From a bacterium (GTDB lineage Bacteria; Bacteroidota; Bacteroidia; Flavobacteriales_D; Crocinitomicaceae), in the NCBI GenBank assembly GCA_024742305.1, contig JANSYQ010000003.1, forward strand, positions 1-64,000: a stretch of 64,000 nucleotides of DNA, read 5' to 3'. Made by a program: the position numbers and the translations under genes. A model generated the notes under the pieces. That model saw nothing but the letters and a program-made list of their open reading frames with translations, did no database searches and had not been told where the DNA came from. Of the stretch, positions 1-64,000 are shown piece by piece. Numbering within the stretch: the first letter of the stretch is position 1; the number at the start of each line of letters is the position of its first letter.

Positions 1-431
1 ACTTTCTTGTTCAAATATACTTTTGAAGACTCTTCAATGACGATGGACTGCAACTTTACTTCGTTTACTTGAGAAACTTTGTGGTCCTCTGAAACATGAT
101 CCGTAAGCACTTGAATACAGTTGTCAAGGCGTTTTTTGGGGTCTTCAATGTTCAAGGTCGCCATAATTAATCGGTACTCTACCCAGCGCCAGTACCACAT
201 GACAAGGTATGCCAACAAATTGTGTTTGTTTTCAAAGTAGCGATATATGGAAGCCTCAGTCGATGAAATTTCCAACGCCAGCTTTTTAAACGTAAAGTCG
301 TCAAAGCCTATTTCTTCAATCAAATCGATGGATGCACGGATCAGCTTTTTCCCCAAATCACTGGAAAGCGGATCCTTTAAGTATACATTCTCATTGATGC
401 GAAACGATATTTTATTCTGAAAGTCTTGCAT
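1..431 (-). CDS. TetR-family transcriptional regulator (3' end outside window)
   Basis: The gene is cut by the window edge after 143 codons, so only the N-terminal part is visible. Residues about 25-75 form the TetR DNA-binding region: a helix with KKLIRASIDLIEEIGFDDFT, then the helix-turn-helix KLALEISSTEASIYRYFENK, which matches the family pattern (alanine in helix 2, S-x-YRYF at the end of helix 3). The remaining helices would form the ligand and dimer domain. The start is the ATG at 431; another ATG at 436 is out of frame. Family members bind palindromic operators, often in their own promoter, and release DNA on ligand binding; a fitting palindrome lies just upstream. The gene lies downstream of the NRAMP-like and AtoE transporter genes on the same strand and may regulate them (inference). 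Confidence 0.85.
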   Translation of the reverse strand, partial: MQDFQNKISFRINENVYLKDPLSSDLGKKLIRASIDLIEEIGFDDFTFKKLALEISSTEASIYRYFENKHNLLAYLVMWYWRWVEYRLIMATLNIEDPKKRLDNCIQVLTDHVSEDHKVSQVNEVKLQSIVIEESSKVYLNKK

Positions 432-453
432 TCCATTCAAATATTAAGAGTAG

Positions 454-485
454 CAAACATAATAGTATTACTATCAACTAAGCAA
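454..485 (-). promoter_or_regulatory. tetR promoter with palindromic operator candidate
   Basis: On the minus strand a TTG (485-483) is followed after 21 bases by TATGTTTG (461-454), a full match to the Bacteroidota -33/-7 consensus, 22 bases before the tetR start. The spacer contains the perfect 13-base inverted repeat ATAGTATTACTAT (462-474), which is where an autorepressor would bind. A looser repeat of the same half-sites (TACTA...TAGTA) occurs at about 514-532. Confidence 0.6.
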
Positions 486-556
486 GTTTTAATATTCTTT
501 ATGAGATTAATACTACTAATATAAATAGTAAATAATATTTATGGAAACCGCTAAGA

Positions 557-1822
557 CTAAGTGGTGACGAGCAACCAAAGGTAATAAAGAGCGAATCCTG
601 TAAGGAAAATAATACCCAACCAGCTCAGATATTTAAGTCCTTTTTTGGGATGATAGGACCTTGGAACCAACGATCCAGTGACCAATTTGTAGTTTACGAT
701 GGCAATTAACGGTGCAATAATAAAGCTCAAAGTGGTTGCGATATCAACCAAATCTTTGAGGTTTTTACTCAAAAAGAAAACAATTCCGAAGGAGCCTAGT
801 ACTACAATAGCCACCCCCCAACTATAAATCGAACTACTCGATTGTACTTCCTTCCCTACCTTTTCACTTTTCAGAAGTGCCCATGTGCGTGAGAGACTTC
901 TTCCATAACCATCAAATACGGCTATCGCAGTTCCGAACATAATGGAGAACGACGCGGCTGCGATAATTATATAGCTCCACTGTCCGATGAAATTGGTAAA
1001 CATCCCGATTACTGCGCTGGCGAATGGAGCAGTGCCTTCCGGAAGCTTGTCTCCGGTGCCATAAAGCATATAAGCTCCTAAAGTCAAGAAGCAAAGAGAA
1101 AGTACCGCCGAAACGATGTAGCCAAAATTAAAATCAAGTAAGGTTTCTTTCAACGTTGGTTTGTAGCCTGTTTGCTCCATACGCTCAACCGTCCACAAAC
1201 TGTTCCACGCACTGAGGTCAACTGCGGTTGGCATCCAACCCATTAAGGCGATGATAAAAGGAATGGTACTATCGGACCAAATTTCCACCTCTTGTGCGAC
1301 TACTTTTGCTTCGGGACCTTGAATTAATGCAAGAACGAAGGCCAGCATAGTAGACAGGAGCAAAACAGCACCGATGACTTTCACTAACGAATCTAGAATC
1401 CCATATTTTCCGAGCATGAGAATGACGGCACACCCCAAAAACAAAACGATGGTTACGGTCATTCCGTACTCTGTTAACCCGAACAGGTTTTGCATAAAAC
1501 CGGAAGTGACAGCGCCCACCGCTGCGCTCACAAAAAACATGCTTCCAATCGTTAGGAGAAAATAAGACCACAACATCCATTTGCCCAAACGTTTGTAGCC
1601 ATCAATGATACTTTCACCCGTGGCGTTTGCGTAACGACTACCGAATTCAAAGAAAGGATATTTGAACACGTTGGCGGCAATAACGAACGGCACCAAAGCA
1701 AACCCGAAAGCCGCTCCAGCGCGCGTACTTTGAACCAAATGGGACACTCCAATACACGTACTGGCAAATAAGATACCCGGCCCTAAAGTTTTGAGTAAGT
1801 TGGAAATCCTTTGTTTATCCAT
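557..1822 (-). CDS. Divergent NRAMP-family membrane transporter
   Basis: A 421-residue inner-membrane protein with about 11 hydrophobic segments and the overall NRAMP look (GPGILFAS in the first segment, an R/Y-rich loop, an SMFGTAIAVFDGYGR segment). NRAMP proteins use proton-coupled transport of Mn, Fe and other divalent metals. Here the helix-1 metal-binding motif DPGN is replaced (CIGVSHLVQ), and the helix-6 motif MPH keeps only MP (GWMPTAVDL), so the usual Asp, Asn and His ligands are absent. The family call is good; the substrate is unknown and probably not the classical one. Its ATG directly follows the TAA of the upstream atoE-like gene, so the two are likely translated together. Confidence 0.75.
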   Translation of the reverse strand: MDKQRISNLLKTLGPGILFASTCIGVSHLVQSTRAGAAFGFALVPFVIAANVFKYPFFEFGSRYANATGESIIDGYKRLGKWMLWSYFLLTIGSMFFVSAAVGAVTSGFMQNLFGLTEYGMTVTIVLFLGCAVILMLGKYGILDSLVKVIGAVLLLSTMLAFVLALIQGPEAKVVAQEVEIWSDSTIPFIIALMGWMPTAVDLSAWNSLWTVERMEQTGYKPTLKETLLDFNFGYIVSAVLSLCFLTLGAYMLYGTGDKLPEGTAPFASAVIGMFTNFIGQWSYIIIAAASFSIMFGTAIAVFDGYGRSLSRTWALLKSEKVGKEVQSSSSIYSWGVAIVVLGSFGIVFFLSKNLKDLVDIATTLSFIIAPLIAIVNYKLVTGSLVPRSYHPKKGLKYLSWLGIIFLTGFALYYLWLLVTT

Positions 1823-3235
1823 TTAGAAAATCATTAAAACAGTGAGAAAAATGATGGACCCAACCAACATCAGCGCAAACGTGTAAGGAAGTATGTCTCG
1901 AGCTTTCAATCCTGTAATACCAAGCAATGGCAGCGCCCAAAACGGCTGAAGCATATTTGTCACTTGATCTCCATACGCCAGCGCCATAATTGCCTTGGGT
2001 GCACTAACTCCAATATTTGCGGCAGCCTCAATAATTATTGGTCCCTGAATCGTCCACTGACCACCACCACTTGGCACGAAAATATTGACCAACCCAGACG
2101 ATAGAAACGTATAAATGGGAAATGTTGTCTGGCTAGAATGGGTGGAGAAGAAATCGGAAATTTGTCCAATTAACCCCGAGTACTTCATGATCCCGAGAAT
2201 TCCGAAATACAACGGAAATTGAATTAAAATTCCGGATGCACCGCCAATAGCGTCATTCACAGCCTTCAAAAATGATCGAATGGATCGGTGCAATAGCAAT
2301 CCTAAACCGAGAAGAAACAAATTGATAAAGTCCGGAGTAATGAACCCAAAACCAACTATTGGAATTGCCTCAATCATCCGAAATACAAGGTACCAAACGA
2401 TTAGAAGACCTATCCCCATGGCAAACCACTTAGAAGCATCAATCCTTTCAGCTCCTTCCGAATTCTCAGAAGATTCTTGCCCAAAATCCGAAGAAACTGC
2501 ATCTTCTTTTGATCGAATTCTTGGTAATGAAACCGCCTTTTCCGATCGCTTGCCCATCCAATACATGAACAGTGGAAGTAGCACCAACAGGAGAACGATT
2601 GCCGTGAGGTTCATTCCACCGAAAATGGTTTCGGAAAACGAGTAACGATTCGGTAATTCGGCTATTTGCTCCGGAGTGTAGATCCCCGACATAAACTCTT
2701 TAATATGTCCAGGTTCGGCTGCTTTTATCGGGGCTGATCCTGAAATCCCACCGTGCCAAACCATAAGTCCACTGTAACCCGCCGCACCAATAATTGGGTA
2801 GTTCAATGGAATGTTATTCCGAACGGCATGCTCTCCAACTTTTCGTGCTAAAATAGCTCCAAAGATGAGTCCGAGCCCCCAATTGAAAAGTGCTACGGCC
2901 ACGGTTAGTACCGTTACAATAGCTGCTGAAGTTGCCGTAGAATTGCAGTATTGCGTTACTCGACTCACGAGGAAATCCACGGGCTTGGTTAATGCTAAAA
3001 CGTGTCCTAAAACCAGCATCAGCATCATCTGAAACGCAAACTTCAACCATGGTTCACCCCACAGTCCTTGCTCCCATGAAGTTACCAAGTTCCACGCACG
3101 ATCCATTCCCGTAACATCGCTTTGCATCGTAAAAAAAGCAATGACAAACGTGACCACCGTCAACAGAATGGCTATGGATAAAGGACTTGGCAATAAAGCA
3201 CGAAAGGCCTTTTCTATGAGTCGAAAAAATTTCAT
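1823..3235 (-). CDS. atoE: Short-chain fatty acid transporter, AtoE/TIGR00366 family
   Basis: A 470-residue inner-membrane protein with 10 or more hydrophobic segments. The family signature region is present: a positively charged start with SPLSIAILLT, the segment FNWGLGLIFGAILARK, the GAAGYSGLMVWHGGISGSAPI stretch (its first 20 residues at about 150-170) and, near the C-terminus, IFVPSGGGQWTIQGP. Members carry short-chain fatty acids such as acetoacetate or butyrate. The gene is first in a two-gene unit: its TAA abuts the ATG of the NRAMP-like gene without a gap. A weak promoter candidate (TACTTTTA) lies about 20 bases upstream in the 145-base gap shared with divergent ribD. No acetoacetate-degradation genes are visible nearby, so the true substrate is open. 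Confidence 0.8.
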   Translation of the reverse strand: MKFFRLIEKAFRALLPSPLSIAILLTVVTFVIAFFTMQSDVTGMDRAWNLVTSWEQGLWGEPWLKFAFQMMLMLVLGHVLALTKPVDFLVSRVTQYCNSTATSAAIVTVLTVAVALFNWGLGLIFGAILARKVGEHAVRNNIPLNYPIIGAAGYSGLMVWHGGISGSAPIKAAEPGHIKEFMSGIYTPEQIAELPNRYSFSETIFGGMNLTAIVLLLVLLPLFMYWMGKRSEKAVSLPRIRSKEDAVSSDFGQESSENSEGAERIDASKWFAMGIGLLIVWYLVFRMIEAIPIVGFGFITPDFINLFLLGLGLLLHRSIRSFLKAVNDAIGGASGILIQFPLYFGILGIMKYSGLIGQISDFFSTHSSQTTFPIYTFLSSGLVNIFVPSGGGQWTIQGPIIIEAAANIGVSAPKAIMALAYGDQVTNMLQPFWALPLLGITGLKARDILPYTFALMLVGSIIFLTVLMIF

Positions 3236-3380
3236 TCGTAGTTAGCTTCTTGGGTAAAAGTAGGGATTGTCTTCCAAATGAGCTGAATGAGAACCGAACA
3301 CTCTTTTCAATGAATTTACTTCTTGTCAATGAATCGAAAGGGAGTGGAAAAAATTCATTTATCCTTAGTAGCTTTACGAT

Positions 3381-4409
3381 GTGAATGCTGACGAGAGATA
3401 TATGCGCCGAGCGCTGGAGCTTGCTTCCTTGGGAGCAGGACACGTAGCGCCAAATCCCATGGTTGGTGCAGTCGTCGTTCACGAGGACCGTATTGTTGGA
3501 GAAGGTTATCATGAAAAATATGGTGAAGCACACGCTGAAGTCAACGCAATTAATGCTGTCCAAAACCAAGAAATTCTATCCGAGTGTACCATCTATGTAT
3601 CTCTTGAACCATGCGCCCATCAAGGGAAAACGCCTCCTTGTGCTGACTTAATCGTTGAGAAACAATTGAAGCGCGTAGTAATTGGATGCGGTGATTCTTT
3701 CTCTGAAGTCGATGGAAAAGGAATACAGCGGCTTACATCAGCGGGAATTGAAGTCACCACTTTTGTTTTGGAGGAAGAAGCAAGAGCATTGAACGAGCAC
3801 TTTTTTACTGTTCAGGAAAAAGGTCGACCGTATGTAATGCTGAAGTGGGCGGAATCAAGGAATGGACGTATCGATGCAAAAGATGAAGAAAAAGATACCG
3901 TTACGTGGATTTCACGACCGGAAGTTCAGCCTTTTGTGCATCAACTACGGAGTGAAATGGCCGCGATCATGGTAGGAAAAAATACCATCGAAAAGGACAA
4001 TCCAAGCTTGACAGTTAGACGTGTAAGCGGCCCAAACCCTTTGCGCGTCGTACTGGACAGTCATTGCTCCTTGACGAAAGATCGGGCGGTTTTCACCGAC
4101 GGCGGTGCTACTGTTGTATTGAATCTTGAGAAAACAGCCGTTGACGAACCGATCCGCTATGTTCAAATTGAAGATATGCAACCTGCTACGATTTTAAAAG
4201 CCCTGCACCAATTGAACATTTCCTCTGTCTTAATCGAAGGAGGTGCAGCAACTTTACAATCGTTTATCGATGCCAACTTGTGGGACGAAGCCATTCAAAT
4301 AATTGGGCAGGGAACCATTGAAGATGGAACTTACGCTCCAGTTATTCGCGGTACATTAACAGCGCGACAAGAATTACTTGGAGACATTTTAAACAAGTAC
4401 CGACCATGA
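3381..4409 (+). CDS. ribD: Bifunctional riboflavin biosynthesis deaminase/reductase RibD
   Basis: This 342-residue enzyme performs two steps of riboflavin synthesis: deamination of the diaminopyrimidine and reduction of the ribosyl side chain. The N-terminal cytidine-deaminase-like domain has the zinc ligands and catalytic Glu in HAE (residues 51-53) and PCAH...PPC (77-87). The reductase domain starts near residue 145 (RPYVMLKWAESRNGRI) and includes GKNTIEKDNPSLTVR and the LIEGGAATLQSF motif. The GTG start is chosen because it keeps the conserved D-x-x-Y-M start of the deaminase; an ATG at 3402 would cut it. No FMN riboswitch was recognised in the 145-base leader region. Its stop overlaps the next start by 4 bases (ATGA). 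Confidence 0.95.
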   Translation: MNADERYMRRALELASLGAGHVAPNPMVGAVVVHEDRIVGEGYHEKYGEAHAEVNAINAVQNQEILSECTIYVSLEPCAHQGKTPPCADLIVEKQLKRVVIGCGDSFSEVDGKGIQRLTSAGIEVTTFVLEEEARALNEHFFTVQEKGRPYVMLKWAESRNGRIDAKDEEKDTVTWISRPEVQPFVHQLRSEMAAIMVGKNTIEKDNPSLTVRRVSGPNPLRVVLDSHCSLTKDRAVFTDGGATVVLNLEKTAVDEPIRYVQIEDMQPATILKALHQLNISSVLIEGGAATLQSFIDANLWDEAIQIIGQGTIEDGTYAPVIRGTLTARQELLGDILNKYRP

Positions 4410-5269
4410 TTCCGTTAATCCTATCGGTTGCTAGTTCCAGTTTGATCTTTGTTATTTTCAAACTGTTTCGTCACTTCAACATAGACACCTTTCAAGCCAT
4501 CGTTTTCAACTACGTGACGGCATTTTCCATAGGCATGTTTCTCTATGGCGATCAATGGAACGATGCATACTTGGACGATTCAAACTGGATGTTAGCTGCT
4601 CTAACCGCAGGAATTCTATTCATTTGCCTGTTCTTCCTCATGGGAAAAAGCTCCCAGTTAAACGGCGTGGCGTCGACATCTGTGGCAGTAAAAATGAGCA
4701 TGGCTGCCTCCTTGCTTGCAATGATTGTATTGCTGGGCGCACCGCTCGATTTCCTAAACGGATCGGGAATTTTGCTCGCAATCTTGGGAGTTTTTCTAGT
4801 TTCTTATTCCAAATCGGCGAAAGTAAATTCCTCTTGGATGCTGATTGTCTTGTTCTTGGGCAGCGGCATGCTCGACTTCCTGCTTTACTTCGTTCAGGAC
4901 ACCGTTTTGAAAGAACTTCCCGACTCAATTTTCACCGCAGTAGGATTAGGAACCGCAGGAATTTTTGGAATGCTTATATTATCGGCTCAGTGGATTTCAG
5001 GAAAACGAAAATTTCAATGGAAAAACGTAGTCGGAGGTTTTGTCTTAGGCATCCCCAACTACTTCTCGATTTATCTCCTTTTGGTTTCATACAAGTCGAC
5101 CGGGTGGAGCGAAATCACCGTACTTTCCATAACGAACGTTTCGGTCGTGGTGACCTCTGCTTTAATCGGTTTTTTAGCATTCCGAGAAAAGGCCGGAATT
5201 CGAAAAGTCATGGGCTTGATATCCGCCATCGTAGCGATTACGCTCTTATATCTTTCAAACAGACCTTAA
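4406..5269 (+). CDS. EamA/DMT-superfamily membrane transporter
   Basis: A 287-residue protein with about ten hydrophobic segments in the two-times-five arrangement of drug/metabolite transporters. The first half contains SSSLIFVIFKLFRHFNIDTFQAI, whose short cytoplasmic N-terminus is typical; the second half ends with SALIGFLAFREK followed by a last helix, as in EamA repeats (FxEx motif). Members export small metabolites and some import them; the substrate cannot be read from sequence. It overlaps ribD by 4 bases and is followed one base later by a hydrolase gene, so it is co-transcribed with riboflavin synthesis. A role in flavin or precursor export is conceivable but only inferred from position. 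Confidence 0.8.
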   Translation: MIPLILSVASSSLIFVIFKLFRHFNIDTFQAIVFNYVTAFSIGMFLYGDQWNDAYLDDSNWMLAALTAGILFICLFFLMGKSSQLNGVASTSVAVKMSMAASLLAMIVLLGAPLDFLNGSGILLAILGVFLVSYSKSAKVNSSWMLIVLFLGSGMLDFLLYFVQDTVLKELPDSIFTAVGLGTAGIFGMLILSAQWISGKRKFQWKNVVGGFVLGIPNYFSIYLLLVSYKSTGWSEITVLSITNVSVVVTSALIGFLAFREKAGIRKVMGLISAIVAITLLYLSNRP

Positions 5270-5270
5270 T

Positions 5271-6125
5271 ATGAAACTTTACCCATTAAATACAGGAAAC
5301 TTTAAGTTGGACGGAGGCGCCATGTTTGGTGTGGTTCCGAAAAGTCTTTGGTCGCGAACCAATCCCGCAGATGATAATAATATGTGCGACTGGACGATGC
5401 GCTCCTTGCTCATTGAAGACGGCGACCGATTGATATTAATTGATACAGGAATTGGTGATAAGCAATCGGAAAAATTCTTTTCGCACTATTATTTATCCGA
5501 CCAAAATAGCTTGGAGCCCAACTTAAAACGGTTGGGATTTGGACTGGATGACATCACCGATGTATTCTTGACGCATTTGCACTTCGATCATTGCGGCGGG
5601 GCGATTCAATGGAACAAGGATAGAACAGGATTCGAACCCGTGTTCAAGAACGCCACATATTGGAGCACCGAAAACCATTGGAAATGGGCCACGGAACCAA
5701 ATCCTCGTGAGAAAGCATCCTTTTTGAAAGAAAACATCATGCCGATTGAAGAATCGGGTCAATTGAAATTTGTTGATCGAAAAGGCGATTATACTGAGAA
5801 CGTCTTCAATAACTTCGATGTATTTTTTGTCGATGGACACACCGATAGCATGATGATCCCTCACATTCGATACAAAGGAAAAACACTTGTGTTTATGGCA
5901 GATTTGCTTCCAAGTGTCGGACACATTCCGCTACCCTATGTGATGGGATATGATACCCGTCCTCTTCAAACATTAAAGGAAAAAGATTATTTCTTGAAAA
6001 AAGCGGAACAAGAAGACTACATTTTGTTCCTAGAACACGATCACGTCAATGAATTGGCAACGCTCAAGAATACCGAGAAAGGAATTCGTCTCGATCAAAC
6101 ATTCAACTTCAACGAAATATTCTGA
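5271..6125 (+). CDS. Metallo-beta-lactamase-fold hydrolase
   Basis: A 284-residue cytoplasmic protein with the binuclear metal motif HLHFDHCGG (residues about 100-108), a further His in FVDGHTDSMMIPH, an Asp in VFMADLLPSVGHI and a last His near the C-terminus (LEHDHVNE). This arrangement resembles the lactonase-type and MBL-fold hydrolases that act on lactones or other esters; no signal peptide is present, so it is not a secreted beta-lactamase. The early segment (GNFKLDGGAMFGVVPKSLWS) is characteristic of a widespread, poorly characterised MBL subgroup. The ATG lies one base after the preceding stop, indicating operon membership with ribD and the transporter. Substrate is unknown. Confidence 0.88.
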   Translation: MKLYPLNTGNFKLDGGAMFGVVPKSLWSRTNPADDNNMCDWTMRSLLIEDGDRLILIDTGIGDKQSEKFFSHYYLSDQNSLEPNLKRLGFGLDDITDVFLTHLHFDHCGGAIQWNKDRTGFEPVFKNATYWSTENHWKWATEPNPREKASFLKENIMPIEESGQLKFVDRKGDYTENVFNNFDVFFVDGHTDSMMIPHIRYKGKTLVFMADLLPSVGHIPLPYVMGYDTRPLQTLKEKDYFLKKAEQEDYILFLEHDHVNELATLKNTEKGIRLDQTFNFNEIF

Positions 6126-6159
6126 TTTTTTGTAATTTACCTACTCCAAAAACGCTACC

Positions 6160-7686
6160 ATGATTCAATACGTTGAGAAACTATTTCAAGAAACCAAGAC
6201 AATCATCTTGCCGGGCCTAGGCGCCTTGACCATTACCAATCCTGACACGAAGGAAATGATGTTCATGCCTTATCTAAAGCATGACGATGGTGTGTTGGCT
6301 GGATTCATTGCCAAAGAAGGAGAAATGTCTGCTGAGGATGCAAAGAAATTGGTTTCTGATGAAGTAAATAAAATGCTCAATGAAATCGAAAGTGGAAAAT
6401 CTGTACCCTTTGGTAACTATGGAAGTTTTAGCAAGGACGCAGATGGAGACATGACGTTTGAAAATTCGGAAAATGAATCAGCTCCGGAATTAGAAAACAA
6501 AAAAGCTGAAGAGGAAGCGGCTGCTAAGAAAAAGGCTGAGGAGGAAGCCAAGGCTAAAAAAGAAAAAGAAGCTGTTGATAAAAAGAAAGCTGACGAAGAA
6601 GCCAAAGCCAAAAAAGAAAAAGAAGCTGCTGATAAAAAGAAAGCAGACGAAGAAGCCAAAGCCAAAAAAGAAAAAGAAGCTGCTGATAAAAAGAAAGCAG
6701 ACGAAGAAACCAAAGCTCATGCTTCGGCCGCTTCGACAAGCTCAGGGCAAGCAAGCTCAGCAACCAAAAAAGAAGCAGCAGACAAGAAGAATACTTCGAC
6801 CCCTTCGAAAGGCTCAGGACAAGCAAGCCCAGTAACCTCAGAAGAGGAAACAAAAGCCACTCCTCCGAAAACTGAAAAGCCGAAAGAATCGGCTGCGAAA
6901 GCCGCAACTGTCAGCCAAGTTATTCCGGATTTGGATTCAAAAAAGGAGGAAACCAGCAATGATAAGAAGGTAGCAACTACCGGATCGTCTTCTATTGCAT
7001 CCAAGCAGGCAAAACAGAAGAACATCCTCGAAAAAGAAGAAATTGCCTCTAACCAAAAGAAGTTAGACAAACTCAAAAAAGATAAAGAAGCCCCAAAGAA
7101 AAAACGTAAGCGTGGACCAGGCTTCTACATTTTGTTAGTACTCATTTTCATCATTGTCGCTGGCGGTACTTTTGTCGCTATCAACTATGAGCAAGCAAAG
7201 GAATATTTACCATTCTTGGCTGAAAGCACGGCAGCCGAACCTTCCGAGGATGACGAGAATGATATGCTTTCTGAGCCCCAGGAAGAGCCAACGGAAAATT
7301 CAGAGACCAGCGACTCTGAGACCACAAGTGAAGATGAAACAGGCGATACAGAAAATACCGAATCGTCTGAGGAAAACGCTACCGAGGAAGAAGACACGGT
7401 TGTAGAGGAAACGCCTGAGGTGAAAACAGAGCCAACACCAACAACAACCAGCTCCGGAAGCAACAATCAGGCATACCACATCGTTGCTGGTGTATTCAGC
7501 GAAGCAGCCAACGCAGAACGTTTAGCCGCTAAAATCCAAGGAATGGGATATCCGGCAAAAACTTTCCAGCGCGGAGCACAAACAGTCGTGAGCGTTCAGT
7601 CGTACGCTACAGCTGCTGAAGCCCAAGCGGCACTCTCCTCTGTTGCAGATGCTGCTCCGAAAGGATGGGTGTTATATTGGAAGTAA
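6160..7686 (+). CDS. HU-CCDC81 and SPOR domain membrane protein
   Basis: A 508-residue single-pass protein. Residues 1-110 match the tandem HU-CCDC81 domains found in Bacteroidota (IILPGLGALTI, then GNYGSF with an acidic end). A highly charged region rich in K, E and A follows (about 110-335), partly built of 18-residue repeats. One transmembrane helix lies near residues 327-347 (GFYILLVLIFIIVAGGTFVA), then an acidic linker, then a C-terminal SPOR domain (YHIVAGVFSEAANAERLAAK to WVLYWK). SPOR domains bind denuded glycan strands at division sites, so it likely links a cytoplasmic DNA-binding-like module to septal peptidoglycan (inference). Two REP-like sequences sit in frame in the linker. It ends before a convergent gene. 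Confidence 0.9.
   Translation: MIQYVEKLFQETKTIILPGLGALTITNPDTKEMMFMPYLKHDDGVLAGFIAKEGEMSAEDAKKLVSDEVNKMLNEIESGKSVPFGNYGSFSKDADGDMTFENSENESAPELENKKAEEEAAAKKKAEEEAKAKKEKEAVDKKKADEEAKAKKEKEAADKKKADEEAKAKKEKEAADKKKADEETKAHASAASTSSGQASSATKKEAADKKNTSTPSKGSGQASPVTSEEETKATPPKTEKPKESAAKAATVSQVIPDLDSKKEETSNDKKVATTGSSSIASKQAKQKNILEKEEIASNQKKLDKLKKDKEAPKKKRKRGPGFYILLVLIFIIVAGGTFVAINYEQAKEYLPFLAESTAAEPSEDDENDMLSEPQEEPTENSETSDSETTSEDETGDTENTESSEENATEEEDTVVEETPEVKTEPTPTTTSSGSNNQAYHIVAGVFSEAANAERLAAKIQGMGYPAKTFQRGAQTVVSVQSYATAAEAQAALSSVADAAPKGWVLYWK
6556..6717 (+). repeat. Three 54-bp coding tandem repeats (18 codons each)
   Basis: Three near-identical 54-base units at about 6556-6609, 6610-6663 and 6664-6717 encode repeats of the form KKEKEAADKKKADEEAKA. 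They differ by only a few bases (GTT/GCT, GCT/GCA, GCC/ACC), which points to recent copy-number change. The unit length is a multiple of three, so gain or loss keeps the frame and only changes linker length. Confidence 0.85.
6731..6824 (+). repeat. REP-like palindrome sequences inside a coding region
   Basis: Two related segments, CTTCGACAAGCTCAGGGC (6731-6748) and CTTCGAAAGGCTCAGGAC (6803-6820), each followed by AAGCAAGC, interrupt the K/E/A-rich linker of the SPOR protein and are read as S/G/Q/A/T-rich peptides (STSSGQAS, TPSKGSGQAS). They resemble the intergenic elements at 23735 and 46694 (CTTCGACTGGCTCAG). Codon content and amino-acid composition differ sharply from the flanking repeats. 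Confidence 0.6.
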
Positions 7687-7708
7687 GCTAAGACACTTGA
7701 TCGCTACG

Positions 7709-7741
7709 CCTGCCGAAGGCTAGGCTTCGTTCTAAAACGAA
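7709..7741. repeat. Intergenic palindromes between convergent genes
   Basis: The 117-base gap between the SPOR gene and the DUF5723 gene holds two adjacent hairpins: CCTGCCGAAGGCTAGG (7709-7724) and TTCGTTCTAAAACGAA (7726-7741, perfect 6-base stem). There is no T-run typical of an intrinsic terminator, so this looks more like another REP-type element, although it could stop transcription from either side. Confidence 0.45.
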
Positions 7742-7803
7742 AGACTAAATACTCCCTGCTCTGCGGTTTACACTAGAGGAATGAGACACACTTTTTCGAA
7801 CTA

Positions 7804-9267
7804 TCAATCATAAGCTTCGCAGTTTTTCCACTTTTTGCCAGGACCACGATTCAATCCATGGCTCGGTTGGAATCTTCCTTTGCATTTTGGGTTGTAGAGA
7901 ATAGGAATTTTCAAATGAACATATACATCCGCGCCGTACAAGTTCGCATTGGTGATCCAGCTCCACAATTTGTCCGTACCTAGAGTTAAGGGGCCCAAGC
8001 GTAATGCCGCCCCCATTTGTGGGTAGCGATACTCGTACAAGCTAAGTGGAATCGAAAAACCAATCCATGGCGATTCATAACGCGGCGTTACAGACAAACT
8101 ATTGGCATGTCGTACGCCGAATGTTCTTCTTCCTGCCGGAATTCCCTGAATCCAAGTAGCATTGATGTAAATTCTAGATGCCCAAGCATTGTAATCGAAC
8201 TGGGCAGAAAAAAATGTGGGCAAGCTCATCTTGTTCGGCTGTCGTACTTCTCCCTGCTGAATGTTATTTTCTTGTTGTGCATACAAATCCACGGCATTAT
8301 CCTCATTTGGCTCTGCATCTTGATATTGCTCCCAATCGAAATTGCTGAAATTATAGCCCGCATACAACACTTGATCTTCGGGAAACTTAATCGAACCAAG
8401 ATCCATAAGCGAAACGCCTATTTTGTATTTGTATGAATTGTCTCGACAACCGAATCGCGCTGAATTTGGATAATACGTCGATGCTTCTCCCATCATTCGT
8501 TGGTAGGTAAAACCAAGATCAAAACCCCAACCATTTCCCGTGTTGAATTGAGGTTCGGGTGTATACATCGCATCCACAACAAAATCATTGTAGCTAATTA
8601 GTGAATCATTATCAACCAGGAAATCGACATCATAAATATTCGCTCCACCTCCAGCTATCGGAAAGAATTTTGAAATGGAGATTCCCGCCATGAACATATC
8701 CTGCCGGTTCTTTCTGAAGGTATACGCAAAAGTTCCCTTGATTTCTCCAAATTGCGAAGAGGCTACTCGAAGTCGTTCCATTTGATAATTAACGTCATGC
8801 TGCACCACATAATCTGCCACACCATTTTCAATAAATTGCGCTACATAATCGGGAACACCGCGCACATCTGTGTAACTCCGAACACCGGTTGAAAGTCCAG
8901 CAGCAAAATCTCCCTGGCTCCAAACCGCTGCAAGCGTATGAACAAAGTTTCGATTGTACGCGTGATACTTGTTTCTAGACTGATTATACTGAAGGTCGTT
9001 TTCGTCAATATTCAGCGTTCCTCTCCGCGCATCCCGAGCGAGTCCCATCCAGTTTTGATCCTCCAAATACACCAAATCATTGTTTACATAAGATCCTGCT
9101 CCAACAACGTTGATATCCAACCAAACCTTCGCGTCCAAGATGGAAGACGGGTTCACAAACACACTATTCGTGGGCATGTAATTGCTGTGCAGCGAACCGA
9201 AGTTATTTTGGGCGTACCCCATCAGTCCACACAGTAAAAAACTATATGTAATTAACTGTTTAATCAA
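7804..9267 (-). CDS. DUF5723 family outer-membrane protein
   Basis: A 487-residue exported protein with a signal peptide (about residues 1-20, ending GYAQ). The start of the mature protein (PTNSVFVNPSSILDAKVWLDI) and the many alternating aromatic/polar strands are typical of the DUF5723 family, whose members are predicted beta-barrels of unknown function in Bacteroidota and are distantly like PorP/SprF and PorV-type proteins. The start must be TTG (9267-9265): the frame is closed upstream by a stop at 9276-9274, which is itself the gapA stop, and no ATG precedes the signal peptide. It follows gapA by 6 bases, so it is probably co-transcribed. Confidence 0.75.
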   Translation of the reverse strand: MIKQLITYSFLLCGLMGYAQNNFGSLHSNYMPTNSVFVNPSSILDAKVWLDINVVGAGSYVNNDLVYLEDQNWMGLARDARRGTLNIDENDLQYNQSRNKYHAYNRNFVHTLAAVWSQGDFAAGLSTGVRSYTDVRGVPDYVAQFIENGVADYVVQHDVNYQMERLRVASSQFGEIKGTFAYTFRKNRQDMFMAGISISKFFPIAGGGANIYDVDFLVDNDSLISYNDFVVDAMYTPEPQFNTGNGWGFDLGFTYQRMMGEASTYYPNSARFGCRDNSYKYKIGVSLMDLGSIKFPEDQVLYAGYNFSNFDWEQYQDAEPNEDNAVDLYAQQENNIQQGEVRQPNKMSLPTFFSAQFDYNAWASRIYINATWIQGIPAGRRTFGVRHANSLSVTPRYESPWIGFSIPLSLYEYRYPQMGAALRLGPLTLGTDKLWSWITNANLYGADVYVHLKIPILYNPKCKGRFQPSHGLNRGPGKKWKNCEAYD

Positions 9268-9273
9268 TACGTA

Positions 9274-10263
9274 TTATAATCGCTGGAAGAGATCTACCAA
9301 TCTATTTGAGTATCCGGCTTCGTTATCATACCAGCCCACAATTTTCACCATGTTCCCAATGACACTTGTCAATTGCGCATCAAACAAACAACTGTTGGGG
9401 TTTCCTAAAATATCCACAGAAACCAATGGGTCCTCTGTATAGGCAAGTATGTTCTTCAATTCTCCTTCAGCAGCCGTTTTCATTGCTGCTTTGATTTCAT
9501 CCTCCGTCGGTGGATTTTCTACCACAAGGGTTAAATCCGTCAATGAACCATCTGGCACCGGAACTCGCATTCCACAACCACCGATATGCCCTTCAAGTTC
9601 TGGAAAAATCTTCGCCAGTGCCTTTGCAGCTCCTGTTGTGGTAGGCACGATAGACTCCGCAGCAGCTCGTGCTCGACGCAAATCTTTGTGAGGTGCATCA
9701 TGCAAACGCTGGTCCGACGTATAGGAATGCACCGTAGTAATAAAAGCACTTTGAATTGTACAGAGTTCCTTCATTACTTTGACCATTGGCGCTGCAGAAT
9801 TCGTCGTACAGGATGCGTTTGATATCAATGTGTCTTCGCTTGAAAGAATGTGATCATTGACACCAAGAACTACTGTTTTCACATCTGCAGAATGCGGCGG
9901 TGCAGAGAGAACAATTTTCTTGGCTCCTCCCTCGAAGTGCTTTGATGCCGATTCACGCGTTCGGAACAGTCCGGTAGATTCCAATACATATTCCGCACCT
10001 AGATCGGACCAAGGAATTTCGACAGGATCTGAAATCTGCGTGAAAACTACCTTCCGACCGTTTTCAAACACAAGGGCATTTCCCTCAACGGAAAATTCCA
10101 TTGGGAAACGTCGGTGGACGCTGTCGTATTTAAGAAGATGTGCAAGGGTTTCAATCGGAGCTAGATCATTTACGGCAACGACCTCTACCTGTTCATGGTT
10201 GATGGCGGCACGTAAAAAGTAGCGACCAATGCGGCCGAATCCATTAATTCCGACTTTCTTCAT
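9274..10263 (-). CDS. gapA: Type I glyceraldehyde-3-phosphate dehydrogenase
   Basis: A 329-residue glycolytic enzyme that oxidises and phosphorylates glyceraldehyde 3-phosphate with NAD. Visible motifs are the Rossmann start KVGINGFGRIGR (3-14), VNDLA (32-36, Asp favouring NAD), the active-site SNASCTTN with catalytic Cys about residue 152, the catalytic His region (HSYTSDQRLHD) and the C-terminal GWYDNEAGYSNR. Length is usual for the family. The ATG is at 10263, with a candidate -7 element (TACATTTA) about 20 bases upstream. A strong terminator separates it from the upstream large gene, so it has its own promoter. The downstream gene follows 6 bases later. Confidence 0.97.
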   Translation of the reverse strand: MKKVGINGFGRIGRYFLRAAINHEQVEVVAVNDLAPIETLAHLLKYDSVHRRFPMEFSVEGNALVFENGRKVVFTQISDPVEIPWSDLGAEYVLESTGLFRTRESASKHFEGGAKKIVLSAPPHSADVKTVVLGVNDHILSSEDTLISNASCTTNSAAPMVKVMKELCTIQSAFITTVHSYTSDQRLHDAPHKDLRRARAAAESIVPTTTGAAKALAKIFPELEGHIGGCGMRVPVPDGSLTDLTLVVENPPTEDEIKAAMKTAAEGELKNILAYTEDPLVSVDILGNPNSCLFDAQLTSVIGNMVKIVGWYDNEAGYSNRLVDLFQRL

Positions 10264-10319
10264 TTTCCTTGCTTTTATATAAATGTAACGATCTCATTCG
10301 GCAATTCCGTATGCTGGAG

Positions 10320-10353
10320 CAAAAAAAAGGCGACCCAAAAGAGTCGCCTTTTC
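10320..10353 (-). terminator. Intrinsic terminator after the T9SS cargo gene
   Basis: A stem GGCGAC (10329-10334) pairs with GTCGCC (10343-10348) around an 8-base loop; on the minus strand it ends in an eight-T run. It lies 16 bases beyond the stop of the 10369-12804 gene and before the gapA start. On the plus strand it also has a short T-run, but no plus-strand gene precedes it. Confidence 0.85.
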
Positions 10354-10368
10354 GTTATCGTTTGTGGA

Positions 10369-12804
10369 TCATTGAAGTACCTCAATAAACCCGTGTTTTT
10401 GCAATTGTTCTCCTCCTTCAATCGTTGCATCGATGATGTAGAAGTACGTTCCTTCGCTTACTGGTTGACCGTTGGAAGTTCCGTCCCAACCACCGTTCGG
10501 ATCAGAGAATTCATAGATCAAGTTCCCCCAGCGATTTGTGATACGACAATTAAAGGTCTCAAGTCCATCTGCCTCAACGCTCCAAATATCATTTCCTGCC
10601 ATTGAAGTGAGTGAAATTACGTTCGGCGCGACAATATCACAGAGCTTGTAGTCAACAACCGCTTGAGCACTTGCACTGTGGCACTCGTTGGAGACTTCCA
10701 CCTCGTAAATGCCTGGTTCGGTGACGGTAATTGACTGTGTCGAGGCACCGGTTGACCAACTCCAATTCGTAACCGACTCTTCATTCACCACCGACAACGG
10801 ATATTGAACACCTTGACAGAGGACGGTATCTTGAAGCGATGCCCAAACATAGGATGGGAACTCGACGACCATGTCGACGGAGCTGTTACAAGCGTCATCC
10901 GTGTAGGTTAATGTGTACGTACCCGGTGTGGATGTCGTGACAAATGGATTCTCTGCTGTATTGCCCGGCGTGAAAGTAATTGCCGTGTCAGATGCAACCC
11001 AAGAACCTCCCCCATAAGAATTCGTTCCTTCCAATTGAACACCATAATAACATCCTAGTGTGTCGTTTTGAATCGTTGGCTGCGGAAGAACATACAAGAA
11101 TACAGTGGTATCGTAAGCACAACCAAAGTCGTCCACTACATTGAACGTGTATCCGTAATTCCCCGGAGTGTTTGGTTGAACTGTCAGTAAGGTATCGTTC
11201 TGACCATCAATAATAGTTGGGTCATCCGTCCACTCTTCACTAACAATATAATTTTGGTACGACGCCGATCCCGGGAACAAAGACTGATCGAAGAACAAGC
11301 CCCATTCGAAGATATAACCGTCGTCAATTCCAAGGTTATCTTGAACAATAATCGTCCACTGTCCATTTACTGGACAACCAGCAAACGAGGAGAAATCATC
11401 TTCTGGAAGGAACACCCCATTCGGATTCAAAGACGGGTTTCCGTTTCCAAAGTTCGGCGCTGGGATCGTGTTGTTGTTTCCAATTTCTGTTGGATAATCG
11501 CCCCAAGTGTTGAATACAGAACTAAAACAGTACTCCCAGCCTTCGCCTGGACCACCGCCTCCAGTATCATCAATGGGATCCCCCATGTAAGTTCCTCCTC
11601 CGGAAACACCTCCAGGAATAAAGCCTGGGCTGTACGAGTTCAATAAAGTTACTTGCGTTCCATTCGGACATTGCAAAGCGATTTCCAAATCTCCTAAGTA
11701 CGAATGCTCCATCGTGATACACACTTGGTTTAAGTCTTGTGAGTTCTGAATTGTTGCACTTTGCGGGAATCCCGAAATATCAATTGGCGCTTGGTATTGA
11801 GCTCCCGAACCGTCGGGCAAATACGTCAAACCTGCAAAAGAACCTCCCAATTGGAAAGTACCCGGTGGAATGTCTACTCCAACGGTATCTGTTTGCGTCA
11901 CTCCTCCAATTAACGTGGTGTTTTCGCCCAAACAAACCGTGTCTTCTAACGGTCCTGTCCCCGTAAAATCAGGCAATTGAGAAACGCGCACTTTACATAA
12001 AATACGATCAATTTGAGGGAACTGGTCTGTAATTCCAAGATCTACAATAAACCCGTTACGTGTTGGAGGCGTGAACCAAATTGAATCATTATTTGGATAG
12101 GTACCACCGTCTGAAATGTTCCAATCGAAATCGATGTTGGTATTCACATCTTGCGAGTATCCATATCCTGTTGACTCGAAAGAGTAAGGAAAATCGGGCG
12201 TTGCCACGAATAAAATACTATCTCCAAAACAAACGTCCACGAATCCTGTATCTAATGGATTCAGCGCATTGGGTCCTTGTCCATTCACATACGCTTCGAT
12301 GTGTGGCATAAACGGCTGCGCTTGGTTACCACATTGCGCATTCGCAACCCATCCAGTTCCTTCGTTGGCTCCATCAGAAATAAACACAACTGTCAAACAT
12401 CCACTAGGGTTGTTCCAACTAGCAGTGTACGCAAAACCGTTGGGATCCGTATCAGAGTTGTGCACTCCAAGCAACGGTGAATTCGTGTTCGGACCGTCAT
12501 AAACGTAGATGGAATCTGATCCATCTACATCAAACTCAAACCCGGCATTAATGGCCCAAGTCAATGTCATTTTTGTTCCTTGCGTAAGGTCCGGACAGAA
12601 AACCGTTGTGTCGTTGAAGTTCGCAGAGTAGTTTGCCGCTCCCTGATCATCAAAGAAGTTATTTCCCGATGTACCAAATGTACTACAGTCTGCCGGAGAA
12701 TTTTCAGGATACCCTGTATCCCCCATCAATACTGATTGCGCTGATAATGAAACTGATACAACAAGTCCAACGAAAAGCGCAGCTATTTTTAACGTTCCTT
12801 TCAT
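10369..12804 (-). CDS. T9SS-exported CUB/P-domain surface protein
   Basis: An 811-residue secreted protein. Residues 1-22 are a signal peptide (ends SLSAQ). A CUB-like domain spans about 38-160 (GSDSIYVYDGPNTNSPLLG, then GCLTVVFISDG). A proprotein-convertase-type P domain lies near 340-510 (VCITMEHSYLGDLEIALQCP, then GQWTIIVQDN). PKD/Ig-like strands follow, and the last 85 residues are the gliding-motility-associated sorting module (NVISLTSMAGNDIW, RWGNLIYEF, GGWDGTSNGQPVSEGTYFY). That C-terminal module is a type IX secretion signal (type B), so the protein is expected on the cell surface or in the medium. No catalytic domain is seen. It follows a small secreted-protein gene by one base. Confidence 0.88.
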   Translation of the reverse strand: MKGTLKIAALFVGLVVSVSLSAQSVLMGDTGYPENSPADCSTFGTSGNNFFDDQGAANYSANFNDTTVFCPDLTQGTKMTLTWAINAGFEFDVDGSDSIYVYDGPNTNSPLLGVHNSDTDPNGFAYTASWNNPSGCLTVVFISDGANEGTGWVANAQCGNQAQPFMPHIEAYVNGQGPNALNPLDTGFVDVCFGDSILFVATPDFPYSFESTGYGYSQDVNTNIDFDWNISDGGTYPNNDSIWFTPPTRNGFIVDLGITDQFPQIDRILCKVRVSQLPDFTGTGPLEDTVCLGENTTLIGGVTQTDTVGVDIPPGTFQLGGSFAGLTYLPDGSGAQYQAPIDISGFPQSATIQNSQDLNQVCITMEHSYLGDLEIALQCPNGTQVTLLNSYSPGFIPGGVSGGGTYMGDPIDDTGGGGPGEGWEYCFSSVFNTWGDYPTEIGNNNTIPAPNFGNGNPSLNPNGVFLPEDDFSSFAGCPVNGQWTIIVQDNLGIDDGYIFEWGLFFDQSLFPGSASYQNYIVSEEWTDDPTIIDGQNDTLLTVQPNTPGNYGYTFNVVDDFGCAYDTTVFLYVLPQPTIQNDTLGCYYGVQLEGTNSYGGGSWVASDTAITFTPGNTAENPFVTTSTPGTYTLTYTDDACNSSVDMVVEFPSYVWASLQDTVLCQGVQYPLSVVNEESVTNWSWSTGASTQSITVTEPGIYEVEVSNECHSASAQAVVDYKLCDIVAPNVISLTSMAGNDIWSVEADGLETFNCRITNRWGNLIYEFSDPNGGWDGTSNGQPVSEGTYFYIIDATIEGGEQLQKHGFIEVLQ

Positions 12805-12805
12805 C

Positions 12806-13165
12806 TTACTTGTTTTTTAATTCGTGATTCAATACCCAAAAGGACTTAACAACCAACATTCGATCTTCTCCTTTTACCTTAAAATATTGGTTTTGTTCTG
12901 TAATTTTTAAGCCCATATCAACGAATGAAGTTGCATTCTCAGGAACATCAATTTCACTTAACTGAATTCCTTTTGACCCAATTTGATCGGTGAAATACAT
13001 CCCATTTTCTAAGGCGTAAGTCAACAATTCCAGTTTTTGTGGATCGTTTGCCTCTAAATTTTCAAGGGAACTTGCATCATAACTTGACAGCAAGCGTTGG
13101 TCATAATTTTGTGCTAGTAATCCTGCGGGTAACGACAGAATCCCCAGCAATAGCAATACTTTCAT
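12806..13165 (-). CDS. Small secreted protein upstream of T9SS cargo
   Basis: A 119-residue protein with a clear signal peptide (MKVLLLLGILSLPAGLLAQ). The mature 100 residues begin NYDQRLLSSYDASSL and contain no motif I recognise and no cysteine. It is predicted to be periplasmic or secreted. The gene ends one base before the start of the 811-residue T9SS cargo gene, so the two form an operon and the small protein may assist folding or export of that cargo (inference from position). The start ATG at 13165 gives a well-formed signal peptide. Confidence 0.7.
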   Translation of the reverse strand: MKVLLLLGILSLPAGLLAQNYDQRLLSSYDASSLENLEANDPQKLELLTYALENGMYFTDQIGSKGIQLSEIDVPENATSFVDMGLKITEQNQYFKVKGEDRMLVVKSFWVLNHELKNK

Positions 13166-13418
13166 AGCGTTTGTAGTTTAATTTTGCATCCATCTAAACA
13201 GTATAAAAAGGTAAATCTTAACGAAATGTGTTAAAATAAACTACTTTTTACCGACAGATCACACACTAAATTAACAATTATCGTTGACAATCCACGCAAG
13301 AAACGAAGAAGAATTGCGATCCTAAATCGGTTTCGCTCTCGCTAAAAATTGTTTATAAATAGTTCAAAATTGGGTAAAAGTTTCGCCTCAACTTCGAATG
13401 GGTAGAAGGCTAAAAATG

Positions 13419-13426
13419 TAGTTTTG
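13419..13426 (+). promoter_or_regulatory. -7 element for the transketolase operon
   Basis: TAGTTTTG fits the Bacteroidota TAnnTTTG element and lies 32 bases before the tktN start. No clear TTG was found at the -33 distance. The 293-base gap 13166-13458 otherwise holds AT-rich DNA without a recognisable gene or RNA. Confidence 0.55.
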
Positions 13427-13458
13427 CAAGCAGAATTTTTTGTAAAAATCACCAAAAC

Positions 13459-14301
13459 ATGGAAAACAACGAGTTAGCGCGCATTGCTTCACAAGTAAGA
13501 CGAGATATTGTACGGATGGTATCGGCAGTAAGTTCAGGTCACCCTGGAGGATCTCTTGGATGTGCAGACTTTCTGACAATGCTCTATTTCGACCAAATGA
13601 AGCACAACCCAAATGCATTTAGCATGGATGGTGAGGGCGAAGACTTATTTTTCCTTTCGAATGGACATATTTCTCCCGTTTGGTACAGTGTTTTGGCACG
13701 TGCTGGATACTTCTCTACGGAAGAATTGGCAACTTTCCGGAAAATTTCATCGCGACTACAAGGACACCCATCAACGGATAAAAACGTTCCTGGTGTTCGC
13801 ATGGCATCAGGATCTTTAGGACAAGGACTGTCTGTTGGAATCGGTGCTGCGTTGACAAAAAAATTGAACCAAGACGATACTTTGGTGTACACACTTCATG
13901 GTGATGGCGAATTACAAGAAGGACAGATTTGGGAAGCAGCCATGTATGCGGCAGCCAACAAAGTAGACAACCTCATCGCTACAATAGATTACAACGGGCG
14001 ACAAATTGACGGAGACGTGGACGACGTTCTAACTTTGGGTGATCTTTCTAAAAAGTGGCAAGCTTTTGGATGGGAAGTACTCGAAATGAACGGACACGAT
14101 TTCGTAGATATGCGTACGACTTTTGCAAAAGCGAAATCGTTAATTGGTAACGAAAAGCCTATAGTGATCGTTATGAGTACAGAAATGGGACAAGGTGTTG
14201 ACTACATGATGGGCACACATAAGTGGCACGGAGTTGCTCCAAACGATGAGCAATTGGCCGACGCTTTGAACCAATTGGAAGAAACTTTAGGAGACTATTA
14301 A
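13459..14301 (+). CDS. Transketolase, N-terminal subunit
   Basis: A 280-residue protein equal to the thiamine-diphosphate-binding half of transketolase. Motifs are SSGHPGGSLGCADFL (near 24-38), GSLGQGLSVGIGAAL, and the ThDP/Mg motif GDGELQEGQIWEAAMYA...NLIATIDYNGRQ. Together with the C-terminal subunit encoded at 15646 it moves two-carbon ketol units in the pentose phosphate pathway. Split transketolases are common in Bacteroidota and archaea, but the two halves are normally adjacent; here a VWA gene lies between them. Its TAA stop shares four bases with the probable ATT start of that gene. Confidence 0.93.
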   Translation: MENNELARIASQVRRDIVRMVSAVSSGHPGGSLGCADFLTMLYFDQMKHNPNAFSMDGEGEDLFFLSNGHISPVWYSVLARAGYFSTEELATFRKISSRLQGHPSTDKNVPGVRMASGSLGQGLSVGIGAALTKKLNQDDTLVYTLHGDGELQEGQIWEAAMYAAANKVDNLIATIDYNGRQIDGDVDDVLTLGDLSKKWQAFGWEVLEMNGHDFVDMRTTFAKAKSLIGNEKPIVIVMSTEMGQGVDYMMGTHKWHGVAPNDEQLADALNQLEETLGDY

Positions 14302-15649
14302 ACAACTACTCGTCATATTATTTGTTGCTGGAGCATTTTTCGCAAATGCCCAAGAGGAGAAAACTCGGATTCTCTTCATTCTCGACGCATCCAATAGTAT
14401 GAACGCCAAGTGGGATGGAGAAACGCGCATTCAAACAGCAAAAACATTACTCAGCAAAACAGTCGATGAGTTAGATGATATACCCAACTTGGAAGTTGGT
14501 TTGCGCGTTTATGGGCATCAATCTGCAATTACGCCCACTTTCGAGGACTGTAACGACACCAAACTAGAGGTTCCCATCGCATCGGGCAATAGCGCCGCTA
14601 TCAAAAGTCGAATTCAGGGCATTCAAGCCAAAGGGACCACGCCTATTGCACGCTCATTAGAAGCCGCTGCATCAGATTTCCCAGATAACACTGGACGCAA
14701 TATTATCATTCTCATCACCGATGGAATTGAAGCCTGCGATAATGATCCTTGTGTGATTGCCAAAAAATTGAAAGACAAAGAAGTCAACGTTACACCTTTC
14801 GTTATCGGTCTGGGACTTGATCTTTCCTACTTGGAAAAATTCAATTGTATCGGGAATTACGCAGAAGCGGAAACCAAAGATGCTTTTGAGAAAGTACTGG
14901 AAAGTGTGATTGCAAAAGCCGTGCTTAATACAACGGTTCAAATCAACCTAAATACGGTAGACGGAAAGCCGCTTGAAACCAATGTGGATATGTTCCTGTA
15001 CGAAGCCGGTACCACTGATTTGAAGTACACCTACACACATACATTAAACCGAAAAGGAAATCCTGACACCTTAATTTTGGATCCTGAGTTAAAGTATGAC
15101 TTGGTAGTAAATACTACGCCTCGTGTGGAACTGAAGGACATCACTATTGAAAAATTCAAGCACAATACTATCAACGTAGAAGCAGGTCAAGGCGAAATTC
15201 AATTCCGATTCACGAATGCCAACAAGCCGTACCAAATTGATGCTCGAATTTCCCAACAGGGGAAACCACAAACTCTGAACACACAAAAGATTGGTGAAAC
15301 GGACAAGTATTTGGTGGGATGGTACGATGTAGAAATATTGACCTTACCTCGAATTTACGTGGCGGTGAAAGTTACACAAAGTGGACTCGAAACTATCAGC
15401 ATCAAAGCCCCTGGATTTGTCAATTACACTGCTGGAAGCGCTATTGTGGGACAGATTTTCATAAAAAATGACAACGGAACCTGGGACTGGGTCTGTAACC
15501 TTGATGACGGAAGTCTTAAAGGTCGCTTCACACTACAACCGGGCGGTTACAAAATTATTTATCGAGTAAAACAGACCTACAAGTCTGAATATACCTTAGA
15601 AAAAGAATTTAGAATTAATTCAAACAGCACGACTACTCTGAAATTATGA
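14297..15649 (+). CDS. Secreted VWA-domain protein with apparent ATT start
   Basis: The encoded protein is about 450 residues. A von Willebrand A domain at about 25-205 keeps the metal-site motif DASNS (in [14 protein letters not shown]), the Thr in [13 protein letters not shown] and the Asp in [10 protein letters not shown]. About 245 residues of beta-rich repeats follow. The first ATG in frame (14399) falls inside the metal motif and cannot be the start. Reading upstream in frame gives a perfect signal peptide [18 protein letters not shown] preceded by ATT at 14297 and, three codons earlier, a TAG stop (14288); there is no ATG, GTG or TTG between. I therefore place the start at ATT, overlapping the tktN stop. 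AGGAG precedes it. The 3' end overlaps the next start (ATGATGG). Confidence 0.8.
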
Positions 15650-16608
15650 TGGAAACAATGGAATTTGAAGTACTAGGAAAGAAAGATACCCGCTCAGGAT
15701 TTGGCGAAGGATTACTCGAAATTGGGAAACAAAACAAGGATGTGGTTGCGTTGTGCGCCGACCTTACTGGATCATTGAAAATGAACGCCTTTCAAAATGA
15801 GTTTCCGGAGCGTTTCTTCCAAGCAGGAATTGCCGAGGCAAACATGATGGGAATGGCAGCCGGAATGACTATTGGAGGTAAAATTCCATTCACCGGAACC
15901 TTTGCCAACTTTTCAACTGGGCGCGTGTACGATCAAATTCGTCAGTCGATTGCGTACTCGAAGAAAAACGTTAAGATTTGTGCTTCTCACGCAGGACTAA
16001 CTCTTGGTGAAGATGGAGCCACGCACCAAATTCTAGAAGACATCGGCATGATGAAGATGCTTCCAAATATGACGGTGATTGTTCCAGCAGACTTCAATCA
16101 AACCAAGCAAGCTACAATGGCTATAGCCGCGCACGAAGGTCCTGTTTATTTACGATTTGGACGTCCATCCGTTCCTATTTTTGTGAAGCCCGATGCCAAT
16201 TTCCAAATTGGAAAAGCAGATGTATTAATCGAAGGAAGCGACGTTACCATCATTGCATGTGGTCATTTGGTTTGGAAATCTATTGAGGCAGCGCAAGAAT
16301 TAGCCAAGAAAGGAATTTCAGCCGAGGTAATAAATATGCACACGATTAAACCTTTGGATGAGCAAGCTGTCCTACAGTCAGTAGCAAAAACAAAATGCGT
16401 TGTTACTGCAGAAGAACATATGATCAACGGAGGGTTGGGAGATTCCATTGCGCAAGTTTTAACGCGTAATAACCCAGCGCCACAAGAGTACGTAGGAGTA
16501 AATGACACCTTCGGTGAAAGTGGAACTCCGGCAGAGTTGATGACCAAATACGGCATCGATACTCGAGATGTGATTGCAGCAGCAGAGCGCGTTATTCAAC
16601 GAAAGTAA
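15646..16608 (+). CDS. Transketolase, C-terminal subunit
   Basis: A 320-residue protein with the pyrimidine-binding domain of transketolase (residues about 8-175; catalytic Glu in [18 protein letters not shown], and [16 protein letters not shown]) and the C-terminal transketolase domain (about 190-310; [12 protein letters not shown] type strand, [15 protein letters not shown]). It partners the N-terminal subunit encoded at 13459. It starts at ATG 15646, overlapping the stop of the VWA gene by 4 bases; the second codon is also ATG. Three bases separate its stop from a sigma-factor gene, so sugar metabolism and an envelope-stress type regulator share a transcript. Confidence 0.93.
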
Positions 16609-16611
16609 TTT

Positions 16612-17175
16612 ATGGGAAAACCCCTTGATGATTCTGAAATCCTGCAGCAATTTTCACAGGGGGGACAATCGGCTGAACTGGCGTTTCGTTCGCTGGTAGA
16701 TCAGCATGGACCTGCATTGTATCGTCAAATTCGTGGGATGGCTAAATCGCATGAACTCACCAACGATATTCTTCAAGACGTTTTCGTAAAAGTGTACCAA
16801 AACTTATCGGCGTTTAAAGGAGATTCTGCCTTGTACACCTGGATGTTCCGTATCGCACGCAACGAAACCATCAATTTTCTTCAAAAAGAACAACGCCGCT
16901 CCGGCGTGGATGTAGACGAACCCATTTTGGAAATCAAAGCGGGACATGCGGCACTCGATCAAATTAGCGGAGAGGAAATTTCGCAATTGCTTCAAGATGC
17001 CATCGATACGCTTCCAGACAAACAAGCAGCTGTATTTCAAATGAAGTACTTCGAAGATTTGCCCTACCACGAAATATCCAAAAGATTGGGCACCAGTGAA
17101 GGAGCCTTGAAAGCCAGCTTTTTTCATGCGAAGAAAAAAATTCAAGAATTTATTCTGCTACAATTAAACCATTGA
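16612..17175 (+). CDS. ECF-type RNA polymerase sigma factor
   Basis: A 187-residue sigma-70 family protein of extracytoplasmic-function type. Region 2 lies near residues 28-95 (DILQDVFVKVYQNLSAFKGD, then LYTWMFRIARNETINFLQ), region 4 near 125-180 (LPDKQAAVFQMKYFEDLPYH, then EISKRLGTSEGALKASFFHA). It would direct polymerase to a small regulon. The two following genes encode a single-pass membrane protein and a small periplasmic protein, the usual set-up of an ECF sigma factor with its membrane regulator and a sensor. It sits 3 bases after the transketolase gene. Confidence 0.92.
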   Translation: MGKPLDDSEILQQFSQGGQSAELAFRSLVDQHGPALYRQIRGMAKSHELTNDILQDVFVKVYQNLSAFKGDSALYTWMFRIARNETINFLQKEQRRSGVDVDEPILEIKAGHAALDQISGEEISQLLQDAIDTLPDKQAAVFQMKYFEDLPYHEISKRLGTSEGALKASFFHAKKKIQEFILLQLNH

Positions 17176-17198
17176 GACAGTTAACTATCTAACAAGAA

Positions 17199-17780
17199 AT
17201 GGAAGAGAAAAAAGACATATTTGATTTCATCGAAAAGCGCCCAATTGAGACGCCGGATTCCAGCTATTTCAAAGATTTAGCGGACAAGGTAATTACGGAC
17301 GCTTCGGCATCTCGACTCCGATCGATGCCCTCAGAGTCGGATCAGATAAACTCAGCGACCAATCATCAAAAATCGAAGATCGTTCCATTGTACCGAAAAC
17401 CTATAGTATGGATTTCAGGCGTTGCAGCCGCTGTTTTGGTAGCCGTTTTACTCATTCCTGATTCTTCTAATCCGCGAACCGAAGTAATTCCCACCTCATC
17501 TCTTGAGCCCTCAAAAGCAGAAGTTTTGGCGTATGTGAATGACAATATAGATGACTTTGATGAAGAGTTGTTGGTAGAGTACATTGCTATGAAAAACTTA
17601 GATGCTGCAACTTCGACGTCACAAGAAGTCGAGGAAGATGCCGAGCCACTCGAAACCATGATTAAAACAGAAACAAAAGAATTACAAGAATCGTTGCAAA
17701 ACATCTCCGATGAAGAAATCCTCGAGTACCTTGAATCAGAAGGTGCACTCGAAGAAGATGACGATTTCATCCTACTTTAA
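17199..17780 (+). CDS. Single-pass membrane protein, probable anti-sigma partner
   Basis: A 193-residue protein with a soluble N-terminus (DIFDFIEKRPIETPDSSYFK at 5-24), one transmembrane helix about residues 68-87 (PIVWISGVAAAVLVAVLLIP) and an acidic C-terminal tail with repeated short motifs (EELLVEYIAMKN, EEILEYLESEG). The N-in/C-out layout and position just after an ECF sigma gene suggest an anti-sigma factor; no zinc-binding anti-sigma motif is visible. The pair of Y-I/Y-L-E motifs in the tail resembles short peptide repeats seen in other Bacteroidota anti-sigma-like proteins. Function is inferred from context. Confidence 0.7.
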   Translation: MEEKKDIFDFIEKRPIETPDSSYFKDLADKVITDASASRLRSMPSESDQINSATNHQKSKIVPLYRKPIVWISGVAAAVLVAVLLIPDSSNPRTEVIPTSSLEPSKAEVLAYVNDNIDDFDEELLVEYIAMKNLDAATSTSQEVEEDAEPLETMIKTETKELQESLQNISDEEILEYLESEGALEEDDDFILL

Positions 17781-17791
17781 AACAAGGAATT

Positions 17792-18271
17792 ATGAATACA
17801 CGATACTTTACCCCACTATTGGTTCTCTTACTGATCACTTTCAGTTTTGATGCCTACAGTCAGCCGCCGCGTGGACGCAAACCCGGACAGAAGAAAGAGC
17901 GCGTAAAACAATTGAAAATTGCGTTTTTCACCGAAGAATTGGATCTATCGGAAGAAGAAGCCGAAAAATTTTGGCCCATTTACAATGAGATGGAAGAGAA
18001 AGTACGCGAGGAGAAAAAGAAGAAAAACACTGCGACCATGGCCATCAAAAATGGATTCGATACCATGAGCGATAAAGAAATTGAGTCGAAAATGAAGGAG
18101 GTTTTGGACGCTCGAATTCGAGAAGCCGAAATAGAAAAAGAGTACCTCGAGAAAATTGGCGACACCATTGGATTCAAGAAAGCGGCAAAAGTCGTAAGTT
18201 TGGAAGCCCAATTCAAACGCGAACTCGTGAAGCGTTTGGCGAACGATAGCAATAGTGAATCGACCGAATAA
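17792..18271 (+). CDS. Periplasmic Spy/CpxP-like sensor protein
   Basis: A 159-residue exported protein with a signal peptide (1-23, ending DAYSQ) and an all-helical, highly charged mature region. It contains the motif FFTEELDLSEEEAEKFWPIY, typical of the small helical proteins that accompany ECF sigma factors in Flavobacteriia and distantly like the LTxxQ-motif proteins CpxP/Spy. These bind misfolded proteins or metals in the periplasm and feed back to envelope-stress control. It follows the putative anti-sigma gene by 11 bases; its last 17 bases overlap the start of the next gene. Confidence 0.75.
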   Translation: MNTRYFTPLLVLLLITFSFDAYSQPPRGRKPGQKKERVKQLKIAFFTEELDLSEEEAEKFWPIYNEMEEKVREEKKKKNTATMAIKNGFDTMSDKEIESKMKEVLDARIREAEIEKEYLEKIGDTIGFKKAAKVVSLEAQFKRELVKRLANDSNSESTE

Positions 18272-19457
18272 TAAGCAAAACGACTTCTTAAAATTACAGG
18301 GACAGACGAACCCTTTCCCCTATCTTATTGATGTCGACCGCGCGGAAGGAAGTTGGATCATCGACACTTCAGGTAAGCGTTATTTGGACATGATTGCCGG
18401 CGTTGCAGTAAACAATATCGGTCACAACCACCCTAAGGTAGTAGAGGCTGTGAAGTCGCAAGTAGATCGCCACATGCACGTGATGGTGTACGGAGAATTT
18501 GTGCAAGATGCCCAATTGAATTTTGCCAAAAAATTGACCTCACTTCTGCCCGATTCATTGAACGCCGTGTACACAGTGAATTCCGGTACAGAAGCCAACG
18601 AAGCAGCATTAAAATTAGCCAAGCGTGTTACGCGAAGAACAGAATTAGTCTCCTTTCGCGGAAGTTATCATGGATCTACGCATGGATCGTTGAGTGTTTC
18701 CGGAAACGAAACAAAGAAGGAAGCCTTCCGACCACTATTGCCCGATGTTCGTTTTTTGACTTTTAACGCTGTTGACCAGCTTGATCAAATCACAGAGAAA
18801 ACAGCGGGCGTCATCATTGAAACGGTTCAAGGAGATGCCGGAGTTCGTATTCCGTCCAAAGATTTTTTGCTAGCCTTACGCAAGCGCTGCTCAGAAGTTG
18901 GAGCACAACTCATTTTTGATGAAATTCAATGCGGGATGGGACGTACGGGAAAACTCTTTGCTTTTGAGCATTTCGGTGTTGTTCCTGACATTCTAACCCT
19001 TGGAAAAGCACTTGGTGGTGGTATGCCGATTGGCGCATTGGTTTCCTCACGGGAAAACTTGCATCAATTCACTTTCAATCCGATGCTGGGCCACATCACC
19101 ACATTTGGTGGGCATCCGGTAGTTTGCGCGGCAGGACATGCTTGTTTGGAAGTAATGGATGCCGAAATTGACTTCAAAGAAGTGGAGCGCTTGGGAGCCT
19201 TACTAGAATCTTTGCTAGAAAACGAACCCGAAATCAAAGAAATTCGCCGCATTGGAATGATGTTCGCCTTTGATATGGAATCCTTTGAGCGCGTCGAAAA
19301 AGTCGTAAAGAAATGCCTCAAAAAAGGCTTGATTAGCTTTTGGTTTTTGTCGCATCCTTACAGTTTTCGTCTTTCGCCACCTTTGAATATTTCGGAGGAA
19401 GAGATTCGGGAAGCGGCGCGGATTATTAGTGAAGCGATTGGGGAGACGAAGGAGTGA
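18255..19457 (+). CDS. Class III aminotransferase (acetylornithine/aspartate type)
   Basis: A 400-residue PLP enzyme. Fold-type I class III motifs are visible: [35 protein letters not shown] (near 105), [15 protein letters not shown], the [20 protein letters not shown] region, and [15 protein letters not shown] with the Schiff-base Lys at about 255. The order fits acetylornithine/4-aminobutyrate-type transaminases; the exact substrate cannot be fixed and no arginine genes are nearby. The GTG start at 18255 overlaps the previous gene by 17 bases, which is unusual but gives a normal N-terminus ([20 protein letters not shown]). Downstream lies a short direct repeat of TCTAGAT (19462-19480). Confidence 0.88.
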
Positions 19458-19521
19458 GGCTCTAGATTCTAGATTCTAGACAGCTAGACACTAGGCACGG
19501 CGTCGGGTTAAAGATGAAAGA

Positions 19522-20142
19522 CTAATACTTCCGATAAGTCTCATAAACAGGTTCATTCCAATTGCAAACTCCTCCATGGTGTGAGCATGTTCCTCGACGA
19601 CTTTTTGAATATGAAGTAGTTCCATCACAACAACGAATAACATAGCCCGATACTCTCTTCCTTTCTGGGTTTATTCTGTCATGTAGAACACTTGCTTCCT
19701 GATGCCCAAATGAAATGGCTTTTTTTAAGTTATCGACTGCTTCCTGTCTTTTGCGTACTTTTTCATAGCATAACGCAGCTTGGTAATAAGAAGTGTCCTT
19801 TTTAAATCCACCTTCGGCACTTTCTACAAATGCAATTCCTGCATCCTCGTAACTTCTACTCTCTTGTAAATAACTACCCTTTTTAAAGTATATGCTGCCT
19901 TTCTCTATCTTGGCATAAACCAGCGCCGAATCCAAAAACGATATTGACTCATTAATACTTTTTTTGGCATGTAAAGAATCTGATAAAGTTATCAAGTGAT
20001 TTATTTTCTCTTTTCTTTCCGCTTCCTCCTTCTCTTTCTGTTTGAATAGTGCGTTTTGTCGGTCTTCTTTTAAAGAACTCGAATCAATACAACTTTGATT
20101 AAGTAAAACTATAACCAAGAGAAATAGTAGCGTAAATTTCAT
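19522..20142 (-). CDS. Lipoprotein with TPR-like helices and DUF3761 end
   Basis: A 206-residue predicted lipoprotein: from ATG 20142 the N-terminus is KFTLLFLLVIVLLNQSC, a lipobox with Cys at residue 18. An in-frame ATG 45 bases further upstream would spoil this. Residues about 45-150 form helical repeats resembling tetratricopeptides (SISFLDSALVYAKIEKGSIY, then YYQAALCYEKVRKRQEAVDN). The C-terminus carries CCDGTTSYSKSRRGTCSHHG followed by GVCNW, the small cysteine- and histidine-rich DUF3761 motif of unknown function. It stands alone on the minus strand. Confidence 0.72.
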   Translation of the reverse strand: MKFTLLFLLVIVLLNQSCIDSSSLKEDRQNALFKQKEKEEAERKEKINHLITLSDSLHAKKSINESISFLDSALVYAKIEKGSIYFKKGSYLQESRSYEDAGIAFVESAEGGFKKDTSYYQAALCYEKVRKRQEAVDNLKKAISFGHQEASVLHDRINPERKRVSGYVIRCCDGTTSYSKSRRGTCSHHGGVCNWNEPVYETYRKY

Positions 20143-20245
20143 AAAACACTTTTCGTTAAAGTAAATCATACTACTATTTAATCGCAATAGGCATAAGTAC
20201 CTAAATCTATGCTGTTTGGATAGTTAGAACACTTCAGTCCGATTC

Positions 20246-20392
20246 ATGATTGATATTTTTGAGAATGATTTACTTGAAACGTAGGAAAAAGATCAAGCTT
20301 GTGAAGCATTTACAAAAGCAGTTCAATTGAACTTTACACAGCAATACGGCGATGAAGTGGAGAAGTTGAAACGGAAGCACTGTAAGAAGTGA
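20246..20392 (+). pseudogene. Remnant of a TPR-protein gene
   Basis: In one plus-strand frame the stretch begins ATGATTGATATT, hits TAG at 20282, then stays open to TGA at 20390. The part after the TAG reads EKDQACEAFTKAVQLNFTQQ followed by YGDEVEKLKRKHC, which looks exactly like the C-terminal end of Bacteroidota TPR proteins (DACEDF-x-KA-x-ELGYT-x-x-YGDEV). No upstream TPR units remain, so this is a decayed 3' fragment. The rest of the gap 20143-20405 shows nothing else. Confidence 0.5.
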
Positions 20393-20405
20393 ATCACTTT
20401 GTCTC

Positions 20406-20903
20406 TTAAAAATCAATCTTCTTCAAGCTCATAGCTTTTGCCAGCAAAATAAACCATATCGTTCCAAGAAGTATTTTTGCCCAAAAATAAAGTGTTGGTG
20501 CCATTATGGCCAACGATTTTACCAATCCGACACTTCTTCGATAACCCGTTCCAACAACGCTAGGTAATTTATCTTTCATGGGTTCAAAAAGTGCTCCCAT
20601 ATGATACCTTTCCAGTAAAAATGTAGCTACGAATAATACCAACGCGAGCAACAATAATCGATACTTTCGCACCGTTTGAAATCTATACGCACAGACGTAA
20701 ATTATGCTAAACTGCACTATGGTATAGATGGCGTAAGGTAAATAAACCTCATTCCCTTCCATCATTGAGGTGACCAATAAGAACAAACCAAACAAAATAG
20801 CAATCAGGGTCAACTTGAGGGTATGACTAATTACATCACTCAAAGAGTCATCAACTCGATGTTGAACGTTTCGCTTAATCACATCTCCGCTCTTCTTTCT
20901 CAT
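20406..20903 (-). CDS. Small membrane protein translationally coupled to bioA
   Basis: A 165-residue protein with four predicted transmembrane segments (LTLIAILFGLFLLVTSMM; YAIYTIVQFSIIYVCAY; LLLLALVLFVATFLL; a last one about 135-158) and short charged ends. I recognise no family. The start ATG at 20903 overlaps the bioA stop by 4 bases (ATGA), so it is translated from the bioA message; an upstream in-frame start at 20966 lies inside bioA and is unlikely. Co-expression with biotin synthesis is suggestive only; it does not resemble the biotin transporter BioY. Confidence 0.65.
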   Translation of the reverse strand: MRKKSGDVIKRNVQHRVDDSLSDVISHTLKLTLIAILFGLFLLVTSMMEGNEVYLPYAIYTIVQFSIIYVCAYRFQTVRKYRLLLLALVLFVATFLLERYHMGALFEPMKDKLPSVVGTGYRRSVGLVKSLAIMAPTLYFWAKILLGTIWFILLAKAMSLKKIDF

Positions 20904-22174
20904 ACTGTCCTCAAAAACTCTAGTACCGCTTTCTTCACCTTCCCATACTCCTCCTCGGTTATACAAAATGGTGGATTCACAAAGATCACATTACCGAGCG
21001 GACGCAAAAGTACTCCTTGCTTTAAGAAAAATTCATACGCGCGAGTTTTGAGGTCAGAAAAATAGCTCGCTTCGCCTGACTCCTGAATTTCGAAAGCCAA
21101 AATGGTTCCTTGCTGTCGAATATTTGTAACAAAATCGAACTGTTCCAATTCTTCTGCAAAGGCTTCATTCCATTTCACCATTGCATCGATATTGTGCCAA
21201 GTTTCTTCTCTCTCAAAAAGATCGAGGTTAGCGCACGCTACAGCACATGCCAGTGGATTTGCGGTGAATGAATGCCCATGCAGGAGTGCTTTTGTGGTTT
21301 CTTCTCCCAAAAATGCTTCGTAAATTTTATCCGATGTAACTGTCAGTCCAAGTGCCATAACTCCTGCCGTGAGACCTTTTGAGAGCGCCACAAAGTCGGG
21401 TTTGTTTTGGCAATGATCCATGGAGAACAGCTTCCCTGTTTTTCCAAAACCAGTCATTACTTCGTCGAAGATGACGAGAACATCGTATTTCTGTGCAATT
21501 GTCGTAAGTTGATCCAGAAATTCCGTTGAATACATCCGCATTCCTGCTGCACCTTGCACCAAAGGTTCTACGATCAATCCGGCAAAATTCCCGGAAGACA
21601 ATAAACGCTCGGCTCGTTCCAAAATCACAATTTCATTCGATCCATTAGGGAAATCCAGATAGTCTGTATCGAAAAACAAAGGCTCGAACGGCGCATTGAA
21701 ATAACCGCGCTGTCCTACCGACATCGCCCCAAAAGTATCGCCGTGATACGAACCGTGCATTGCCAAGAATCGTTGTTTATGCTCGCCCTTATTGTGCCAG
21801 TATTGAATTGCCATTTTAAGCGCTATCTCCACCGCTGTGGAGCCATTATCAGAGAAAAATACCTTCTGAAAATGATTGGGTAGATGTCCACAAATGCGCT
21901 CGGCCAGCTCCACCGCTTTCGGATGCGTAGCTCCTGCAAAAACTATGTGATCGATCGTTTGAAATTGCTCAGAAAGGGCTTTCGCTATATGAGGATGTCC
22001 ATGTCCGTGTGTATTCACCCACCAAGAAGCATTCGCATCGATGTACGATCTACCGTTTTCATCAAACAAATAAACTCCCTCTGCTTTTACAATCGCAAGA
22101 GGATCGCCAGCCGTATGATGCTGCGTAAATGGATGCCAAACGTGTTGTTGGTCTTTGGAAATTAGATCGGACAT
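20900..22174 (-). CDS. bioA: Adenosylmethionine-8-amino-7-oxononanoate aminotransferase
   Basis: A 424-residue PLP enzyme that makes 7,8-diaminopelargonate in biotin synthesis, using SAM as amino donor. Diagnostic BioA residues are HVWHPFTQH (11-19), DANASWWVNTHGHGHP, HGSYHGDTFGAMSVG, FDEVMTGFGKTGKLFSMDH and the Lys in DFVALSKGLTAGVMALGLT. The start is taken at ATG 22174, as a -7 promoter box ends 4 bases upstream; the longer frame to 22339 would run through the promoter and repeats. The bioD gene is 0.9 kb upstream on the same strand, separated by a gene on the opposite strand, so the biotin genes are not one operon here. Confidence 0.95.
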   Translation of the reverse strand: MSDLISKDQQHVWHPFTQHHTAGDPLAIVKAEGVYLFDENGRSYIDANASWWVNTHGHGHPHIAKALSEQFQTIDHIVFAGATHPKAVELAERICGHLPNHFQKVFFSDNGSTAVEIALKMAIQYWHNKGEHKQRFLAMHGSYHGDTFGAMSVGQRGYFNAPFEPLFFDTDYLDFPNGSNEIVILERAERLLSSGNFAGLIVEPLVQGAAGMRMYSTEFLDQLTTIAQKYDVLVIFDEVMTGFGKTGKLFSMDHCQNKPDFVALSKGLTAGVMALGLTVTSDKIYEAFLGEETTKALLHGHSFTANPLACAVACANLDLFEREETWHNIDAMVKWNEAFAEELEQFDFVTNIRQQGTILAFEIQESGEASYFSDLKTRAYEFFLKQGVLLRPLGNVIFVNPPFCITEEEYGKVKKAVLEFLRTV

Positions 22175-22178
22175 GGTG

Positions 22179-22186
22179 CAAAAGTA
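22179..22186 (-). promoter_or_regulatory. -7 element of bioA, near-leaderless
   Basis: TACTTTTG on the minus strand matches TAnnTTTG fully and is followed by only four bases (CACC) before the bioA ATG. Transcription would start at or within a few bases of the start codon. No good -33 TTG is seen. Confidence 0.55.
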
Positions 22187-22280
22187 ATTATGAATGATGA
22201 ATAACGGACACTGAGGCTCTCGAAGTGTGAGTCGAGATGTGAATGATGAATTGAACGCAAGCCCTTCCCTTATAGCGGTG

Positions 22281-22316
22281 ACTTCCTGAATAACTCGCCT
22301 GCCGGCGGTCAGGAAG
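22281..22316. repeat. REP-like hairpin upstream of bioA
   Basis: ACTTCCTGA (22281-22289) is inverted as TCAGGAAG (22309-22316) around a GC-rich centre with CCTGCCGGCGG. It lies in the 474-base gene-free stretch 22175-22648, which has no open frame I can support and is crowded with inverted repeats. Confidence 0.6.
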
Positions 22317-22415
22317 GTAGAGCTGTGTTTTTTCACCACAATGGCACAATGCTTTCGCCGGAGCTACTCCTTCTCAGCAAGTATTGCGGCGTAGGAGCTC
22401 CAGCAAAGGAGCAGG

Positions 22416-22492
22416 GAACACTAAGGAAAGTCGGTGAAAGTTACTTGAGAGAGGCACACTAGATTATGACGAAGTCATAATCCTTAGTGTTC
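22416..22492. repeat. Nested long inverted repeat
   Basis: GAACACTAAGGA (22416-22427) is perfectly inverted as TCCTTAGTGTTC (22481-22492). Inside it a second perfect hairpin, GATTATGAC-GAA-GTCATAATC (22462-22482), overlaps the right arm. A third pair, GGAGCT (22361-22366) and AGCTCC (22396-22401), lies to the left. The structure may be a small non-autonomous element or a cis-acting RNA; it lacks a T-run. Confidence 0.6.
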
Positions 22493-22648
22493 TTTACTTA
22501 TCCGATGTTTCAAACTATGCTCCGTGTCCTTCGTGGTAAACTATAAATGTGGGCGTCCTGCCAGTCTAGGCATGTCCAAATGAAGAAGGGAGCATTCGAG
22601 AATTTAATTCTTGGTACGATTTATGTCCTTATTTTAGAAACAAAAAAC

Positions 22649-23038
22649 ATGAAACGACTTCAACTCATCGCTACATTCGTTGTTTTATTGGCTGCTGGAA
22701 GCGTTATGGCACAGTCACAGGATACGGTTGCTTTGAATCCATTCACAAGGATGGATACAGTTCAAGTAGGACAAATTATCTCCTACACGGGCAATGTTCA
22801 TGGATCTGTTGGTGAGCAATTGGAGGTGACATCTTCTGATGAGAACATTGTTGAGTTCATTGATAGCAAAATCAAATACAAAAAAAAGCAAGTACCCGGA
22901 ATGACAGGTGGCGATGCGGCTTGGAAAACGTTTCTTTTCGAGGCGAAAGAACCGGGAAGTGCAAACATCGAGGTGCAGGAATATTTCCGAGGTGAATTGA
23001 CTGACGTATTTTCCATTCAAATCGTTGTGATTGAATAG
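22649..23038 (+). CDS. Secreted chagasin-like (I42 inhibitor-fold) protein
   Basis: A 129-residue protein with a signal peptide (KRLQLIATFVVLLAAGSVMA). The mature part resembles the chagasin/I42 cysteine-protease inhibitor fold: VQVGQIISYTGNVHGS (first strand and loop), PGMTGGDAAWKTFLFEAKEP and GSANIEVQEYFRGE, then a final FSIQIVVIE strand. The classical NPTTG loop is not obvious, so inhibitory activity is uncertain. The ATG at 22649 is chosen for the signal peptide; an upstream frame from 22547 has no signal. A possible promoter (TTG 22611, TATTTTAG 22630-22637) precedes it. It lies on the opposite strand between bioA and bioD. Confidence 0.6.
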   Translation: MKRLQLIATFVVLLAAGSVMAQSQDTVALNPFTRMDTVQVGQIISYTGNVHGSVGEQLEVTSSDENIVEFIDSKIKYKKKQVPGMTGGDAAWKTFLFEAKEPGSANIEVQEYFRGELTDVFSIQIVVIE

Positions 23039-23104
23039 ACCAATCGCTAATTAGAAACTTCCCACCACGGCTGGCAGAAGCGAGAGCCTCAAGATTCAGG
23101 TTGC

Positions 23105-23719
23105 TTACAACGAGTATAGAAGCTCGGGACGCTTTGCTTGCTCCAAAACGAAATCTTTATCGACTTTATCCGTCATGGGAATGCGTACAATCATTGGTAT
23201 TCCGGTAGATTTTAAAATAATGGATTCCGTTGTTGGATGTTCATCACCTACAAAAATGATTCCCTTGATTTCAACTCCACGTTGTTTTAACGCATCCACG
23301 GACATTAAAGTATGATTGATGCTTCCAAGGTAGTGACGCGAGACTAAAATCACGGGTAAATTCCATCGTTGAAATACATCAAGATAGGTCAAACCGCTTT
23401 GGTTTAATGGCACCATGAGTCCGCCGGCGCCTTCAATAACCAAAGGACTGACATCCGGAACTTGAAAATCGTGAGAGTCGATAGTTACCCCGTCAATATC
23501 TGCAGCAGCATGCGGAGACATAGGCGTTTTCAGTCGATACGTTTCTTCCAAAACTGTCACATTTTCTGTCCAAGCAGCTACTTTCATAGAGTCGGAAAAT
23601 TCCAAATCACCAGCCTGAACTGGCTTCCAATAATTGGCGCGTAACGCTTCGGAAACAATGGCACTTACTACTGTTTTCCCAACTTCTGTCCCGATTCCGG
23701 TGATGATGTATTTTTGCAT
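23105..23719 (-). CDS. bioD: Dethiobiotin synthetase
   Basis: A 204-residue ATP-dependent enzyme that closes the ureido ring of biotin by carboxylating 7,8-diaminopelargonate. The P-loop is GIGTEVGKTVVSA (8-20); the substrate Lys lies in NYWKPVQAGD, the acidic metal site in VIEGAGGLMVPL, and LVSRHYLGSINHTLMS is the family signature. It is the step after BioA in the pathway. Upstream (158 bases to pheT) the gap holds two REP-like palindromes. Gene order bioD-(chagasin-like, opposite)-bioA suggests rearrangement of a former cluster. Confidence 0.95.
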   Translation of the reverse strand: MQKYIITGIGTEVGKTVVSAIVSEALRANYWKPVQAGDLEFSDSMKVAAWTENVTVLEETYRLKTPMSPHAAADIDGVTIDSHDFQVPDVSPLVIEGAGGLMVPLNQSGLTYLDVFQRWNLPVILVSRHYLGSINHTLMSVDALKQRGVEIKGIIFVGDEHPTTESIILKSTGIPMIVRIPMTDKVDKDFVLEQAKRPELLYSL

Positions 23720-23734
23720 ATTGGTCTGTTAAAG

Positions 23735-23767
23735 GGCAGTACGCTGAGCCGGTCGAAGTGCACTGCC
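23735..23767. repeat. REP-like element, copy A
   Basis: A 23-base core (23739-23761, starting GTACGCTGAGCC and ending GTCGAAGTGC) is bounded by the inverted pair GGCAGT (23735-23740) and ACTGCC (23762-23767). The core matches the reverse complement of the element at 46704-46726 in 22 of 23 positions. Confidence 0.7.
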
Positions 23768-23803
23768 ATTGATGGTTATCTTTCACGTCAGAAATATCGG
23801 CAT

Positions 23804-23849
23804 CTCGACAAGCTTGCCTTCGCGAAGCTTCAGCGAAGCAATGCTCGAG
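23804..23849. repeat. Compound palindrome between bioD and pheT
   Basis: CTCGA (23804) is inverted as TCGAG (23845-23849), and within it AAGCTTGCCTTCGCGAAGCTT (23810-23830 region) gives a second, nearly perfect hairpin. It lies 37 bases from copy A and may be part of the same repeat cluster. It follows the 3' end of pheT on the minus strand but has no terminator T-run. Confidence 0.5.
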
Positions 23850-23877
23850 GACCTCTTGCTTGTATTGTGCCAATACC

Positions 23878-26310
23878 TTACCTCAACTGTGCTCCCAATT
23901 TCGATTCTAGCGACTGACGAATTTTCTCCATAATCGCGTCTACCTGTTGATCTTTCAAAGTTTTTTCAGCGTCTTGGAAAATGAAACTCACTGCGTAGGA
24001 TTTCTTCCCGGCATCAAGGTTCTTTCCTTCGTAGACATCGAAAAGTCCTACTTCTTGAAGCAGTTTTCGATCACTCGCGTAAGCGACTTCTTCAATTTCC
24101 GCGAATTGTACTTTTTCATCCAGCAACAAGGAGAAGTCTCGACGAACGGCGAACGTTTTCGGCAACTCTGTGAATTTGATCTTCGTGAATTTCAGGGAAT
24201 CGAGAATCATGTCCCAATCCAAATCCGCTATGAAGACGTCATTTTTCAATCCGAATTGCTTTTTGAATTGCGGTGATACCCAACCAATCTCCCCTACTTT
24301 GTTTTTCAGCACGTAGATTTGAAGTCCGTCTTGAAGTAACGAGTTTTTCAAGGCTTTGGTTTTCATCAAATCTTTCATTCCCAATCGCTCGAGTACTGCT
24401 TGTGCAAGTCCCTTCACGGTGAAGAAAGTTCTAGCGTCGTTGGTGGAGTTCCAATTCTCCGTTTGTTTGTCGCCGGAAATACCAATGATCAATCGTTTGT
24501 TTTCGTTGTAACCAGAATCAAACTTCTGATAGATTTTACCAAACTCAAACAGTTGCACATTAGGATTCTGACGATTTTGATTGTATCCAACGGTTTCCAG
24601 TAGATTGAAAATCAAGGATTGGCGCATAACGTCCAAATCTTGACTCAATGGGTTCAACATGGCGATACTTCGTTCATCTTTCAACAATTCCCCGCCCAAA
24701 TCACGCACATAAGACGACTTGGTCAGTGAGTTGTTCATCATTTCCATACAGCCCATTCCCACCAACATTTCGGAAATCGTATTTTGAATTTTCTCCGGGT
24801 CGGGTTTTACAAATTGAGAAATTGATGCATTCCATTTAGTTGGAACTGGAACAGCGTTGTACCCATGAATGCGAAGTACCTCTTCTACAACATCCGCCTC
24901 TCGTGTCACGTCTACTCGGTACGCTGGAATCTCCAAGTTCGCCACTCCATTTTCTTCCGAAATGACTTTAATATCAAGGTTGGTTAAAATCTTTTCTACT
25001 TTCTCGCGTGGCAATTCCTCACCAATCAATCGGTTGCATCGATCGAAGCTAAAAGCAACTGTTTTGTTTTCTATCGGTTTGGGATTGGTGTCTACCACGT
25101 CCATCGCTATGGCTCCTCCAGCTACTTGTTGAATCAACATCGCGGCTCTTTTCAAAGCGAAATCTGTCAAATTAGGATCAACGCCCCGCTCGTATCGAAA
25201 GGAAGCATCGGTATTCAAACCGTGCATCTTTGCCGTTTTTCGAACAGAAACTGGTTCAAAATAAGCCGATTCAAGGAAAACATCTCTGGTTTCGTTCGAA
25301 ATCCCGGATGACATCCCGCCGAAAACACCAGCAATACACAAATGATCATTTCCATTCGTGATCATCAAATTGCTTGCATCCAATTTTCGTTCTACCTCAT
25401 CTAACGTTGTGAAAGTATCTCCGTTGTTCGCTGTTTTCACGACAATTTTACCGTTCAATTTTGCCGCATCAAAGGCATGCAACGGTGTCCCTAATTCGTG
25501 CATTACAAAGTTTGTGACATCCACTACATTATTGATCGGCGCCAATCCGATAGCGCGCAGTCTATTTTGCAACCAAGATGGAGAAGCTTCCACTTTTACA
25601 CCTTGGATCGTCGTTCCCATGTATCGTGGACAAGCGTTTGTATCCTCAACAGATACAGTGATGGGCAAATCATTGGACTGTACGGCGAAATCGTCAATAT
25701 TGGGCCAATTGACACCTGTTTGATTTTCCGTGTGCGTATTCAAGTACGCTACCAAATCACGCGCTACTCCAATATGTCCCAAAGCATCAGAACGGTTCGG
25801 TGTTAGTCCAATTTCGATTTGATAATCATCCTCCAGTTCAAAGTATTTTGCGGCTGGCGTTCCTACCTCCACTGATTCGGGCAGGACCATGATTCCATCA
25901 TGACTTTCGCCCAAGCCCAATTCGTCCTCTGCGCACAACATTCCCTGCGATACCTGTCCTCTAATTTTTGATTCTTTGATTTTGAACGCTTTGTCCGGTT
26001 CAGGATATAAAGTCGTTCCAACGGTAGCCACCACTACTTTTTGTCCAACACCAACATTAGGAGCACCGCAAACAATCGTTAGCGGATCGCCACCAATCGA
26101 AACGGTAGTCACTTTCAAACGGTCAGCATCGGGATGCTTTTCACAAGTCAAAACTTCACCAATTACAACACCTTTCAAACCGCCCTGTATCGATTCAATC
26201 TTTTCAAGCCCTTCCACTTCAAGGCCTGTATCCGTGAGGATTTTGGACATCTCTTCAGGACTTAAATCCGTTTGAACATATTCGCGGAGCCAGTTGTATG
26301 AAATTTTCAT
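23878..26310 (-). CDS. pheT: Phenylalanyl-tRNA synthetase beta subunit
   Basis: An 810-residue subunit of the (alpha-beta)2 enzyme that charges tRNA-Phe. Domains in order: N-terminal helix (MKISYNWLREYVQTDLSPEE), tRNA-binding EMAP-like domain about 40-150 (VIGEVLTCEKHPDADRLKVT), B3/B4 editing domain about 210-380 (VVDVTNFVMHELGTPLHAFD), B5 about 400-480, the catalytic-core-like module and the C-terminal ferredoxin-like anticodon-binding domain (LPKTFAVRRDFSLLLDE to FIFQDAEKTLKDQQVD). Length is normal. pheS is not in the window. It diverges from the TonB receptor gene. Confidence 0.97.
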   Translation of the reverse strand: MKISYNWLREYVQTDLSPEEMSKILTDTGLEVEGLEKIESIQGGLKGVVIGEVLTCEKHPDADRLKVTTVSIGGDPLTIVCGAPNVGVGQKVVVATVGTTLYPEPDKAFKIKESKIRGQVSQGMLCAEDELGLGESHDGIMVLPESVEVGTPAAKYFELEDDYQIEIGLTPNRSDALGHIGVARDLVAYLNTHTENQTGVNWPNIDDFAVQSNDLPITVSVEDTNACPRYMGTTIQGVKVEASPSWLQNRLRAIGLAPINNVVDVTNFVMHELGTPLHAFDAAKLNGKIVVKTANNGDTFTTLDEVERKLDASNLMITNGNDHLCIAGVFGGMSSGISNETRDVFLESAYFEPVSVRKTAKMHGLNTDASFRYERGVDPNLTDFALKRAAMLIQQVAGGAIAMDVVDTNPKPIENKTVAFSFDRCNRLIGEELPREKVEKILTNLDIKVISEENGVANLEIPAYRVDVTREADVVEEVLRIHGYNAVPVPTKWNASISQFVKPDPEKIQNTISEMLVGMGCMEMMNNSLTKSSYVRDLGGELLKDERSIAMLNPLSQDLDVMRQSLIFNLLETVGYNQNRQNPNVQLFEFGKIYQKFDSGYNENKRLIIGISGDKQTENWNSTNDARTFFTVKGLAQAVLERLGMKDLMKTKALKNSLLQDGLQIYVLKNKVGEIGWVSPQFKKQFGLKNDVFIADLDWDMILDSLKFTKIKFTELPKTFAVRRDFSLLLDEKVQFAEIEEVAYASDRKLLQEVGLFDVYEGKNLDAGKKSYAVSFIFQDAEKTLKDQQVDAIMEKIRQSLESKLGAQLR

Positions 26311-26375
26311 GTTTTCTGAATCAAAAAATTGAACTGCGAAAATAACATTTCTCTCAGGTTTTATTACTCATTCCT

Positions 26376-26407
26376 TTGGTTTAAGGGCGTAATTCGTTGT
26401 AAATTTG
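26376..26407 (+). promoter_or_regulatory. Promoter of the TonB receptor operon
   Basis: TTG (26376-26378) and TAAATTTG (26400-26407) with a 21-base spacer match the Bacteroidota consensus exactly; the -7 box ends 26 bases before the chosen ATG (26434). Confidence 0.7.
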
Positions 26408-26433
26408 TGTCGATTAACTCAAACAGACAAAAC

Positions 26434-28836
26434 ATGCGATTTCTCGCGACGTTTTTGCTACTTTTTTCGTGCGCGATTTCTTGGGCACAAGAGACACGGA
26501 CTTTAAGTGGTGTGGTCACTGATGCAACCAATGGTGAAACAATGATTGGTGCCAAAGTGTACATTCCTGAAATTCAAAAAGGGGCACTGACCAACACCTA
26601 TGGGTTCTATTCATTAACGGTACCTGCAGGAATTTACGAAGTCGAGTTTCGTATGGCGGGAATCGAAACGGAAAAGCGAGAGGTTGATTTAACTTCAGAA
26701 GACGTTCGTTTGGATGTAGAAATGGGCGCAAATGTGCAAGATATCGGCCCAGTGGTTGTCAACGGAAAGGCCAAAGAGAACATAGAAAGCACCCAAATGG
26801 GTCAGCACGAACTGGACATGGATGAGATCAAAACTTTACCTGCATTTATGGGTGAAGTGGATTTGGTGAAAACAATTCAGTTGCTCCCAGGAGTTTCATC
26901 TGCAGCTGAAGGTGGACAGGGCTTCTACGTTCGTGGCGGCGGTCCCGATCAAAATTTAGTGCTGTTGGATGAAGCCGTTGTGTACAATGCCTCCCACTTA
27001 TTCGGATTCTTTTCCGTGTTCAATGCGGATGCCGTGAAAAGCGTTAGTTTGACCAAAGGAGGAATGCCGGCCAACTTCGGTGGACGAATGTCTTCCGTTT
27101 TGGAAGTCAACATGAACGAAGGAAATAACAAACGTTTCGGATTAACCGGCGGAATTGGTGTCATTTCCTCACGATTGACCGCGGAAGGTCCCTTAAAAAA
27201 AGATAAGGGTTCTTTCATTGTTTCTGGAAGACGAACGTATATCGACGTGATTATGAAAAATGCCATTCCGGACGATTCTCCTTTTGCCGGATCGAGCTAC
27301 TTCTTCTACGATTTCAACATGAAGATGAACTACAAAATCAGTGATAAAGATCGCTTGTATTTGTCGGGATACTATGGAAAAGATGCTTTTGAATTCGCCA
27401 ATCAGGAAGATGATTTTAACGTTCGAATGCCTTGGGGAAACGGCATTGGCTCTTTGCGATGGAATCACTTGTTCAACAGTAAACTCTTCATGAATGTGAG
27501 TGCAACGTTTACCGATTACGAATTTCGTTTTGAATCGGAACAGGACCAATTTCGTTTTCAGTTACGCTCGGGAATTCGCGATTGGGGTGGAAAAGTGGAT
27601 TTCACTTATTACGCGAACACACGAAACAAACTCAAGTGGGGAGCGAACTACGTTTATCACACCTTTACTCCCATTGGTGTTTCTGCAGAATCCGACGATG
27701 TTGTTTTTGATACAGGATTGGCTCAGAAACTCCGCAGTCACGAATCTGCCTTGTACTTTTTAGACGAGTTCAATGTCAACGAAAATATCAAAATCAATGC
27801 TGGCTTGCGCTACAGTATGTTTCAGCATGTTGGACCGTTTACACGCTACATTAAAGGGGATGGGATCAGCACGCAAGATTCCACAGTTGAATACGGAAAA
27901 GGCGACATCATTCAGTTTTACCACGGTTTGGAACCACGCATCTCGGCTCGTTGGTTATTGCCCGACAAAAGTTCCATCAAGGCAGGTTATTCCTATAACT
28001 ATCAGTACGTTCACTTAACATCCTTGAGTGCCGTCTCCTTGCCTACGGATATTTGGTATCCATCTACCTCAAAAGCCAAACCTGTTCAAGGATACCAGGC
28101 CTCTGTTGGTTATTTCCGAAACTTTAAAGAGAACATGTTCGAAAGCTCGGTCGAGGTGTATTACAAGGGGCTAAACAATCTCATTGAATACAGAGATGGC
28201 GCATTGCCAGGAGATAACGTGAATGATAACACGGATAATTTGCTTGTTTTTGGAGATGGTTGGAGTTACGGTGCCGAGTTCTTTCTGAAGAAACGAACCG
28301 GAAAATTTACAGGCTGGATCGGGTATACATGGAGTAAGACAGAGCGTGTATTCGAAGAGTTGAACAACGGAGAACCATTCCCTGCGAAATACGACCGACG
28401 TCACGATTTATCCGTAGTTCTCAGTTACAAGCTCAACGAACGATGGGTATTTAGCTCGGCATTTATCTATGCTACGGGAAATACATTGACTTTACCTTCC
28501 TCATGGTTCATTCAAAATCAGGACTTGCTTTTTGCCTACGGAGCACGAAATTCAACACGAATGGCACCCTACCATCGACTCGATTTATCCGCTATATGGT
28601 ACTCGAAGGCGTACAAAGAAACAGTTGATCCGGTGACGCAAGAAACCATTAAGACAAAAAAGAAATTGAAATACAACTGGGCGTTTTCAATATACAACGT
28701 GTATAACAGGGCGAACCCATACTTTCTTTACATTGATAACGACGGCGACTTTTTCGAAGGTACGTTCAACATCAGTGTTCAGCAGGTCACGCTTTTCCCT
28801 ATCATCCCCAGTGTAACATGGAATTTTGAATTATGA
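26434..28836 (+). CDS. TonB-dependent outer-membrane receptor
   Basis: An 800-residue outer-membrane protein. From ATG 26434: signal peptide (MRFLATFLLLFSCAISWAQ), a carboxypeptidase-like regulatory domain at about 22-100 (LSGVVTDATNGETMIGAKVY), the TonB plug about 115-230 (LPGVSSAAEGGQGFYVRGGG, then PDQNLVLLDEAVVYN), and a 22-strand barrel ending in an aromatic residue motif (TWNFEL). It would import an unknown ligand using TonB energy. An upstream in-frame start at 26329 is rejected because the promoter lies after it. The stop overlaps the next gene by 4 bases; such receptors are regularly paired with DUF4249 lipoproteins. Confidence 0.93.
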   Translation: MRFLATFLLLFSCAISWAQETRTLSGVVTDATNGETMIGAKVYIPEIQKGALTNTYGFYSLTVPAGIYEVEFRMAGIETEKREVDLTSEDVRLDVEMGANVQDIGPVVVNGKAKENIESTQMGQHELDMDEIKTLPAFMGEVDLVKTIQLLPGVSSAAEGGQGFYVRGGGPDQNLVLLDEAVVYNASHLFGFFSVFNADAVKSVSLTKGGMPANFGGRMSSVLEVNMNEGNNKRFGLTGGIGVISSRLTAEGPLKKDKGSFIVSGRRTYIDVIMKNAIPDDSPFAGSSYFFYDFNMKMNYKISDKDRLYLSGYYGKDAFEFANQEDDFNVRMPWGNGIGSLRWNHLFNSKLFMNVSATFTDYEFRFESEQDQFRFQLRSGIRDWGGKVDFTYYANTRNKLKWGANYVYHTFTPIGVSAESDDVVFDTGLAQKLRSHESALYFLDEFNVNENIKINAGLRYSMFQHVGPFTRYIKGDGISTQDSTVEYGKGDIIQFYHGLEPRISARWLLPDKSSIKAGYSYNYQYVHLTSLSAVSLPTDIWYPSTSKAKPVQGYQASVGYFRNFKENMFESSVEVYYKGLNNLIEYRDGALPGDNVNDNTDNLLVFGDGWSYGAEFFLKKRTGKFTGWIGYTWSKTERVFEELNNGEPFPAKYDRRHDLSVVLSYKLNERWVFSSAFIYATGNTLTLPSSWFIQNQDLLFAYGARNSTRMAPYHRLDLSAIWYSKAYKETVDPVTQETIKTKKKLKYNWAFSIYNVYNRANPYFLYIDNDGDFFEGTFNISVQQVTLFPIIPSVTWNFEL

Positions 28837-29780
28837 TGCGAATTATCCCCCTCATAGCACTGATTGGACTGCTTTTTGCTTCGTGTACAAAAGAAGTGGA
28901 AATTGACATCCCAGGATATCAGGAACAAATAGTTATTGACGGTAGAATTGAAACCGGTCAGCCACCGTTTGTGCTGCTTTCTACTTCGAAGGAAGTGTAT
29001 GCTCCAACCGACGTTGATGCTTTTTTGAACGGTTTTATTACAGGTGCCATAGTTACGGTATCTGACGGAACCAATACGGTTGTTTTGACGGAAGTATGCT
29101 CAGGCAATCTTCCTCCGGGAACGGAAGAAATCGCCGCGCAAATTCTCGGAATTCCAGCGGAGGACCTTCAGAACTACGACATTTGTGCTTATGTCGGTCT
29201 CGACCCATTAATTTGGGGACAAGTGGGAAAAACATACACGCTCACCGTAGAACATGAAGGTCAGACCTATACCGCCGAGACGACGCTTTTACCACCAACG
29301 CCATTGGTAAACACCTTTTGGAAACCGGAAGGAAGTTTGACTAATCACGGCTTTTCGTGGGCAACATTGGCTGATCCTGCCGGACAATACGACGCTTACT
29401 TTTGGGAAGCTAACGTAATTGGAAATGCCGCTGGAGATACTACCGAAACAGGATTCTCACCTACTTTCAACCCCGTTTTTGATGATGAGTTCTTTGATGG
29501 ATTGGAGTTTGAGTTCGCTTATGAAAATCCACATGCTTTCGGCGAAGGCATGCCTGATTCTACTCGATTCTTGTATGCTCAAGGAGATACTGTTGTTATC
29601 AAACTTTCGAAACTAGATCGCGTCGTCTATGAATATTTTGAAAAGAAGTACGTGCAACTTCAAACTGCCGGAAATCCGTTTGCGACACCCACCAATATCC
29701 CTACGAACCTCTCGAATGGAGCCTTGGGTGTTTGGGCCGGATTCTCGCCTTACATCGACACGCTGATTTGCGAGCCGTAA
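28833..29780 (+). CDS. DUF4249 lipoprotein paired with TonB receptor
   Basis: A 315-residue lipoprotein: signal IIPLIALIGLLFASC with the lipid Cys near residue 18. The following VEIDIPGYQEQIVIDGRIET and GAIVTVSDGTNTVVLTE are hallmarks of DUF4249, a beta-rich family found next to TonB receptors in Bacteroidota; it probably acts like SusD as a surface ligand-binding lid (inference). It overlaps the receptor gene (ATGATG), giving coupled translation. Four Cys residues occur in the mature protein, two near 90 and 115 (VCSGN, DICAY). Confidence 0.85.
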   Translation: MMRIIPLIALIGLLFASCTKEVEIDIPGYQEQIVIDGRIETGQPPFVLLSTSKEVYAPTDVDAFLNGFITGAIVTVSDGTNTVVLTEVCSGNLPPGTEEIAAQILGIPAEDLQNYDICAYVGLDPLIWGQVGKTYTLTVEHEGQTYTAETTLLPPTPLVNTFWKPEGSLTNHGFSWATLADPAGQYDAYFWEANVIGNAAGDTTETGFSPTFNPVFDDEFFDGLEFEFAYENPHAFGEGMPDSTRFLYAQGDTVVIKLSKLDRVVYEYFEKKYVQLQTAGNPFATPTNIPTNLSNGALGVWAGFSPYIDTLICEP

Positions 29781-29819
29781 GATTATTGATGTAATTTCGT
29801 CCAAGACAAAAACAATAGC

Positions 29820-30311
29820 ATGCGTTATTTACTTCTTTTCATCACACTCCTAACATTCACGGCTTTCGGACAGTCGAATGAGTATCGAGCTATGTTGAAA
29901 AAGTACTACTCTGCCGACTTTCCAACCATATCCATTGCCGATGCGAAAGCAAAAATTGGACAGTCAAATGTGTACTTTTTGGATACAAGAGAAAAGAGTG
30001 AATTTGACGTAAGTCATATCAAGACCGCCATTCGCGTAGGTTATGATGATTTCAGTCTTTCTAGCGTATCTCATCTACCAAAAGATGCTGAAATTATTGT
30101 GTACTGTAGCATTGGTGCTCGCAGCCAAACAGTTGGCGAAAAGTTGATTGAGGCGGGATATACTAATGTGAAGAATCTTTACGGCGGGTTATTTCATTGG
30201 GCGAACAACTCCTACCCGATGCGTGCTCCTTCCGGTGATAAAACAACCAAGATTCACGGCTATTCGAAAGATTGGGGGAAGTGGGTTTATCGTGGAACCG
30301 TAGTCTATTAG
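29820..30311 (+). CDS. Exported rhodanese-domain protein
   Basis: A 163-residue protein with a signal peptide (MRYLLLFITLLTFTAFGQ) and one rhodanese domain, about residues 38-135. The active-site loop is YCSIGARSQTVGEKL with the catalytic Cys near residue 98 and the CxxGxRS pattern typical of sulfurtransferases; LDTREKSEFDVSHI is the family CH2-like region. It is expected in the periplasm, where it could carry persulfide sulfur. A one-mismatch promoter (TTG 29767, TAATTTCG 29792-29799) precedes it. It ends one base before the glycosyltransferase gene. Confidence 0.88.
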   Translation: MRYLLLFITLLTFTAFGQSNEYRAMLKKYYSADFPTISIADAKAKIGQSNVYFLDTREKSEFDVSHIKTAIRVGYDDFSLSSVSHLPKDAEIIVYCSIGARSQTVGEKLIEAGYTNVKNLYGGLFHWANNSYPMRAPSGDKTTKIHGYSKDWGKWVYRGTVVY

Positions 30312-30312
30312 T

Positions 30313-30915
30313 ATGCAGCAACAACTCCTCATTGTATTCGCGAAAAATATTGTTTTAGGGAAAGTAAAAACGCGTCTTGCCAAAACACAAGGCGATTCAT
30401 TTGCCTTCAATGTATACCGCCGATTGGTGGATATCACCGAACGTGAATCGCTTCGTGTTAACAATACCGAGGTTCATGTTTACTTCTCCGATGTTATCAT
30501 CAATAGCAAATGGCCCAATCAAGAAAAGTTTGTGCAACAGGGCAATGACTTGGGTGATCGAATGAAACATGCCTTTGAGCAAGGATTTGCGAAAGGATAC
30601 AAGAGAATTATTGGTGTGGGCGCAGATCTACCCGATTTGAGTGCAGAAGTAATGGAAGAAGGTCTTGCCGCATTAGAGAATAATGATACCGTTTTTGGTC
30701 CTTCCGAAGATGGAGGGTATTACCTCATAGGTATGCGCGAAATGATTCCACAAATTTTTGAGAACAAGCCTTGGAGCACAGATGCTCTTTTAGAAATCAC
30801 GCAGAAAGAATTAGAAGAACTTGGGTTTAGCACAGCAACCTTGAAGACGCTCAATGATGTGGATACCATCGAGGATTTGAAGGCATCTTGGTTGGGAGCG
30901 GAATTTGGAGTATGA
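30313..30915 (+). CDS. DUF2064/TIGR04282 glycosyltransferase
   Basis: A 200-residue nucleotide-diphospho-sugar transferase-like protein. Typical motifs are LLIVFAKNIVLGKVKTRLAK (6-25), VHVYFSD, GNDLGDRMKHAFEQGF, IIGVGADLPDLS and VFGPSEDGGYYLIGM. Members named TIGR04282 occur near arsenosugar biosynthesis genes, but the radical SAM and ArsM genes of that pathway are not in view, so the acceptor is unknown. The gene follows the exported rhodanese by one base. Confidence 0.85.
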   Translation: MQQQLLIVFAKNIVLGKVKTRLAKTQGDSFAFNVYRRLVDITERESLRVNNTEVHVYFSDVIINSKWPNQEKFVQQGNDLGDRMKHAFEQGFAKGYKRIIGVGADLPDLSAEVMEEGLAALENNDTVFGPSEDGGYYLIGMREMIPQIFENKPWSTDALLEITQKELEELGFSTATLKTLNDVDTIEDLKASWLGAEFGV

Positions 30916-31086
30916 TCTATTGGCAAAAGAATTTCTTAGCAATTTCCAGCTCAAATCACTATCTTCTAGCTTAATAGCTGTTAATTTTCCTCAATTATTT
31001 CCAACAACAAGAAACTATTCTCACATTTTCTACGTTCCTTTTGTAACTTTTCGCCCACAGATCATTCTTACTACTAAAAGATAGCA

Positions 31087-33651
31087 TTGAATTCCATAAC
31101 TTCTACTCTTCGGACCGGTATTGTTCTAGCACTTTTCTTCTTATGTGCTCTACCTGCGTTCAGCCAAAGTATTACTGGATTCGTGTATGATGATGAAAAC
31201 AACCCCATCCCTTTTGCTAAAGTGTATTTGAAGGATCGTGGAAACTCCGAGGGGTCATCCGCTAATTCGGGAGCCATTACCGACTTTGAAGGGAAATACT
31301 TCCTAGGTTGTGGCCTGGGCGTTCATACCTTAGTTTTTACCGCCATTGGATACGATGATCTCGAAGTACAAGTAACTGTTGATGATATTGATGCTCCCAC
31401 GGTACAAAATGTCTTCCTTCAGCAAACTGTCAAAGAGCTGAACAATATTGAAGTCTCTACCAAGAGGAAAAATATTGGTTGGATGATCGTACAAAACGTC
31501 ATCGACAACAAAAAGAACATGATCCGTCAGTTGGATGGCTACACCTGCGACATCTACATTAAAGGAGTGGAAACTTTCGATAAAAAGGCTAAGAAATCTT
31601 CAGAGGACGATTTGAACAATGCACCGAAAGACGTTTTCCAAGAGGAAGAAGATGAAAAAGAAGCGAAACTAAAGGAAGTCGCCAAGTTAAACATGATAGA
31701 GGTGAATGTGAAGAAGCATTTCCAATATCCTCGAGGTGTAAAAGAGATTCGAACCGGGTATGATAAAATCGGAAATCCTGAGCAGATCTATTATCAATCG
31801 ACGCTACAAGGAGATTTCAATTTCTACGAAAGTTTAATCGATATGCCCGACCTGCACCAAGGACCGATCCTTTCTCCGCTACACCCTTCAGGAATTCTCT
31901 CCTACAAATACAAGCTAACAGATATTGAAGCAGACGAAAATGGCGATACCACTTATGTTGTTAAAATCTCTGCGCGATCCATCGGGAACTCTACGATGGA
32001 AGGTGATTTGTACATTAAGAAAAACGATTGGGTCCTAACAAAGGTTGACGTTTCCATGCACAAAGGAAATTTGAAAATTTACGATGATTTCCGCGTCGTT
32101 CAAGAGTTTAAACAAAAAGATTCTCTTTGGTTATTATCCGCACAAACCTTTGAATACAAAACGAAATACGGAAAGGAATCCGTAATGGGAGAAACGAAGG
32201 TAATCTACGCGAACTACGTAATCAACCCGAATTTTCCACCGAAGTTCTTCTCCAACGAAATTGGTGTTACCGAAAAGGAAGCATACGAACGCGATAGTAA
32301 TTATTGGGACAAAATCCGACCGACTCCCCTGACAGTTGAAGAGCAACGCACCAAGTTTGTTCAAGACAGTCTTCAAGCGATTTATACCTCCGAGCATTAT
32401 TTGGATTCCATTGATTCCGTATTTAACAAAGTGACTTTTTTGAAGGCTGCTTTTCTTGGTATCGGGCACATGAATCGTGATAAGAAAACACGCTGGTATT
32501 TCCCGTCTGCTGTGGACCTCATCGAACCGATAGGAATTGGCGGTTTACGCTTGGGGCCAAGCATTAGTTTTTATAAGAAATTTGAAGACGATCAGTGGAT
32601 CAGTACCGGAGGTAAAGTCACCTTGGGCTGGAACAATTTGGACCCACGGGGTAATATCAGGCTTTATCACTATTACGCCCCTCGAAGGATTGGTCAATAC
32701 GGCATATCCTTCTCGAAAAGCGCAAGGATGATCAACGCGAACAATGCCATCACTTCCTTGCTAGACAGGCAGAATATTTATCAGAACAATGGGTTCCGTG
32801 CATCGCATTACATTGAGCTGGTGAACGGTTTGTACTTGTACAATTCCTTACGGATAGATCATCGCTACCAATTCGACTTGGACTACCGATTTGTAACGTG
32901 GTTTGACGACTCCTTCCAAAATACCGAACCAGTTCAGTTCGATGCCTTCAATGCTGTTCGAACCTTGTTCTATCTTTCCTACGTTCCCGCTCAGAAATAC
33001 CGTACCGAGCCAACGCGTAAAGTAGTGCTTGGAAGTGCTTGGCCTACTTTTAAAATTGGGTGGGAGAAAGGATGGGAAGGTCCGTTGCAGTCTGCTGTTG
33101 ATTTCGATTATGTCTACTTCCAAGTGGAGCAAGCGATTCAAATTCGTACCATGGGAGAGTCACGATACAATATTAAAATGGGATCGTTTGTCAACCAAGA
33201 CAGTGTCACGTTCATTGATCGCAAATTTTTCCGTCAAGGAGAGGGAAATCGTTGGTTAGCCTTGGCGTTTATCGACCCGTTGAACAATTTCCAAAATTTG
33301 GACGAGGCGTACGAAACCGAAGACTGGTATGTTCAGGCGCATTACATCCATCACTTCAATGGAGCTATCATCAATAAGATTCCTTTCATGAAAAAGACGG
33401 GAATTAAATCGGTAGCCGGTGCCGGGTTCTTATATCTACCGGAATACAACAACTACTTCTACACCGAAGCCTACATTGGCGTGGAGCGCATTTTCAAAGT
33501 CTTCCGAGAACGACTCAGGTTAGGGGCCTACATTATTGGCAGCACATCGAGCAATCAGTTCGGGAGTACTTCCGGCGACCAGCCTAGGAACTTTAAGTTC
33601 GCTATTTCCATGGACATCATGAGCACGGATGCGAATGAGTTTAATTTTTAG
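31087..33651 (+). CDS. DUF5686 outer-membrane protein with regulatory-like domain
   Basis: An 854-residue exported protein starting at TTG 31087: signal peptide (TGIVLALFFLCALPAFSQ), a carboxypeptidase-like domain about 29-115 (ITGFVYDDENNPIPFAKVYL), a linker with acidic stretch (KKSSEDDLNNAPKDVFQEEE), and then the DUF5686 region with a C-terminal beta-barrel (LGAYIIGSTSSNQFG, ending DANEFNF, an aromatic end typical of outer-membrane proteins). The family occurs widely in Bacteroidota; its function is not established. No ATG is available before the signal peptide. A 7-base tandem repeat follows the stop after 3 bases. Confidence 0.85.
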   Translation: MNSITSTLRTGIVLALFFLCALPAFSQSITGFVYDDENNPIPFAKVYLKDRGNSEGSSANSGAITDFEGKYFLGCGLGVHTLVFTAIGYDDLEVQVTVDDIDAPTVQNVFLQQTVKELNNIEVSTKRKNIGWMIVQNVIDNKKNMIRQLDGYTCDIYIKGVETFDKKAKKSSEDDLNNAPKDVFQEEEDEKEAKLKEVAKLNMIEVNVKKHFQYPRGVKEIRTGYDKIGNPEQIYYQSTLQGDFNFYESLIDMPDLHQGPILSPLHPSGILSYKYKLTDIEADENGDTTYVVKISARSIGNSTMEGDLYIKKNDWVLTKVDVSMHKGNLKIYDDFRVVQEFKQKDSLWLLSAQTFEYKTKYGKESVMGETKVIYANYVINPNFPPKFFSNEIGVTEKEAYERDSNYWDKIRPTPLTVEEQRTKFVQDSLQAIYTSEHYLDSIDSVFNKVTFLKAAFLGIGHMNRDKKTRWYFPSAVDLIEPIGIGGLRLGPSISFYKKFEDDQWISTGGKVTLGWNNLDPRGNIRLYHYYAPRRIGQYGISFSKSARMINANNAITSLLDRQNIYQNNGFRASHYIELVNGLYLYNSLRIDHRYQFDLDYRFVTWFDDSFQNTEPVQFDAFNAVRTLFYLSYVPAQKYRTEPTRKVVLGSAWPTFKIGWEKGWEGPLQSAVDFDYVYFQVEQAIQIRTMGESRYNIKMGSFVNQDSVTFIDRKFFRQGEGNRWLALAFIDPLNNFQNLDEAYETEDWYVQAHYIHHFNGAIINKIPFMKKTGIKSVAGAGFLYLPEYNNYFYTEAYIGVERIFKVFRERLRLGAYIIGSTSSNQFGSTSGDQPRNFKFAISMDIMSTDANEFNF

Positions 33652-33654
33652 GGG

Positions 33655-33721
33655 AGTCAGAAGTCAGAAGTCAGAAGTCAGAAGTCAGAAGTCAGAAGTC
33701 AGAAGTCAGAAGTCAGAAGTC
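33655..33721. repeat. Heptanucleotide tandem repeat (about 9.5 copies)
   Basis: The unit AGTCAGA is repeated head to tail without error from 33655 to 33721, directly after the DUF5686 stop. Single copies also appear near 39772 (AAGTCAGAAGT). It is not a CRISPR array: there are no spacers. Such perfect short arrays are prone to slippage. Confidence 0.95.
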
Positions 33722-33770
33722 ATTTAAGAAAATACCAACTTCTCACCTTTCCCTTCTCACTTTTTACTGA

Positions 33771-34736
33771 TCAATAATACTTCTCCTCCGAAAGATAATT
33801 CGTCACGTAATCTGCGACTCCTTCTTCCAAGGAATGAAACGGTTTTGAGTAACCAGAATTGATCAATTTGGACATATCTGCCTCGGTGAAATACTGATAC
33901 TTGTCTCGAATGTCCGCTGGTGTGTCGATGAACGAGATGTTCGGCTCTTTCCCCATTGCTTTGAACGTGTTCTTTGTCAAATCGAGGAAAGAACGTGCAT
34001 TTCCTGAACCAAGGTTGTAAATTCCGGAAGCGGGTGGCGTGTCCATCAAATAATGACATACTTCCACCACGTCTTTGACATATACGAAATCACGCAATTG
34101 CTCTCCGTCTTTGTAATCGTCTCGGTGCGAACGGAACAACTTCATTCCTCCAGTTTCTCCAATCTGATTGAAGGCGTGGAAAATTACAGATGCCATTCGT
34201 CCTTTGTGGTATTCGTTCGGGCCGTAAACGTTGAAGAATTTCAATCCCGCCCAAAATGGAGGCGTACCTTCTTGCGTAAGTACCCATTTATCAAAATCGT
34301 TCTTGGAATCACCATACGGGTTCAAGGGAGTTAGATCGTTGACAATTCCGTGATCGTCTTTATATCCGTGCTCACCCAATCCGTAGGTAGCCGCAGAGCT
34401 TGCGTACACTAGGGGGATGTTGAACTTCACACACAAATTCCAAACGTCTTTTGAGTAATTGACATTCAGTTTATCGAAAATAGAACGGTCGAATTCGGTG
34501 GTATCTGTTCTTGCGCCGATGTGATAAATAAAGTTGACCTCCTCACCAAATTGCTCTAGCCATTGAATGAAATCTTTCCGACCAACTTTTGCGGCAAGTG
34601 TTTTCCCCTCTAGGTTTTTGTCTTTATCCGTTTTCGAAAAATCATCGACAACGACAATATTCTCATGTCCCGCCTGATTCAGTCGACTTACCAGGCAGCT
34701 TCCAATGAAGCCCGCGGCTCCTGTAACTACAATCAT
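33771..34736 (-). CDS. rfaD: ADP-glyceromanno-heptose 6-epimerase
   Basis: A 321-residue short-chain-dehydrogenase-type enzyme that makes ADP-L-glycero-D-manno-heptose for the lipopolysaccharide core. The NAD(P)-binding GxxGxxG is GAAGFIGSCLVSRL (6-19); the family-specific KVGRKDF and FIYHIGARTDTTEFD follow; catalytic Tyr and Lys are in PYGDSKNDFDKWV; FFNVYGPNEYHKGRMASV is diagnostic of HldD/RfaD. The gene ends next to the tandem repeat and follows a kinase gene by 2 bases. Confidence 0.93.
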   Translation of the reverse strand: MIVVTGAAGFIGSCLVSRLNQAGHENIVVVDDFSKTDKDKNLEGKTLAAKVGRKDFIQWLEQFGEEVNFIYHIGARTDTTEFDRSIFDKLNVNYSKDVWNLCVKFNIPLVYASSAATYGLGEHGYKDDHGIVNDLTPLNPYGDSKNDFDKWVLTQEGTPPFWAGLKFFNVYGPNEYHKGRMASVIFHAFNQIGETGGMKLFRSHRDDYKDGEQLRDFVYVKDVVEVCHYLMDTPPASGIYNLGSGNARSFLDLTKNTFKAMGKEPNISFIDTPADIRDKYQYFTEADMSKLINSGYSKPFHSLEEGVADYVTNYLSEEKYY

Positions 34737-34738
34737 GC

Positions 34739-35353
34739 TTAAAACAATCCGTTGATTTCCGCGTCAATCGCGTTAATGATGGTTCCTAGGTCCTCTTTAC
34801 TTTCTGGGAAATTGTTATTGTCTACATCAATAATCAACAATTTACCTTTGTCATACGTTGAAATCCATGCTTCGTAGCGTTCGTTCAATCGTTTTAGGTA
34901 ATCCAAACGGATACTTTCTTCATAGTCACGACCGCGACGCTGAATTTGATTTACCAATGTAGGAACGCTTGCGCGCAAATAGATCAATAGATCGGGAGCG
35001 GATACGAAGGAATCCATCAGGTTGAAAAGCGAGAAGTAGTTTTCAAAATCGCGCGTTGTCATCAATCCCATGGAGTGCAAATTCGGTGCAAAAATAAAGG
35101 CATCTTCATAAATCGTTCGATCTTGAATTACCGTTTTCTCTGCTTTTTGAATTTCCTGAATTTGTGTGAAACGACTGTTGAGGTAATATATTTGAAGGTT
35201 GAAGGACCAACGTTGCATATCTTCGTAGAAGTCATTCAGATAAGGATTCTGTTCAACGTCTTCGAAATGCGTGTCCCATCCAAAGTGTTTCGCCAATTCC
35301 TTGGTCAATGTGGTCTTCCCTGATCCTATATTTCCCGCTATTGCAATATGCAT
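34739..35353 (-). CDS. Deoxynucleoside kinase
   Basis: A 204-residue kinase of the dNK/dGK-dCK family that phosphorylates deoxynucleosides in salvage. The P-loop is AGNIGSGKTTLTKEL (6-20); QDRTIYEDAFIFA is the ERS/DRT-type motif with the catalytic Glu/Arg pair; the lid region is RRGRDYEESIRLDYLKRLNE. Specificity cannot be read. The gene is two bases upstream of rfaD, so they are transcribed together. The upstream gap 35354-35476 holds a small palindrome GTCCTAGGAC and an inverted pair CAGTCC/GGACTG. Confidence 0.9.
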   Translation of the reverse strand: MHIAIAGNIGSGKTTLTKELAKHFGWDTHFEDVEQNPYLNDFYEDMQRWSFNLQIYYLNSRFTQIQEIQKAEKTVIQDRTIYEDAFIFAPNLHSMGLMTTRDFENYFSLFNLMDSFVSAPDLLIYLRASVPTLVNQIQRRGRDYEESIRLDYLKRLNERYEAWISTYDKGKLLIIDVDNNNFPESKEDLGTIINAIDAEINGLF

Positions 35354-35476
35354 AATTCTTACAGTCTTTAATCCTTCGTCTTATTTGCCTTGCTGGCTTA
35401 ACCTCAGTCCTAGGACGCTTTCGTTCCTATTTTTTTGGACTGACTAAATTACAACAATTGGGCAAAGAATCAACAA

Positions 35477-36334
35477 CTAATTGTTGAAATGCAAGGTATA
35501 TTTATGAACAGTTTTGGAAGTTCGGAAATACAGGTGGGTTCCCATGATTTGCATCTCGGAAATTCCTTCTTTGGGTAGTTGAAAAATCACCTGTTCTTCG
35601 ATAGCGCCTTGTAATAAACCTAGCGTTACAACCTCCTCGTTGCGCAATCGGAACAAATGACTCTCTTGATCTGCAGCGATGGTCGTTTCTCCAATCGAAT
35701 CCCATTTGTTTAGGAGTCCGCCATAGAAGTCAAGTTGATACACTCCTTTCGATGCATCAAAAACATAGAGGTATTGCCCTGCTTCCAAAATTTTATCGAT
35801 GCTGTTCAATCCTAAAATTCCCATGACATTCACGATTTCCAAATTGACTTCGCCGAGGGTATTCAATGAAATCAATTTCAGGGTGGAGTTGACATTATCG
35901 TACACCCAAAGTAGCTCAGGACGCGTAGAGGTGGCAATCCATTCCGCATTGTAAATTTGGTAATCCGCCAAGTCGATGCAATCTTCCGTAGCCGTTAAAG
36001 TATTGTCCAAAAAACACAAGGTTTGCTGCTCTTGAGAGAAGTAAATCAACTTCATGGAATTCACGGGTGCCAGTTGTGTTACCTGACCAAAAGATTTGAT
36101 GCTCTGTTGAAATTTCAGCACTCCGGTAGAGTCGTACTTTTTAATGGATTCACCATCCGATATATAAACGTTTTCCAATTTATCAACGCTCCAAATATCA
36201 TCGGGATTCATTTTGAATTGATGCTCAGCCGACCATAAATACACGATTGTGTCGCCGTTATGCATCAGAGTATCCTGTGCTGAAAGGTATCCTCCCAACA
36301 TCAGGAAAAGCATCAAAATTCCTTTACTCAACAT
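35477..36334 (-). CDS. Exported beta-propeller-like protein, unknown function
   Basis: A 285-residue exported protein from ATG 36334 (signal peptide MLSKGILMLFLMLGGYLSAQ). The mature part has a repeated strand pattern: DDIWSVDKLENVYISDGESI, a central part with LLWVYDNVNSTLKLIS and LDFYGGLLNKWDSIGE. This resembles a beta-propeller of NHL type, often seen in Bacteroidota after GH3 genes; no enzyme motif is visible. The start overlaps the end of the upstream GH3 gene by 11 bases, so the two are co-translated. Confidence 0.65.
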   Translation of the reverse strand: MLSKGILMLFLMLGGYLSAQDTLMHNGDTIVYLWSAEHQFKMNPDDIWSVDKLENVYISDGESIKKYDSTGVLKFQQSIKSFGQVTQLAPVNSMKLIYFSQEQQTLCFLDNTLTATEDCIDLADYQIYNAEWIATSTRPELLWVYDNVNSTLKLISLNTLGEVNLEIVNVMGILGLNSIDKILEAGQYLYVFDASKGVYQLDFYGGLLNKWDSIGETTIAADQESHLFRLRNEEVVTLGLLQGAIEEQVIFQLPKEGISEMQIMGTHLYFRTSKTVHKYTLHFNN

Positions 36335-37859
36335 AGTTTTCCGGTTGACACAATTGCAAGATTTGTTCCACAATTTCGCGATTATTCATCAATCTAGGTA
36401 TTTTATGCTGTCCGCCCAATTTGCCTTGTTTCTTCAGCCAAAGATCGAACACATCCGGTGTGATCATCTGAATTTTCGGATGGTCAAGAATCAAATCGTT
36501 GTAGCGTTTTGCATCGTAGTCGCTGTTTAGTTCGCGAAGGGTTTCATCCAACACACGACTAAAACGTTCCATATCGTCCGGATATTGCTCAAACCCGATT
36601 AACCACTCATGTGCGCCCTTCTCTTTGTTTTCCATGTAGACCGGTGCCACCGTGTAATCTCGGATTTGTGCATTGGTCTTGGAGCAGGCAACGGAAACCG
36701 CTCGTTCCGCATTTTCCACAATAAGTTCCTCCCCAAAAGTATTGATGTAGCTCTTCGTTCGGCCCGTGATTTTAAAACGATACGGCGCAGTCGAGGTAAA
36801 TCGAATGGTATCACCAAGAAGGTAGCGCCAAAGTCCGCCATTGGAGGAAATAACGACTGCATAATTGACGTCTTTTTCTACCTCGCTAATTGGCAGTACT
36901 TTTTTCGAATCGATGCCTTCATAATCCGACATAGGGATAAATTCGAAGAAGATGCCATAATCGAGCATCAACAACATTTCATCGCTATTTACTTGATCTT
37001 GAATACCGAAAAAGCCCTCGGAAGCATTGTATGTTTCTACGTAGTTCATTCCGTCGTAAGGAATGAGCTTTTTGAATTGCTCTCGATAAGGCTCAAAGCT
37101 CACACCTCCATGCATGAAAAGCTCTAGATTGGGCCAAACCTCTTTCAGGTTATCGGCTCCCGAAATTTCCAAGATACGATTGGACAAAACCATGGTCCAG
37201 CTCGGTACACCCGCCAAAATGTACACGTCTTCCTTCATGGTAGAAAGTGCCATCTTCTCAATTTTCGTTTCCCATTCACTCAAAAGAGCAATTTCTTTCG
37301 CAGGAGTCCTGCGAATTTCTGCCCACCATGGGAGATTCTTCAAAATGATGGCAGACAAATCTCCTGAGTACGAATCCGGCATTAAAGGATTCGGGTTAAC
37401 CTGTGCGCTTCCACCAATAATTAGGTGTTTGCCGTTGTATAATTTCCGGTTGGGATGATTGTGATAATACAAGCCTAGCAGATCTTTTCCGCCTTTGTAA
37501 TGACAATCTTCCAAAGATTCCTTTGTCACTGGAATTAGCTTGCTTCGGGTAGAGGTTGTTCCTGAAGATTTTGCAAACCATTTTGTTTCTCCCGGCCACA
37601 ATAAATCCTGTTCACCCTGCATTGCTCTGTCGATGTACGGCTTCATAGTATCGTAATCCGACAGCGGCATATTACGGCGGAATTGCTCATAAGTTCTAAC
37701 GTCATTCAAACCAAACGATTTCCCGTATTCCGTGTATTTCCCAGCTTGAAGGAGTTCCTCAAAAACCTCCCACTGCACCTCGATTGGGTGCATGCGAAAC
37801 AAGTCGATTTGATGCATTCGCTTTTTAATCAGCCAAGAAAAAATGGAATTAAACGGCAT
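36324..37859 (-). CDS. GH3-family acyl-adenylate enzyme (first paralogue)
   Basis: A 511-residue protein of the GH3 family, named after plant auxin/jasmonate acyl-acid amido synthetases of the adenylate-forming superfamily. The ATP-binding motif FAKSSGTTSTRSKLIPVTKE lies near residue 100-120; other motifs are LIIGGSAQ, AGVPSWTMVLSNRILE, VETYNASEGFFGIQDQ and LWRYLLGDTIRFTS, and TGRTKSYINTFGEELIVENA. Bacterial members have no established substrate. The start is ATG 37859; a longer frame to 37913 would read through a hairpin. A terminator ends only 17 bases before this ATG, with no promoter in between, so expression may depend on read-through from the small gene upstream. Confidence 0.85.
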   Translation of the reverse strand: MPFNSIFSWLIKKRMHQIDLFRMHPIEVQWEVFEELLQAGKYTEYGKSFGLNDVRTYEQFRRNMPLSDYDTMKPYIDRAMQGEQDLLWPGETKWFAKSSGTTSTRSKLIPVTKESLEDCHYKGGKDLLGLYYHNHPNRKLYNGKHLIIGGSAQVNPNPLMPDSYSGDLSAIILKNLPWWAEIRRTPAKEIALLSEWETKIEKMALSTMKEDVYILAGVPSWTMVLSNRILEISGADNLKEVWPNLELFMHGGVSFEPYREQFKKLIPYDGMNYVETYNASEGFFGIQDQVNSDEMLLMLDYGIFFEFIPMSDYEGIDSKKVLPISEVEKDVNYAVVISSNGGLWRYLLGDTIRFTSTAPYRFKITGRTKSYINTFGEELIVENAERAVSVACSKTNAQIRDYTVAPVYMENKEKGAHEWLIGFEQYPDDMERFSRVLDETLRELNSDYDAKRYNDLILDHPKIQMITPDVFDLWLKKQGKLGGQHKIPRLMNNREIVEQILQLCQPENYVE

Positions 37860-37875
37860 AGCGTGAATAGTTAAA

Positions 37876-37909
37876 ACAAAAAAATCCTGCCATAACAAGG
37901 TATGACAGG
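37876..37909 (-). terminator. Terminator/attenuator between small peptide gene and GH3
   Basis: On the minus strand the stem CCTGTCATA (37909-37901) pairs with TATGGCAGG (37894-37886, one G-U) around a 6-base loop and is followed by ATTTTTTTG. It lies 31 bases after the stop of the 32-residue gene and 17 bases before the GH3 ATG. Confidence 0.75.
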
Positions 37910-37939
37910 ACAATAATTTTAAACCTTAAATCTGTGGAA

Positions 37940-38038
37940 TTACCCCCAAATAAGGATCGCAGTAATCACACCCAAAAGAGCAATTGTGATGATAGTTCCT
38001 ACGGCCGCTGTAGATTGTTCAAAAAAATTATCCGGCAT
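37940..38038 (-). CDS. 32-residue single-helix membrane peptide
   Basis: An open frame from ATG 38038 to TAA 37940 encodes 32 residues: a short acidic/polar N-terminus (MPDNFFEQST) and one transmembrane helix (AAVGTIITIALLGVITAILI) ending in WG. It is too short for usual gene callers. Support comes from a full -7 promoter box (TATCTTTG, 38063-38056) 17 bases upstream, and a strong terminator 31 bases downstream, making a self-contained transcription unit. It precedes a GH3 gene in the same direction. I know no family for it; possibilities are a small membrane-protein regulator, a toxin-like peptide, or a leader peptide for GH3 control. Confidence 0.6.
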   Translation of the reverse strand: MPDNFFEQSTAAVGTIITIALLGVITAILIWG

Positions 38039-38055
38039 AGCTTCTAGTTTTTTTC

Positions 38056-38063
38056 CAAAGATA
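38056..38063 (-). promoter_or_regulatory. -7 element of the 32-residue gene
   Basis: TATCTTTG on the minus strand fits TAnnTTTG exactly and is 17 bases from the ATG. The nearest TTG upstream is 27 bases away, longer than ideal, so the -33 element is unclear. Confidence 0.5.
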
Positions 38064-38193
38064 CTAAAAAATGCCTATTGGTATCGCCTTCAATGTTAAT
38101 GAAACACTAAGTCCAGTTTGTTGATTTCTTAATGATTGACTAACAGGCAGGTAGTTTGTGAGAATTACTATTGTGTGGATTTTTACCTATTCA

Positions 38194-39756
38194 ATGAAAG
38201 CTGAAAAACTAATTAACGCTGGATCACTAACGGAACAACGAGAGTCGAGAAGAATCGCTCCTTTGGTTGCCATTCGCTCTCCGAAGAAATCATCTCAACA
38301 AGAAACACTGACCAAGCTTTTACAACAGGCGCGGTACACGGAATTTGGAATGTATCACGACTTCAAGGGCATTTTGAAATCAATGGATCCCGTTCGTTCA
38401 TTTCAGAGCACGGTTCCTGTTACGAATTATGAAAAGTTTCACGACGACTGGCTGCACCGAGCCATTGATGGCGAGTCCGACCTCATTTGGCCCGGATTGA
38501 TTCGATATTACGCGCTGTCTTCCGGAACAACGAAAGGAGGAAGCAAATTTATTCCTGTGAGTGAGTCCATGCTTCGTCAGTTCAAAAAAACGTCGTTTCA
38601 ACAGGTATCTGAAATCAGTACGAACCAACTGGGGGCTTCGTTGATTAAGTCGAAGGCGTTGATTATTGGTGGATCTACGTCCTTACGTGTCAAAGGAGAT
38701 ATTCGGATTGGCGATCTCAGCGGAATCCTAGCTAAGAATAAATCGTGGGTATTTTCCTCTATGTCGAAACCGGGAAAGAAAATTTCTCAAATCAATGACT
38801 GGGAGGAAAAGATGAACAAGATTGTAGAGAAGGCTCCGAAGTGGAACATAGGCGTAATTGCTGGCGTTCCCTCATGGATATCTCTACTCATGGAACGTAT
38901 TATTAAGCGCTATCAATTAAATTCAATTCATGAGATTTGGCCCAACCTACAGTTGTACGTTCACGGCGGAATCTTCTTGGAGCCTTACAAGGATAAAATT
39001 GACAAAATGTGCAGCAAGCCGCTGTTCTATCAAAATACGTTCCTTGCGAGTGAAGGGTACTTTGGATATCAAAAGGAATTGAATAACCCGCACATGACCT
39101 TGCTTACGAAACATGGAGTTTTCTATGAATTTGTGGAGGCTGCGTCTTTTGAATCGTTGCGGTACGGTCAATTTGAAGATGTGAAAACGCTTACTTTGAA
39201 TGAGGTTCAGGAAAACGTTCCGTACTGCATGATTATCAGCACCTGTTCTGGTTTGTGGCGCTACAACATTGGCGACCTTATTGTTTTTGACGATGTTGCT
39301 TCGAGAAGGTTTAAGATCATTGGTAGAGTATCGTACAACCTTAACATTTGTGGAGAACATTTATCGGAAGAGAACATTTCTACTGCGGTTGTGGATACCG
39401 GACGCCGTTATGGTGCAGAAATTCAAGAATTCTGCTCGTATGCGAACCGGAAAACGAACCGCCATGAATGGTATATTGGTGTGGATCGTTCCATTCCAGA
39501 ATCGGAATTTGAAGTGTACTTAGACGAACGCTTGAAGCAGCTGAATGATGATTATTATACCTCTCGTAAATTCATATTGAAGCGCCCGAAGGTGAAAACT
39601 TTGCCCATTGACAAATTCTACGAATTCATGGCGATTCATCACCGTATCGGTTCTCAAAGCAAGTTCCCTCGCGTATTGAACGAATCGTTGGTACGCAAAT
39701 GGCAAGCCTTTCTATCGAATGGGAATACGTTTTCGGATGATTTGGAGGGAGAGTAA
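38194..39756 (+). CDS. GH3-family acyl-adenylate enzyme (second paralogue)
   Basis: A 520-residue GH3 protein, divergent from the paralogue at 36324-37859. It keeps the ATP-binding motif LSSGTTKGGSKFIPVS, and LIIGGSTSLR, AGVPSWISLLMERIIK, NTFLASEGYFGYQKEL, LWRYNIGDLIVFDD and IIGRVSYNLNICGEHLSEEN. The adenylate-type Asp in GDLIVFDD and the SSGTT loop are intact, so it should be active. The start is taken at ATG 38194 (KAEKLINAGSL); a GTG at 38158 would add 12 residues. It ends before a shared terminator. The two enzymes may act on related acyl substrates (inference). Confidence 0.85.
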   Translation: MKAEKLINAGSLTEQRESRRIAPLVAIRSPKKSSQQETLTKLLQQARYTEFGMYHDFKGILKSMDPVRSFQSTVPVTNYEKFHDDWLHRAIDGESDLIWPGLIRYYALSSGTTKGGSKFIPVSESMLRQFKKTSFQQVSEISTNQLGASLIKSKALIIGGSTSLRVKGDIRIGDLSGILAKNKSWVFSSMSKPGKKISQINDWEEKMNKIVEKAPKWNIGVIAGVPSWISLLMERIIKRYQLNSIHEIWPNLQLYVHGGIFLEPYKDKIDKMCSKPLFYQNTFLASEGYFGYQKELNNPHMTLLTKHGVFYEFVEAASFESLRYGQFEDVKTLTLNEVQENVPYCMIISTCSGLWRYNIGDLIVFDDVASRRFKIIGRVSYNLNICGEHLSEENISTAVVDTGRRYGAEIQEFCSYANRKTNRHEWYIGVDRSIPESEFEVYLDERLKQLNDDYYTSRKFILKRPKVKTLPIDKFYEFMAIHHRIGSQSKFPRVLNESLVRKWQAFLSNGNTFSDDLEGE

Positions 39757-39854
39757 AGATTTAAAGTGATAAGTCAGAAGTGGAAGATAGAACGTGGAAA
39801 GTTGACGCCGAGCAGTACATCAACTTCTCTCTTCTCACTTTGCTCTTCTCACTA

Positions 39855-39904
39855 AAAAACAAAAGCCGTCCCTCGAGCGGAGTCGAGAGGCGGCTTTTGT
39901 TTTG
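39855..39904. terminator. Bidirectional terminator with REP-like insert
   Basis: AACAAAAGCCG (39859-39869) is inverted as CGGCTTTTGTT (39891-39901) and ends in T-runs on both strands, between the convergent GH3 and BI-1 genes. The apex holds a second hairpin CTCGA-GCGGAG-TCGAG (39872-39887), so the structure looks like a terminator carrying a REP-type palindrome. Confidence 0.85.
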
Positions 39905-39921
39905 AATCTTTATTGTATTTT

Positions 39922-40656
39922 CTAATCGTTTCCGCCCATTAAGCGAAGTAGCGACATAAATAAGTTGATGAACAGGATATACAAGATCAATCCTCCAACT
40001 AAGGCGAGCTTGTTTCGTTCCACTCCGTCCAACATTTGATTTTCAGCAGTATTTTTCAATTGCTGCATGAAGTATGCTGTCAATCCTGTGAATACGAATA
40101 CTCCAATAATCGCAATTACGAAATCCATCATTTCAGAACCGATCCATATGTTTGCGAAGCTCGCGATGAAAATTCCGATGAATGCCATGTAGAGAAGACT
40201 TCCAAACTTGGTTAGATCAGTTTTGGTGGTGTAACCAATGATCGCCATCGCCGCGAACGCCCCCGCTGCTGAGAAAAATGTCACCGCAATGGTTCCGATA
40301 GAATAAGTGATCATAATCACACTCAAACTGAAGCCCATCAGCACTGAATACCCGAGAAATAAAAGCAACAACAATCCGAGTGAAAGTCTGCGATATGCTA
40401 ATTGAATCACCAACCCCAATCCCACAGGCGCTAAGGAAACAACCCAAAACAGAACATTTGGAGAACCTGTGTTTGTTACTGGGTCAACATCTACGAAGTG
40501 GTTAAAAATAAATTCCGGGGTCCCAGCCATGTAAGCGATGATTCCAGAAATTGCCAAAGCGGCTCCCATGTACATGTACACATTCTTGAAAAAATCCTTG
40601 GTGATTTCCTTCGAGTACTCTCCACCAGAGGTGAACATGCTGTCTAAATTGCTCAT
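39922..40656 (-). CDS. Bax inhibitor-1/YccA family membrane protein
   Basis: A 244-residue protein with seven hydrophobic segments, beginning with the soluble start LDSMFTSGGEYSKEITKDFF that precedes the first helix in bacterial BI-1 proteins. Conserved parts are VYMYMGAALAISGIIAYMAG, TYSIGTIAVTFFSAAGAFAA and the last segments with YILFINLFMSLLRLMG. BI-1 proteins are calcium-leak channels or YccA-type modulators of the FtsH protease in the inner membrane. It starts two bases after the folE stop, indicating co-transcription. Confidence 0.88.
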   Translation of the reverse strand: MSNLDSMFTSGGEYSKEITKDFFKNVYMYMGAALAISGIIAYMAGTPEFIFNHFVDVDPVTNTGSPNVLFWVVSLAPVGLGLVIQLAYRRLSLGLLLLLFLGYSVLMGFSLSVIMITYSIGTIAVTFFSAAGAFAAMAIIGYTTKTDLTKFGSLLYMAFIGIFIASFANIWIGSEMMDFVIAIIGVFVFTGLTAYFMQQLKNTAENQMLDGVERNKLALVGGLILYILFINLFMSLLRLMGGND

Positions 40657-40658
40657 TG

Positions 40659-41249
40659 TTAATGTAGTTTTGCTTGTATTAAATTAATAAACTCTTTTCT
40701 TGTTGTGTCGCTGCTAAGGAATAAGCCCGTAAACGCACTAGATGTAGTTACCGAGTTTTGCTTCTGAACACCGCGCATCTGCATGCACATGTGTGAGGCC
40801 TCAATAACCACAGCCACTCCTTTCGGCGACAAAGTTCTTTGAATGCAATCGCGAATTTCAATCGTTAATCGCTCTTGCACCTGAAGTCGTCGCGAATAGG
40901 CATCTACCACACGAGGAATCTTGCTCAGTCCCACTATTTTCCCATTCGGAATGTACGCAACGTGCGCTTTTCCAAAGAAGGGTAACATGTGGTGTTCGCA
41001 CAACGAATACACCTCGATATCTTTCACAATCACCATTTCAGAGTATTCCTCGTTGAAAATGGCTTCTTGGATCAACCCATCCGGATTTTGATCGTAACCG
41101 TGAGTAAGATATTGCATTGCTTTAGCAACACGTTCCGGCGTTTTTTTAAGTCCTTCCCGGTTGGGATTTTCTCCAATTTTCACCAAAACATCTTGATAAT
41201 GCTGCATCAGGTTTTCCGTTGTCTCATCATCGTATATGCTGTCTTCCAT
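40659..41249 (-). CDS. folE: GTP cyclohydrolase I
   Basis: A 196-residue enzyme that converts GTP to dihydroneopterin triphosphate, the first step to folate and other pterins. The zinc and active-site residues are visible: [20 protein letters not shown] (Cys and His ligands), [22 protein letters not shown] (family signature), and a Cys in [15 protein letters not shown]. Length is normal. It lies downstream of a 6-carboxytetrahydropterin synthase gene, the next enzyme for queuosine-type products, and its stop is two bases from the BI-1 start. A weak -7 candidate (TACCTTTA) lies about 20 bases upstream. Confidence 0.95.
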
Positions 41250-41310
41250 GCTAACTGCTTATGTAAAGGTAGCGACAGTTGTCCTACCCTTGTGTTAAAA
41301 AAAGTAAATG

Positions 41311-41748
41311 TCAAAACGGCTCCTTTCCCCCGTAGTACTCTACGAAATTGTTTTCCGTTTCTACCAATTTGATCTTTGCCAATTCGCCGCCTTTCTCTTG
41401 GATCGGACCGGCCATAATATCCCAAAGTTCAATGGCAATATTCTCAGTAGATGGCAATATACCTTTGAGAAACGGCACATCCAAATTGAGGTTTCTATGG
41501 TCGAGTGGCTCAACAACATACTGCTTGATGATTTCACTCAAATCTTTCAGGTTCATCACAAAACCTGTGTCTGGGTGGGGAATGCCTTTGACCGTCACCC
41601 AAATGGAGAAATTGTGTCCGTGCCAATTTGCGTTGGCGCATTTTCCGAAAACTTCCTCGTTTTTCTCTTCGGACCAATTCTCATTATAGAGTTTGTGCGC
41701 GGCATTGAAGGTTTCCCTACGTGTAATGTAAACTGTTTTCAACTTCAA
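41311..41748 (-). CDS. queD: 6-carboxy-tetrahydropterin synthase (QueD/PTPS)
   Basis: A roughly 145-residue pterin enzyme: VYITRRETFNAAHKL has the first zinc His, GKCANANWHGHNF has the catalytic Cys and two further zinc His, and LDHRNLN and ENIAIELWDIM are the usual other motifs. It converts dihydroneopterin triphosphate to 6-carboxytetrahydropterin in queuosine synthesis. The upstream TTG at 41760 lies inside the -7 promoter box (TATATTTG, 41765-41758), so it cannot be translated; I place the start at TTG 41748, with TTG 41742 as an alternative. It is followed by folE, an ordinary functional pairing. Confidence 0.9.
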   Translation of the reverse strand: MKLKTVYITRRETFNAAHKLYNENWSEEKNEEVFGKCANANWHGHNFSIWVTVKGIPHPDTGFVMNLKDLSEIIKQYVVEPLDHRNLNLDVPFLKGILPSTENIAIELWDIMAGPIQEKGGELAKIKLVETENNFVEYYGGKEPF

Positions 41749-41757
41749 TGTTTTGTG

Positions 41758-41765
41758 CAAATATA
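41758..41765 (-). promoter_or_regulatory. -7 element of queD-folE
   Basis: TATATTTG on the minus strand fits TAnnTTTG exactly; the first possible start codon after it is TTG 41748, nine bases downstream, so the message has little or no leader. No TTG is seen at the -33 distance. Confidence 0.55.
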
Positions 41766-41933
41766 ACGTGAATCTTTTGTTTGACGATTAGCGGAGAGGT
41801 AGAAGGGATAATGAAGAAAGGAAAAGCCAGCATGCTACTTATTGTGGTAAGTCGTCCTTCCGCCTTCTATTTTCTACCGTCGAATGTTCGATCTATTATC
41901 CCTAGCTTTGAACCATCGGAAATATGCAGATAA

Positions 41934-42449
41934 ATGAACTCACCGAACTACAACAAAGAAGATTTAATTCAAGAATTAGGCTTACAACCGCATCCCGAAG
42001 GTGGATTTTACAAGGAAACCTATCGTTCTGAGCATTCCATTCCAAATGCTGTGCTTGCTGGTAATCATAAGGGGGATCGCAGCTATGGAACCGGAATTTA
42101 CTTCATGTTGACAAGCGATACATTCTCTGCATTTCATCGAATTGAACAAGACGAACTGTGGTTTTTTCATCAAGGAAACACCATCGAATTGCATACGATT
42201 TCACCAGATGGAGTGCATACCAAACATCTTATCGGAAACAACATCCTTGAAGGTGAGCAACCTCAGTTACTGGTCCCGGCAACATACTGGTTTGGGGCAA
42301 AAGTTGTAGATGAAGATAGTTTCGCTTTAGTGAGTTGTACTGTTTCTCCGGGTTTCGATTTCCGTGATTTTGTTTTGCCCTCAAGAGAGGAACTAACATC
42401 TTTGTATCCACAGCACAAAGAAATCATCGCTGAATTTACTCGACATTAA
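41934..42449 (+). CDS. DUF985 cupin-domain protein
   Basis: A 171-residue cupin of the DUF985 family: IQELGLQPHPEGGFYKETYR (10-29), YGTGIYFMLTSDTFSAFHRI, DELWFFHQGNTIELHTISPD, and the second cupin half LLVPATYWFGAKVVDEDSFA then VSPGFDFRDFVLPSREELTS. The fold usually binds a metal or small ligand; substrate is unknown. The ATG at 41934 follows an AT-rich 170-base gap holding the inverted pair AGGGATAAT (41804) and ATTATCCCT (41895). The stop shares one base with the tlyA start. Confidence 0.88.
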   Translation: MNSPNYNKEDLIQELGLQPHPEGGFYKETYRSEHSIPNAVLAGNHKGDRSYGTGIYFMLTSDTFSAFHRIEQDELWFFHQGNTIELHTISPDGVHTKHLIGNNILEGEQPQLLVPATYWFGAKVVDEDSFALVSCTVSPGFDFRDFVLPSREELTSLYPQHKEIIAEFTRH

Positions 42450-43183
42450 TGGAAGAAGAACGACTCGATAAAATATTGATCCAACGAAAATTGGTTTCGA
42501 CTCGAACCCGGGCTGAGCAAATCATTCGTGAGACAGGCGTAAAAGTTAACGGCAAACTGATCACCAAAACGGGAAAGAAATTTCCTCATGATTGTGAAAT
42601 CGAAATGATTACCGAAGAAATTCCGTGGGTTTCACGCGGTGCACTTAAACTAATCGATGGGATCAAAGAATGGCAACCAAATATCAAAGGAAAGGTTATG
42701 CTGGACATTGGTGCTTCTACGGGAGGGTTCACACAGGTATTGCTTGACAACGAAGCGGCCAAAGTTTATTGCGTAGATGTTGGATCGAAGCAGCTACACC
42801 CGAAGATTGAGGAAGATGATCGAACTGTGAATTTGGAAAAAACACATGTCCGTGAACTAACTCCCAAATTGATTCCTGAACTCGCCGAAGGCTGCGTCAT
42901 TGACGTCTCGTTTATCTCGCTGGAAAAAATATTCCCTTTTGTCCATGCCTTTATGAAACCCAATGCATGGATGATTGCCTTAGTGAAACCGCAATTTGAA
43001 GTAGGCAAAAAAAACATTGGCAAAGGTGGCGTTGTACGAGACAAACAATTGTACCCAAAAGTGATCGAGGACGTAAAGCAAAGCGCTGCAAGGAATAAAT
43101 TGGAATGGCAAGCAACGATAGATTCGCCTATTTTGGGTGGTGATGGAAATCGGGAGTTTTTGATGTTATTGAAGAAGAAATAA
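42449..43183 (+). CDS. tlyA: TlyA-family rRNA methyltransferase
   Basis: A 244-residue protein with an N-terminal S4 RNA-binding domain (about 4-60; LDKILIQRKLVSTRTRAEQI) and a FtsJ/RrmJ-like methyltransferase domain with SAM motif MLDIGASTGGFTQVLLDNEA near 90-110, VYCVDVGSKQLH, and the Asp in VIDVSFISLEKIFPFV. TlyA enzymes 2'-O-methylate cytidines in 16S and 23S rRNA; some are annotated as hemolysins. The ATG shares its A with the cupin stop TAATGG, indicating translational coupling. Confidence 0.92.
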   Translation: MEEERLDKILIQRKLVSTRTRAEQIIRETGVKVNGKLITKTGKKFPHDCEIEMITEEIPWVSRGALKLIDGIKEWQPNIKGKVMLDIGASTGGFTQVLLDNEAAKVYCVDVGSKQLHPKIEEDDRTVNLEKTHVRELTPKLIPELAEGCVIDVSFISLEKIFPFVHAFMKPNAWMIALVKPQFEVGKKNIGKGGVVRDKQLYPKVIEDVKQSAARNKLEWQATIDSPILGGDGNREFLMLLKKK

Positions 43184-43211
43184 AACCACAATTTAAAATT
43201 AACACCAACTT

Positions 43212-44279
43212 ATGAAAGGATTTGGAACTTTAGTATTTATCACATTTTTTCTACTACAATCCACGGCACAACAAACCAAAGAAGACAGTCCTGCTTATCA
43301 GAAGACCATGTATATTTTGTACCCTGCCGAAGTTGACAGTTTGCACTTGAACTGGATCGACAATGACAAAAGCAACCGTAAGCTAAGTCAGTCTGAGCGA
43401 GATTCATTGAAAAATATGCATATCGACGAGGTAAATGAATTCAACGCAAATCAAGAAGCATTGGCAAACAATTGGAAGGACGACTCCACAATCTTATTCT
43501 TAATGGGCGCTGAAAACAAAAGAGCCATGGAGTATTACACTCAACTCATGGAGAGAAAACAACTCAAAGAAGGAGAAACATTTTCTTTAAAGTCGCATTC
43601 AATAATTTACAGTTCAAGAGAACTGTTCATGCGTGGAACCGGTGCATATCCTTTGTTTAGTCACTTAAGGCCAGCAAGTTTTCTATTAAATGTACATGCC
43701 AATGGGGAAGAATTGCCTGAAATTCAATCTGCTGTTATGACTGAAACAGGTGTGCTCTCAGAAGCTCAACTCACACTTTACATTAAGGCGGTAATTGCTC
43801 AACATAAAGATTTCAATCGTGGTGTTACATGGGAAAATCAGGAAGTGTTCTATAATCGAATGAAAGACCTAAAAGAAATGACGCTTCTGATTCCTGAGAA
43901 TTCAGTCAGTTCTCGTTTAACGATGGAAAAAATTAAAGAGGCATATCCCTACAATATTGAAGTTTTGAGTTCAGATGAAATTGACAATCGAATACTTTCT
44001 GACGATGGCGCAAAGTATGCCGTATATACTTGCTTTTTGAGAACAGCCCATTCCATGAAAGAAAATGCTAACTGGGGACTAGACAGAAGAGACGATATTC
44101 CAGTGGATTGGATAGATTCAAATGACGATATTCTTATTTACGAAGCCGCAATATACAATGCACAGACAGGCGAGAGAATGGATGCACAAGACGGTAAACT
44201 TCTGGGTAGTCAATCCCTCAAAGGACCGCTTACTAATAATCAATTGAATCTAATTCTCGATCAAATTCAACGCAAATAG
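43212..44279 (+). CDS. Exported protein of unknown function
   Basis: A 355-residue protein with a signal peptide (MKGFGTLVFITFFLLQSTAQ) and no further membrane segment. It is mostly alpha/beta with charged repeats; motifs such as KSHSIIYSSRELFMRGTGAY and FLRTAHSMKENANWGLDRRD are unfamiliar. I do not recognise the family. It is expected in the periplasm or cell envelope. It follows tlyA by 28 bases and precedes a 243-base gap with short repeats before sufS. Confidence 0.65.
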   Translation: MKGFGTLVFITFFLLQSTAQQTKEDSPAYQKTMYILYPAEVDSLHLNWIDNDKSNRKLSQSERDSLKNMHIDEVNEFNANQEALANNWKDDSTILFLMGAENKRAMEYYTQLMERKQLKEGETFSLKSHSIIYSSRELFMRGTGAYPLFSHLRPASFLLNVHANGEELPEIQSAVMTETGVLSEAQLTLYIKAVIAQHKDFNRGVTWENQEVFYNRMKDLKEMTLLIPENSVSSRLTMEKIKEAYPYNIEVLSSDEIDNRILSDDGAKYAVYTCFLRTAHSMKENANWGLDRRDDIPVDWIDSNDDILIYEAAIYNAQTGERMDAQDGKLLGSQSLKGPLTNNQLNLILDQIQRK

Positions 44280-44345
44280 CATGAGGGTGCAATGAAGAAG
44301 AAGATAGGGATAATTTTCGAAAGAATAACCATGAAACAGCAATAA

Positions 44346-44394
44346 GTAATTAGACAAATGCCTAATTACCAAATTGTACAATTGTACAATTGTA
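44346..44394. repeat. Hairpin and TTGTACAA tandem repeat before sufS
   Basis: GTAATTAG (44346-44353) is inverted as CTAATTAC (44362-44369), followed by nearly three tandem copies of AATTGTAC (44372-44394), each a palindrome with its neighbour. The pair could terminate the upstream gene or be an operator; no T-run follows. The rest of the gap 44280-44510 shows no feature. Confidence 0.5.
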
Positions 44395-44510
44395 GTAATG
44401 TCCGAACTTGATCAATCGCCCCAAAAACAAAGCCAATTCAGCCTTCCACACAAATCTCATCACTACCAAAATTCTCTTGTTTAGAATAGTTCCAAATAAA
44501 GCTATTTCCG

Positions 44511-44518
44511 TATCTTTG
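44511..44518 (+). promoter_or_regulatory. -7 element of sufS, near-leaderless
   Basis: TATCTTTG fits TAnnTTTG and ends four bases before the sufS ATG (44523). The nearest TTG (44477) is 31 bases away, so the -33 box is uncertain. Transcription should begin at or next to the ATG. Confidence 0.55.
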
Positions 44519-44522
44519 CACT

Positions 44523-45755
44523 ATGAATGAAACAATCGTGAAGTTGGACGTAGAGAAAATAAGATCGGAATTTCCCACCTTGCACCAAGAGGTCTACGGG
44601 AAGCCGCTCATTTACTTTGATAACGGTGCGACAGCGCAAAAACCGCAGTCAGTCATTGATGCCGTAGCTAAGTACTATTCAAAAGACAATGCGAACATTC
44701 ATCGAGGTGTTCATCATCTCAGTCAAGTAGCCACAGAACAATACGAGGAGGCTCGAAAAATCATTCAAAAAGCCATCAACGCGCCAACATCTGAGCAAGT
44801 TTTATTCACCAAAGGAACGACCGATGGGATCAACCTAGTTGCTTATTCATACGGGCAGTTGTTGAAAGCTGGAGATGAAATCATCATCTCTGAAATGGAA
44901 CATCACTCCAACATCGTACCGTGGCAAATGCTCTGCGAACGTCAAGGTTGTGTGTTGAAAGTGATTCCAATCAATGAGAAAGGTGAGCTGAAAATGGATG
45001 TTTTTGAATCCTTTCTTTCGGACAAAACAAAGTTGGTTTCGGTAACGCATATTTCGAACACCCTCGGCACCATCAACCCGATAAAAGAGATTATCGAAAA
45101 AGCACATGTAGTCGGGGCCAAAGTCTTAATCGACGGTGCGCAAAGTATTCAGCACGCCAAAGTAGATATGCAAGAACTCGACTGTGATTTCTTCGCATTC
45201 TCCGGACACAAAGTTTTCGGTCCAACAGGTGTAGGAATTTTATATGGAAAGAAAGAGGTTTTGGATAGCATGCCTCCGTATCAAGGCGGTGGTGACATGA
45301 TTGCGAAAGTGACCTTCGAAAAGACGACGTATAACGAACTGCCCCACAAATTTGAGGCAGGAACTCCAAATATTGCTGGGGGTATCTGCCTTGGAACAGC
45401 CTTTGAATATTTGAACAATCTCGACATGGAAGCCGTACATGCACACGAACAGGAGTTATTGGAATACGCAGAATCGGAATTGAAGAAAATCAACGGAATT
45501 CGTTTGATTGGAACAGCAGACAAAAAAACCAGTGTTGTTTCATTTGTGGTGGAAGGAACGCACCCTTTCGACATTGGAACCCTACTAGACAAACAAGGCG
45601 TAGCTGTTCGAACGGGACACCATTGTACGCAGCCATTAATGGATATTTTTCAGATTCCCGGTACCGTACGTGCATCGTTCGCCTTCTACAATACGAAAGA
45701 AGAAATTGATGTGTTCATTACCGCACTGAAAAGAAGCGTAAACATGTTGCTATAG
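44523..45755 (+). CDS. sufS: Cysteine desulfurase SufS
   Basis: A 410-residue PLP enzyme that takes sulfur from cysteine for Fe-S cluster assembly. Motifs are YFDNGATAQKP, NIHRGVHHLS, FTKGTTDGINLVAYSYG, SEMEHHSNIVPWQM, the PLP-Lys in FFAFSGHKVFGPTGVGILYG, and the catalytic Cys in VRTGHHCTQPLMD. Usual length. It forms a short unit with sufE and a DUF59 gene downstream, but sufB, sufC and sufD are not next to it, so the SUF genes are split in this genome. It has its own near-leaderless promoter. Confidence 0.95.
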   Translation: MNETIVKLDVEKIRSEFPTLHQEVYGKPLIYFDNGATAQKPQSVIDAVAKYYSKDNANIHRGVHHLSQVATEQYEEARKIIQKAINAPTSEQVLFTKGTTDGINLVAYSYGQLLKAGDEIIISEMEHHSNIVPWQMLCERQGCVLKVIPINEKGELKMDVFESFLSDKTKLVSVTHISNTLGTINPIKEIIEKAHVVGAKVLIDGAQSIQHAKVDMQELDCDFFAFSGHKVFGPTGVGILYGKKEVLDSMPPYQGGGDMIAKVTFEKTTYNELPHKFEAGTPNIAGGICLGTAFEYLNNLDMEAVHAHEQELLEYAESELKKINGIRLIGTADKKTSVVSFVVEGTHPFDIGTLLDKQGVAVRTGHHCTQPLMDIFQIPGTVRASFAFYNTKEEIDVFITALKRSVNMLL

Positions 45756-45776
45756 GATTGCGGATAACTAACTTTG
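45747..45776 (+). promoter_or_regulatory. Promoter left on the broken sufE copy
   Basis: TTG (45747-45749, inside the end of sufS) and TAACTTTG (45769-45776) with a 19-base spacer fit the Bacteroidota consensus exactly. Four bases follow before the ATG of the truncated sufE copy (45781), the same layout as at sufS. Confidence 0.65.
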
Positions 45777-45780
45777 TAGT

Positions 45781-45876
45781 ATGACACTTCAGGAAAAAGA
45801 ACAAGATATAATTGACGAGTTTGCCATCTATGATGATTGGATAAGAAAAAACGAAGTTTTTGAAGACCGAGGCTGA
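45781..45876 (+). pseudogene. Truncated copy of the sufE 5' end
   Basis: The first 62 bases match the start of the intact sufE (45919-45980) with one silent change (GAT/GAC), so the peptide starts MTLQEKEQDIIDEFAIYDDW. The homology ends in a REP-like stretch (45844-45905, with GAGGCT and AGCC arms) and the frame stops at TGA 45874-45876, giving 31 residues. The gap between the two ATGs is 138 bases. It probably acts as an upstream reading frame on the sufE message. Confidence 0.8.
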
Positions 45877-45918
45877 GCCAGGCGGGCGAAGTAGCCGAGG
45901 GAAAATACGAATACTTAC

Positions 45919-46329
45919 ATGACACTTCAGGAAAAAGAACAAGACATAATTGACGAGTTTGCCATCTATGATGATTGGATGGACAAGTACGAGTACATCA
46001 TCGAACTTGGAAAAGAACTGCCTCTTATCGACGAAAAACTCAAAACAGACAACCGATTGATAGAAGGGTGTCAGTCGCGAGTGTGGCTGCACACCAACTT
46101 TGACGGTGAAAAAATGCAGTTTTCGGCAGACTCCGACGCCATCATCACCAAAGGAATTATCGCCTTGTTGATTCGCGTTTTCAATGACGAGTCACCTAAA
46201 AATATTGCCAGCAGCTCCTTACGATTCATTGATGAGATTGGACTGCACGAACACTTGTCTCCTACCCGCTCCAATGGATTGGCGAGCATGATTCGAACAA
46301 TGAAAATGGAGGCACTTAAACAGGTATAG
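45919..46329 (+). CDS. sufE: SufE-family sulfur acceptor
   Basis: A 136-residue cytoplasmic protein that accepts persulfide sulfur from SufS. Motifs are DEFAIYDDWMDKYEYIIELG (11-30), NRLIEGCQSRVWLHTNF with the active Cys near residue 52, and SSLRFIDEIGLHEHLSPTRS with the typical SPTR end. Length is normal. The stretch before its ATG has no -7 promoter box (TACGAATACTTAC), so transcription must come from the promoter of the broken copy 138 bases upstream or from sufS. The DUF59 gene starts two bases after its stop. Confidence 0.93.
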   Translation: MTLQEKEQDIIDEFAIYDDWMDKYEYIIELGKELPLIDEKLKTDNRLIEGCQSRVWLHTNFDGEKMQFSADSDAIITKGIIALLIRVFNDESPKNIASSSLRFIDEIGLHEHLSPTRSNGLASMIRTMKMEALKQV

Positions 46330-46331
46330 CT

Positions 46332-46643
46332 ATGAGTTCAATGGAACTGGAAAATAAAGTAATCGACATTCTGAAAACGATCTACGATCCGGAAATTCCG
46401 GTAGATATTTTCGAACTAGGGTTAATTTACGAAGTAAAAATTGGAAAGGAAGGACACGTCGATATTGAGATGACACTTACCTCTCCGAATTGCCCCGTTG
46501 CTGAATCACTTCCGAAAGAAGTAGAAGATAAGGTTGCGGGTGCTGAAGAGTTCACCTCTTGCAAAGTAAACATCGTGTTCGATCCTCCTTGGGACAAAGA
46601 CATGATGAGTGAAGAAGCTCAGCTAGAACTCGGGTTCCTCTAA
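46332..46643 (+). CDS. DUF59/MIP18-like Fe-S assembly protein (SufT type)
   Basis: A 103-residue protein of the DUF59 family: LENKVIDILKTIYDPEIPVD (6-25), DIFELGLIYEVKI, MTLTSPNCPVAESLPKEVED with the conserved Cys, and VNIVFDPPWDKDMMSEEAQL near the end. SUF-linked members help mature or deliver Fe-S clusters. It lies two bases after sufE and is part of the same message. The start at ATG 46332 has an alternative Met at residue 4. Confidence 0.9.
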   Translation: MSSMELENKVIDILKTIYDPEIPVDIFELGLIYEVKIGKEGHVDIEMTLTSPNCPVAESLPKEVEDKVAGAEEFTSCKVNIVFDPPWDKDMMSEEAQLELGFL

Positions 46644-46693
46644 TTTTAAAATACTCTTTGGCAATGTGCCAATTTCGAGTGCATCTTCTTCCT

Positions 46694-46734
46694 AAAAGAT
46701 ACTGCACTTCGACTGGCTCAGCGTACTATCTTTT
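46694..46734. repeat. REP-like element, copy B
   Basis: A 23-base core (46704-46726, starting GCACTTCGACTGGCTC) is bounded by the perfect inverted pair AAAAGATA (46694-46701) and TATCTTTT (46727-46734). The core is the reverse complement of copy A at 23739-23761 (22 of 23 positions), but the bounding arms are unrelated. It lies between the DUF59 gene and fabF and, with its T-run, may also end the suf message. Confidence 0.75.
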
Positions 46735-46751
46735 ACAAAAGGAAAAAATGG

Positions 46752-46759
46752 TAGTTTTG
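46752..46759 (+). promoter_or_regulatory. -7 element of fabF
   Basis: TAGTTTTG fits TAnnTTTG exactly and ends 21 bases before the fabF ATG at 46781. The same octamer is used for the transketolase operon. No clear -33 TTG. Confidence 0.55.
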
Positions 46760-46780
46760 CCGCTTCAAAATTTACATACT

Positions 46781-48025
46781 ATGAGACGCGTAGTGATCAC
46801 AGGTATTGGCGCTTTGACGCCTATTGGAAATGATTTGGAAACGTTTTGGAGCAATCTAAAAGCCGGAAAAAGCGGCGCAGCTCCCATTACTTATTTCGAT
46901 ACTGAAAAGTTCAAAGCCAAGTTTGCTTGCGAATTGAAAGACTTCCATTTGGAAGAACACTTTCACGTGAAAGAGCGCAGACAGTACGATAGCTTCTCTC
47001 TATACGCTTTGTATGCCGTTGATCAAGCAGTAAATCACGGAAACATAGATTTTGAATCCTTGGACCGAAACCGAATTGGGGTGATATGGGGATCCGGAAA
47101 TGGAGGCATCCAAACCTTCCAAGACCAAATGAAAGAGTACTGCGAAGGAGATGGAACGCCACGATTCACACCTTTCTTTATCCCAAGAATTTTGGTAGAC
47201 ATCGCCGCAGGAATTATCTCGATGAAATACGGACTTCGAGGCGTGAATTTCTGCCCTGTATCCGCCTGCGCCACTTCCAACACGGCCATTATTGAAGCCT
47301 TCAATTACATTCGTTGGAACAAGGCCGATATGATTATCACCGGAGGTTCGGAAGCGGCTATTAACGAGGCTGCCATGGGCGGATTTGCCTCTGCACGCGC
47401 ACTTTCCACAAGAAATGACGATCCCGCGACAGCTTCACGTCCTTTTGACGTTACCCGTGACGGTTTTGTTATGGGTGAAGGTGCCGGTGCCTTGGTATTG
47501 GAAGATTACGAACATGCGAAAAAACGCGGCGCGACGATCTATGGCGAAATCGTTGGTGGTGGAATGGCCGCCGATGCATACCATTTAACAGGAACCCACC
47601 CTGAGGGTGAAGGCGCCGTTTTGGGTATGAATGAAGCACTTCGTGAAGCGGAAATTACCGCAGCCGATATCGACTACGTAAACATGCACGCCACCTCTAC
47701 TCCATTAGGAGATAAATCAGAATTGATTGCTGCTGAGCGCGTTTTCGGCAAACGGAAATCCTTATCAATTTCAGCGACCAAATCTATGACGGGTCATTTG
47801 CTAGGTGCTGCTGGGGCGATAGAAGGAATTGCCTGTGTAATGGCATTAAAGGAAGGAATTGTTCCACCTACGATCAATACGACGGAAATCGAACCGGAAT
47901 ATGCCAATCATTACGACTTCCCATTGGGTAAGGCTCAAACGAAAGAAATGACCTATGCAATGAGCAATACTTTTGGCTTCGGTGGACATATCGCTTCTGT
48001 GCTGTTTAAGAAGTTCGAGGAGTAG
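46781..48025 (+). CDS. fabF: Beta-ketoacyl-ACP synthase II
   Basis: A 414-residue condensing enzyme of fatty acid elongation. Catalytic triad motifs are SACATSNTAIIEAF (Cys near 163), NMHATSTPLGDKSEL (His near 305) and SATKSMTGHLLGAAGAIEGI (Lys and His near 340); MRRVVITGIGALTPIGN is the usual start and NTFGFGGHIASVLF the usual end. The start is ATG 46781; the longer frame to 46658 runs through a REP-like element and the promoter. It elongates acyl-ACP, including the step to cis-vaccenate in other bacteria. Confidence 0.95.
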   Translation: MRRVVITGIGALTPIGNDLETFWSNLKAGKSGAAPITYFDTEKFKAKFACELKDFHLEEHFHVKERRQYDSFSLYALYAVDQAVNHGNIDFESLDRNRIGVIWGSGNGGIQTFQDQMKEYCEGDGTPRFTPFFIPRILVDIAAGIISMKYGLRGVNFCPVSACATSNTAIIEAFNYIRWNKADMIITGGSEAAINEAAMGGFASARALSTRNDDPATASRPFDVTRDGFVMGEGAGALVLEDYEHAKKRGATIYGEIVGGGMAADAYHLTGTHPEGEGAVLGMNEALREAEITAADIDYVNMHATSTPLGDKSELIAAERVFGKRKSLSISATKSMTGHLLGAAGAIEGIACVMALKEGIVPPTINTTEIEPEYANHYDFPLGKAQTKEMTYAMSNTFGFGGHIASVLFKKFEE

Positions 48026-48135
48026 CCGCTCTATTCTTTTCATTTTAATGGAGAAAGTGGGTTGATTCTATTCGACTCAACGCTAACTTGTTATCTTTAG
48101 GGAAACAAATCTACGCATCTAACTCTTTTCACACT

Positions 48136-49962
48136 ATGCAGCGTGCCTTTTCCCTTTTGCGTATCGCAATGATCGTCCTTTTGACCTCATGGCTTCCGAT
48201 GAATTCGTATGCTAGCATTAAAGACTCCCTCCAAAATCTTCTTAAGCATGAGGCTGACCCGTGTAAACAAATCACAATTCAAAGTAAATTGGTTTGGGAG
48301 TTTCTGTATGACGATATCGATAAAGCAGAATACTACGCACTGAGAGCGGTCGCCAACGCGAAAAAGTGTCCGGATAAATTAGGAAAATCGTATGCCTATC
48401 AGATACTAGGAACAACGTATCTCATCCGAAACCTGAGTTCTGAAGCATTAAAGAATTACTTTACCTCGCTCAAGTTAAAGGAAGAAGTTGGTGACAGTGT
48501 AGGAATGGCAGGAGTTCTCAACAATGTGGGCATCGCTTACCGCTATTTAGATGATTACGATAATGCTCTTCGCTATTACAAAAAGAGTCTTGATATCACC
48601 CTGAAACTAAAGAAAAATCCGGCGGATGACTACCATAATATTTCACTCTGCTACAACTTAAAAGGCGAACACAAGAAGGCGATAAAATACGAACGTAAAG
48701 CTCTAAATGAATACCTCCTTCGAAAAGACAGTAGCGAAGTGGCAGATTGCTACATGGGAATCTCATACGATTACATCTCTCAAAACAAGTTCGAAACAGC
48801 AATCGAATATCTCGACTCCGCCTATTTCTATGCGAAACAATTTGAGCAAAATAATATACTCGGTGGAATATATGTCAATTACGCCACATGCTACCGACAG
48901 TTACACAATTACCCCAAAGCTCTCGATTATGCGCAAAAAGGTTATGAAGCTACCTTGGGGCACACCGTTAACTTCGATTGGCACAAGAATGCGTTGAATG
49001 AGTTGAGTCAAGCCCATGCCAATATGGGTAACATGAAAAAAGCCTACGAATATCACGTACGCTACGCTGACTTAAAAGATAGTCTTCTGAACGAATCAAA
49101 AGTTAAAGAAGCCACTCAACTCGAGATGACTTACGACTTTGAGAAAGAACAGCTAGCAGATTCGTTACTTCATAGTCAAGAGTTGAAAGCAGAGCAAACA
49201 AAAACCGCCAACGAAAAACGCCTTAATGTTCTGCTCTTTGCCATCGGAGGACTTCTTTTCTTGTCTCTGATTGGTGCCGTAATTGCTTATAGAAATAAGA
49301 GAAAGTCAGCCAAAATCATTAGTGCCGAGCGACAAAAATCGGAAGAGTTGTTGTTGAACATCTTACCCAAAGAAAATGCCATCGAACTGAAAACAACAGG
49401 ATCTTCCAAACCCCGTCCTTATAAAAGTGTGACCATTCTTTTTACTGATTTCAAAGGATTTACAATGGTTGCAGAGCAACTGACTGCGGAGGAATTAGTA
49501 AATGAAATAGATTACTGTTTCAAAGCTTTTGATACGATACTAGAGAACTACTCCATTGAGAAAATCAAAACAATTGGTGATGCATACATGTGTGCCGGTG
49601 GACTTCCCACAGAGAACAATACGCATCATATTGATGTCGTGAACGCCGCCATCGACATAAGAGATTGGATGCTGCAATACAAAGTGGATCGAAAAGACGG
49701 ACTAGCCTTCGAAATAAGAATTGGACTGCATACGGGGCCTGTCGTTGCCGGAATTGTTGGAACCAAAAAGTTCGCTTATGATATTTGGGGAGACGCTGTG
49801 AATACTGCCGCTAGAATGGAATCAAGTGGTGAAGTAGGAAAGGTTAACATCTCAGGTACTACCTACGAGATGGTCAAAGATGATTTTACCTGTGAATACC
49901 GCGGAAAGATCGAAGCAAAAAACAAAGGAAACATTGATATGTATTTTGTAGAAAGAGCTTGA
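48136..49962 (+). CDS. Membrane adenylate cyclase with TPR sensor
   Basis: A 608-residue class III cyclase. From ATG 48136: signal or anchor (about 1-28), seven or eight TPR repeats in the periplasm (about 40-300), a coiled linker, one transmembrane helix (LNVLLFAIGGLLFLSLIGAV) and a cytoplasmic catalytic domain (about 395-600). Metal-binding Asps are in VTILFTDFKGFTM and TIGDAYMCAGGLP; the adenine-specifying Lys (EKIKTIGDAYM) and Asp (YDIWGDAVNTAARMES) are present, with Asn and Arg of the transition state. Thus it should make cAMP, not cGMP. The TPR part likely senses an envelope ligand or partner. Confidence 0.88.
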   Translation: MQRAFSLLRIAMIVLLTSWLPMNSYASIKDSLQNLLKHEADPCKQITIQSKLVWEFLYDDIDKAEYYALRAVANAKKCPDKLGKSYAYQILGTTYLIRNLSSEALKNYFTSLKLKEEVGDSVGMAGVLNNVGIAYRYLDDYDNALRYYKKSLDITLKLKKNPADDYHNISLCYNLKGEHKKAIKYERKALNEYLLRKDSSEVADCYMGISYDYISQNKFETAIEYLDSAYFYAKQFEQNNILGGIYVNYATCYRQLHNYPKALDYAQKGYEATLGHTVNFDWHKNALNELSQAHANMGNMKKAYEYHVRYADLKDSLLNESKVKEATQLEMTYDFEKEQLADSLLHSQELKAEQTKTANEKRLNVLLFAIGGLLFLSLIGAVIAYRNKRKSAKIISAERQKSEELLLNILPKENAIELKTTGSSKPRPYKSVTILFTDFKGFTMVAEQLTAEELVNEIDYCFKAFDTILENYSIEKIKTIGDAYMCAGGLPTENNTHHIDVVNAAIDIRDWMLQYKVDRKDGLAFEIRIGLHTGPVVAGIVGTKKFAYDIWGDAVNTAARMESSGEVGKVNISGTTYEMVKDDFTCEYRGKIEAKNKGNIDMYFVERA

Positions 49963-50065
49963 GATTTAAACTTTCTCATCGTTTAATTTCTTCTTACGCA
50001 CACTTTCTTTCAAAGAATTGGGTTACCTTTTAATGAAAGACAACATCAATGGGTAAACGTCAATC

Positions 50066-50629
50066 ATGACCGATCAGGAAATAATCCAACATATCCGGGA
50101 CAAAAAGTTCGATCGTGCCGTGCGGGAATTGTACAAACATGAACCCATGATTCGCCGTACCTTGTTCAAATACGGAGCTCCTGAGACGCTTGTACTCGAA
50201 ATTATCAACGATGGATTGGTACTGTTGCTGGAAAAAACTCAGCAGCCCGACTTTCAACTCACAAGCAAACTGTCCACCTACCTAACCGGAATTTGTCTCA
50301 ATCATTGGAGAAATCACAGTCGTAAACTTTCCAGCAAGGAAAAAGTAATGCTCGATATCGAGATTGCCAACACCTATGCATTTGTGGAATACGACGATGA
50401 AAAAGAAGAAAAACTAAGACTACTGGATACGATTTTGGAAAAGATCCAAGATCGATGTAAGCAGCTGCTGCGCCTGTTCTATTTCGAAAACAAGCGGATG
50501 GCAGAAATCGCCAATACTATGGGATTTAGCTCAGAAAAATCGGCTAAAACTCAAAAGTACAAGTGCATGGAAAAGGCACACAAATTGGCAAAGTCTGAAT
50601 TACACAACCTTGAAAATCCAGTAGCATGA
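50066..50629 (+). CDS. Sigma-70 family sigma factor (ECF-like)
   Basis: A 187-residue sigma factor. Region 2 lies near residues 30-85 (EPMIRRTLFKYGAPETLVLE, LTSKLSTYLTGICLNHWRNH) and region 4 near 120-180 (QDRCKQLLRLFYFENKRMAE, IANTMGFSSEKSAKTQKYKC). It departs from the usual ECF pattern but the order is clear. A one-mismatch promoter (TACCTTTT, 50024-50031) lies upstream. Its stop overlaps the next start by four bases (ATGA), tying it to the anti-sigma/TonB fusion that follows, which is the likely partner. Confidence 0.8.
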   Translation: MTDQEIIQHIRDKKFDRAVRELYKHEPMIRRTLFKYGAPETLVLEIINDGLVLLLEKTQQPDFQLTSKLSTYLTGICLNHWRNHSRKLSSKEKVMLDIEIANTYAFVEYDDEKEEKLRLLDTILEKIQDRCKQLLRLFYFENKRMAEIANTMGFSSEKSAKTQKYKCMEKAHKLAKSELHNLENPVA

Positions 50630-53600
50630 GACCAGAACTAGAACAATTATCCCGAATTGATTCGTATGTAAATAATACGATGAGTGCTTCTGAAACTGCC
50701 GCATTCGAAGCCGAGATGGCAAAAGACCCAGCCATAAGAGACGCCGTTGAGACCCAAAACTTACTAATAACAGCCGTTAATAGAAAAGCACTAATGGCAC
50801 ATGTTGTTGCCGCAACACCACCAACCATGGCACCACCACGGGATGGATCCATTTTATCCAAATTCAAGTGGCCGATTATACTGTCATCTGTGGTCGTTGG
50901 AGCACTAATTACACTCTTCGCTTTCAAAGGAAATGAGGAAGATGTACGCGAATCACATGAGAATCTTCATGCTAACATTACAAATAACATCAACCCTACA
51001 AAAAATGAAGGTCTTCGAGCTAGTCTAGAAGCCGACAATCAGGTTCCTTCAGAGAGCAATTTCATCCATACTCCAAGCAAGACACGCGCTGTTCAATCCA
51101 CTAGAAGACAATTCGGTGGACTAGAAACGTGGGTAGCTCCTGAAGTACAACAAATTGAAGTCGATCCAACCCAAAATAAACTCATTGAATGCAAGGATGG
51201 AACCGTGATTTTTGTTCCCGAAAACGCTTTCGTTGATGAAAATGGCGACGTTGTAACGGAAACCGTAACACTGGAAATTATTGAGGCGCTTACCATGGAT
51301 AAAATCGTGGCGTACAATCTCGCAACCATGAACGGAGCAAAAGCACTAAAGTCCGGAGGGATGATCTATGTTCAGCCGAAGCTAAACGGTACCGATCTCA
51401 ATTTGGCAGAGGGGAAGTCATTACACATCGAAATTCCAACAAGCGAATATGATAGTAACATGCAAGCTTGGCAAGGAGTTCCCGACGGAAATGGGAATTT
51501 GAATTGGGAAAACCCGCAGGAGATTGAGAATTATCTCGTTCCTGTTGCTATGAGTACGCTCGACTTCCTTCCGTTTGGTTTCCGGGAGGAGGTTGCAGCG
51601 ACGCTTCCATTCAAGAATTATAGAACAAGTTCGAAAGCGCTTGAGGATAGTTTGTATTTCGCACTTGGAATAGAGAAAGAATTCGAGGAGGTTGCAGAAA
51701 GAGTTGACTCACCGGTTCAAAAAGATTCAAATAATGGAAACAAAAATGGACTAAAAGTTCTCAATTTAAGCTTGGGAAGTCATAGAACTAGGAATCGAGA
51801 TAGAGCACGAGATTTTAAAATGAAACGTGGGCTAGGTGGTATCATCTTCCAAAACTTACCAAAGAACAAGGAGATTAGTGCGACCTTCTACAAAGGAAAA
51901 CAATCGTATGTAACTAGTATTGATACGACACTTTTACAAACGGACTTAGTAGGAACTGTTAGCATTCGATTCGCGACTGAGGGATGTGATCCATTCTCCA
52001 TGGGAAATGTGCTTGTTGAAGAAAACAAAATTGTTTACGTAGACTGCTCTGCTTGGAAATGCGATATGGCCGACGAATCATTCGCCTCTTCCGAATCTTG
52101 TGAGAAATGCTATATTGAACCGTCCAGCGTATTCGCCATTCACCAGCCTGAGTTCGAAGAAACCTTCCTAGCAACCAAAGAATTTCAAGAGCGACTGCAA
52201 GCACTTCACAAAATCAAAAATGCACAACCACTGTTCGATTTGTACCTGAACAATTTGGAGAAAAATCTGCATGAAATTGATCAGCAAGTTGCCGCGAAAC
52301 TATCAGGTCCCAACAAAGCGATTTTTGAAGCATTTGCAGCTGAAAAATTGACCAATGTTCGCCCGAACGGACAAGAATACGATGAACTAAAGAAGTTCTA
52401 CACTTCGCAGTCGAAAAAGCAGCAAGAGAAAGTTCGAAAGGCACAACAAGAATATGCGAGAAAATCAGCGGCTGAATTAGAAGCCATTCAAAACGAAATG
52501 GCACAGTTGCGCATGAACTTTCTACAGAATCAGCAAGACGTTTATGCAAAGTATGCGACTAATTCTACTAACAGAAGCAGAGGTGTTAGTCCACCGAGAA
52601 CAGCTTCTTTATCCAGTGTAAACTATTTCCAACCAAGTCCTCGCGTACAAAATACCAATCCACAAGTGGGACAGCAAGCAGCCTACAAAGTCAATTGGTA
52701 CGGAACCGGATGGATGAATATTGACAGCTATCTGCACGAATTGAGTAAAGGCAAAAAAGAAGTGCCTATTCACGTGGCAGATGCAAAAGGCATGAAGATT
52801 TATCAATCCATTAACTCCTTGAATACCCTGCTATCTCTGAACAGTACTGAGGACGGTTTCAATGCGTACTTCCCTACCTCACAAAGTGAAATGTTCGAGA
52901 AAAGTCTCGCACTAGGAGTAACAAGAGCAGATGGACAACTCAAAGTCGCCGCTCAATTTTTCAATCCGTACACTACCAGCGCAATTACTTTAAACGAATG
53001 GGAAACTGTGACTGAGGATGAATTCAAACGAAGACTAAAAGTTCTATATCCGGGCGGAAGACGCATGCTAAAAGCATTGAAAGACGAGGAGAAGCGTGCT
53101 CGTGAGGCTTTGGAAAGACAAAAACGCGCGGAGGAGCAACGCAAAAAACGTCAAGAGGAACTTGAAAAATTACAAGAGCAGTGGGATAAAGAGCAGGCTG
53201 AATTACAGGCGAAAACGGAAGCAATCCGAAAGCGTCAGGCAGCCGAACGCTCTTACGTGCAGCACTTGGAGAACTTCATTAACCCATGTCATGAAGACTT
53301 TGGCAAGGCAGCCTCGGATGAAGAAGTGGTTGCTTATCCTGACAAGGAAGCCCAATTTCCGGGCGGTACGGTAGAATTTATGCGTTGGATTACTGACAAT
53401 ATTCAGTATCCGAAAGAAGCCATGGAAAAGGGCATTCAAGGCAAAATCTATGTGCAGTTTGTTGTAGAACGAGATGGTTCTGCATCGAATGTGAAAATCA
53501 TGAATAGCGATCCTAAAATGAAACTCTTAGAAGCCGAAGCTGTTCGACTGGTGCAGGGAATGCCGCCATGGAAAAGTGGTGAAATGGACGGAAGAAAAGT

Positions 53601-53643
53601 ACGGTCTCACCTGAGAATACCGATCATCTTTACATTGGATTAA
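50626..53643 (+). CDS. Anti-sigma-like/TonB C-terminal fusion protein
   Basis: A 1005-residue single-pass membrane protein. Residues 1-80 are a cytoplasmic helical segment resembling an anti-sigma domain (IDSYVNNTMSASETAAFEAE), 82-100 is a transmembrane helix (WPIILSSVVVGALITLFAF). The long periplasmic part has a beta-sandwich about 180-330 (VIFVPENAFVDENGDVVTET), a Cys-rich patch (YVDCSAWKCDMADESFASSE then CEKCYIEP), coiled-coil segments (about 560-640 and 815-880) and a C-terminal TonB domain (GKIYVQFVVERDGSASNVKI, ending RVRSHLRIPIIFTLD-like). It overlaps the sigma gene by 4 bases. TonB ends bind outer-membrane receptors, so it could link receptor state to the sigma factor. Confidence 0.75.
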   Translation: MRPELEQLSRIDSYVNNTMSASETAAFEAEMAKDPAIRDAVETQNLLITAVNRKALMAHVVAATPPTMAPPRDGSILSKFKWPIILSSVVVGALITLFAFKGNEEDVRESHENLHANITNNINPTKNEGLRASLEADNQVPSESNFIHTPSKTRAVQSTRRQFGGLETWVAPEVQQIEVDPTQNKLIECKDGTVIFVPENAFVDENGDVVTETVTLEIIEALTMDKIVAYNLATMNGAKALKSGGMIYVQPKLNGTDLNLAEGKSLHIEIPTSEYDSNMQAWQGVPDGNGNLNWENPQEIENYLVPVAMSTLDFLPFGFREEVAATLPFKNYRTSSKALEDSLYFALGIEKEFEEVAERVDSPVQKDSNNGNKNGLKVLNLSLGSHRTRNRDRARDFKMKRGLGGIIFQNLPKNKEISATFYKGKQSYVTSIDTTLLQTDLVGTVSIRFATEGCDPFSMGNVLVEENKIVYVDCSAWKCDMADESFASSESCEKCYIEPSSVFAIHQPEFEETFLATKEFQERLQALHKIKNAQPLFDLYLNNLEKNLHEIDQQVAAKLSGPNKAIFEAFAAEKLTNVRPNGQEYDELKKFYTSQSKKQQEKVRKAQQEYARKSAAELEAIQNEMAQLRMNFLQNQQDVYAKYATNSTNRSRGVSPPRTASLSSVNYFQPSPRVQNTNPQVGQQAAYKVNWYGTGWMNIDSYLHELSKGKKEVPIHVADAKGMKIYQSINSLNTLLSLNSTEDGFNAYFPTSQSEMFEKSLALGVTRADGQLKVAAQFFNPYTTSAITLNEWETVTEDEFKRRLKVLYPGGRRMLKALKDEEKRAREALERQKRAEEQRKKRQEELEKLQEQWDKEQAELQAKTEAIRKRQAAERSYVQHLENFINPCHEDFGKAASDEEVVAYPDKEAQFPGGTVEFMRWITDNIQYPKEAMEKGIQGKIYVQFVVERDGSASNVKIMNSDPKMKLLEAEAVRLVQGMPPWKSGEMDGRKVRSHLRIPIIFTLD

Positions 53644-54242
53644 TCTTCAAGCGAACTCGTCTTTTTCTCGTACCAGCGTTGAAAGTGCAATGCCGAGCGA
53701 TAGTCTTTCGGGTGGATATCGAATTTGTATTCCTTGCCAAGTACGGTGATGTAAATGTAGCCTCCATCCGCCTTAACTTCAGAAACGTGTCGCCACGGAA
53801 TGAGCAGACTACGCTCACCCGGCAGCTTTATGCCGCTGACATACCAACGAACGCCTTTGGTAAAGTTTTGCAAGCGAACAATGAGTAGACTGTAAATGAG
53901 TCCCGTAACGATTAAATGGCCGAAGTTTAAAATTTCGATTTTCGGTAGGTACGGTTCGATGTACTTAAACCCAAATGCAAAGGCAGTGCAAACAACAACT
54001 ACCAAAACAATATCCTTGATCATCGAAAAGAGCGAATACTTCACACGGCAGTAGTCCACGGCATTTTTTAAATCCTTTTTGATTTCCGTACGACGCAGAA
54101 AACCTCGAACTATTAAATACACAGAGATTGCATACAAGTGGTATTGGAAATCCGTGAAGTAGAATGAGGTCAGTAATACGAGCCAACTAATGATGTCTAG
54201 TACATCCCAAATCGTGATTTGTCTTTTGAATTTTGCACTCAC
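53640..54242 (-). CDS. Membrane protein with PH-like C-terminal domain
   Basis: A 200-residue protein with four hydrophobic segments (about ITIWDVLDIISWLVLLTSFY; YHLYAISVYLIVRGFL; MIKDIVLVVVVCTAFAFGF; LNFGHLIVTGLIYSLLIVR) and a soluble C-terminus (GERSLLIPWRHVSEVKADGG), which resembles PH-like domains of bacterial membrane proteins (weak). I take GTG 54242 as start (SAKFKRQITIW); TTG 54257 is an alternative. The gene is convergent with the TonB fusion gene and their stops overlap by four bases. Confidence 0.6.
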   Translation of the reverse strand: MSAKFKRQITIWDVLDIISWLVLLTSFYFTDFQYHLYAISVYLIVRGFLRRTEIKKDLKNAVDYCRVKYSLFSMIKDIVLVVVVCTAFAFGFKYIEPYLPKIEILNFGHLIVTGLIYSLLIVRLQNFTKGVRWYVSGIKLPGERSLLIPWRHVSEVKADGGYIYITVLGKEYKFDIHPKDYRSALHFQRWYEKKTSSLED

Positions 54243-54345
54243 AGCGTAAAGAAACAAAAAACGAGATTACGAATTTATATGGAGACGATAAACTATACAT
54301 CTAATAGTTCATTATCCCGCAACGTTCAGTTAAATCATTGAATAA

Positions 54346-54377
54346 TTGTCTTTTACAATCTATTCTTTCTATCTTTA
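54346..54377 (+). promoter_or_regulatory. Promoter candidate of the surface lipoprotein gene
   Basis: TTG (54346-54348) and TATCTTTA (54370-54377) are 21 bases apart; one mismatch to TAnnTTTG. The ATG is 40 bases downstream. Confidence 0.4.
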
Positions 54378-54417
54378 GCTAGGTTGTAGATTTTTTACTA
54401 CACTTAATTTATTCGCA

Positions 54418-56220
54418 ATGAGACTTTCAGCCTTCGTGATTATTGTTCTTTCATCACTCTTTTTTATGACTTCGTGTAAAAAAGAACAGCCAGCTTCAGA
54501 TCCATTCGCACCATCCCCTAGTGCTGGCACTTTATATTCGGGAAATGAAGTCACTACGAACATTTTCGGGGTTGTGAAGAACGAAAATGGCTTCCCAATT
54601 TCCGGGGCGTCCGTATCGCTTAATGGCGCTTCAGTTTTAACAGACGACTCTGGAATTTTCATTTTTGAAGACATCTCAGTGGATGAGGAACGTGCTTACA
54701 TTAAAGTAACAAAAGCGGGGTACTTTCTTGGCTCAACCGCCTTCATTCCTTCTCCAAATTCTATGTCCACAGTGCGTATTACTTTAATTCAGAAAACAAT
54801 TACGGGCACTTTTAATTCCAACTCAGGTGGAAACATATCAGTCAATGGCGCAGCATCTTTAATTTTTGAACCTGGTGATATTTCTCTTGATAATGGCGGA
54901 AGCTATTCTGGCCCTGTAAATGTCTACGCGGCATACATAGATCCACAAGCGCCTAATCTGAGTGAAATTATGCCCGGTGATTTGCGGGCGGTAAATGCTA
55001 ATGATGAAGCTGTAGTCTTGGAAACGTATGGCATGATCGCGGTTGAAATGTTCGGTTCGAATGGTGAAGCCCTAAATGTAAGTCCAGGTCAATCCGTGAC
55101 CTTAAAAATGCCGGTTAGTTCAAGCCAACAAACAATTGCACCTTCTTCTATTCCACTGTGGTACTTTGATGAAACTAATGGAAATTGGTTAGAGGAAGGA
55201 AGTGCGACTCTTTCAGGGTCAGAGTACATAGGGGAAGTCGGTCATTTCTCTTTTTGGAATGTTGATAAACCTTATCCCGGGCGATTGTTCAGTTGTCGCA
55301 TCACCAATAACAACGGCACGCCATTATCTTCCATATTAATTGAAATGAAATCGTCTAATGGTACAAGCTTTGGAATAGAGTATAGCGACCAAAATGGCGA
55401 ATTTTCGGGTATGATTCCAGCAGGCATTCCAGTAGATTTATTTGTATACAACGGGTGTGGTAATATAGAATATCAACAGAGTTTAGGAAACGGAACTTCC
55501 AGCATTGATTTGGGAACTATTGAATTGATGAATAACAGTAGTTCGAACGGAGTGATAAGCGGAACATTGTTGGACTGTAACGCTCAAGGAATACAAAATG
55601 GGTATGTGTATATCGCAGATGGTTTCAATTTCTATGTTGCGACCACTGACAACAATGGTAACTTCAGTAAATCCATTGTGTATTGCACGTCGGCTCCATT
55701 AACCGTCGAGGGAATAAACCCGTCTACTGGATTAAGTAGTTTGGAACAATCTGTTACACTTGGACCAACAATGAACATGGGCAATATAATGGTGTGCTCC
55801 TATAACAGTGATTATGTTAGTTTTGAAATTGATGGATTGGGTTATACCTTTTCTGAACTCATTCAAGGAACTCAAATCCGAGCATTTGAAACCACGGAAG
55901 GACCACTATTCCCCGGTGATACAATAAAAATTGAAGCTCAATTGTTTCCCGAAATCTTTTACTTTATCATCCCAAATGTTCAATTAAATACATACAGTAA
56001 TTGTATACATCCGGTAATAAGTGGTATTACGTTCCCTGCTATGAAAATGACTGTACCAATCAATTTAACAACGGGCGCCAATTCCATTACGGTAAACCTT
56101 ACCAACTGGGATGGCTTTATTAATGGTTACGCTGAAGGGACTTTCGAAGGTACTTTTGTTGACGATAGCGGTATAACGCATACCATAACCAATGGTGCTT
56201 TTAGGGCATCAATCGGGTAA
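54418..56220 (+). CDS. Surface lipoprotein with carboxypeptidase-like repeats
   Basis: A 600-residue predicted lipoprotein: FVIIVLSSLFFMTSC with lipid Cys near residue 20, then KKEQ. It holds at least three beta-sandwich units of the carboxypeptidase regulatory/Ig type: IFGVVKNENGFPISGASVSL (about 50-130), a ZU5-like section (LIFEPGDISLDNGGSYSGPV, then YGMIAVEMFGSNGEALNVSP), CRITNNNGTPLSSILIEMKS and GVISGTLLDCNAQGIQNGYV. No enzyme motif is present. It is likely cell-surface exposed and adhesive or structural. The end lies 6 bases from the convergent uvrA stop. Confidence 0.7.
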   Translation: MRLSAFVIIVLSSLFFMTSCKKEQPASDPFAPSPSAGTLYSGNEVTTNIFGVVKNENGFPISGASVSLNGASVLTDDSGIFIFEDISVDEERAYIKVTKAGYFLGSTAFIPSPNSMSTVRITLIQKTITGTFNSNSGGNISVNGAASLIFEPGDISLDNGGSYSGPVNVYAAYIDPQAPNLSEIMPGDLRAVNANDEAVVLETYGMIAVEMFGSNGEALNVSPGQSVTLKMPVSSSQQTIAPSSIPLWYFDETNGNWLEEGSATLSGSEYIGEVGHFSFWNVDKPYPGRLFSCRITNNNGTPLSSILIEMKSSNGTSFGIEYSDQNGEFSGMIPAGIPVDLFVYNGCGNIEYQQSLGNGTSSIDLGTIELMNNSSSNGVISGTLLDCNAQGIQNGYVYIADGFNFYVATTDNNGNFSKSIVYCTSAPLTVEGINPSTGLSSLEQSVTLGPTMNMGNIMVCSYNSDYVSFEIDGLGYTFSELIQGTQIRAFETTEGPLFPGDTIKIEAQLFPEIFYFIIPNVQLNTYSNCIHPVISGITFPAMKMTVPINLTTGANSITVNLTNWDGFINGYAEGTFEGTFVDDSGITHTITNGAFRASIG

Positions 56221-56226
56221 CACACA

Positions 56227-59028
56227 TCACAATTCAGACTCCAAATACCTTGCAGTGTGTGAAGTATCCTTTGATTTCTTCACGATCTGTTCTGGCGTCC
56301 CGGCACAGACAATTTTACCGCCGCCTTTTCCACCTTCGGGACCAATGTCTACAATGTGATCGGCGACTTTGACAATATCGAGGTTGTGTTCAATAACCAA
56401 AACCGTGTTACCTTCATCCACCAATCGCTGCAAAACACCTAGGAGCATCTTGATGTCCTCAAAGTGCAGTCCGGTAGATGGCTCATCGAGAATGTACATG
56501 GTATTTCCCGTGCTTTTTTTCGACAATTCGGAAGATAATTTGATGCGTTGCGCCTCTCCTCCTGATAAAGTTGTGGATGGCTGACCGAGCTTCACATACC
56601 CCAACCCTACCGATTTCAAAGTCGCTAAAATGCGGTGAATCTTCGGGATGTTCTCAAAGAAATCAGTGGCGTCTGCAATAGTCATTTCCAATACGTCACT
56701 GATGGATTTCCCTCGGAAGCGCACCTCCAAAGTTTCGCGATTGTACCGTTTTCCATTGCACGTCTCACATTCCACGTAAACGTCGGGAAGGAAGTTCATT
56801 TCGATGAGTTTCATTCCGCCACCGCGACAGGTTTCGCAACGTCCACCTTTCACATTAAAGGAGAATCTTCCCGGTTTGTAGCCACGAATCTGCGCTTCCG
56901 GAAGTCCTGCGTACAAAGAACGGATCTCATCGAAAAGCTTCGTATACGTTGCTGGGTTGGAACGCGGTGTTCTACCTATTGGACTTTGATCAATTTCGAT
57001 GACTTTATCCAAATGTTCAATGCCAGAAATCGACTTGTATGGTAGTGGTTTTTTCACGCCGTTATAAATCTCTGCAAGCAGAATTGGATACAAGGTTTGA
57101 TTGATCAAGGAAGATTTTCCGCTTCCTGAAACGCCCGTTACACAAGTGAAAGTTCCCAGCGGAATCGATAAATTGACAGCATCCAAGTTACGCCCCGAGG
57201 CTCCTTTTAGCACGAGTTTTTTTCCATTTCCCATGCGTCGTTTTTCAGGAACCTCAATCTTTTTGGCCCCCGTTAGGTATTGGTTCGTTAATGAATCAAC
57301 ATTGGTCATTTCACCAATGGGTGCTGCATTCACGATTCTTCCGCCATGCACACCCGCACCTGGACCTATATCCACAACGAAATCTGCCGCTTCAATCATT
57401 TCTTTGTCGTGCTCAACAACCACCACTGAGTTTCCGGTGTCTCTCAATCGCTGAAGCGACTTAATTAATCGCGTGTTATCGCGTTGGTGCAATCCAATAG
57501 AAGGCTCGTCAAGAACATACAGCACGTTCATTAGTTCGCTTCCGATTTGCGTTGCCAAGCGAATTCGCTGCGCCTCTCCTCCGGAAAGTGTTTTTGCCGA
57601 ACGATGCAAGGTAAGATAGGTCAATCCAACCTCAACAATAAAGCCCAATCGCGCGTTGATTTCCTTTAATATTTCCACGGCGATGCGCTTTTCTTTTTCA
57701 TCAAGGTGTTTCTCTACATCCTTGAACCAATTGGCAACTTCCTCGATATCCATTTGGGCCAACTCGCCAATATTCTTGCCAGCGATACGGAAATAATGTG
57801 CCTCTTTCTTGATGCGCGTACCTTTACAAACCGAACATTCTTTCTTGTTCATGAAACTTTGCGCCCAGCGCTGTACCGGGGCTGAGCTTTCCTCTGAATG
57901 TCGTGTAATAAAGTTGATGATGCCTTCGAAAACAACTGATTTGTTTTTGTTTGAACGAACGATCCCTTCATTTCCGTAAAGAATCACTTGAAGCGCATCT
58001 TCATTGATATCCTCAATTTTCGTTGTCAGTTTGTAGCCTTCCTGATCTAGGAAACGCTCTAATTTTTCGAAGATCCATGTACGCTTGGATGGACCGATTG
58101 GAACAATTCCTCCGGCTTTGATGCTCTTGCTCGTGTCCGGAATAATCTTGTCAATATCTACCTCTGAAACTTCGCCTAGTCCGCTACAATTCTTACATGC
58201 ACCGTAAGGAGAGTTGAACGAGAACAAGTTCGGTTCCGGATCGGGGTAACTGATCCCGCTTGTGGGACACATCAAGGTTCTAGAAAAGTGACGAACTTCA
58301 TCCGACTCAAACTCCATGAGCATCATCGATTTTCCGCCGTGTTTCATTGCCATTACAACCGCATCATAAATTCGTTGTCGGTACTTTTCTTCGACCTGCA
58401 AACGGTCAATGACGATATCAATGTCGTGAATCTTATAACGATCCAGCTTCATTCCTTTTTTGATGTCTTGCAGTTCGCCATCCACGCGCACCTTCGTGAA
58501 ACCAAGTTTGGTGATTTGCTCAAACAACTCGCGGTAATGTCCTTTTCGCCCTTTGATTTTTGGCGCTAAAACAATGACTTTCTTTCCGGCGTATTTCTCA
58601 ATAATCAAATCCACAATTTGATCATCCGAATACTTCACCATTTCTTCATTAGTAACATACGAGTACGCCGTACTCACACGAGCAAACAACAAACGCATGA
58701 AGTCGTAAATCTCCGTGATGGTACCCACAGTGGATCGAGGTGAACGCGATACCGTTTTCTGTTCAATGGAAATAACAGGACTTAGCCCTTCTATTTTATC
58801 TACATCGGGACGCTCTAATCCGCCAAGAAACTGACGGGCGTACGCCGAAAACGTTTCAATATATCTTCGCTGTCCTTCTGCAAAAATCGTGTCGAATGCC
58901 AAAGAAGATTTCCCACTTCCACTCAAACCTGTGAACACAACCAATTCATTTCTCGGAATTTTTAGGTCTATGTTTTTTAGGTTATGCTCCCTTGCACCGT
59001 ACACTTCTATGTACTCTTTCTTACTCAC
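56227..59028 (-). CDS. uvrA: Excinuclease ABC subunit A
   Basis: A 933-residue DNA-damage recognition ATPase of nucleotide excision repair. It has two ABC modules: first Walker A GLSGSGKSSLAFDTIFAEGQ (34-53), signature LSGGEAQRIRLATQIGSELM, second Walker A GVSGSGKSSLINQTLYPILL, signature LSGGEAQRIKLSSELSKKST. The UvrB-binding region and zinc sites are visible: CPTSGISYPDPEPNLFSFNS then CKNCSGLG, where the second Cys of the first pair is Ser as in many Bacteroidota, and CETCRGGGMKLIEMNFLPDV then CETCNGKRYN. The start overlaps the stop of the upstream transglycosylase gene by 4 bases. Confidence 0.97.
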   Translation of the reverse strand: MSKKEYIEVYGAREHNLKNIDLKIPRNELVVFTGLSGSGKSSLAFDTIFAEGQRRYIETFSAYARQFLGGLERPDVDKIEGLSPVISIEQKTVSRSPRSTVGTITEIYDFMRLLFARVSTAYSYVTNEEMVKYSDDQIVDLIIEKYAGKKVIVLAPKIKGRKGHYRELFEQITKLGFTKVRVDGELQDIKKGMKLDRYKIHDIDIVIDRLQVEEKYRQRIYDAVVMAMKHGGKSMMLMEFESDEVRHFSRTLMCPTSGISYPDPEPNLFSFNSPYGACKNCSGLGEVSEVDIDKIIPDTSKSIKAGGIVPIGPSKRTWIFEKLERFLDQEGYKLTTKIEDINEDALQVILYGNEGIVRSNKNKSVVFEGIINFITRHSEESSAPVQRWAQSFMNKKECSVCKGTRIKKEAHYFRIAGKNIGELAQMDIEEVANWFKDVEKHLDEKEKRIAVEILKEINARLGFIVEVGLTYLTLHRSAKTLSGGEAQRIRLATQIGSELMNVLYVLDEPSIGLHQRDNTRLIKSLQRLRDTGNSVVVVEHDKEMIEAADFVVDIGPGAGVHGGRIVNAAPIGEMTNVDSLTNQYLTGAKKIEVPEKRRMGNGKKLVLKGASGRNLDAVNLSIPLGTFTCVTGVSGSGKSSLINQTLYPILLAEIYNGVKKPLPYKSISGIEHLDKVIEIDQSPIGRTPRSNPATYTKLFDEIRSLYAGLPEAQIRGYKPGRFSFNVKGGRCETCRGGGMKLIEMNFLPDVYVECETCNGKRYNRETLEVRFRGKSISDVLEMTIADATDFFENIPKIHRILATLKSVGLGYVKLGQPSTTLSGGEAQRIKLSSELSKKSTGNTMYILDEPSTGLHFEDIKMLLGVLQRLVDEGNTVLVIEHNLDIVKVADHIVDIGPEGGKGGGKIVCAGTPEQIVKKSKDTSHTARYLESEL

Positions 59029-59927
59029 TTGGCTGGTAATTCTATTGTGTATGTTTTAGTATTCGAAACTGTTAATGTGTTGCTCAAAATCCATGGATTC
59101 AGCACTTTCAATTCTCTGTAGTTAGAACCGTTATCAATGGACCATTGCACCAAATCTGAGATCGATTTATCCACGTTAACCTTACGCGTTTTTCTTGGTT
59201 CGTATCGGTACATCTTTTCCGGATAGAAACCGTAGTCTTCCGGTGATTCAAAAATCAATTTAAGTGCCAACATCCGAAAGAAATAGCGCCCGGTTTCACG
59301 ATTCAGGTATAAATCCATGTATTCGGAAACCTGCTGGCTCTCTAGGTCGGATTGTATACCTCCCACTCCTCGATTGTAGGACGCAGCCGTTAAGGGCCAA
59401 TCTTCAAATTTAGCGTAGGCATTTTTAAGATACGCACAGGCCGCTCGTGTTGCCTTTTCGATGTGGTAGCGTTCGTCAATTTCTCGGTTTACCAACAGTC
59501 CATATTCCTTTGCGGCTGCAGGCATGAATTGCCAAAATCCTTTTGCACCGGAGGGCGAAACCGCTTGTGTTAGACCACTTTCAATCAAACTGAGGTATTT
59601 GAGATCGTCCGGCATGTTTTCCTCTTGAAGAATGCGCTCCAGCTCCCCAAAGTATCGATGTGCCCGCTTGAAATATTGATAGGTACTACTATGATAAAAC
59701 GTATTCGTGAGCAGTTCTTTATCCAATCGCTCCTTGGCATCGAAGCCGGTCAGATCAATTTCCTGTTCACAAAAAGTCATGGAATTCGGAATTTCGGGCA
59801 TGGTAAAATGACCCTCCTTTTCCACTTTCACTTCCTTGACAATCTCCTTTTTCTCTGTTTGATTGCACCCTATTGAAATAAGGGTCATTGCGCCTGCAAA
59901 CAGAACGAATACGTTGAATTTTGGCAT
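59025..59927 (-). CDS. Lytic transglycosylase lipoprotein (Slt domain)
   Basis: A 300-residue lipoprotein (LFAGAMTLISIGC, lipid Cys near residue 21) with a Slt-type lysozyme-like domain at about 110-220. The catalytic Glu lies in LKYLSLIESGLTQAVSPSGA followed by KGFWQFMPAAAKEYGL, and AASYNRGVGGIQSDL is the second family motif. It cuts peptidoglycan glycan strands, giving anhydromuramyl ends; the C-terminal 60 residues (RKTRKVNVDKSISDLVQWSI and LRELNP-like part) resemble a cut LysM-like end. It overlaps uvrA by 4 bases, an unusual partnership. Confidence 0.9.
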   Translation of the reverse strand: MPKFNVFVLFAGAMTLISIGCNQTEKKEIVKEVKVEKEGHFTMPEIPNSMTFCEQEIDLTGFDAKERLDKELLTNTFYHSSTYQYFKRAHRYFGELERILQEENMPDDLKYLSLIESGLTQAVSPSGAKGFWQFMPAAAKEYGLLVNREIDERYHIEKATRAACAYLKNAYAKFEDWPLTAASYNRGVGGIQSDLESQQVSEYMDLYLNRETGRYFFRMLALKLIFESPEDYGFYPEKMYRYEPRKTRKVNVDKSISDLVQWSIDNGSNYRELKVLNPWILSNTLTVSNTKTYTIELPAK

Positions 59928-59947
59928 AGCCTAAAAGTACGGATTTT

Positions 59948-61015
59948 TTACTTCGGAGCCTTGTATTTTATCGTGTTACGGTACAACAAAATGAATACGA
60001 AAACGAAGTAGGAAATGAAGAAAATTACGGGTAGATACGTATCCAATTTCACAAGGTTTACCATGGCTACCGAAAGCAAACAGGCTATGGCGCCGAGGAT
60101 AACAAACACGTACCACACCTTTCTATCAGAGAGTCCGGCGTATACCAAATGATGCGTAGTGTGATCTTTTCCTCCAACCATTGGAGACTGTCCTCTTTTC
60201 AATCTGTTGATGACCACAGTAAGCGTATCTACCGCCGCTGGAGTGAACGCCACTAAAGCAATACATAAGCCCAACCAAGAAGGACTTTCGGTTTCGTAGG
60301 AAACGTTCCAATGGCTCTTCATACTGAAAAACGCGACGAACAAGCCTATAAATTGAGATCCGGCATCACCCATGAACAGCTTCGAGGGATTCACGTTCAT
60401 GGTCAAAAATCCGACCACGGCACCAATAACGCTGATATTAATCAAGGTAAAGATGTTCGTGTTGAATTCATAAATCAACCAATTAGAAAGAAGACAAGAA
60501 AGCAAAATGAAGAACACCGTAGTACCCGTTATTCCATCCATATTGTCCAGCATGTTCAGTGAGTTCATCACGATAATGACCCAAATCACTGTCACAATGG
60601 CATCGGGGCCTTCCATGTGGAAGAGATGAATAGACGATCCCGTAATCACGAAGAAGAAACCACAAAGAATTTGCGTAGATAGCTTAATCAATGGGCGCGT
60701 ATTGTACGCGTCATCCGCCAATCCCATCAGAAAGGCAATACTTCCGGCGCCAAACAGACCAACAAATTCAGGGTTTTGAAATACGTTTTTATCCTCACCA
60801 AAAACAATGGAATAGGCAATGGATGCGAAAACAAAAACAACGAAGAAACTTACTCCACCGAGAGATGGTTTGGACTGGTTACTCCATCGAACAACTACAT
60901 CGTTCTTGTTGCGGATACCCAATGATTTGGAAAACCGAAGTAGAATGACATTGCACATAATTGCGAGAAGCATCCCACCAATTCCGAAACCAAAAAGTTG
61001 TACCAGCTTTACCAC
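59948..61015 (-). CDS. WecA/MraY-family glycosyl-1-phosphate transferase
   Basis: A 355-residue inner-membrane protein with about 11 hydrophobic segments, transferring a sugar-1-phosphate to undecaprenyl phosphate at the start of exopolysaccharide or O-antigen synthesis. Diagnostic motifs are SLGGVSFFVVFVFASIAYS, MGLADDAYNTRPLIKLSTQI with Asp-Asp, LNMLDNMDGITGTTVFFILL (Mg-binding Asp), NPSKLFMGDAGSQFIG and the VGGKDHTTHHLVYAGLSDRK loop. MraY itself is usually in the dcw cluster, so this is more likely the WecA-type enzyme of the locus beginning here. It ends 20 bases before the transglycosylase start. Confidence 0.9.
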   Translation of the reverse strand: MVKLVQLFGFGIGGMLLAIMCNVILLRFSKSLGIRNKNDVVVRWSNQSKPSLGGVSFFVVFVFASIAYSIVFGEDKNVFQNPEFVGLFGAGSIAFLMGLADDAYNTRPLIKLSTQILCGFFFVITGSSIHLFHMEGPDAIVTVIWVIIVMNSLNMLDNMDGITGTTVFFILLSCLLSNWLIYEFNTNIFTLINISVIGAVVGFLTMNVNPSKLFMGDAGSQFIGLFVAFFSMKSHWNVSYETESPSWLGLCIALVAFTPAAVDTLTVVINRLKRGQSPMVGGKDHTTHHLVYAGLSDRKVWYVFVILGAIACLLSVAMVNLVKLDTYLPVIFFISYFVFVFILLYRNTIKYKAPK

Positions 61016-61092
61016 TTGTAAAAAGTAACTTAGATAAAAACAAATGTAGGAAAATTTAACAGTACGGTGGTCGCTTCTCCGTGAATCAAGGC

Positions 61093-63516
61093 TTATTTAG
61101 ACCTACCCAAAATAGACCGGATTTTTCTTTTGATGCGCGTCCACAAGGACGGCTTGGTAAACTTATCCATGTCATCCTCCATGTAGCCTGAGGTGTAGCC
61201 ATATCCATACCCATATCCGTAGCCATATCCGTAACCGTAGCTGGAGTTTCGATTCGATTGCACGCCATTCAAAATCACGTTGAGCGACTTCAATTGTTGC
61301 ATTTCAAATAATTCCTTGATACGATATGTGAAGTTTCGCTTCGAGTAGTGAGACTTGAAAATATAGATCGGGATATCTGCCTCCGTAAGGTTTTTTACAC
61401 CGTCCGAAACTAGTCCAACTGGAGGGTTATCGATGATGATTACATCATACGTTTCTTTCAAGCCTTCCACAATTTCCTTGAATTGATCGCTCAGCAATAA
61501 CTCTGATGGATTCGGTGGAATGGGACCCGCTGTGATGAAGTCCAATTCAGGAATGCTTGATTTCTTGATACACTCTTCCAAGCTGGATTGTCCTACGATA
61601 AGCGAACTCATTCCGTGCGTATTGTCCTCGTCAAATCCGAGGTGAACTTTTGGTTTTCGAAGGTCCAAATCGAGAAGAATAGTCTTCTTTCCGGACATGG
61701 CGATAATTCCCCCGAGGTTGAGTGCCACAAATGTTTTTCCTTCTCCCGAAATGGAAGACGAAATTGCGATGGTCTTGTAATTAGGATGGATGTAACTTAA
61801 GTTAGTTCGAATCTTTCGCATGGCTTCTGCCATGATAGATTTTGGCGCCTCTGCAACCACCAACTGTGAGTATTCCATGGAAAATTTCAGCAGGGGTACC
61901 CCTCCAAGAATGGACGCTCGCTCCGGCAGTGTGTTTTCCAAATCTTCAATCAAATTGATTTCATTGAAGGTCAGATAACGGAAGAGCATTATCCCGAGCC
62001 CGATAAACATTCCCACCAGTACAAATGCAAAGTAGACAAATCCAGCATTTGGTGCCACTGGCTCTGAACTTACAGTAGGCATTCTCAAGATGCGGTTCTC
62101 TGAGGCATAGCCTGCATCGGAGATGGAATACAGCACTTTCTTTTCTGTCAATAGCGTGAAGTACTTTTCATTCAGCTCTTGAATGTTTTTCAGTCTACTG
62201 TACTCCATTCGTTGTTCGGGAAGTCCTGACAACTTTGCTTTTCTTCGAGAAATTTCTTGGCGTAATCGAACAGCCTCTGAGTTTAAACGCAACTTAATGG
62301 TAGCGATACTTCTAAGAATTGTGCTGATTTTTGCATCCACCCTTTTTTGTACCAGTGCTACCTTCTCGCTGTTGGGCGTAAGTGAAACCAGGAGATCTTC
62401 CTTTTGCTCCAATAAATCGTGCAAATCACTAATGTGTGTTACGAGCGAAGCTTCATAGCTTTTTCCCAACATTTCCGGAATCATCCGAAACACCTCCAAT
62501 CGGTTTGGGGCGCGCTCAAGTTGATTATCAATAGCAATCAATGCAGATACCTCCTTGTCGATTTCCGTGAGCTGCATTTCAAGATCATTCAATTTTTCAT
62601 TGATTTCGCCGCTACTAAATTCGGGATCTACTACGTTCGATTTAGAATGGAAGTCCGTTAAACTATCTTGAGAAGACTGTAGCTCAAAATAGAGCGAGTC
62701 CAATTGATTGTTGATGAAAGAAAGTACATTTTCTGAACTCTTTCGTTTGATCTCTTCATCATACTCCTGATACGATTCAGCAATCGCCAAACTTATGTCA
62801 CGGCACATGCGAGCGTTGTGTCCTTTAAACGAGACTTGTATAGTTCTCGCATTTGGATCCAGCGGAATGACATCCAAACCACCATGTAATCGTTTCACCA
62901 AACCTTCTCTGCTATTGAAGAGAAAGTACAGTTCATTCTGGGCAGCCATTTCTTTGAACACCTTCGGGTTGGAGGACTTCACCACCACATCCATGTCTTG
63001 GTTGACCAAATGTTCATTCAATGGACCTTTTAGTCGCAAGGTATTCCCCTTCTTCTCATAGGATAACTCAACCGTATTGTCCTGCATACTAATTGAAATC
63101 TCCTGATTGATGAGGGAAGAATCTACGAGTTTATAGGGCTGAATATTAAAGCTGCTAGTAAGGTACAACTCTTCCGTAAGCAATTTTCCGCGTGAGAACA
63201 TACTCACGGACATATTCAATTTTTCTACAGCTCTTTCAAAGAGAAGCTCAGAACGCAAGAGTTCCACAACGGCGGAAATCTCATCGTCTTGTGTATTTAT
63301 ATTTTCAAAATCTATTACATCAGCGGCTTTATCCTGATTGGATATTTGCAGCATTAGTGAAGACTCGTAAACCGGCTTGGTATAACGAAGGTAGAAGTAC
63401 GCAAGAATCACAAAAACGCCCACGAAACCAAGTACCCAAAACCAATAACGACGAATGATCGTTCGGAGGATCAAGGGATCATAGGATGTATTTATGAATA
63501 ATTTTTGCTTTGCCAC
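61093..63516 (-). CDS. Polysaccharide chain-length tyrosine autokinase (Wzc type)
   Basis: An 807-residue inner-membrane protein that joins a Wzz-type periplasmic chain-length domain (first TM about 29-48, YWFWVLGFVGVFVILAYFYL; coiled coil to about 480; second TM near 500, FVYFAFVLVGMFIGLGIMLF) with a cytoplasmic BY-kinase. The kinase has Walker A SSISGEGKTFVALNLGG, Walker A' ILLDLDLRKPKV and Walker B DVIIIDNPPVGLVSD. Its C-terminus is a Tyr-rich GY repeat (GYGYGYGYGYGYGYTSGY) that receives autophosphorylation. Phosphorylation cycles control export and length of exopolysaccharide. The export gene follows upstream. Confidence 0.93.
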   Translation of the reverse strand: MAKQKLFINTSYDPLILRTIIRRYWFWVLGFVGVFVILAYFYLRYTKPVYESSLMLQISNQDKAADVIDFENINTQDDEISAVVELLRSELLFERAVEKLNMSVSMFSRGKLLTEELYLTSSFNIQPYKLVDSSLINQEISISMQDNTVELSYEKKGNTLRLKGPLNEHLVNQDMDVVVKSSNPKVFKEMAAQNELYFLFNSREGLVKRLHGGLDVIPLDPNARTIQVSFKGHNARMCRDISLAIAESYQEYDEEIKRKSSENVLSFINNQLDSLYFELQSSQDSLTDFHSKSNVVDPEFSSGEINEKLNDLEMQLTEIDKEVSALIAIDNQLERAPNRLEVFRMIPEMLGKSYEASLVTHISDLHDLLEQKEDLLVSLTPNSEKVALVQKRVDAKISTILRSIATIKLRLNSEAVRLRQEISRRKAKLSGLPEQRMEYSRLKNIQELNEKYFTLLTEKKVLYSISDAGYASENRILRMPTVSSEPVAPNAGFVYFAFVLVGMFIGLGIMLFRYLTFNEINLIEDLENTLPERASILGGVPLLKFSMEYSQLVVAEAPKSIMAEAMRKIRTNLSYIHPNYKTIAISSSISGEGKTFVALNLGGIIAMSGKKTILLDLDLRKPKVHLGFDEDNTHGMSSLIVGQSSLEECIKKSSIPELDFITAGPIPPNPSELLLSDQFKEIVEGLKETYDVIIIDNPPVGLVSDGVKNLTEADIPIYIFKSHYSKRNFTYRIKELFEMQQLKSLNVILNGVQSNRNSSYGYGYGYGYGYGYGYTSGYMEDDMDKFTKPSLWTRIKRKIRSILGRSK

Positions 63517-63534
63517 GCGCTTTTCTTTTCTGCG

Positions 63535-64000
63535 TTATAAATTTGAAATTATAGTTACCAGTACTGCTAATGAGGCAAGTAAAGAGCCAAGCGGCACTAC
63601 CTTTTCCAAGATTTCTTTTCCTAGTTCTGGGGCTGGTTCCACATAGATGTAATCGTTCGCTTGAACCACCAAATCGGTGAATTTCAACCCTTCAATAACG
63701 GACAAGTCCATTACATACACAATGCGCTCGCCATTCACCATTCGCATAAGCTTTACCGTATTCGCCTTACCCCGGTCCGCTATTCCTCCTGCAAGTGCAA
63801 TAACTTCCATGAGAGTTGTGTTTGTATTCATGAGGGGAACCACCGTCGCTTCAGACCCACTTCCCGGGAAAACGATAACGCGTTGATTGGTAATTTGTGC
63901 CTTAACGAACGGTTCGCGATATTCTTCCGAATACAATAATTCCAAGGTATCTTCGAACTCCTCTACGGTGAGTCCGGTAACTTCCACCTTACCTAGTTTT
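63535..64000 (-). CDS. Polysaccharide export protein, Wza type (N-terminus outside window)
   Basis: The visible 155 codons form the C-terminal part of an outer-membrane polysaccharide exporter; the frame continues past the window end (KLGKVEVTGLTVEEF). An SLBB domain covers about VTGLTVEEFEDTLELLYSEE and RVIVFPGSGSEATVVPLMNT, TLMEVIALAGGIADRGKANT, VMDLSVIEGLKFTDLVVQAN, and DYIYVEPAPEL. The last stretch is a hydrophobic helix (LGSLLASLAVLVTIISNL), which is a common end in Bacteroidota exporters. Any GTG at 63987 would be internal, not a start. It lies 18 bases upstream of the Wzc-type kinase gene. Confidence 0.9.
   Translation of the reverse strand, partial: KLGKVEVTGLTVEEFEDTLELLYSEEYREPFVKAQITNQRVIVFPGSGSEATVVPLMNTNTTLMEVIALAGGIADRGKANTVKLMRMVNGERIVYVMDLSVIEGLKFTDLVVQANDYIYVEPAPELGKEILEKVVPLGSLLASLAVLVTIISNL

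Follow-up and report, generated by a model that had tools for sequence, protein, structure and literature searches.

A duplicated sufE start, possibly kept as a leader reading frame between sufS and sufE in a Fluviicola-like bacterial genus

Ahead of the intact sufE gene in the 64,000-nt stretch of bacterial DNA analysed here (the window, from the genome designated G000), the beginning of that gene is present a second time, and the question raised by this locus is whether the extra start is a broken remnant or a reading frame that is kept. A first-pass annotation had described a 62-base sufE start occurring twice, 138 bases apart, with one silent difference, and its coordinates and counts were correct: 61 of the 62 bases are identical between the upstream copy (c1) and the copy that begins the intact gene (c2), the single difference being GAT/GAC at codon 9. 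The upstream copy stops after 31 codons, as had been described (frame 45781-45873, TGA at 45874-45876), 42 nt 5′ of the sufE ATG, and in G000 the first upstream ATG lies 25 nt past the sufS stop. The proposal that the sufE start has been duplicated, that a short repeat separates the two copies, and that an upstream reading frame results is supported. The duplication was also said to begin exactly at the ATG, which holds in G000, but in G031 (locus L156) the likeness begins 10 bases further upstream. The features of the locus are collected in Table 1, in which the name sufS is based on the PF00266 match and the position ahead of sufE, and the element boundaries were drawn by comparison with a second copy in the same genome (L002) and with copies from the genus.

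Table 1. Features of the sufS-sufE locus, in positions of the window
Feature	Position	Strand	Basis or remark
sufS	44523..45755	+	Open reading frame; Pfam PF00266, E 5.4e-154; cysteine desulfurase, class V aminotransferase fold
Promoter-like TTG-N19-TAACTTTG	45747..45776	+	Ends four bases 5′ of first ATG
Upstream reading frame, 31 codons plus stop	45781..45876	+	Residues 1-20 equal SufE residues 1-20, up to Trp20
Upstream copy (c1) of sufE start	45781..45842	+	Repeat comparison
Small repeat element between the copies	45843..45903	+	Starts AAGA, ends near GGGAA; related dispersed copies
Hairpin AAAAAC-GAA-GTTTTT	45847..45861	+	Left end of element; pairing kept across nine sufE-linked sequences
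Probable degraded remnant of sufE codons just past the putative insertion point	45904..45918	+	Recognisable in G000
Second copy (c2), beginning of intact sufE	45919..45980	+	Repeat comparison
Intact sufE, 136 aa	45919..46329	+	Pfam PF02657, E 3e-46; E. coli SufE 1mzg, E 1.5e-22
PF01883 iron-sulfur assembly gene (SufT-like)	46332..46643	+	Pfam; next gene 3′ of sufE

The repeat of the sufE start exceeds chance. Four families of local direct repeats are present in the window, and only in the sufE pair is a gene start repeated over 62 bases; of the other three families, one lies inside an open reading frame, and two are short-unit arrays as judged by their letters rather than by comparison against reading frames. 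Elsewhere in the window, one open reading frame contains three copies of a 54-base repeat (6508-6716) in which codons for lysine, glutamate, and alanine abound, and a short tandem array of AGTCAGA units is found at 33655-33729. A genome-wide habit of duplicating gene starts was considered and rejected, with no second case in the 1.10 Mb scanned of the 4.09-Mb genome: no other repeat pair had a reading frame of at least 80 codons starting in one copy, with one antisense exception, in which such a frame starts on the strand opposite a longer reading frame that spans both copies.

Comparison of the same locus in relatives, which the first-pass annotation had suggested, showed that the arrangement recurs. 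A SufE search of 60 relatives returned second, N-terminal-only matches in other species, mostly beside sufE, and the upstream DNA was read at 30 loci, 29 of them from this genus. A pattern for the left junction (GGAT^AAG) was run, with two mismatches allowed, against 240 genomes of the family and gave eight matches in seven genomes (G000, G032 twice, G016, G009, G031, G029, and G013), all of them in one Fluviicola-like, freshwater-type genus (7 of 34 genomes), and no match to the same two-mismatch pattern in the remaining 206 family genomes. The carriers share a left part that runs from the ATG to GATTGGAT (or GACTGGAT) and is followed by AAG and a small hairpin and, later, by the intact sufE. 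By eye, a scrap resembling AATACGAATACATCAT, the sufE codons lying just downstream, stands out on the 3′ side of the hairpin repeat in G031 and G029; it can still be made out in G000, is faint in G016 and G009, and was not recognised in G032 and G013. A recognisable scrap is also present in a relic in G018, where the call was scored and not made by eye. Relics were found in three more genomes: G018 retains this scrap and the right end of the element (local score 15, with 2 of 1000 shuffles as high), G028 has an element without a sufE start, and G020 has a sufE start that is truncated and lies 290 nt upstream. Among 80 named loci, two were positive (L035 and L042, the same records as G032 and G009) and the other 78 had upstream scores of at most 14.5.

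The genomes of the genus are drafts of 7-800 contigs, and sufE is present in 33 of the 34. Because the full arrangement is absent from 26 of these 33, the upstream copy is dispensable. In the 19 readable genus genomes with neither copy nor relic, sufE follows sufS at a distance of 5-19 nt in 11 and of 39-219 nt in eight. At L022, L028, and L033 (G014, G031, and G020, of one subclade), the space between the two genes holds minisatellite-like repeats, with units such as GATGAGT, GAAAGGT, or GTTGGAA.

The element that separates the copies is a dispersed hairpin repeat. Its core pattern gave 14 matches in nine of the 34 genus genomes, four of them linked to sufE (G028, G031, G016, and an extra one inside the G013 copy) and ten elsewhere. 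Two copies were found in the genome of the window, including one that overlaps a gene end and carries the hairpin twice, flanking a GC-rich core (L002, G000:C40:246201-246274). In G013, a second element copy lies inside the upstream sufE fragment (L020, G013:C269:1-200), the frame of which is still open at 45 codons. Across nine sufE-linked sequences, 90.7% of cells in the hairpin are paired, compared with 28-46% when the hairpin is slid, and five of six pairs have changed on both sides in a compensatory manner; of 500 shuffles, none was paired to such a percentage or scored as high for covariation, 24 had as many changed pairs, and 318 had as many further pair types. Rfam 15 covariance models gave no match at E up to 1 at seven loci.

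REP sequences are small palindromic repeats mobilised by RAYT (Y1_Tnp) enzymes, and the element resembles them in being a short, mostly intergenic hairpin repeat with compensatory stem changes. It differs in that the genome of the window holds two element copies and no match to Y1_Tnp (PF01797), in a search for which the control matched in five of 14 known genomes; RAYT mobilisation in this genome was rejected on that ground. Insertion of the element had been proposed as a possible cause of the duplication, and the arrangement is reminiscent of a transposon target-site duplication in that a repeat flanks the insert on both sides. The repeat is 62 bases long, however, and such flanks are lacking at all 11 element copies away from sufE, where flank-repeat scores are 8-11, compared with 49.5, 54.5, and 52 at the sufE loci L156, L158, and L162; the G028 relic (L154) scored 8.5. 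A long target-site duplication by the element was accordingly rejected, and the absence of long flanks at those 11 copies argues that insertion did not give rise to the duplicated sufE start.

The history of the arrangement was examined on a tree that combined SufS and the PF01883 protein with the part of SufE after residue 20 (35 rows, two outgroups; the rows of G013 and G025 were poorly filled). Carriers fall in scattered places on this tree, requiring at least seven changes, and the hypothesis that they form a single clade is rejected (p 2.6e-56). We read this as a single gain followed by many losses, probably aided by recombination between the 62-base repeats. One origin is favoured because the left junction falls at the same base in every carrier. 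Among the element copies at other places, no common target was apparent by eye, which makes repeated identical insertion unlikely. Lateral spread within the genus may also have contributed, and in G032 and G013 the spacer may have been replaced since the origin. In the proposed sequence of events, the start of sufE would long ago have undergone a partial tandem duplication, once and in or near the ancestor of the genus, giving a second start between sufS and sufE, and a small hairpin repeat would have inserted behind codon 20 of the upstream copy. The shared left junction supports the common origin, and we infer the order of duplication and element insertion. Recombination between the copies would have homogenised the pairs in G000, G016, G029, and probably G013, amplified the copies in G032 and probably G013, and, as the distribution and the relics suggest, deleted the upstream copy in many species. 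Partial tandem gene duplications under concerted evolution likewise have copies that are more alike within than between species and are amplified or lost by recombination; here, unlike in that case, the upstream part differs from its gene mostly at silent sites even where the pair has diverged.

This silent bias carries the argument for a kept reading frame. Over the 19 codons after the ATG, c1 was compared with the sufE of the same genome in six pairs, and 24 of 29 differences were silent and five non-silent (silent/non-silent: G000 1/0, G032 9/0, G016 1/2, G009 4/2, G031 8/1, G029 1/0); the other upstream copy of G032 (8/0) and the hand-aligned G013 (0/0) stood outside the tests. A model with a neutral c1 and a fully constrained sufE, in which codons are treated as independent, predicts 63-73% non-silent differences, and under it the probability of five or fewer non-silent differences in 29 ranges with the transition bias from 7e-7 to 6e-10, or from 1e-3 to 5e-5 with only 14 changes assigned to c1. 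Simulations matched on the number of differences equalled the observed bias in 0 of 4000 runs for G032, 1 of 4000 for G031, and 3-5% for G009. When differences were polarised by sister species, c1 had acquired 10 silent and two non-silent changes and c2 nine silent and none non-silent, with eight differences left unassigned, three of them non-silent. Between species, the non-silent:silent counts summed over 15 pairs were 73:87 for c1-c1 and 63:101 for c2-c2, an all-pair comparison that is less telling than that of own pairs.

The upstream frame is open in all eight upstream copies read, at 27-46 codons in the seven carriers, and Trp20 is present in all eight, with tails after codon 20 that differ between species. 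Against constraint, G016 leans the other way and G009 is borderline, in a data set that is small, with six pairs of 19 codons each. In a fragment that is decaying, changes of amino acid should prevail, yet most of the differences are silent, so the upstream copy looks maintained as a short frame for SufE residues 1-20, and the description of the first copy as broken becomes doubtful. Gene conversion from a foreign allele outside the sample could give the look of such constraint; none of 34 sufE starts had fewer than eight differences from the c1 of G032, G031, or G009, and a foreign donor was rejected among the starts compared, with unsampled donors possible.

Several other readings of these data have to be weighed. 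An artefact of assembly or strain mixing is very improbable: the assemblies are drafts, and contigs end in the repeat region in G029, where copy and gene lie on two contigs with an exact 69-base overlap within the spacer, and by eye in G013, where the contig starts inside an apparent further upstream unit, but seven genomes share the left junction with different spacer sequences, and three more hold relics. The first-pass suggestion of an assembly artefact, like that of a fresh break, is opposed by the same observations. A decaying partial duplication without function, its similarity refreshed by gene conversion, is unlikely as well; patchy presence, relics, tails that vary past codon 20, and the two non-silent differences out of three in G016 would all fit such decay, and it is the silent bias, strongest in G032 and G031, that opposes it. 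It is also rather unlikely that the upstream frame lacks a function of its own and serves as a recombination shuttle, in which spacer-deleting crossovers would make the c1 bases the real sufE start, siblings would return duplicated alleles, and selection would act on c1 while it serves as that start. This would explain the many absences of the upstream copy on the tree and two features of G009, in which c1 codons 2-5 (Ser, Leu, Glu, Ser) are nearer to the single-copy sufE of the sister G011 (Ser, Ile, Glu, Ser) than to its own sufE (Thr, Leu, Glu, Gln), and the copies differ at one base only in the 3′ part, as after a conversion tract. Frequent switching between the two states would be required, however, and the comparison covers one genome per species.

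A special case of a kept coding frame is a micropeptide, in which SufE residues 1-20 with a variable tail would dock on SufS through the Trp20 region and temper SufE binding. That such a SufE-derived peptide competes with SufE at SufS, or primes it there, is likewise considered improbable. The kept part ends at Trp20, which phmmer pairs with Trp20 of E. coli SufE (1mzg), and in the E. coli SufS-SufE structure SufE touches SufS through four regions, in one of which this residue is described as the critical one (PMC11408855). On the other side, an end at Trp20 follows from the place of element insertion, and the other contact regions (Cys51, Asp74, and Arg119) are missing. If a micropeptide were made, the operon would be using a fragment copied from SufE, the enzyme partner it encodes, to regulate the transfer of sulfur.

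That the old duplicated start has been kept as a leader reading frame encoding SufE residues 1-20 in the sufS-sufE operon is, by a small balance, the probable reading. The frame is short, open, and close 5′ of a gene, and the small data set described above points to selective maintenance, with G016 against and G009 borderline. Against this reading stand the lack of the full arrangement in 26 of the 33 genomes, the truncated copy of G020, and a right-hand junction that was not recognised in G032 and G013. It occupies the place that the sufE start holds behind sufS in relatives, which makes a leader role the most likely one. In six carriers, the stop of the nearest upstream frame lies 22-60 nt 5′ of sufE, and in G029 it would lie about 10 nt from sufE if the two contigs overlap as measured. 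A ribosome coming off sufS would reach the upstream frame before sufE, and a translated leader would most likely set the amount of SufE relative to SufS; such a relay is the simplest role that the arrangement suggests. The locus resembles leader reading frames and coupled genes in having a short frame 5′ of an operon gene, with an ATG that overlaps the sufS stop as ATGA in G009; such an overlap is one of the forms named for termination-reinitiation coupling in PMC6728339. It differs from them in that the frame copies the start of the gene it precedes and is seemingly kept for its amino-acid sequence. Two related mechanisms were rejected. Read-through from c1 into sufE is opposed by start offsets of 138, 122, 130, 150, 139, and 164 (G013) nt, which leave no constant frame. 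A transcription attenuator was rejected for G000, in which 45650-46050 contains no terminator-like site and the whole leader folds no better than shuffles (z 0.47, with 132 of 200 as good).

Expression of the two copies had been explained by a promoter left on the first, and this holds in part. The promoter-like match lies where it had been reported, four bases ahead of the first ATG, and the second copy is indeed without the box, as there is no further TAnnTTTG before the sufE ATG. The match alone is weak evidence because it is not rare in shuffles (one full match in the window, with 1.2 expected; 53 TAnnTTTG, with 54.8 expected), and its support comes from two sister species that keep TAnnTTTG behind sufS. 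The feature is local, however: TAnnTTTG occurs between sufS and sufE in G000 and its sisters G021 and G018, whereas the remaining 25 rows with a readable sufS end all lack it (six rows, G013, G027, G002, G029, G025, and G011, are without one). The two sisters keep the box without the full duplication. Outside these three genomes, sufE expression presumably relies on read-through from sufS. A TAnnTTTG box also precedes sufS (TATCTTTG at 44511-44518), exactly four bases 5′ of its ATG (44511-44522 with the spacing); the box-to-ATG spacing is equal at sufS and at the first sufE copy, and both starts are perhaps leaderless or nearly so.

Open-licence papers, judged by title or the start of the abstract, contained no report of such a sufE duplication or leader, or of REP or intergenic tandem repeats in Fluviicola, and the duplicated sufE start is probably a genus-specific variant of a leader reading frame for which no earlier paper was found in that literature. 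Partial duplications beside genes are usually read as scars, and this one persists with signs of protein-level constraint. If it is translated, it would represent a simple route from the start of a gene to a leader peptide of its own, and a control point between SufS and SufE.
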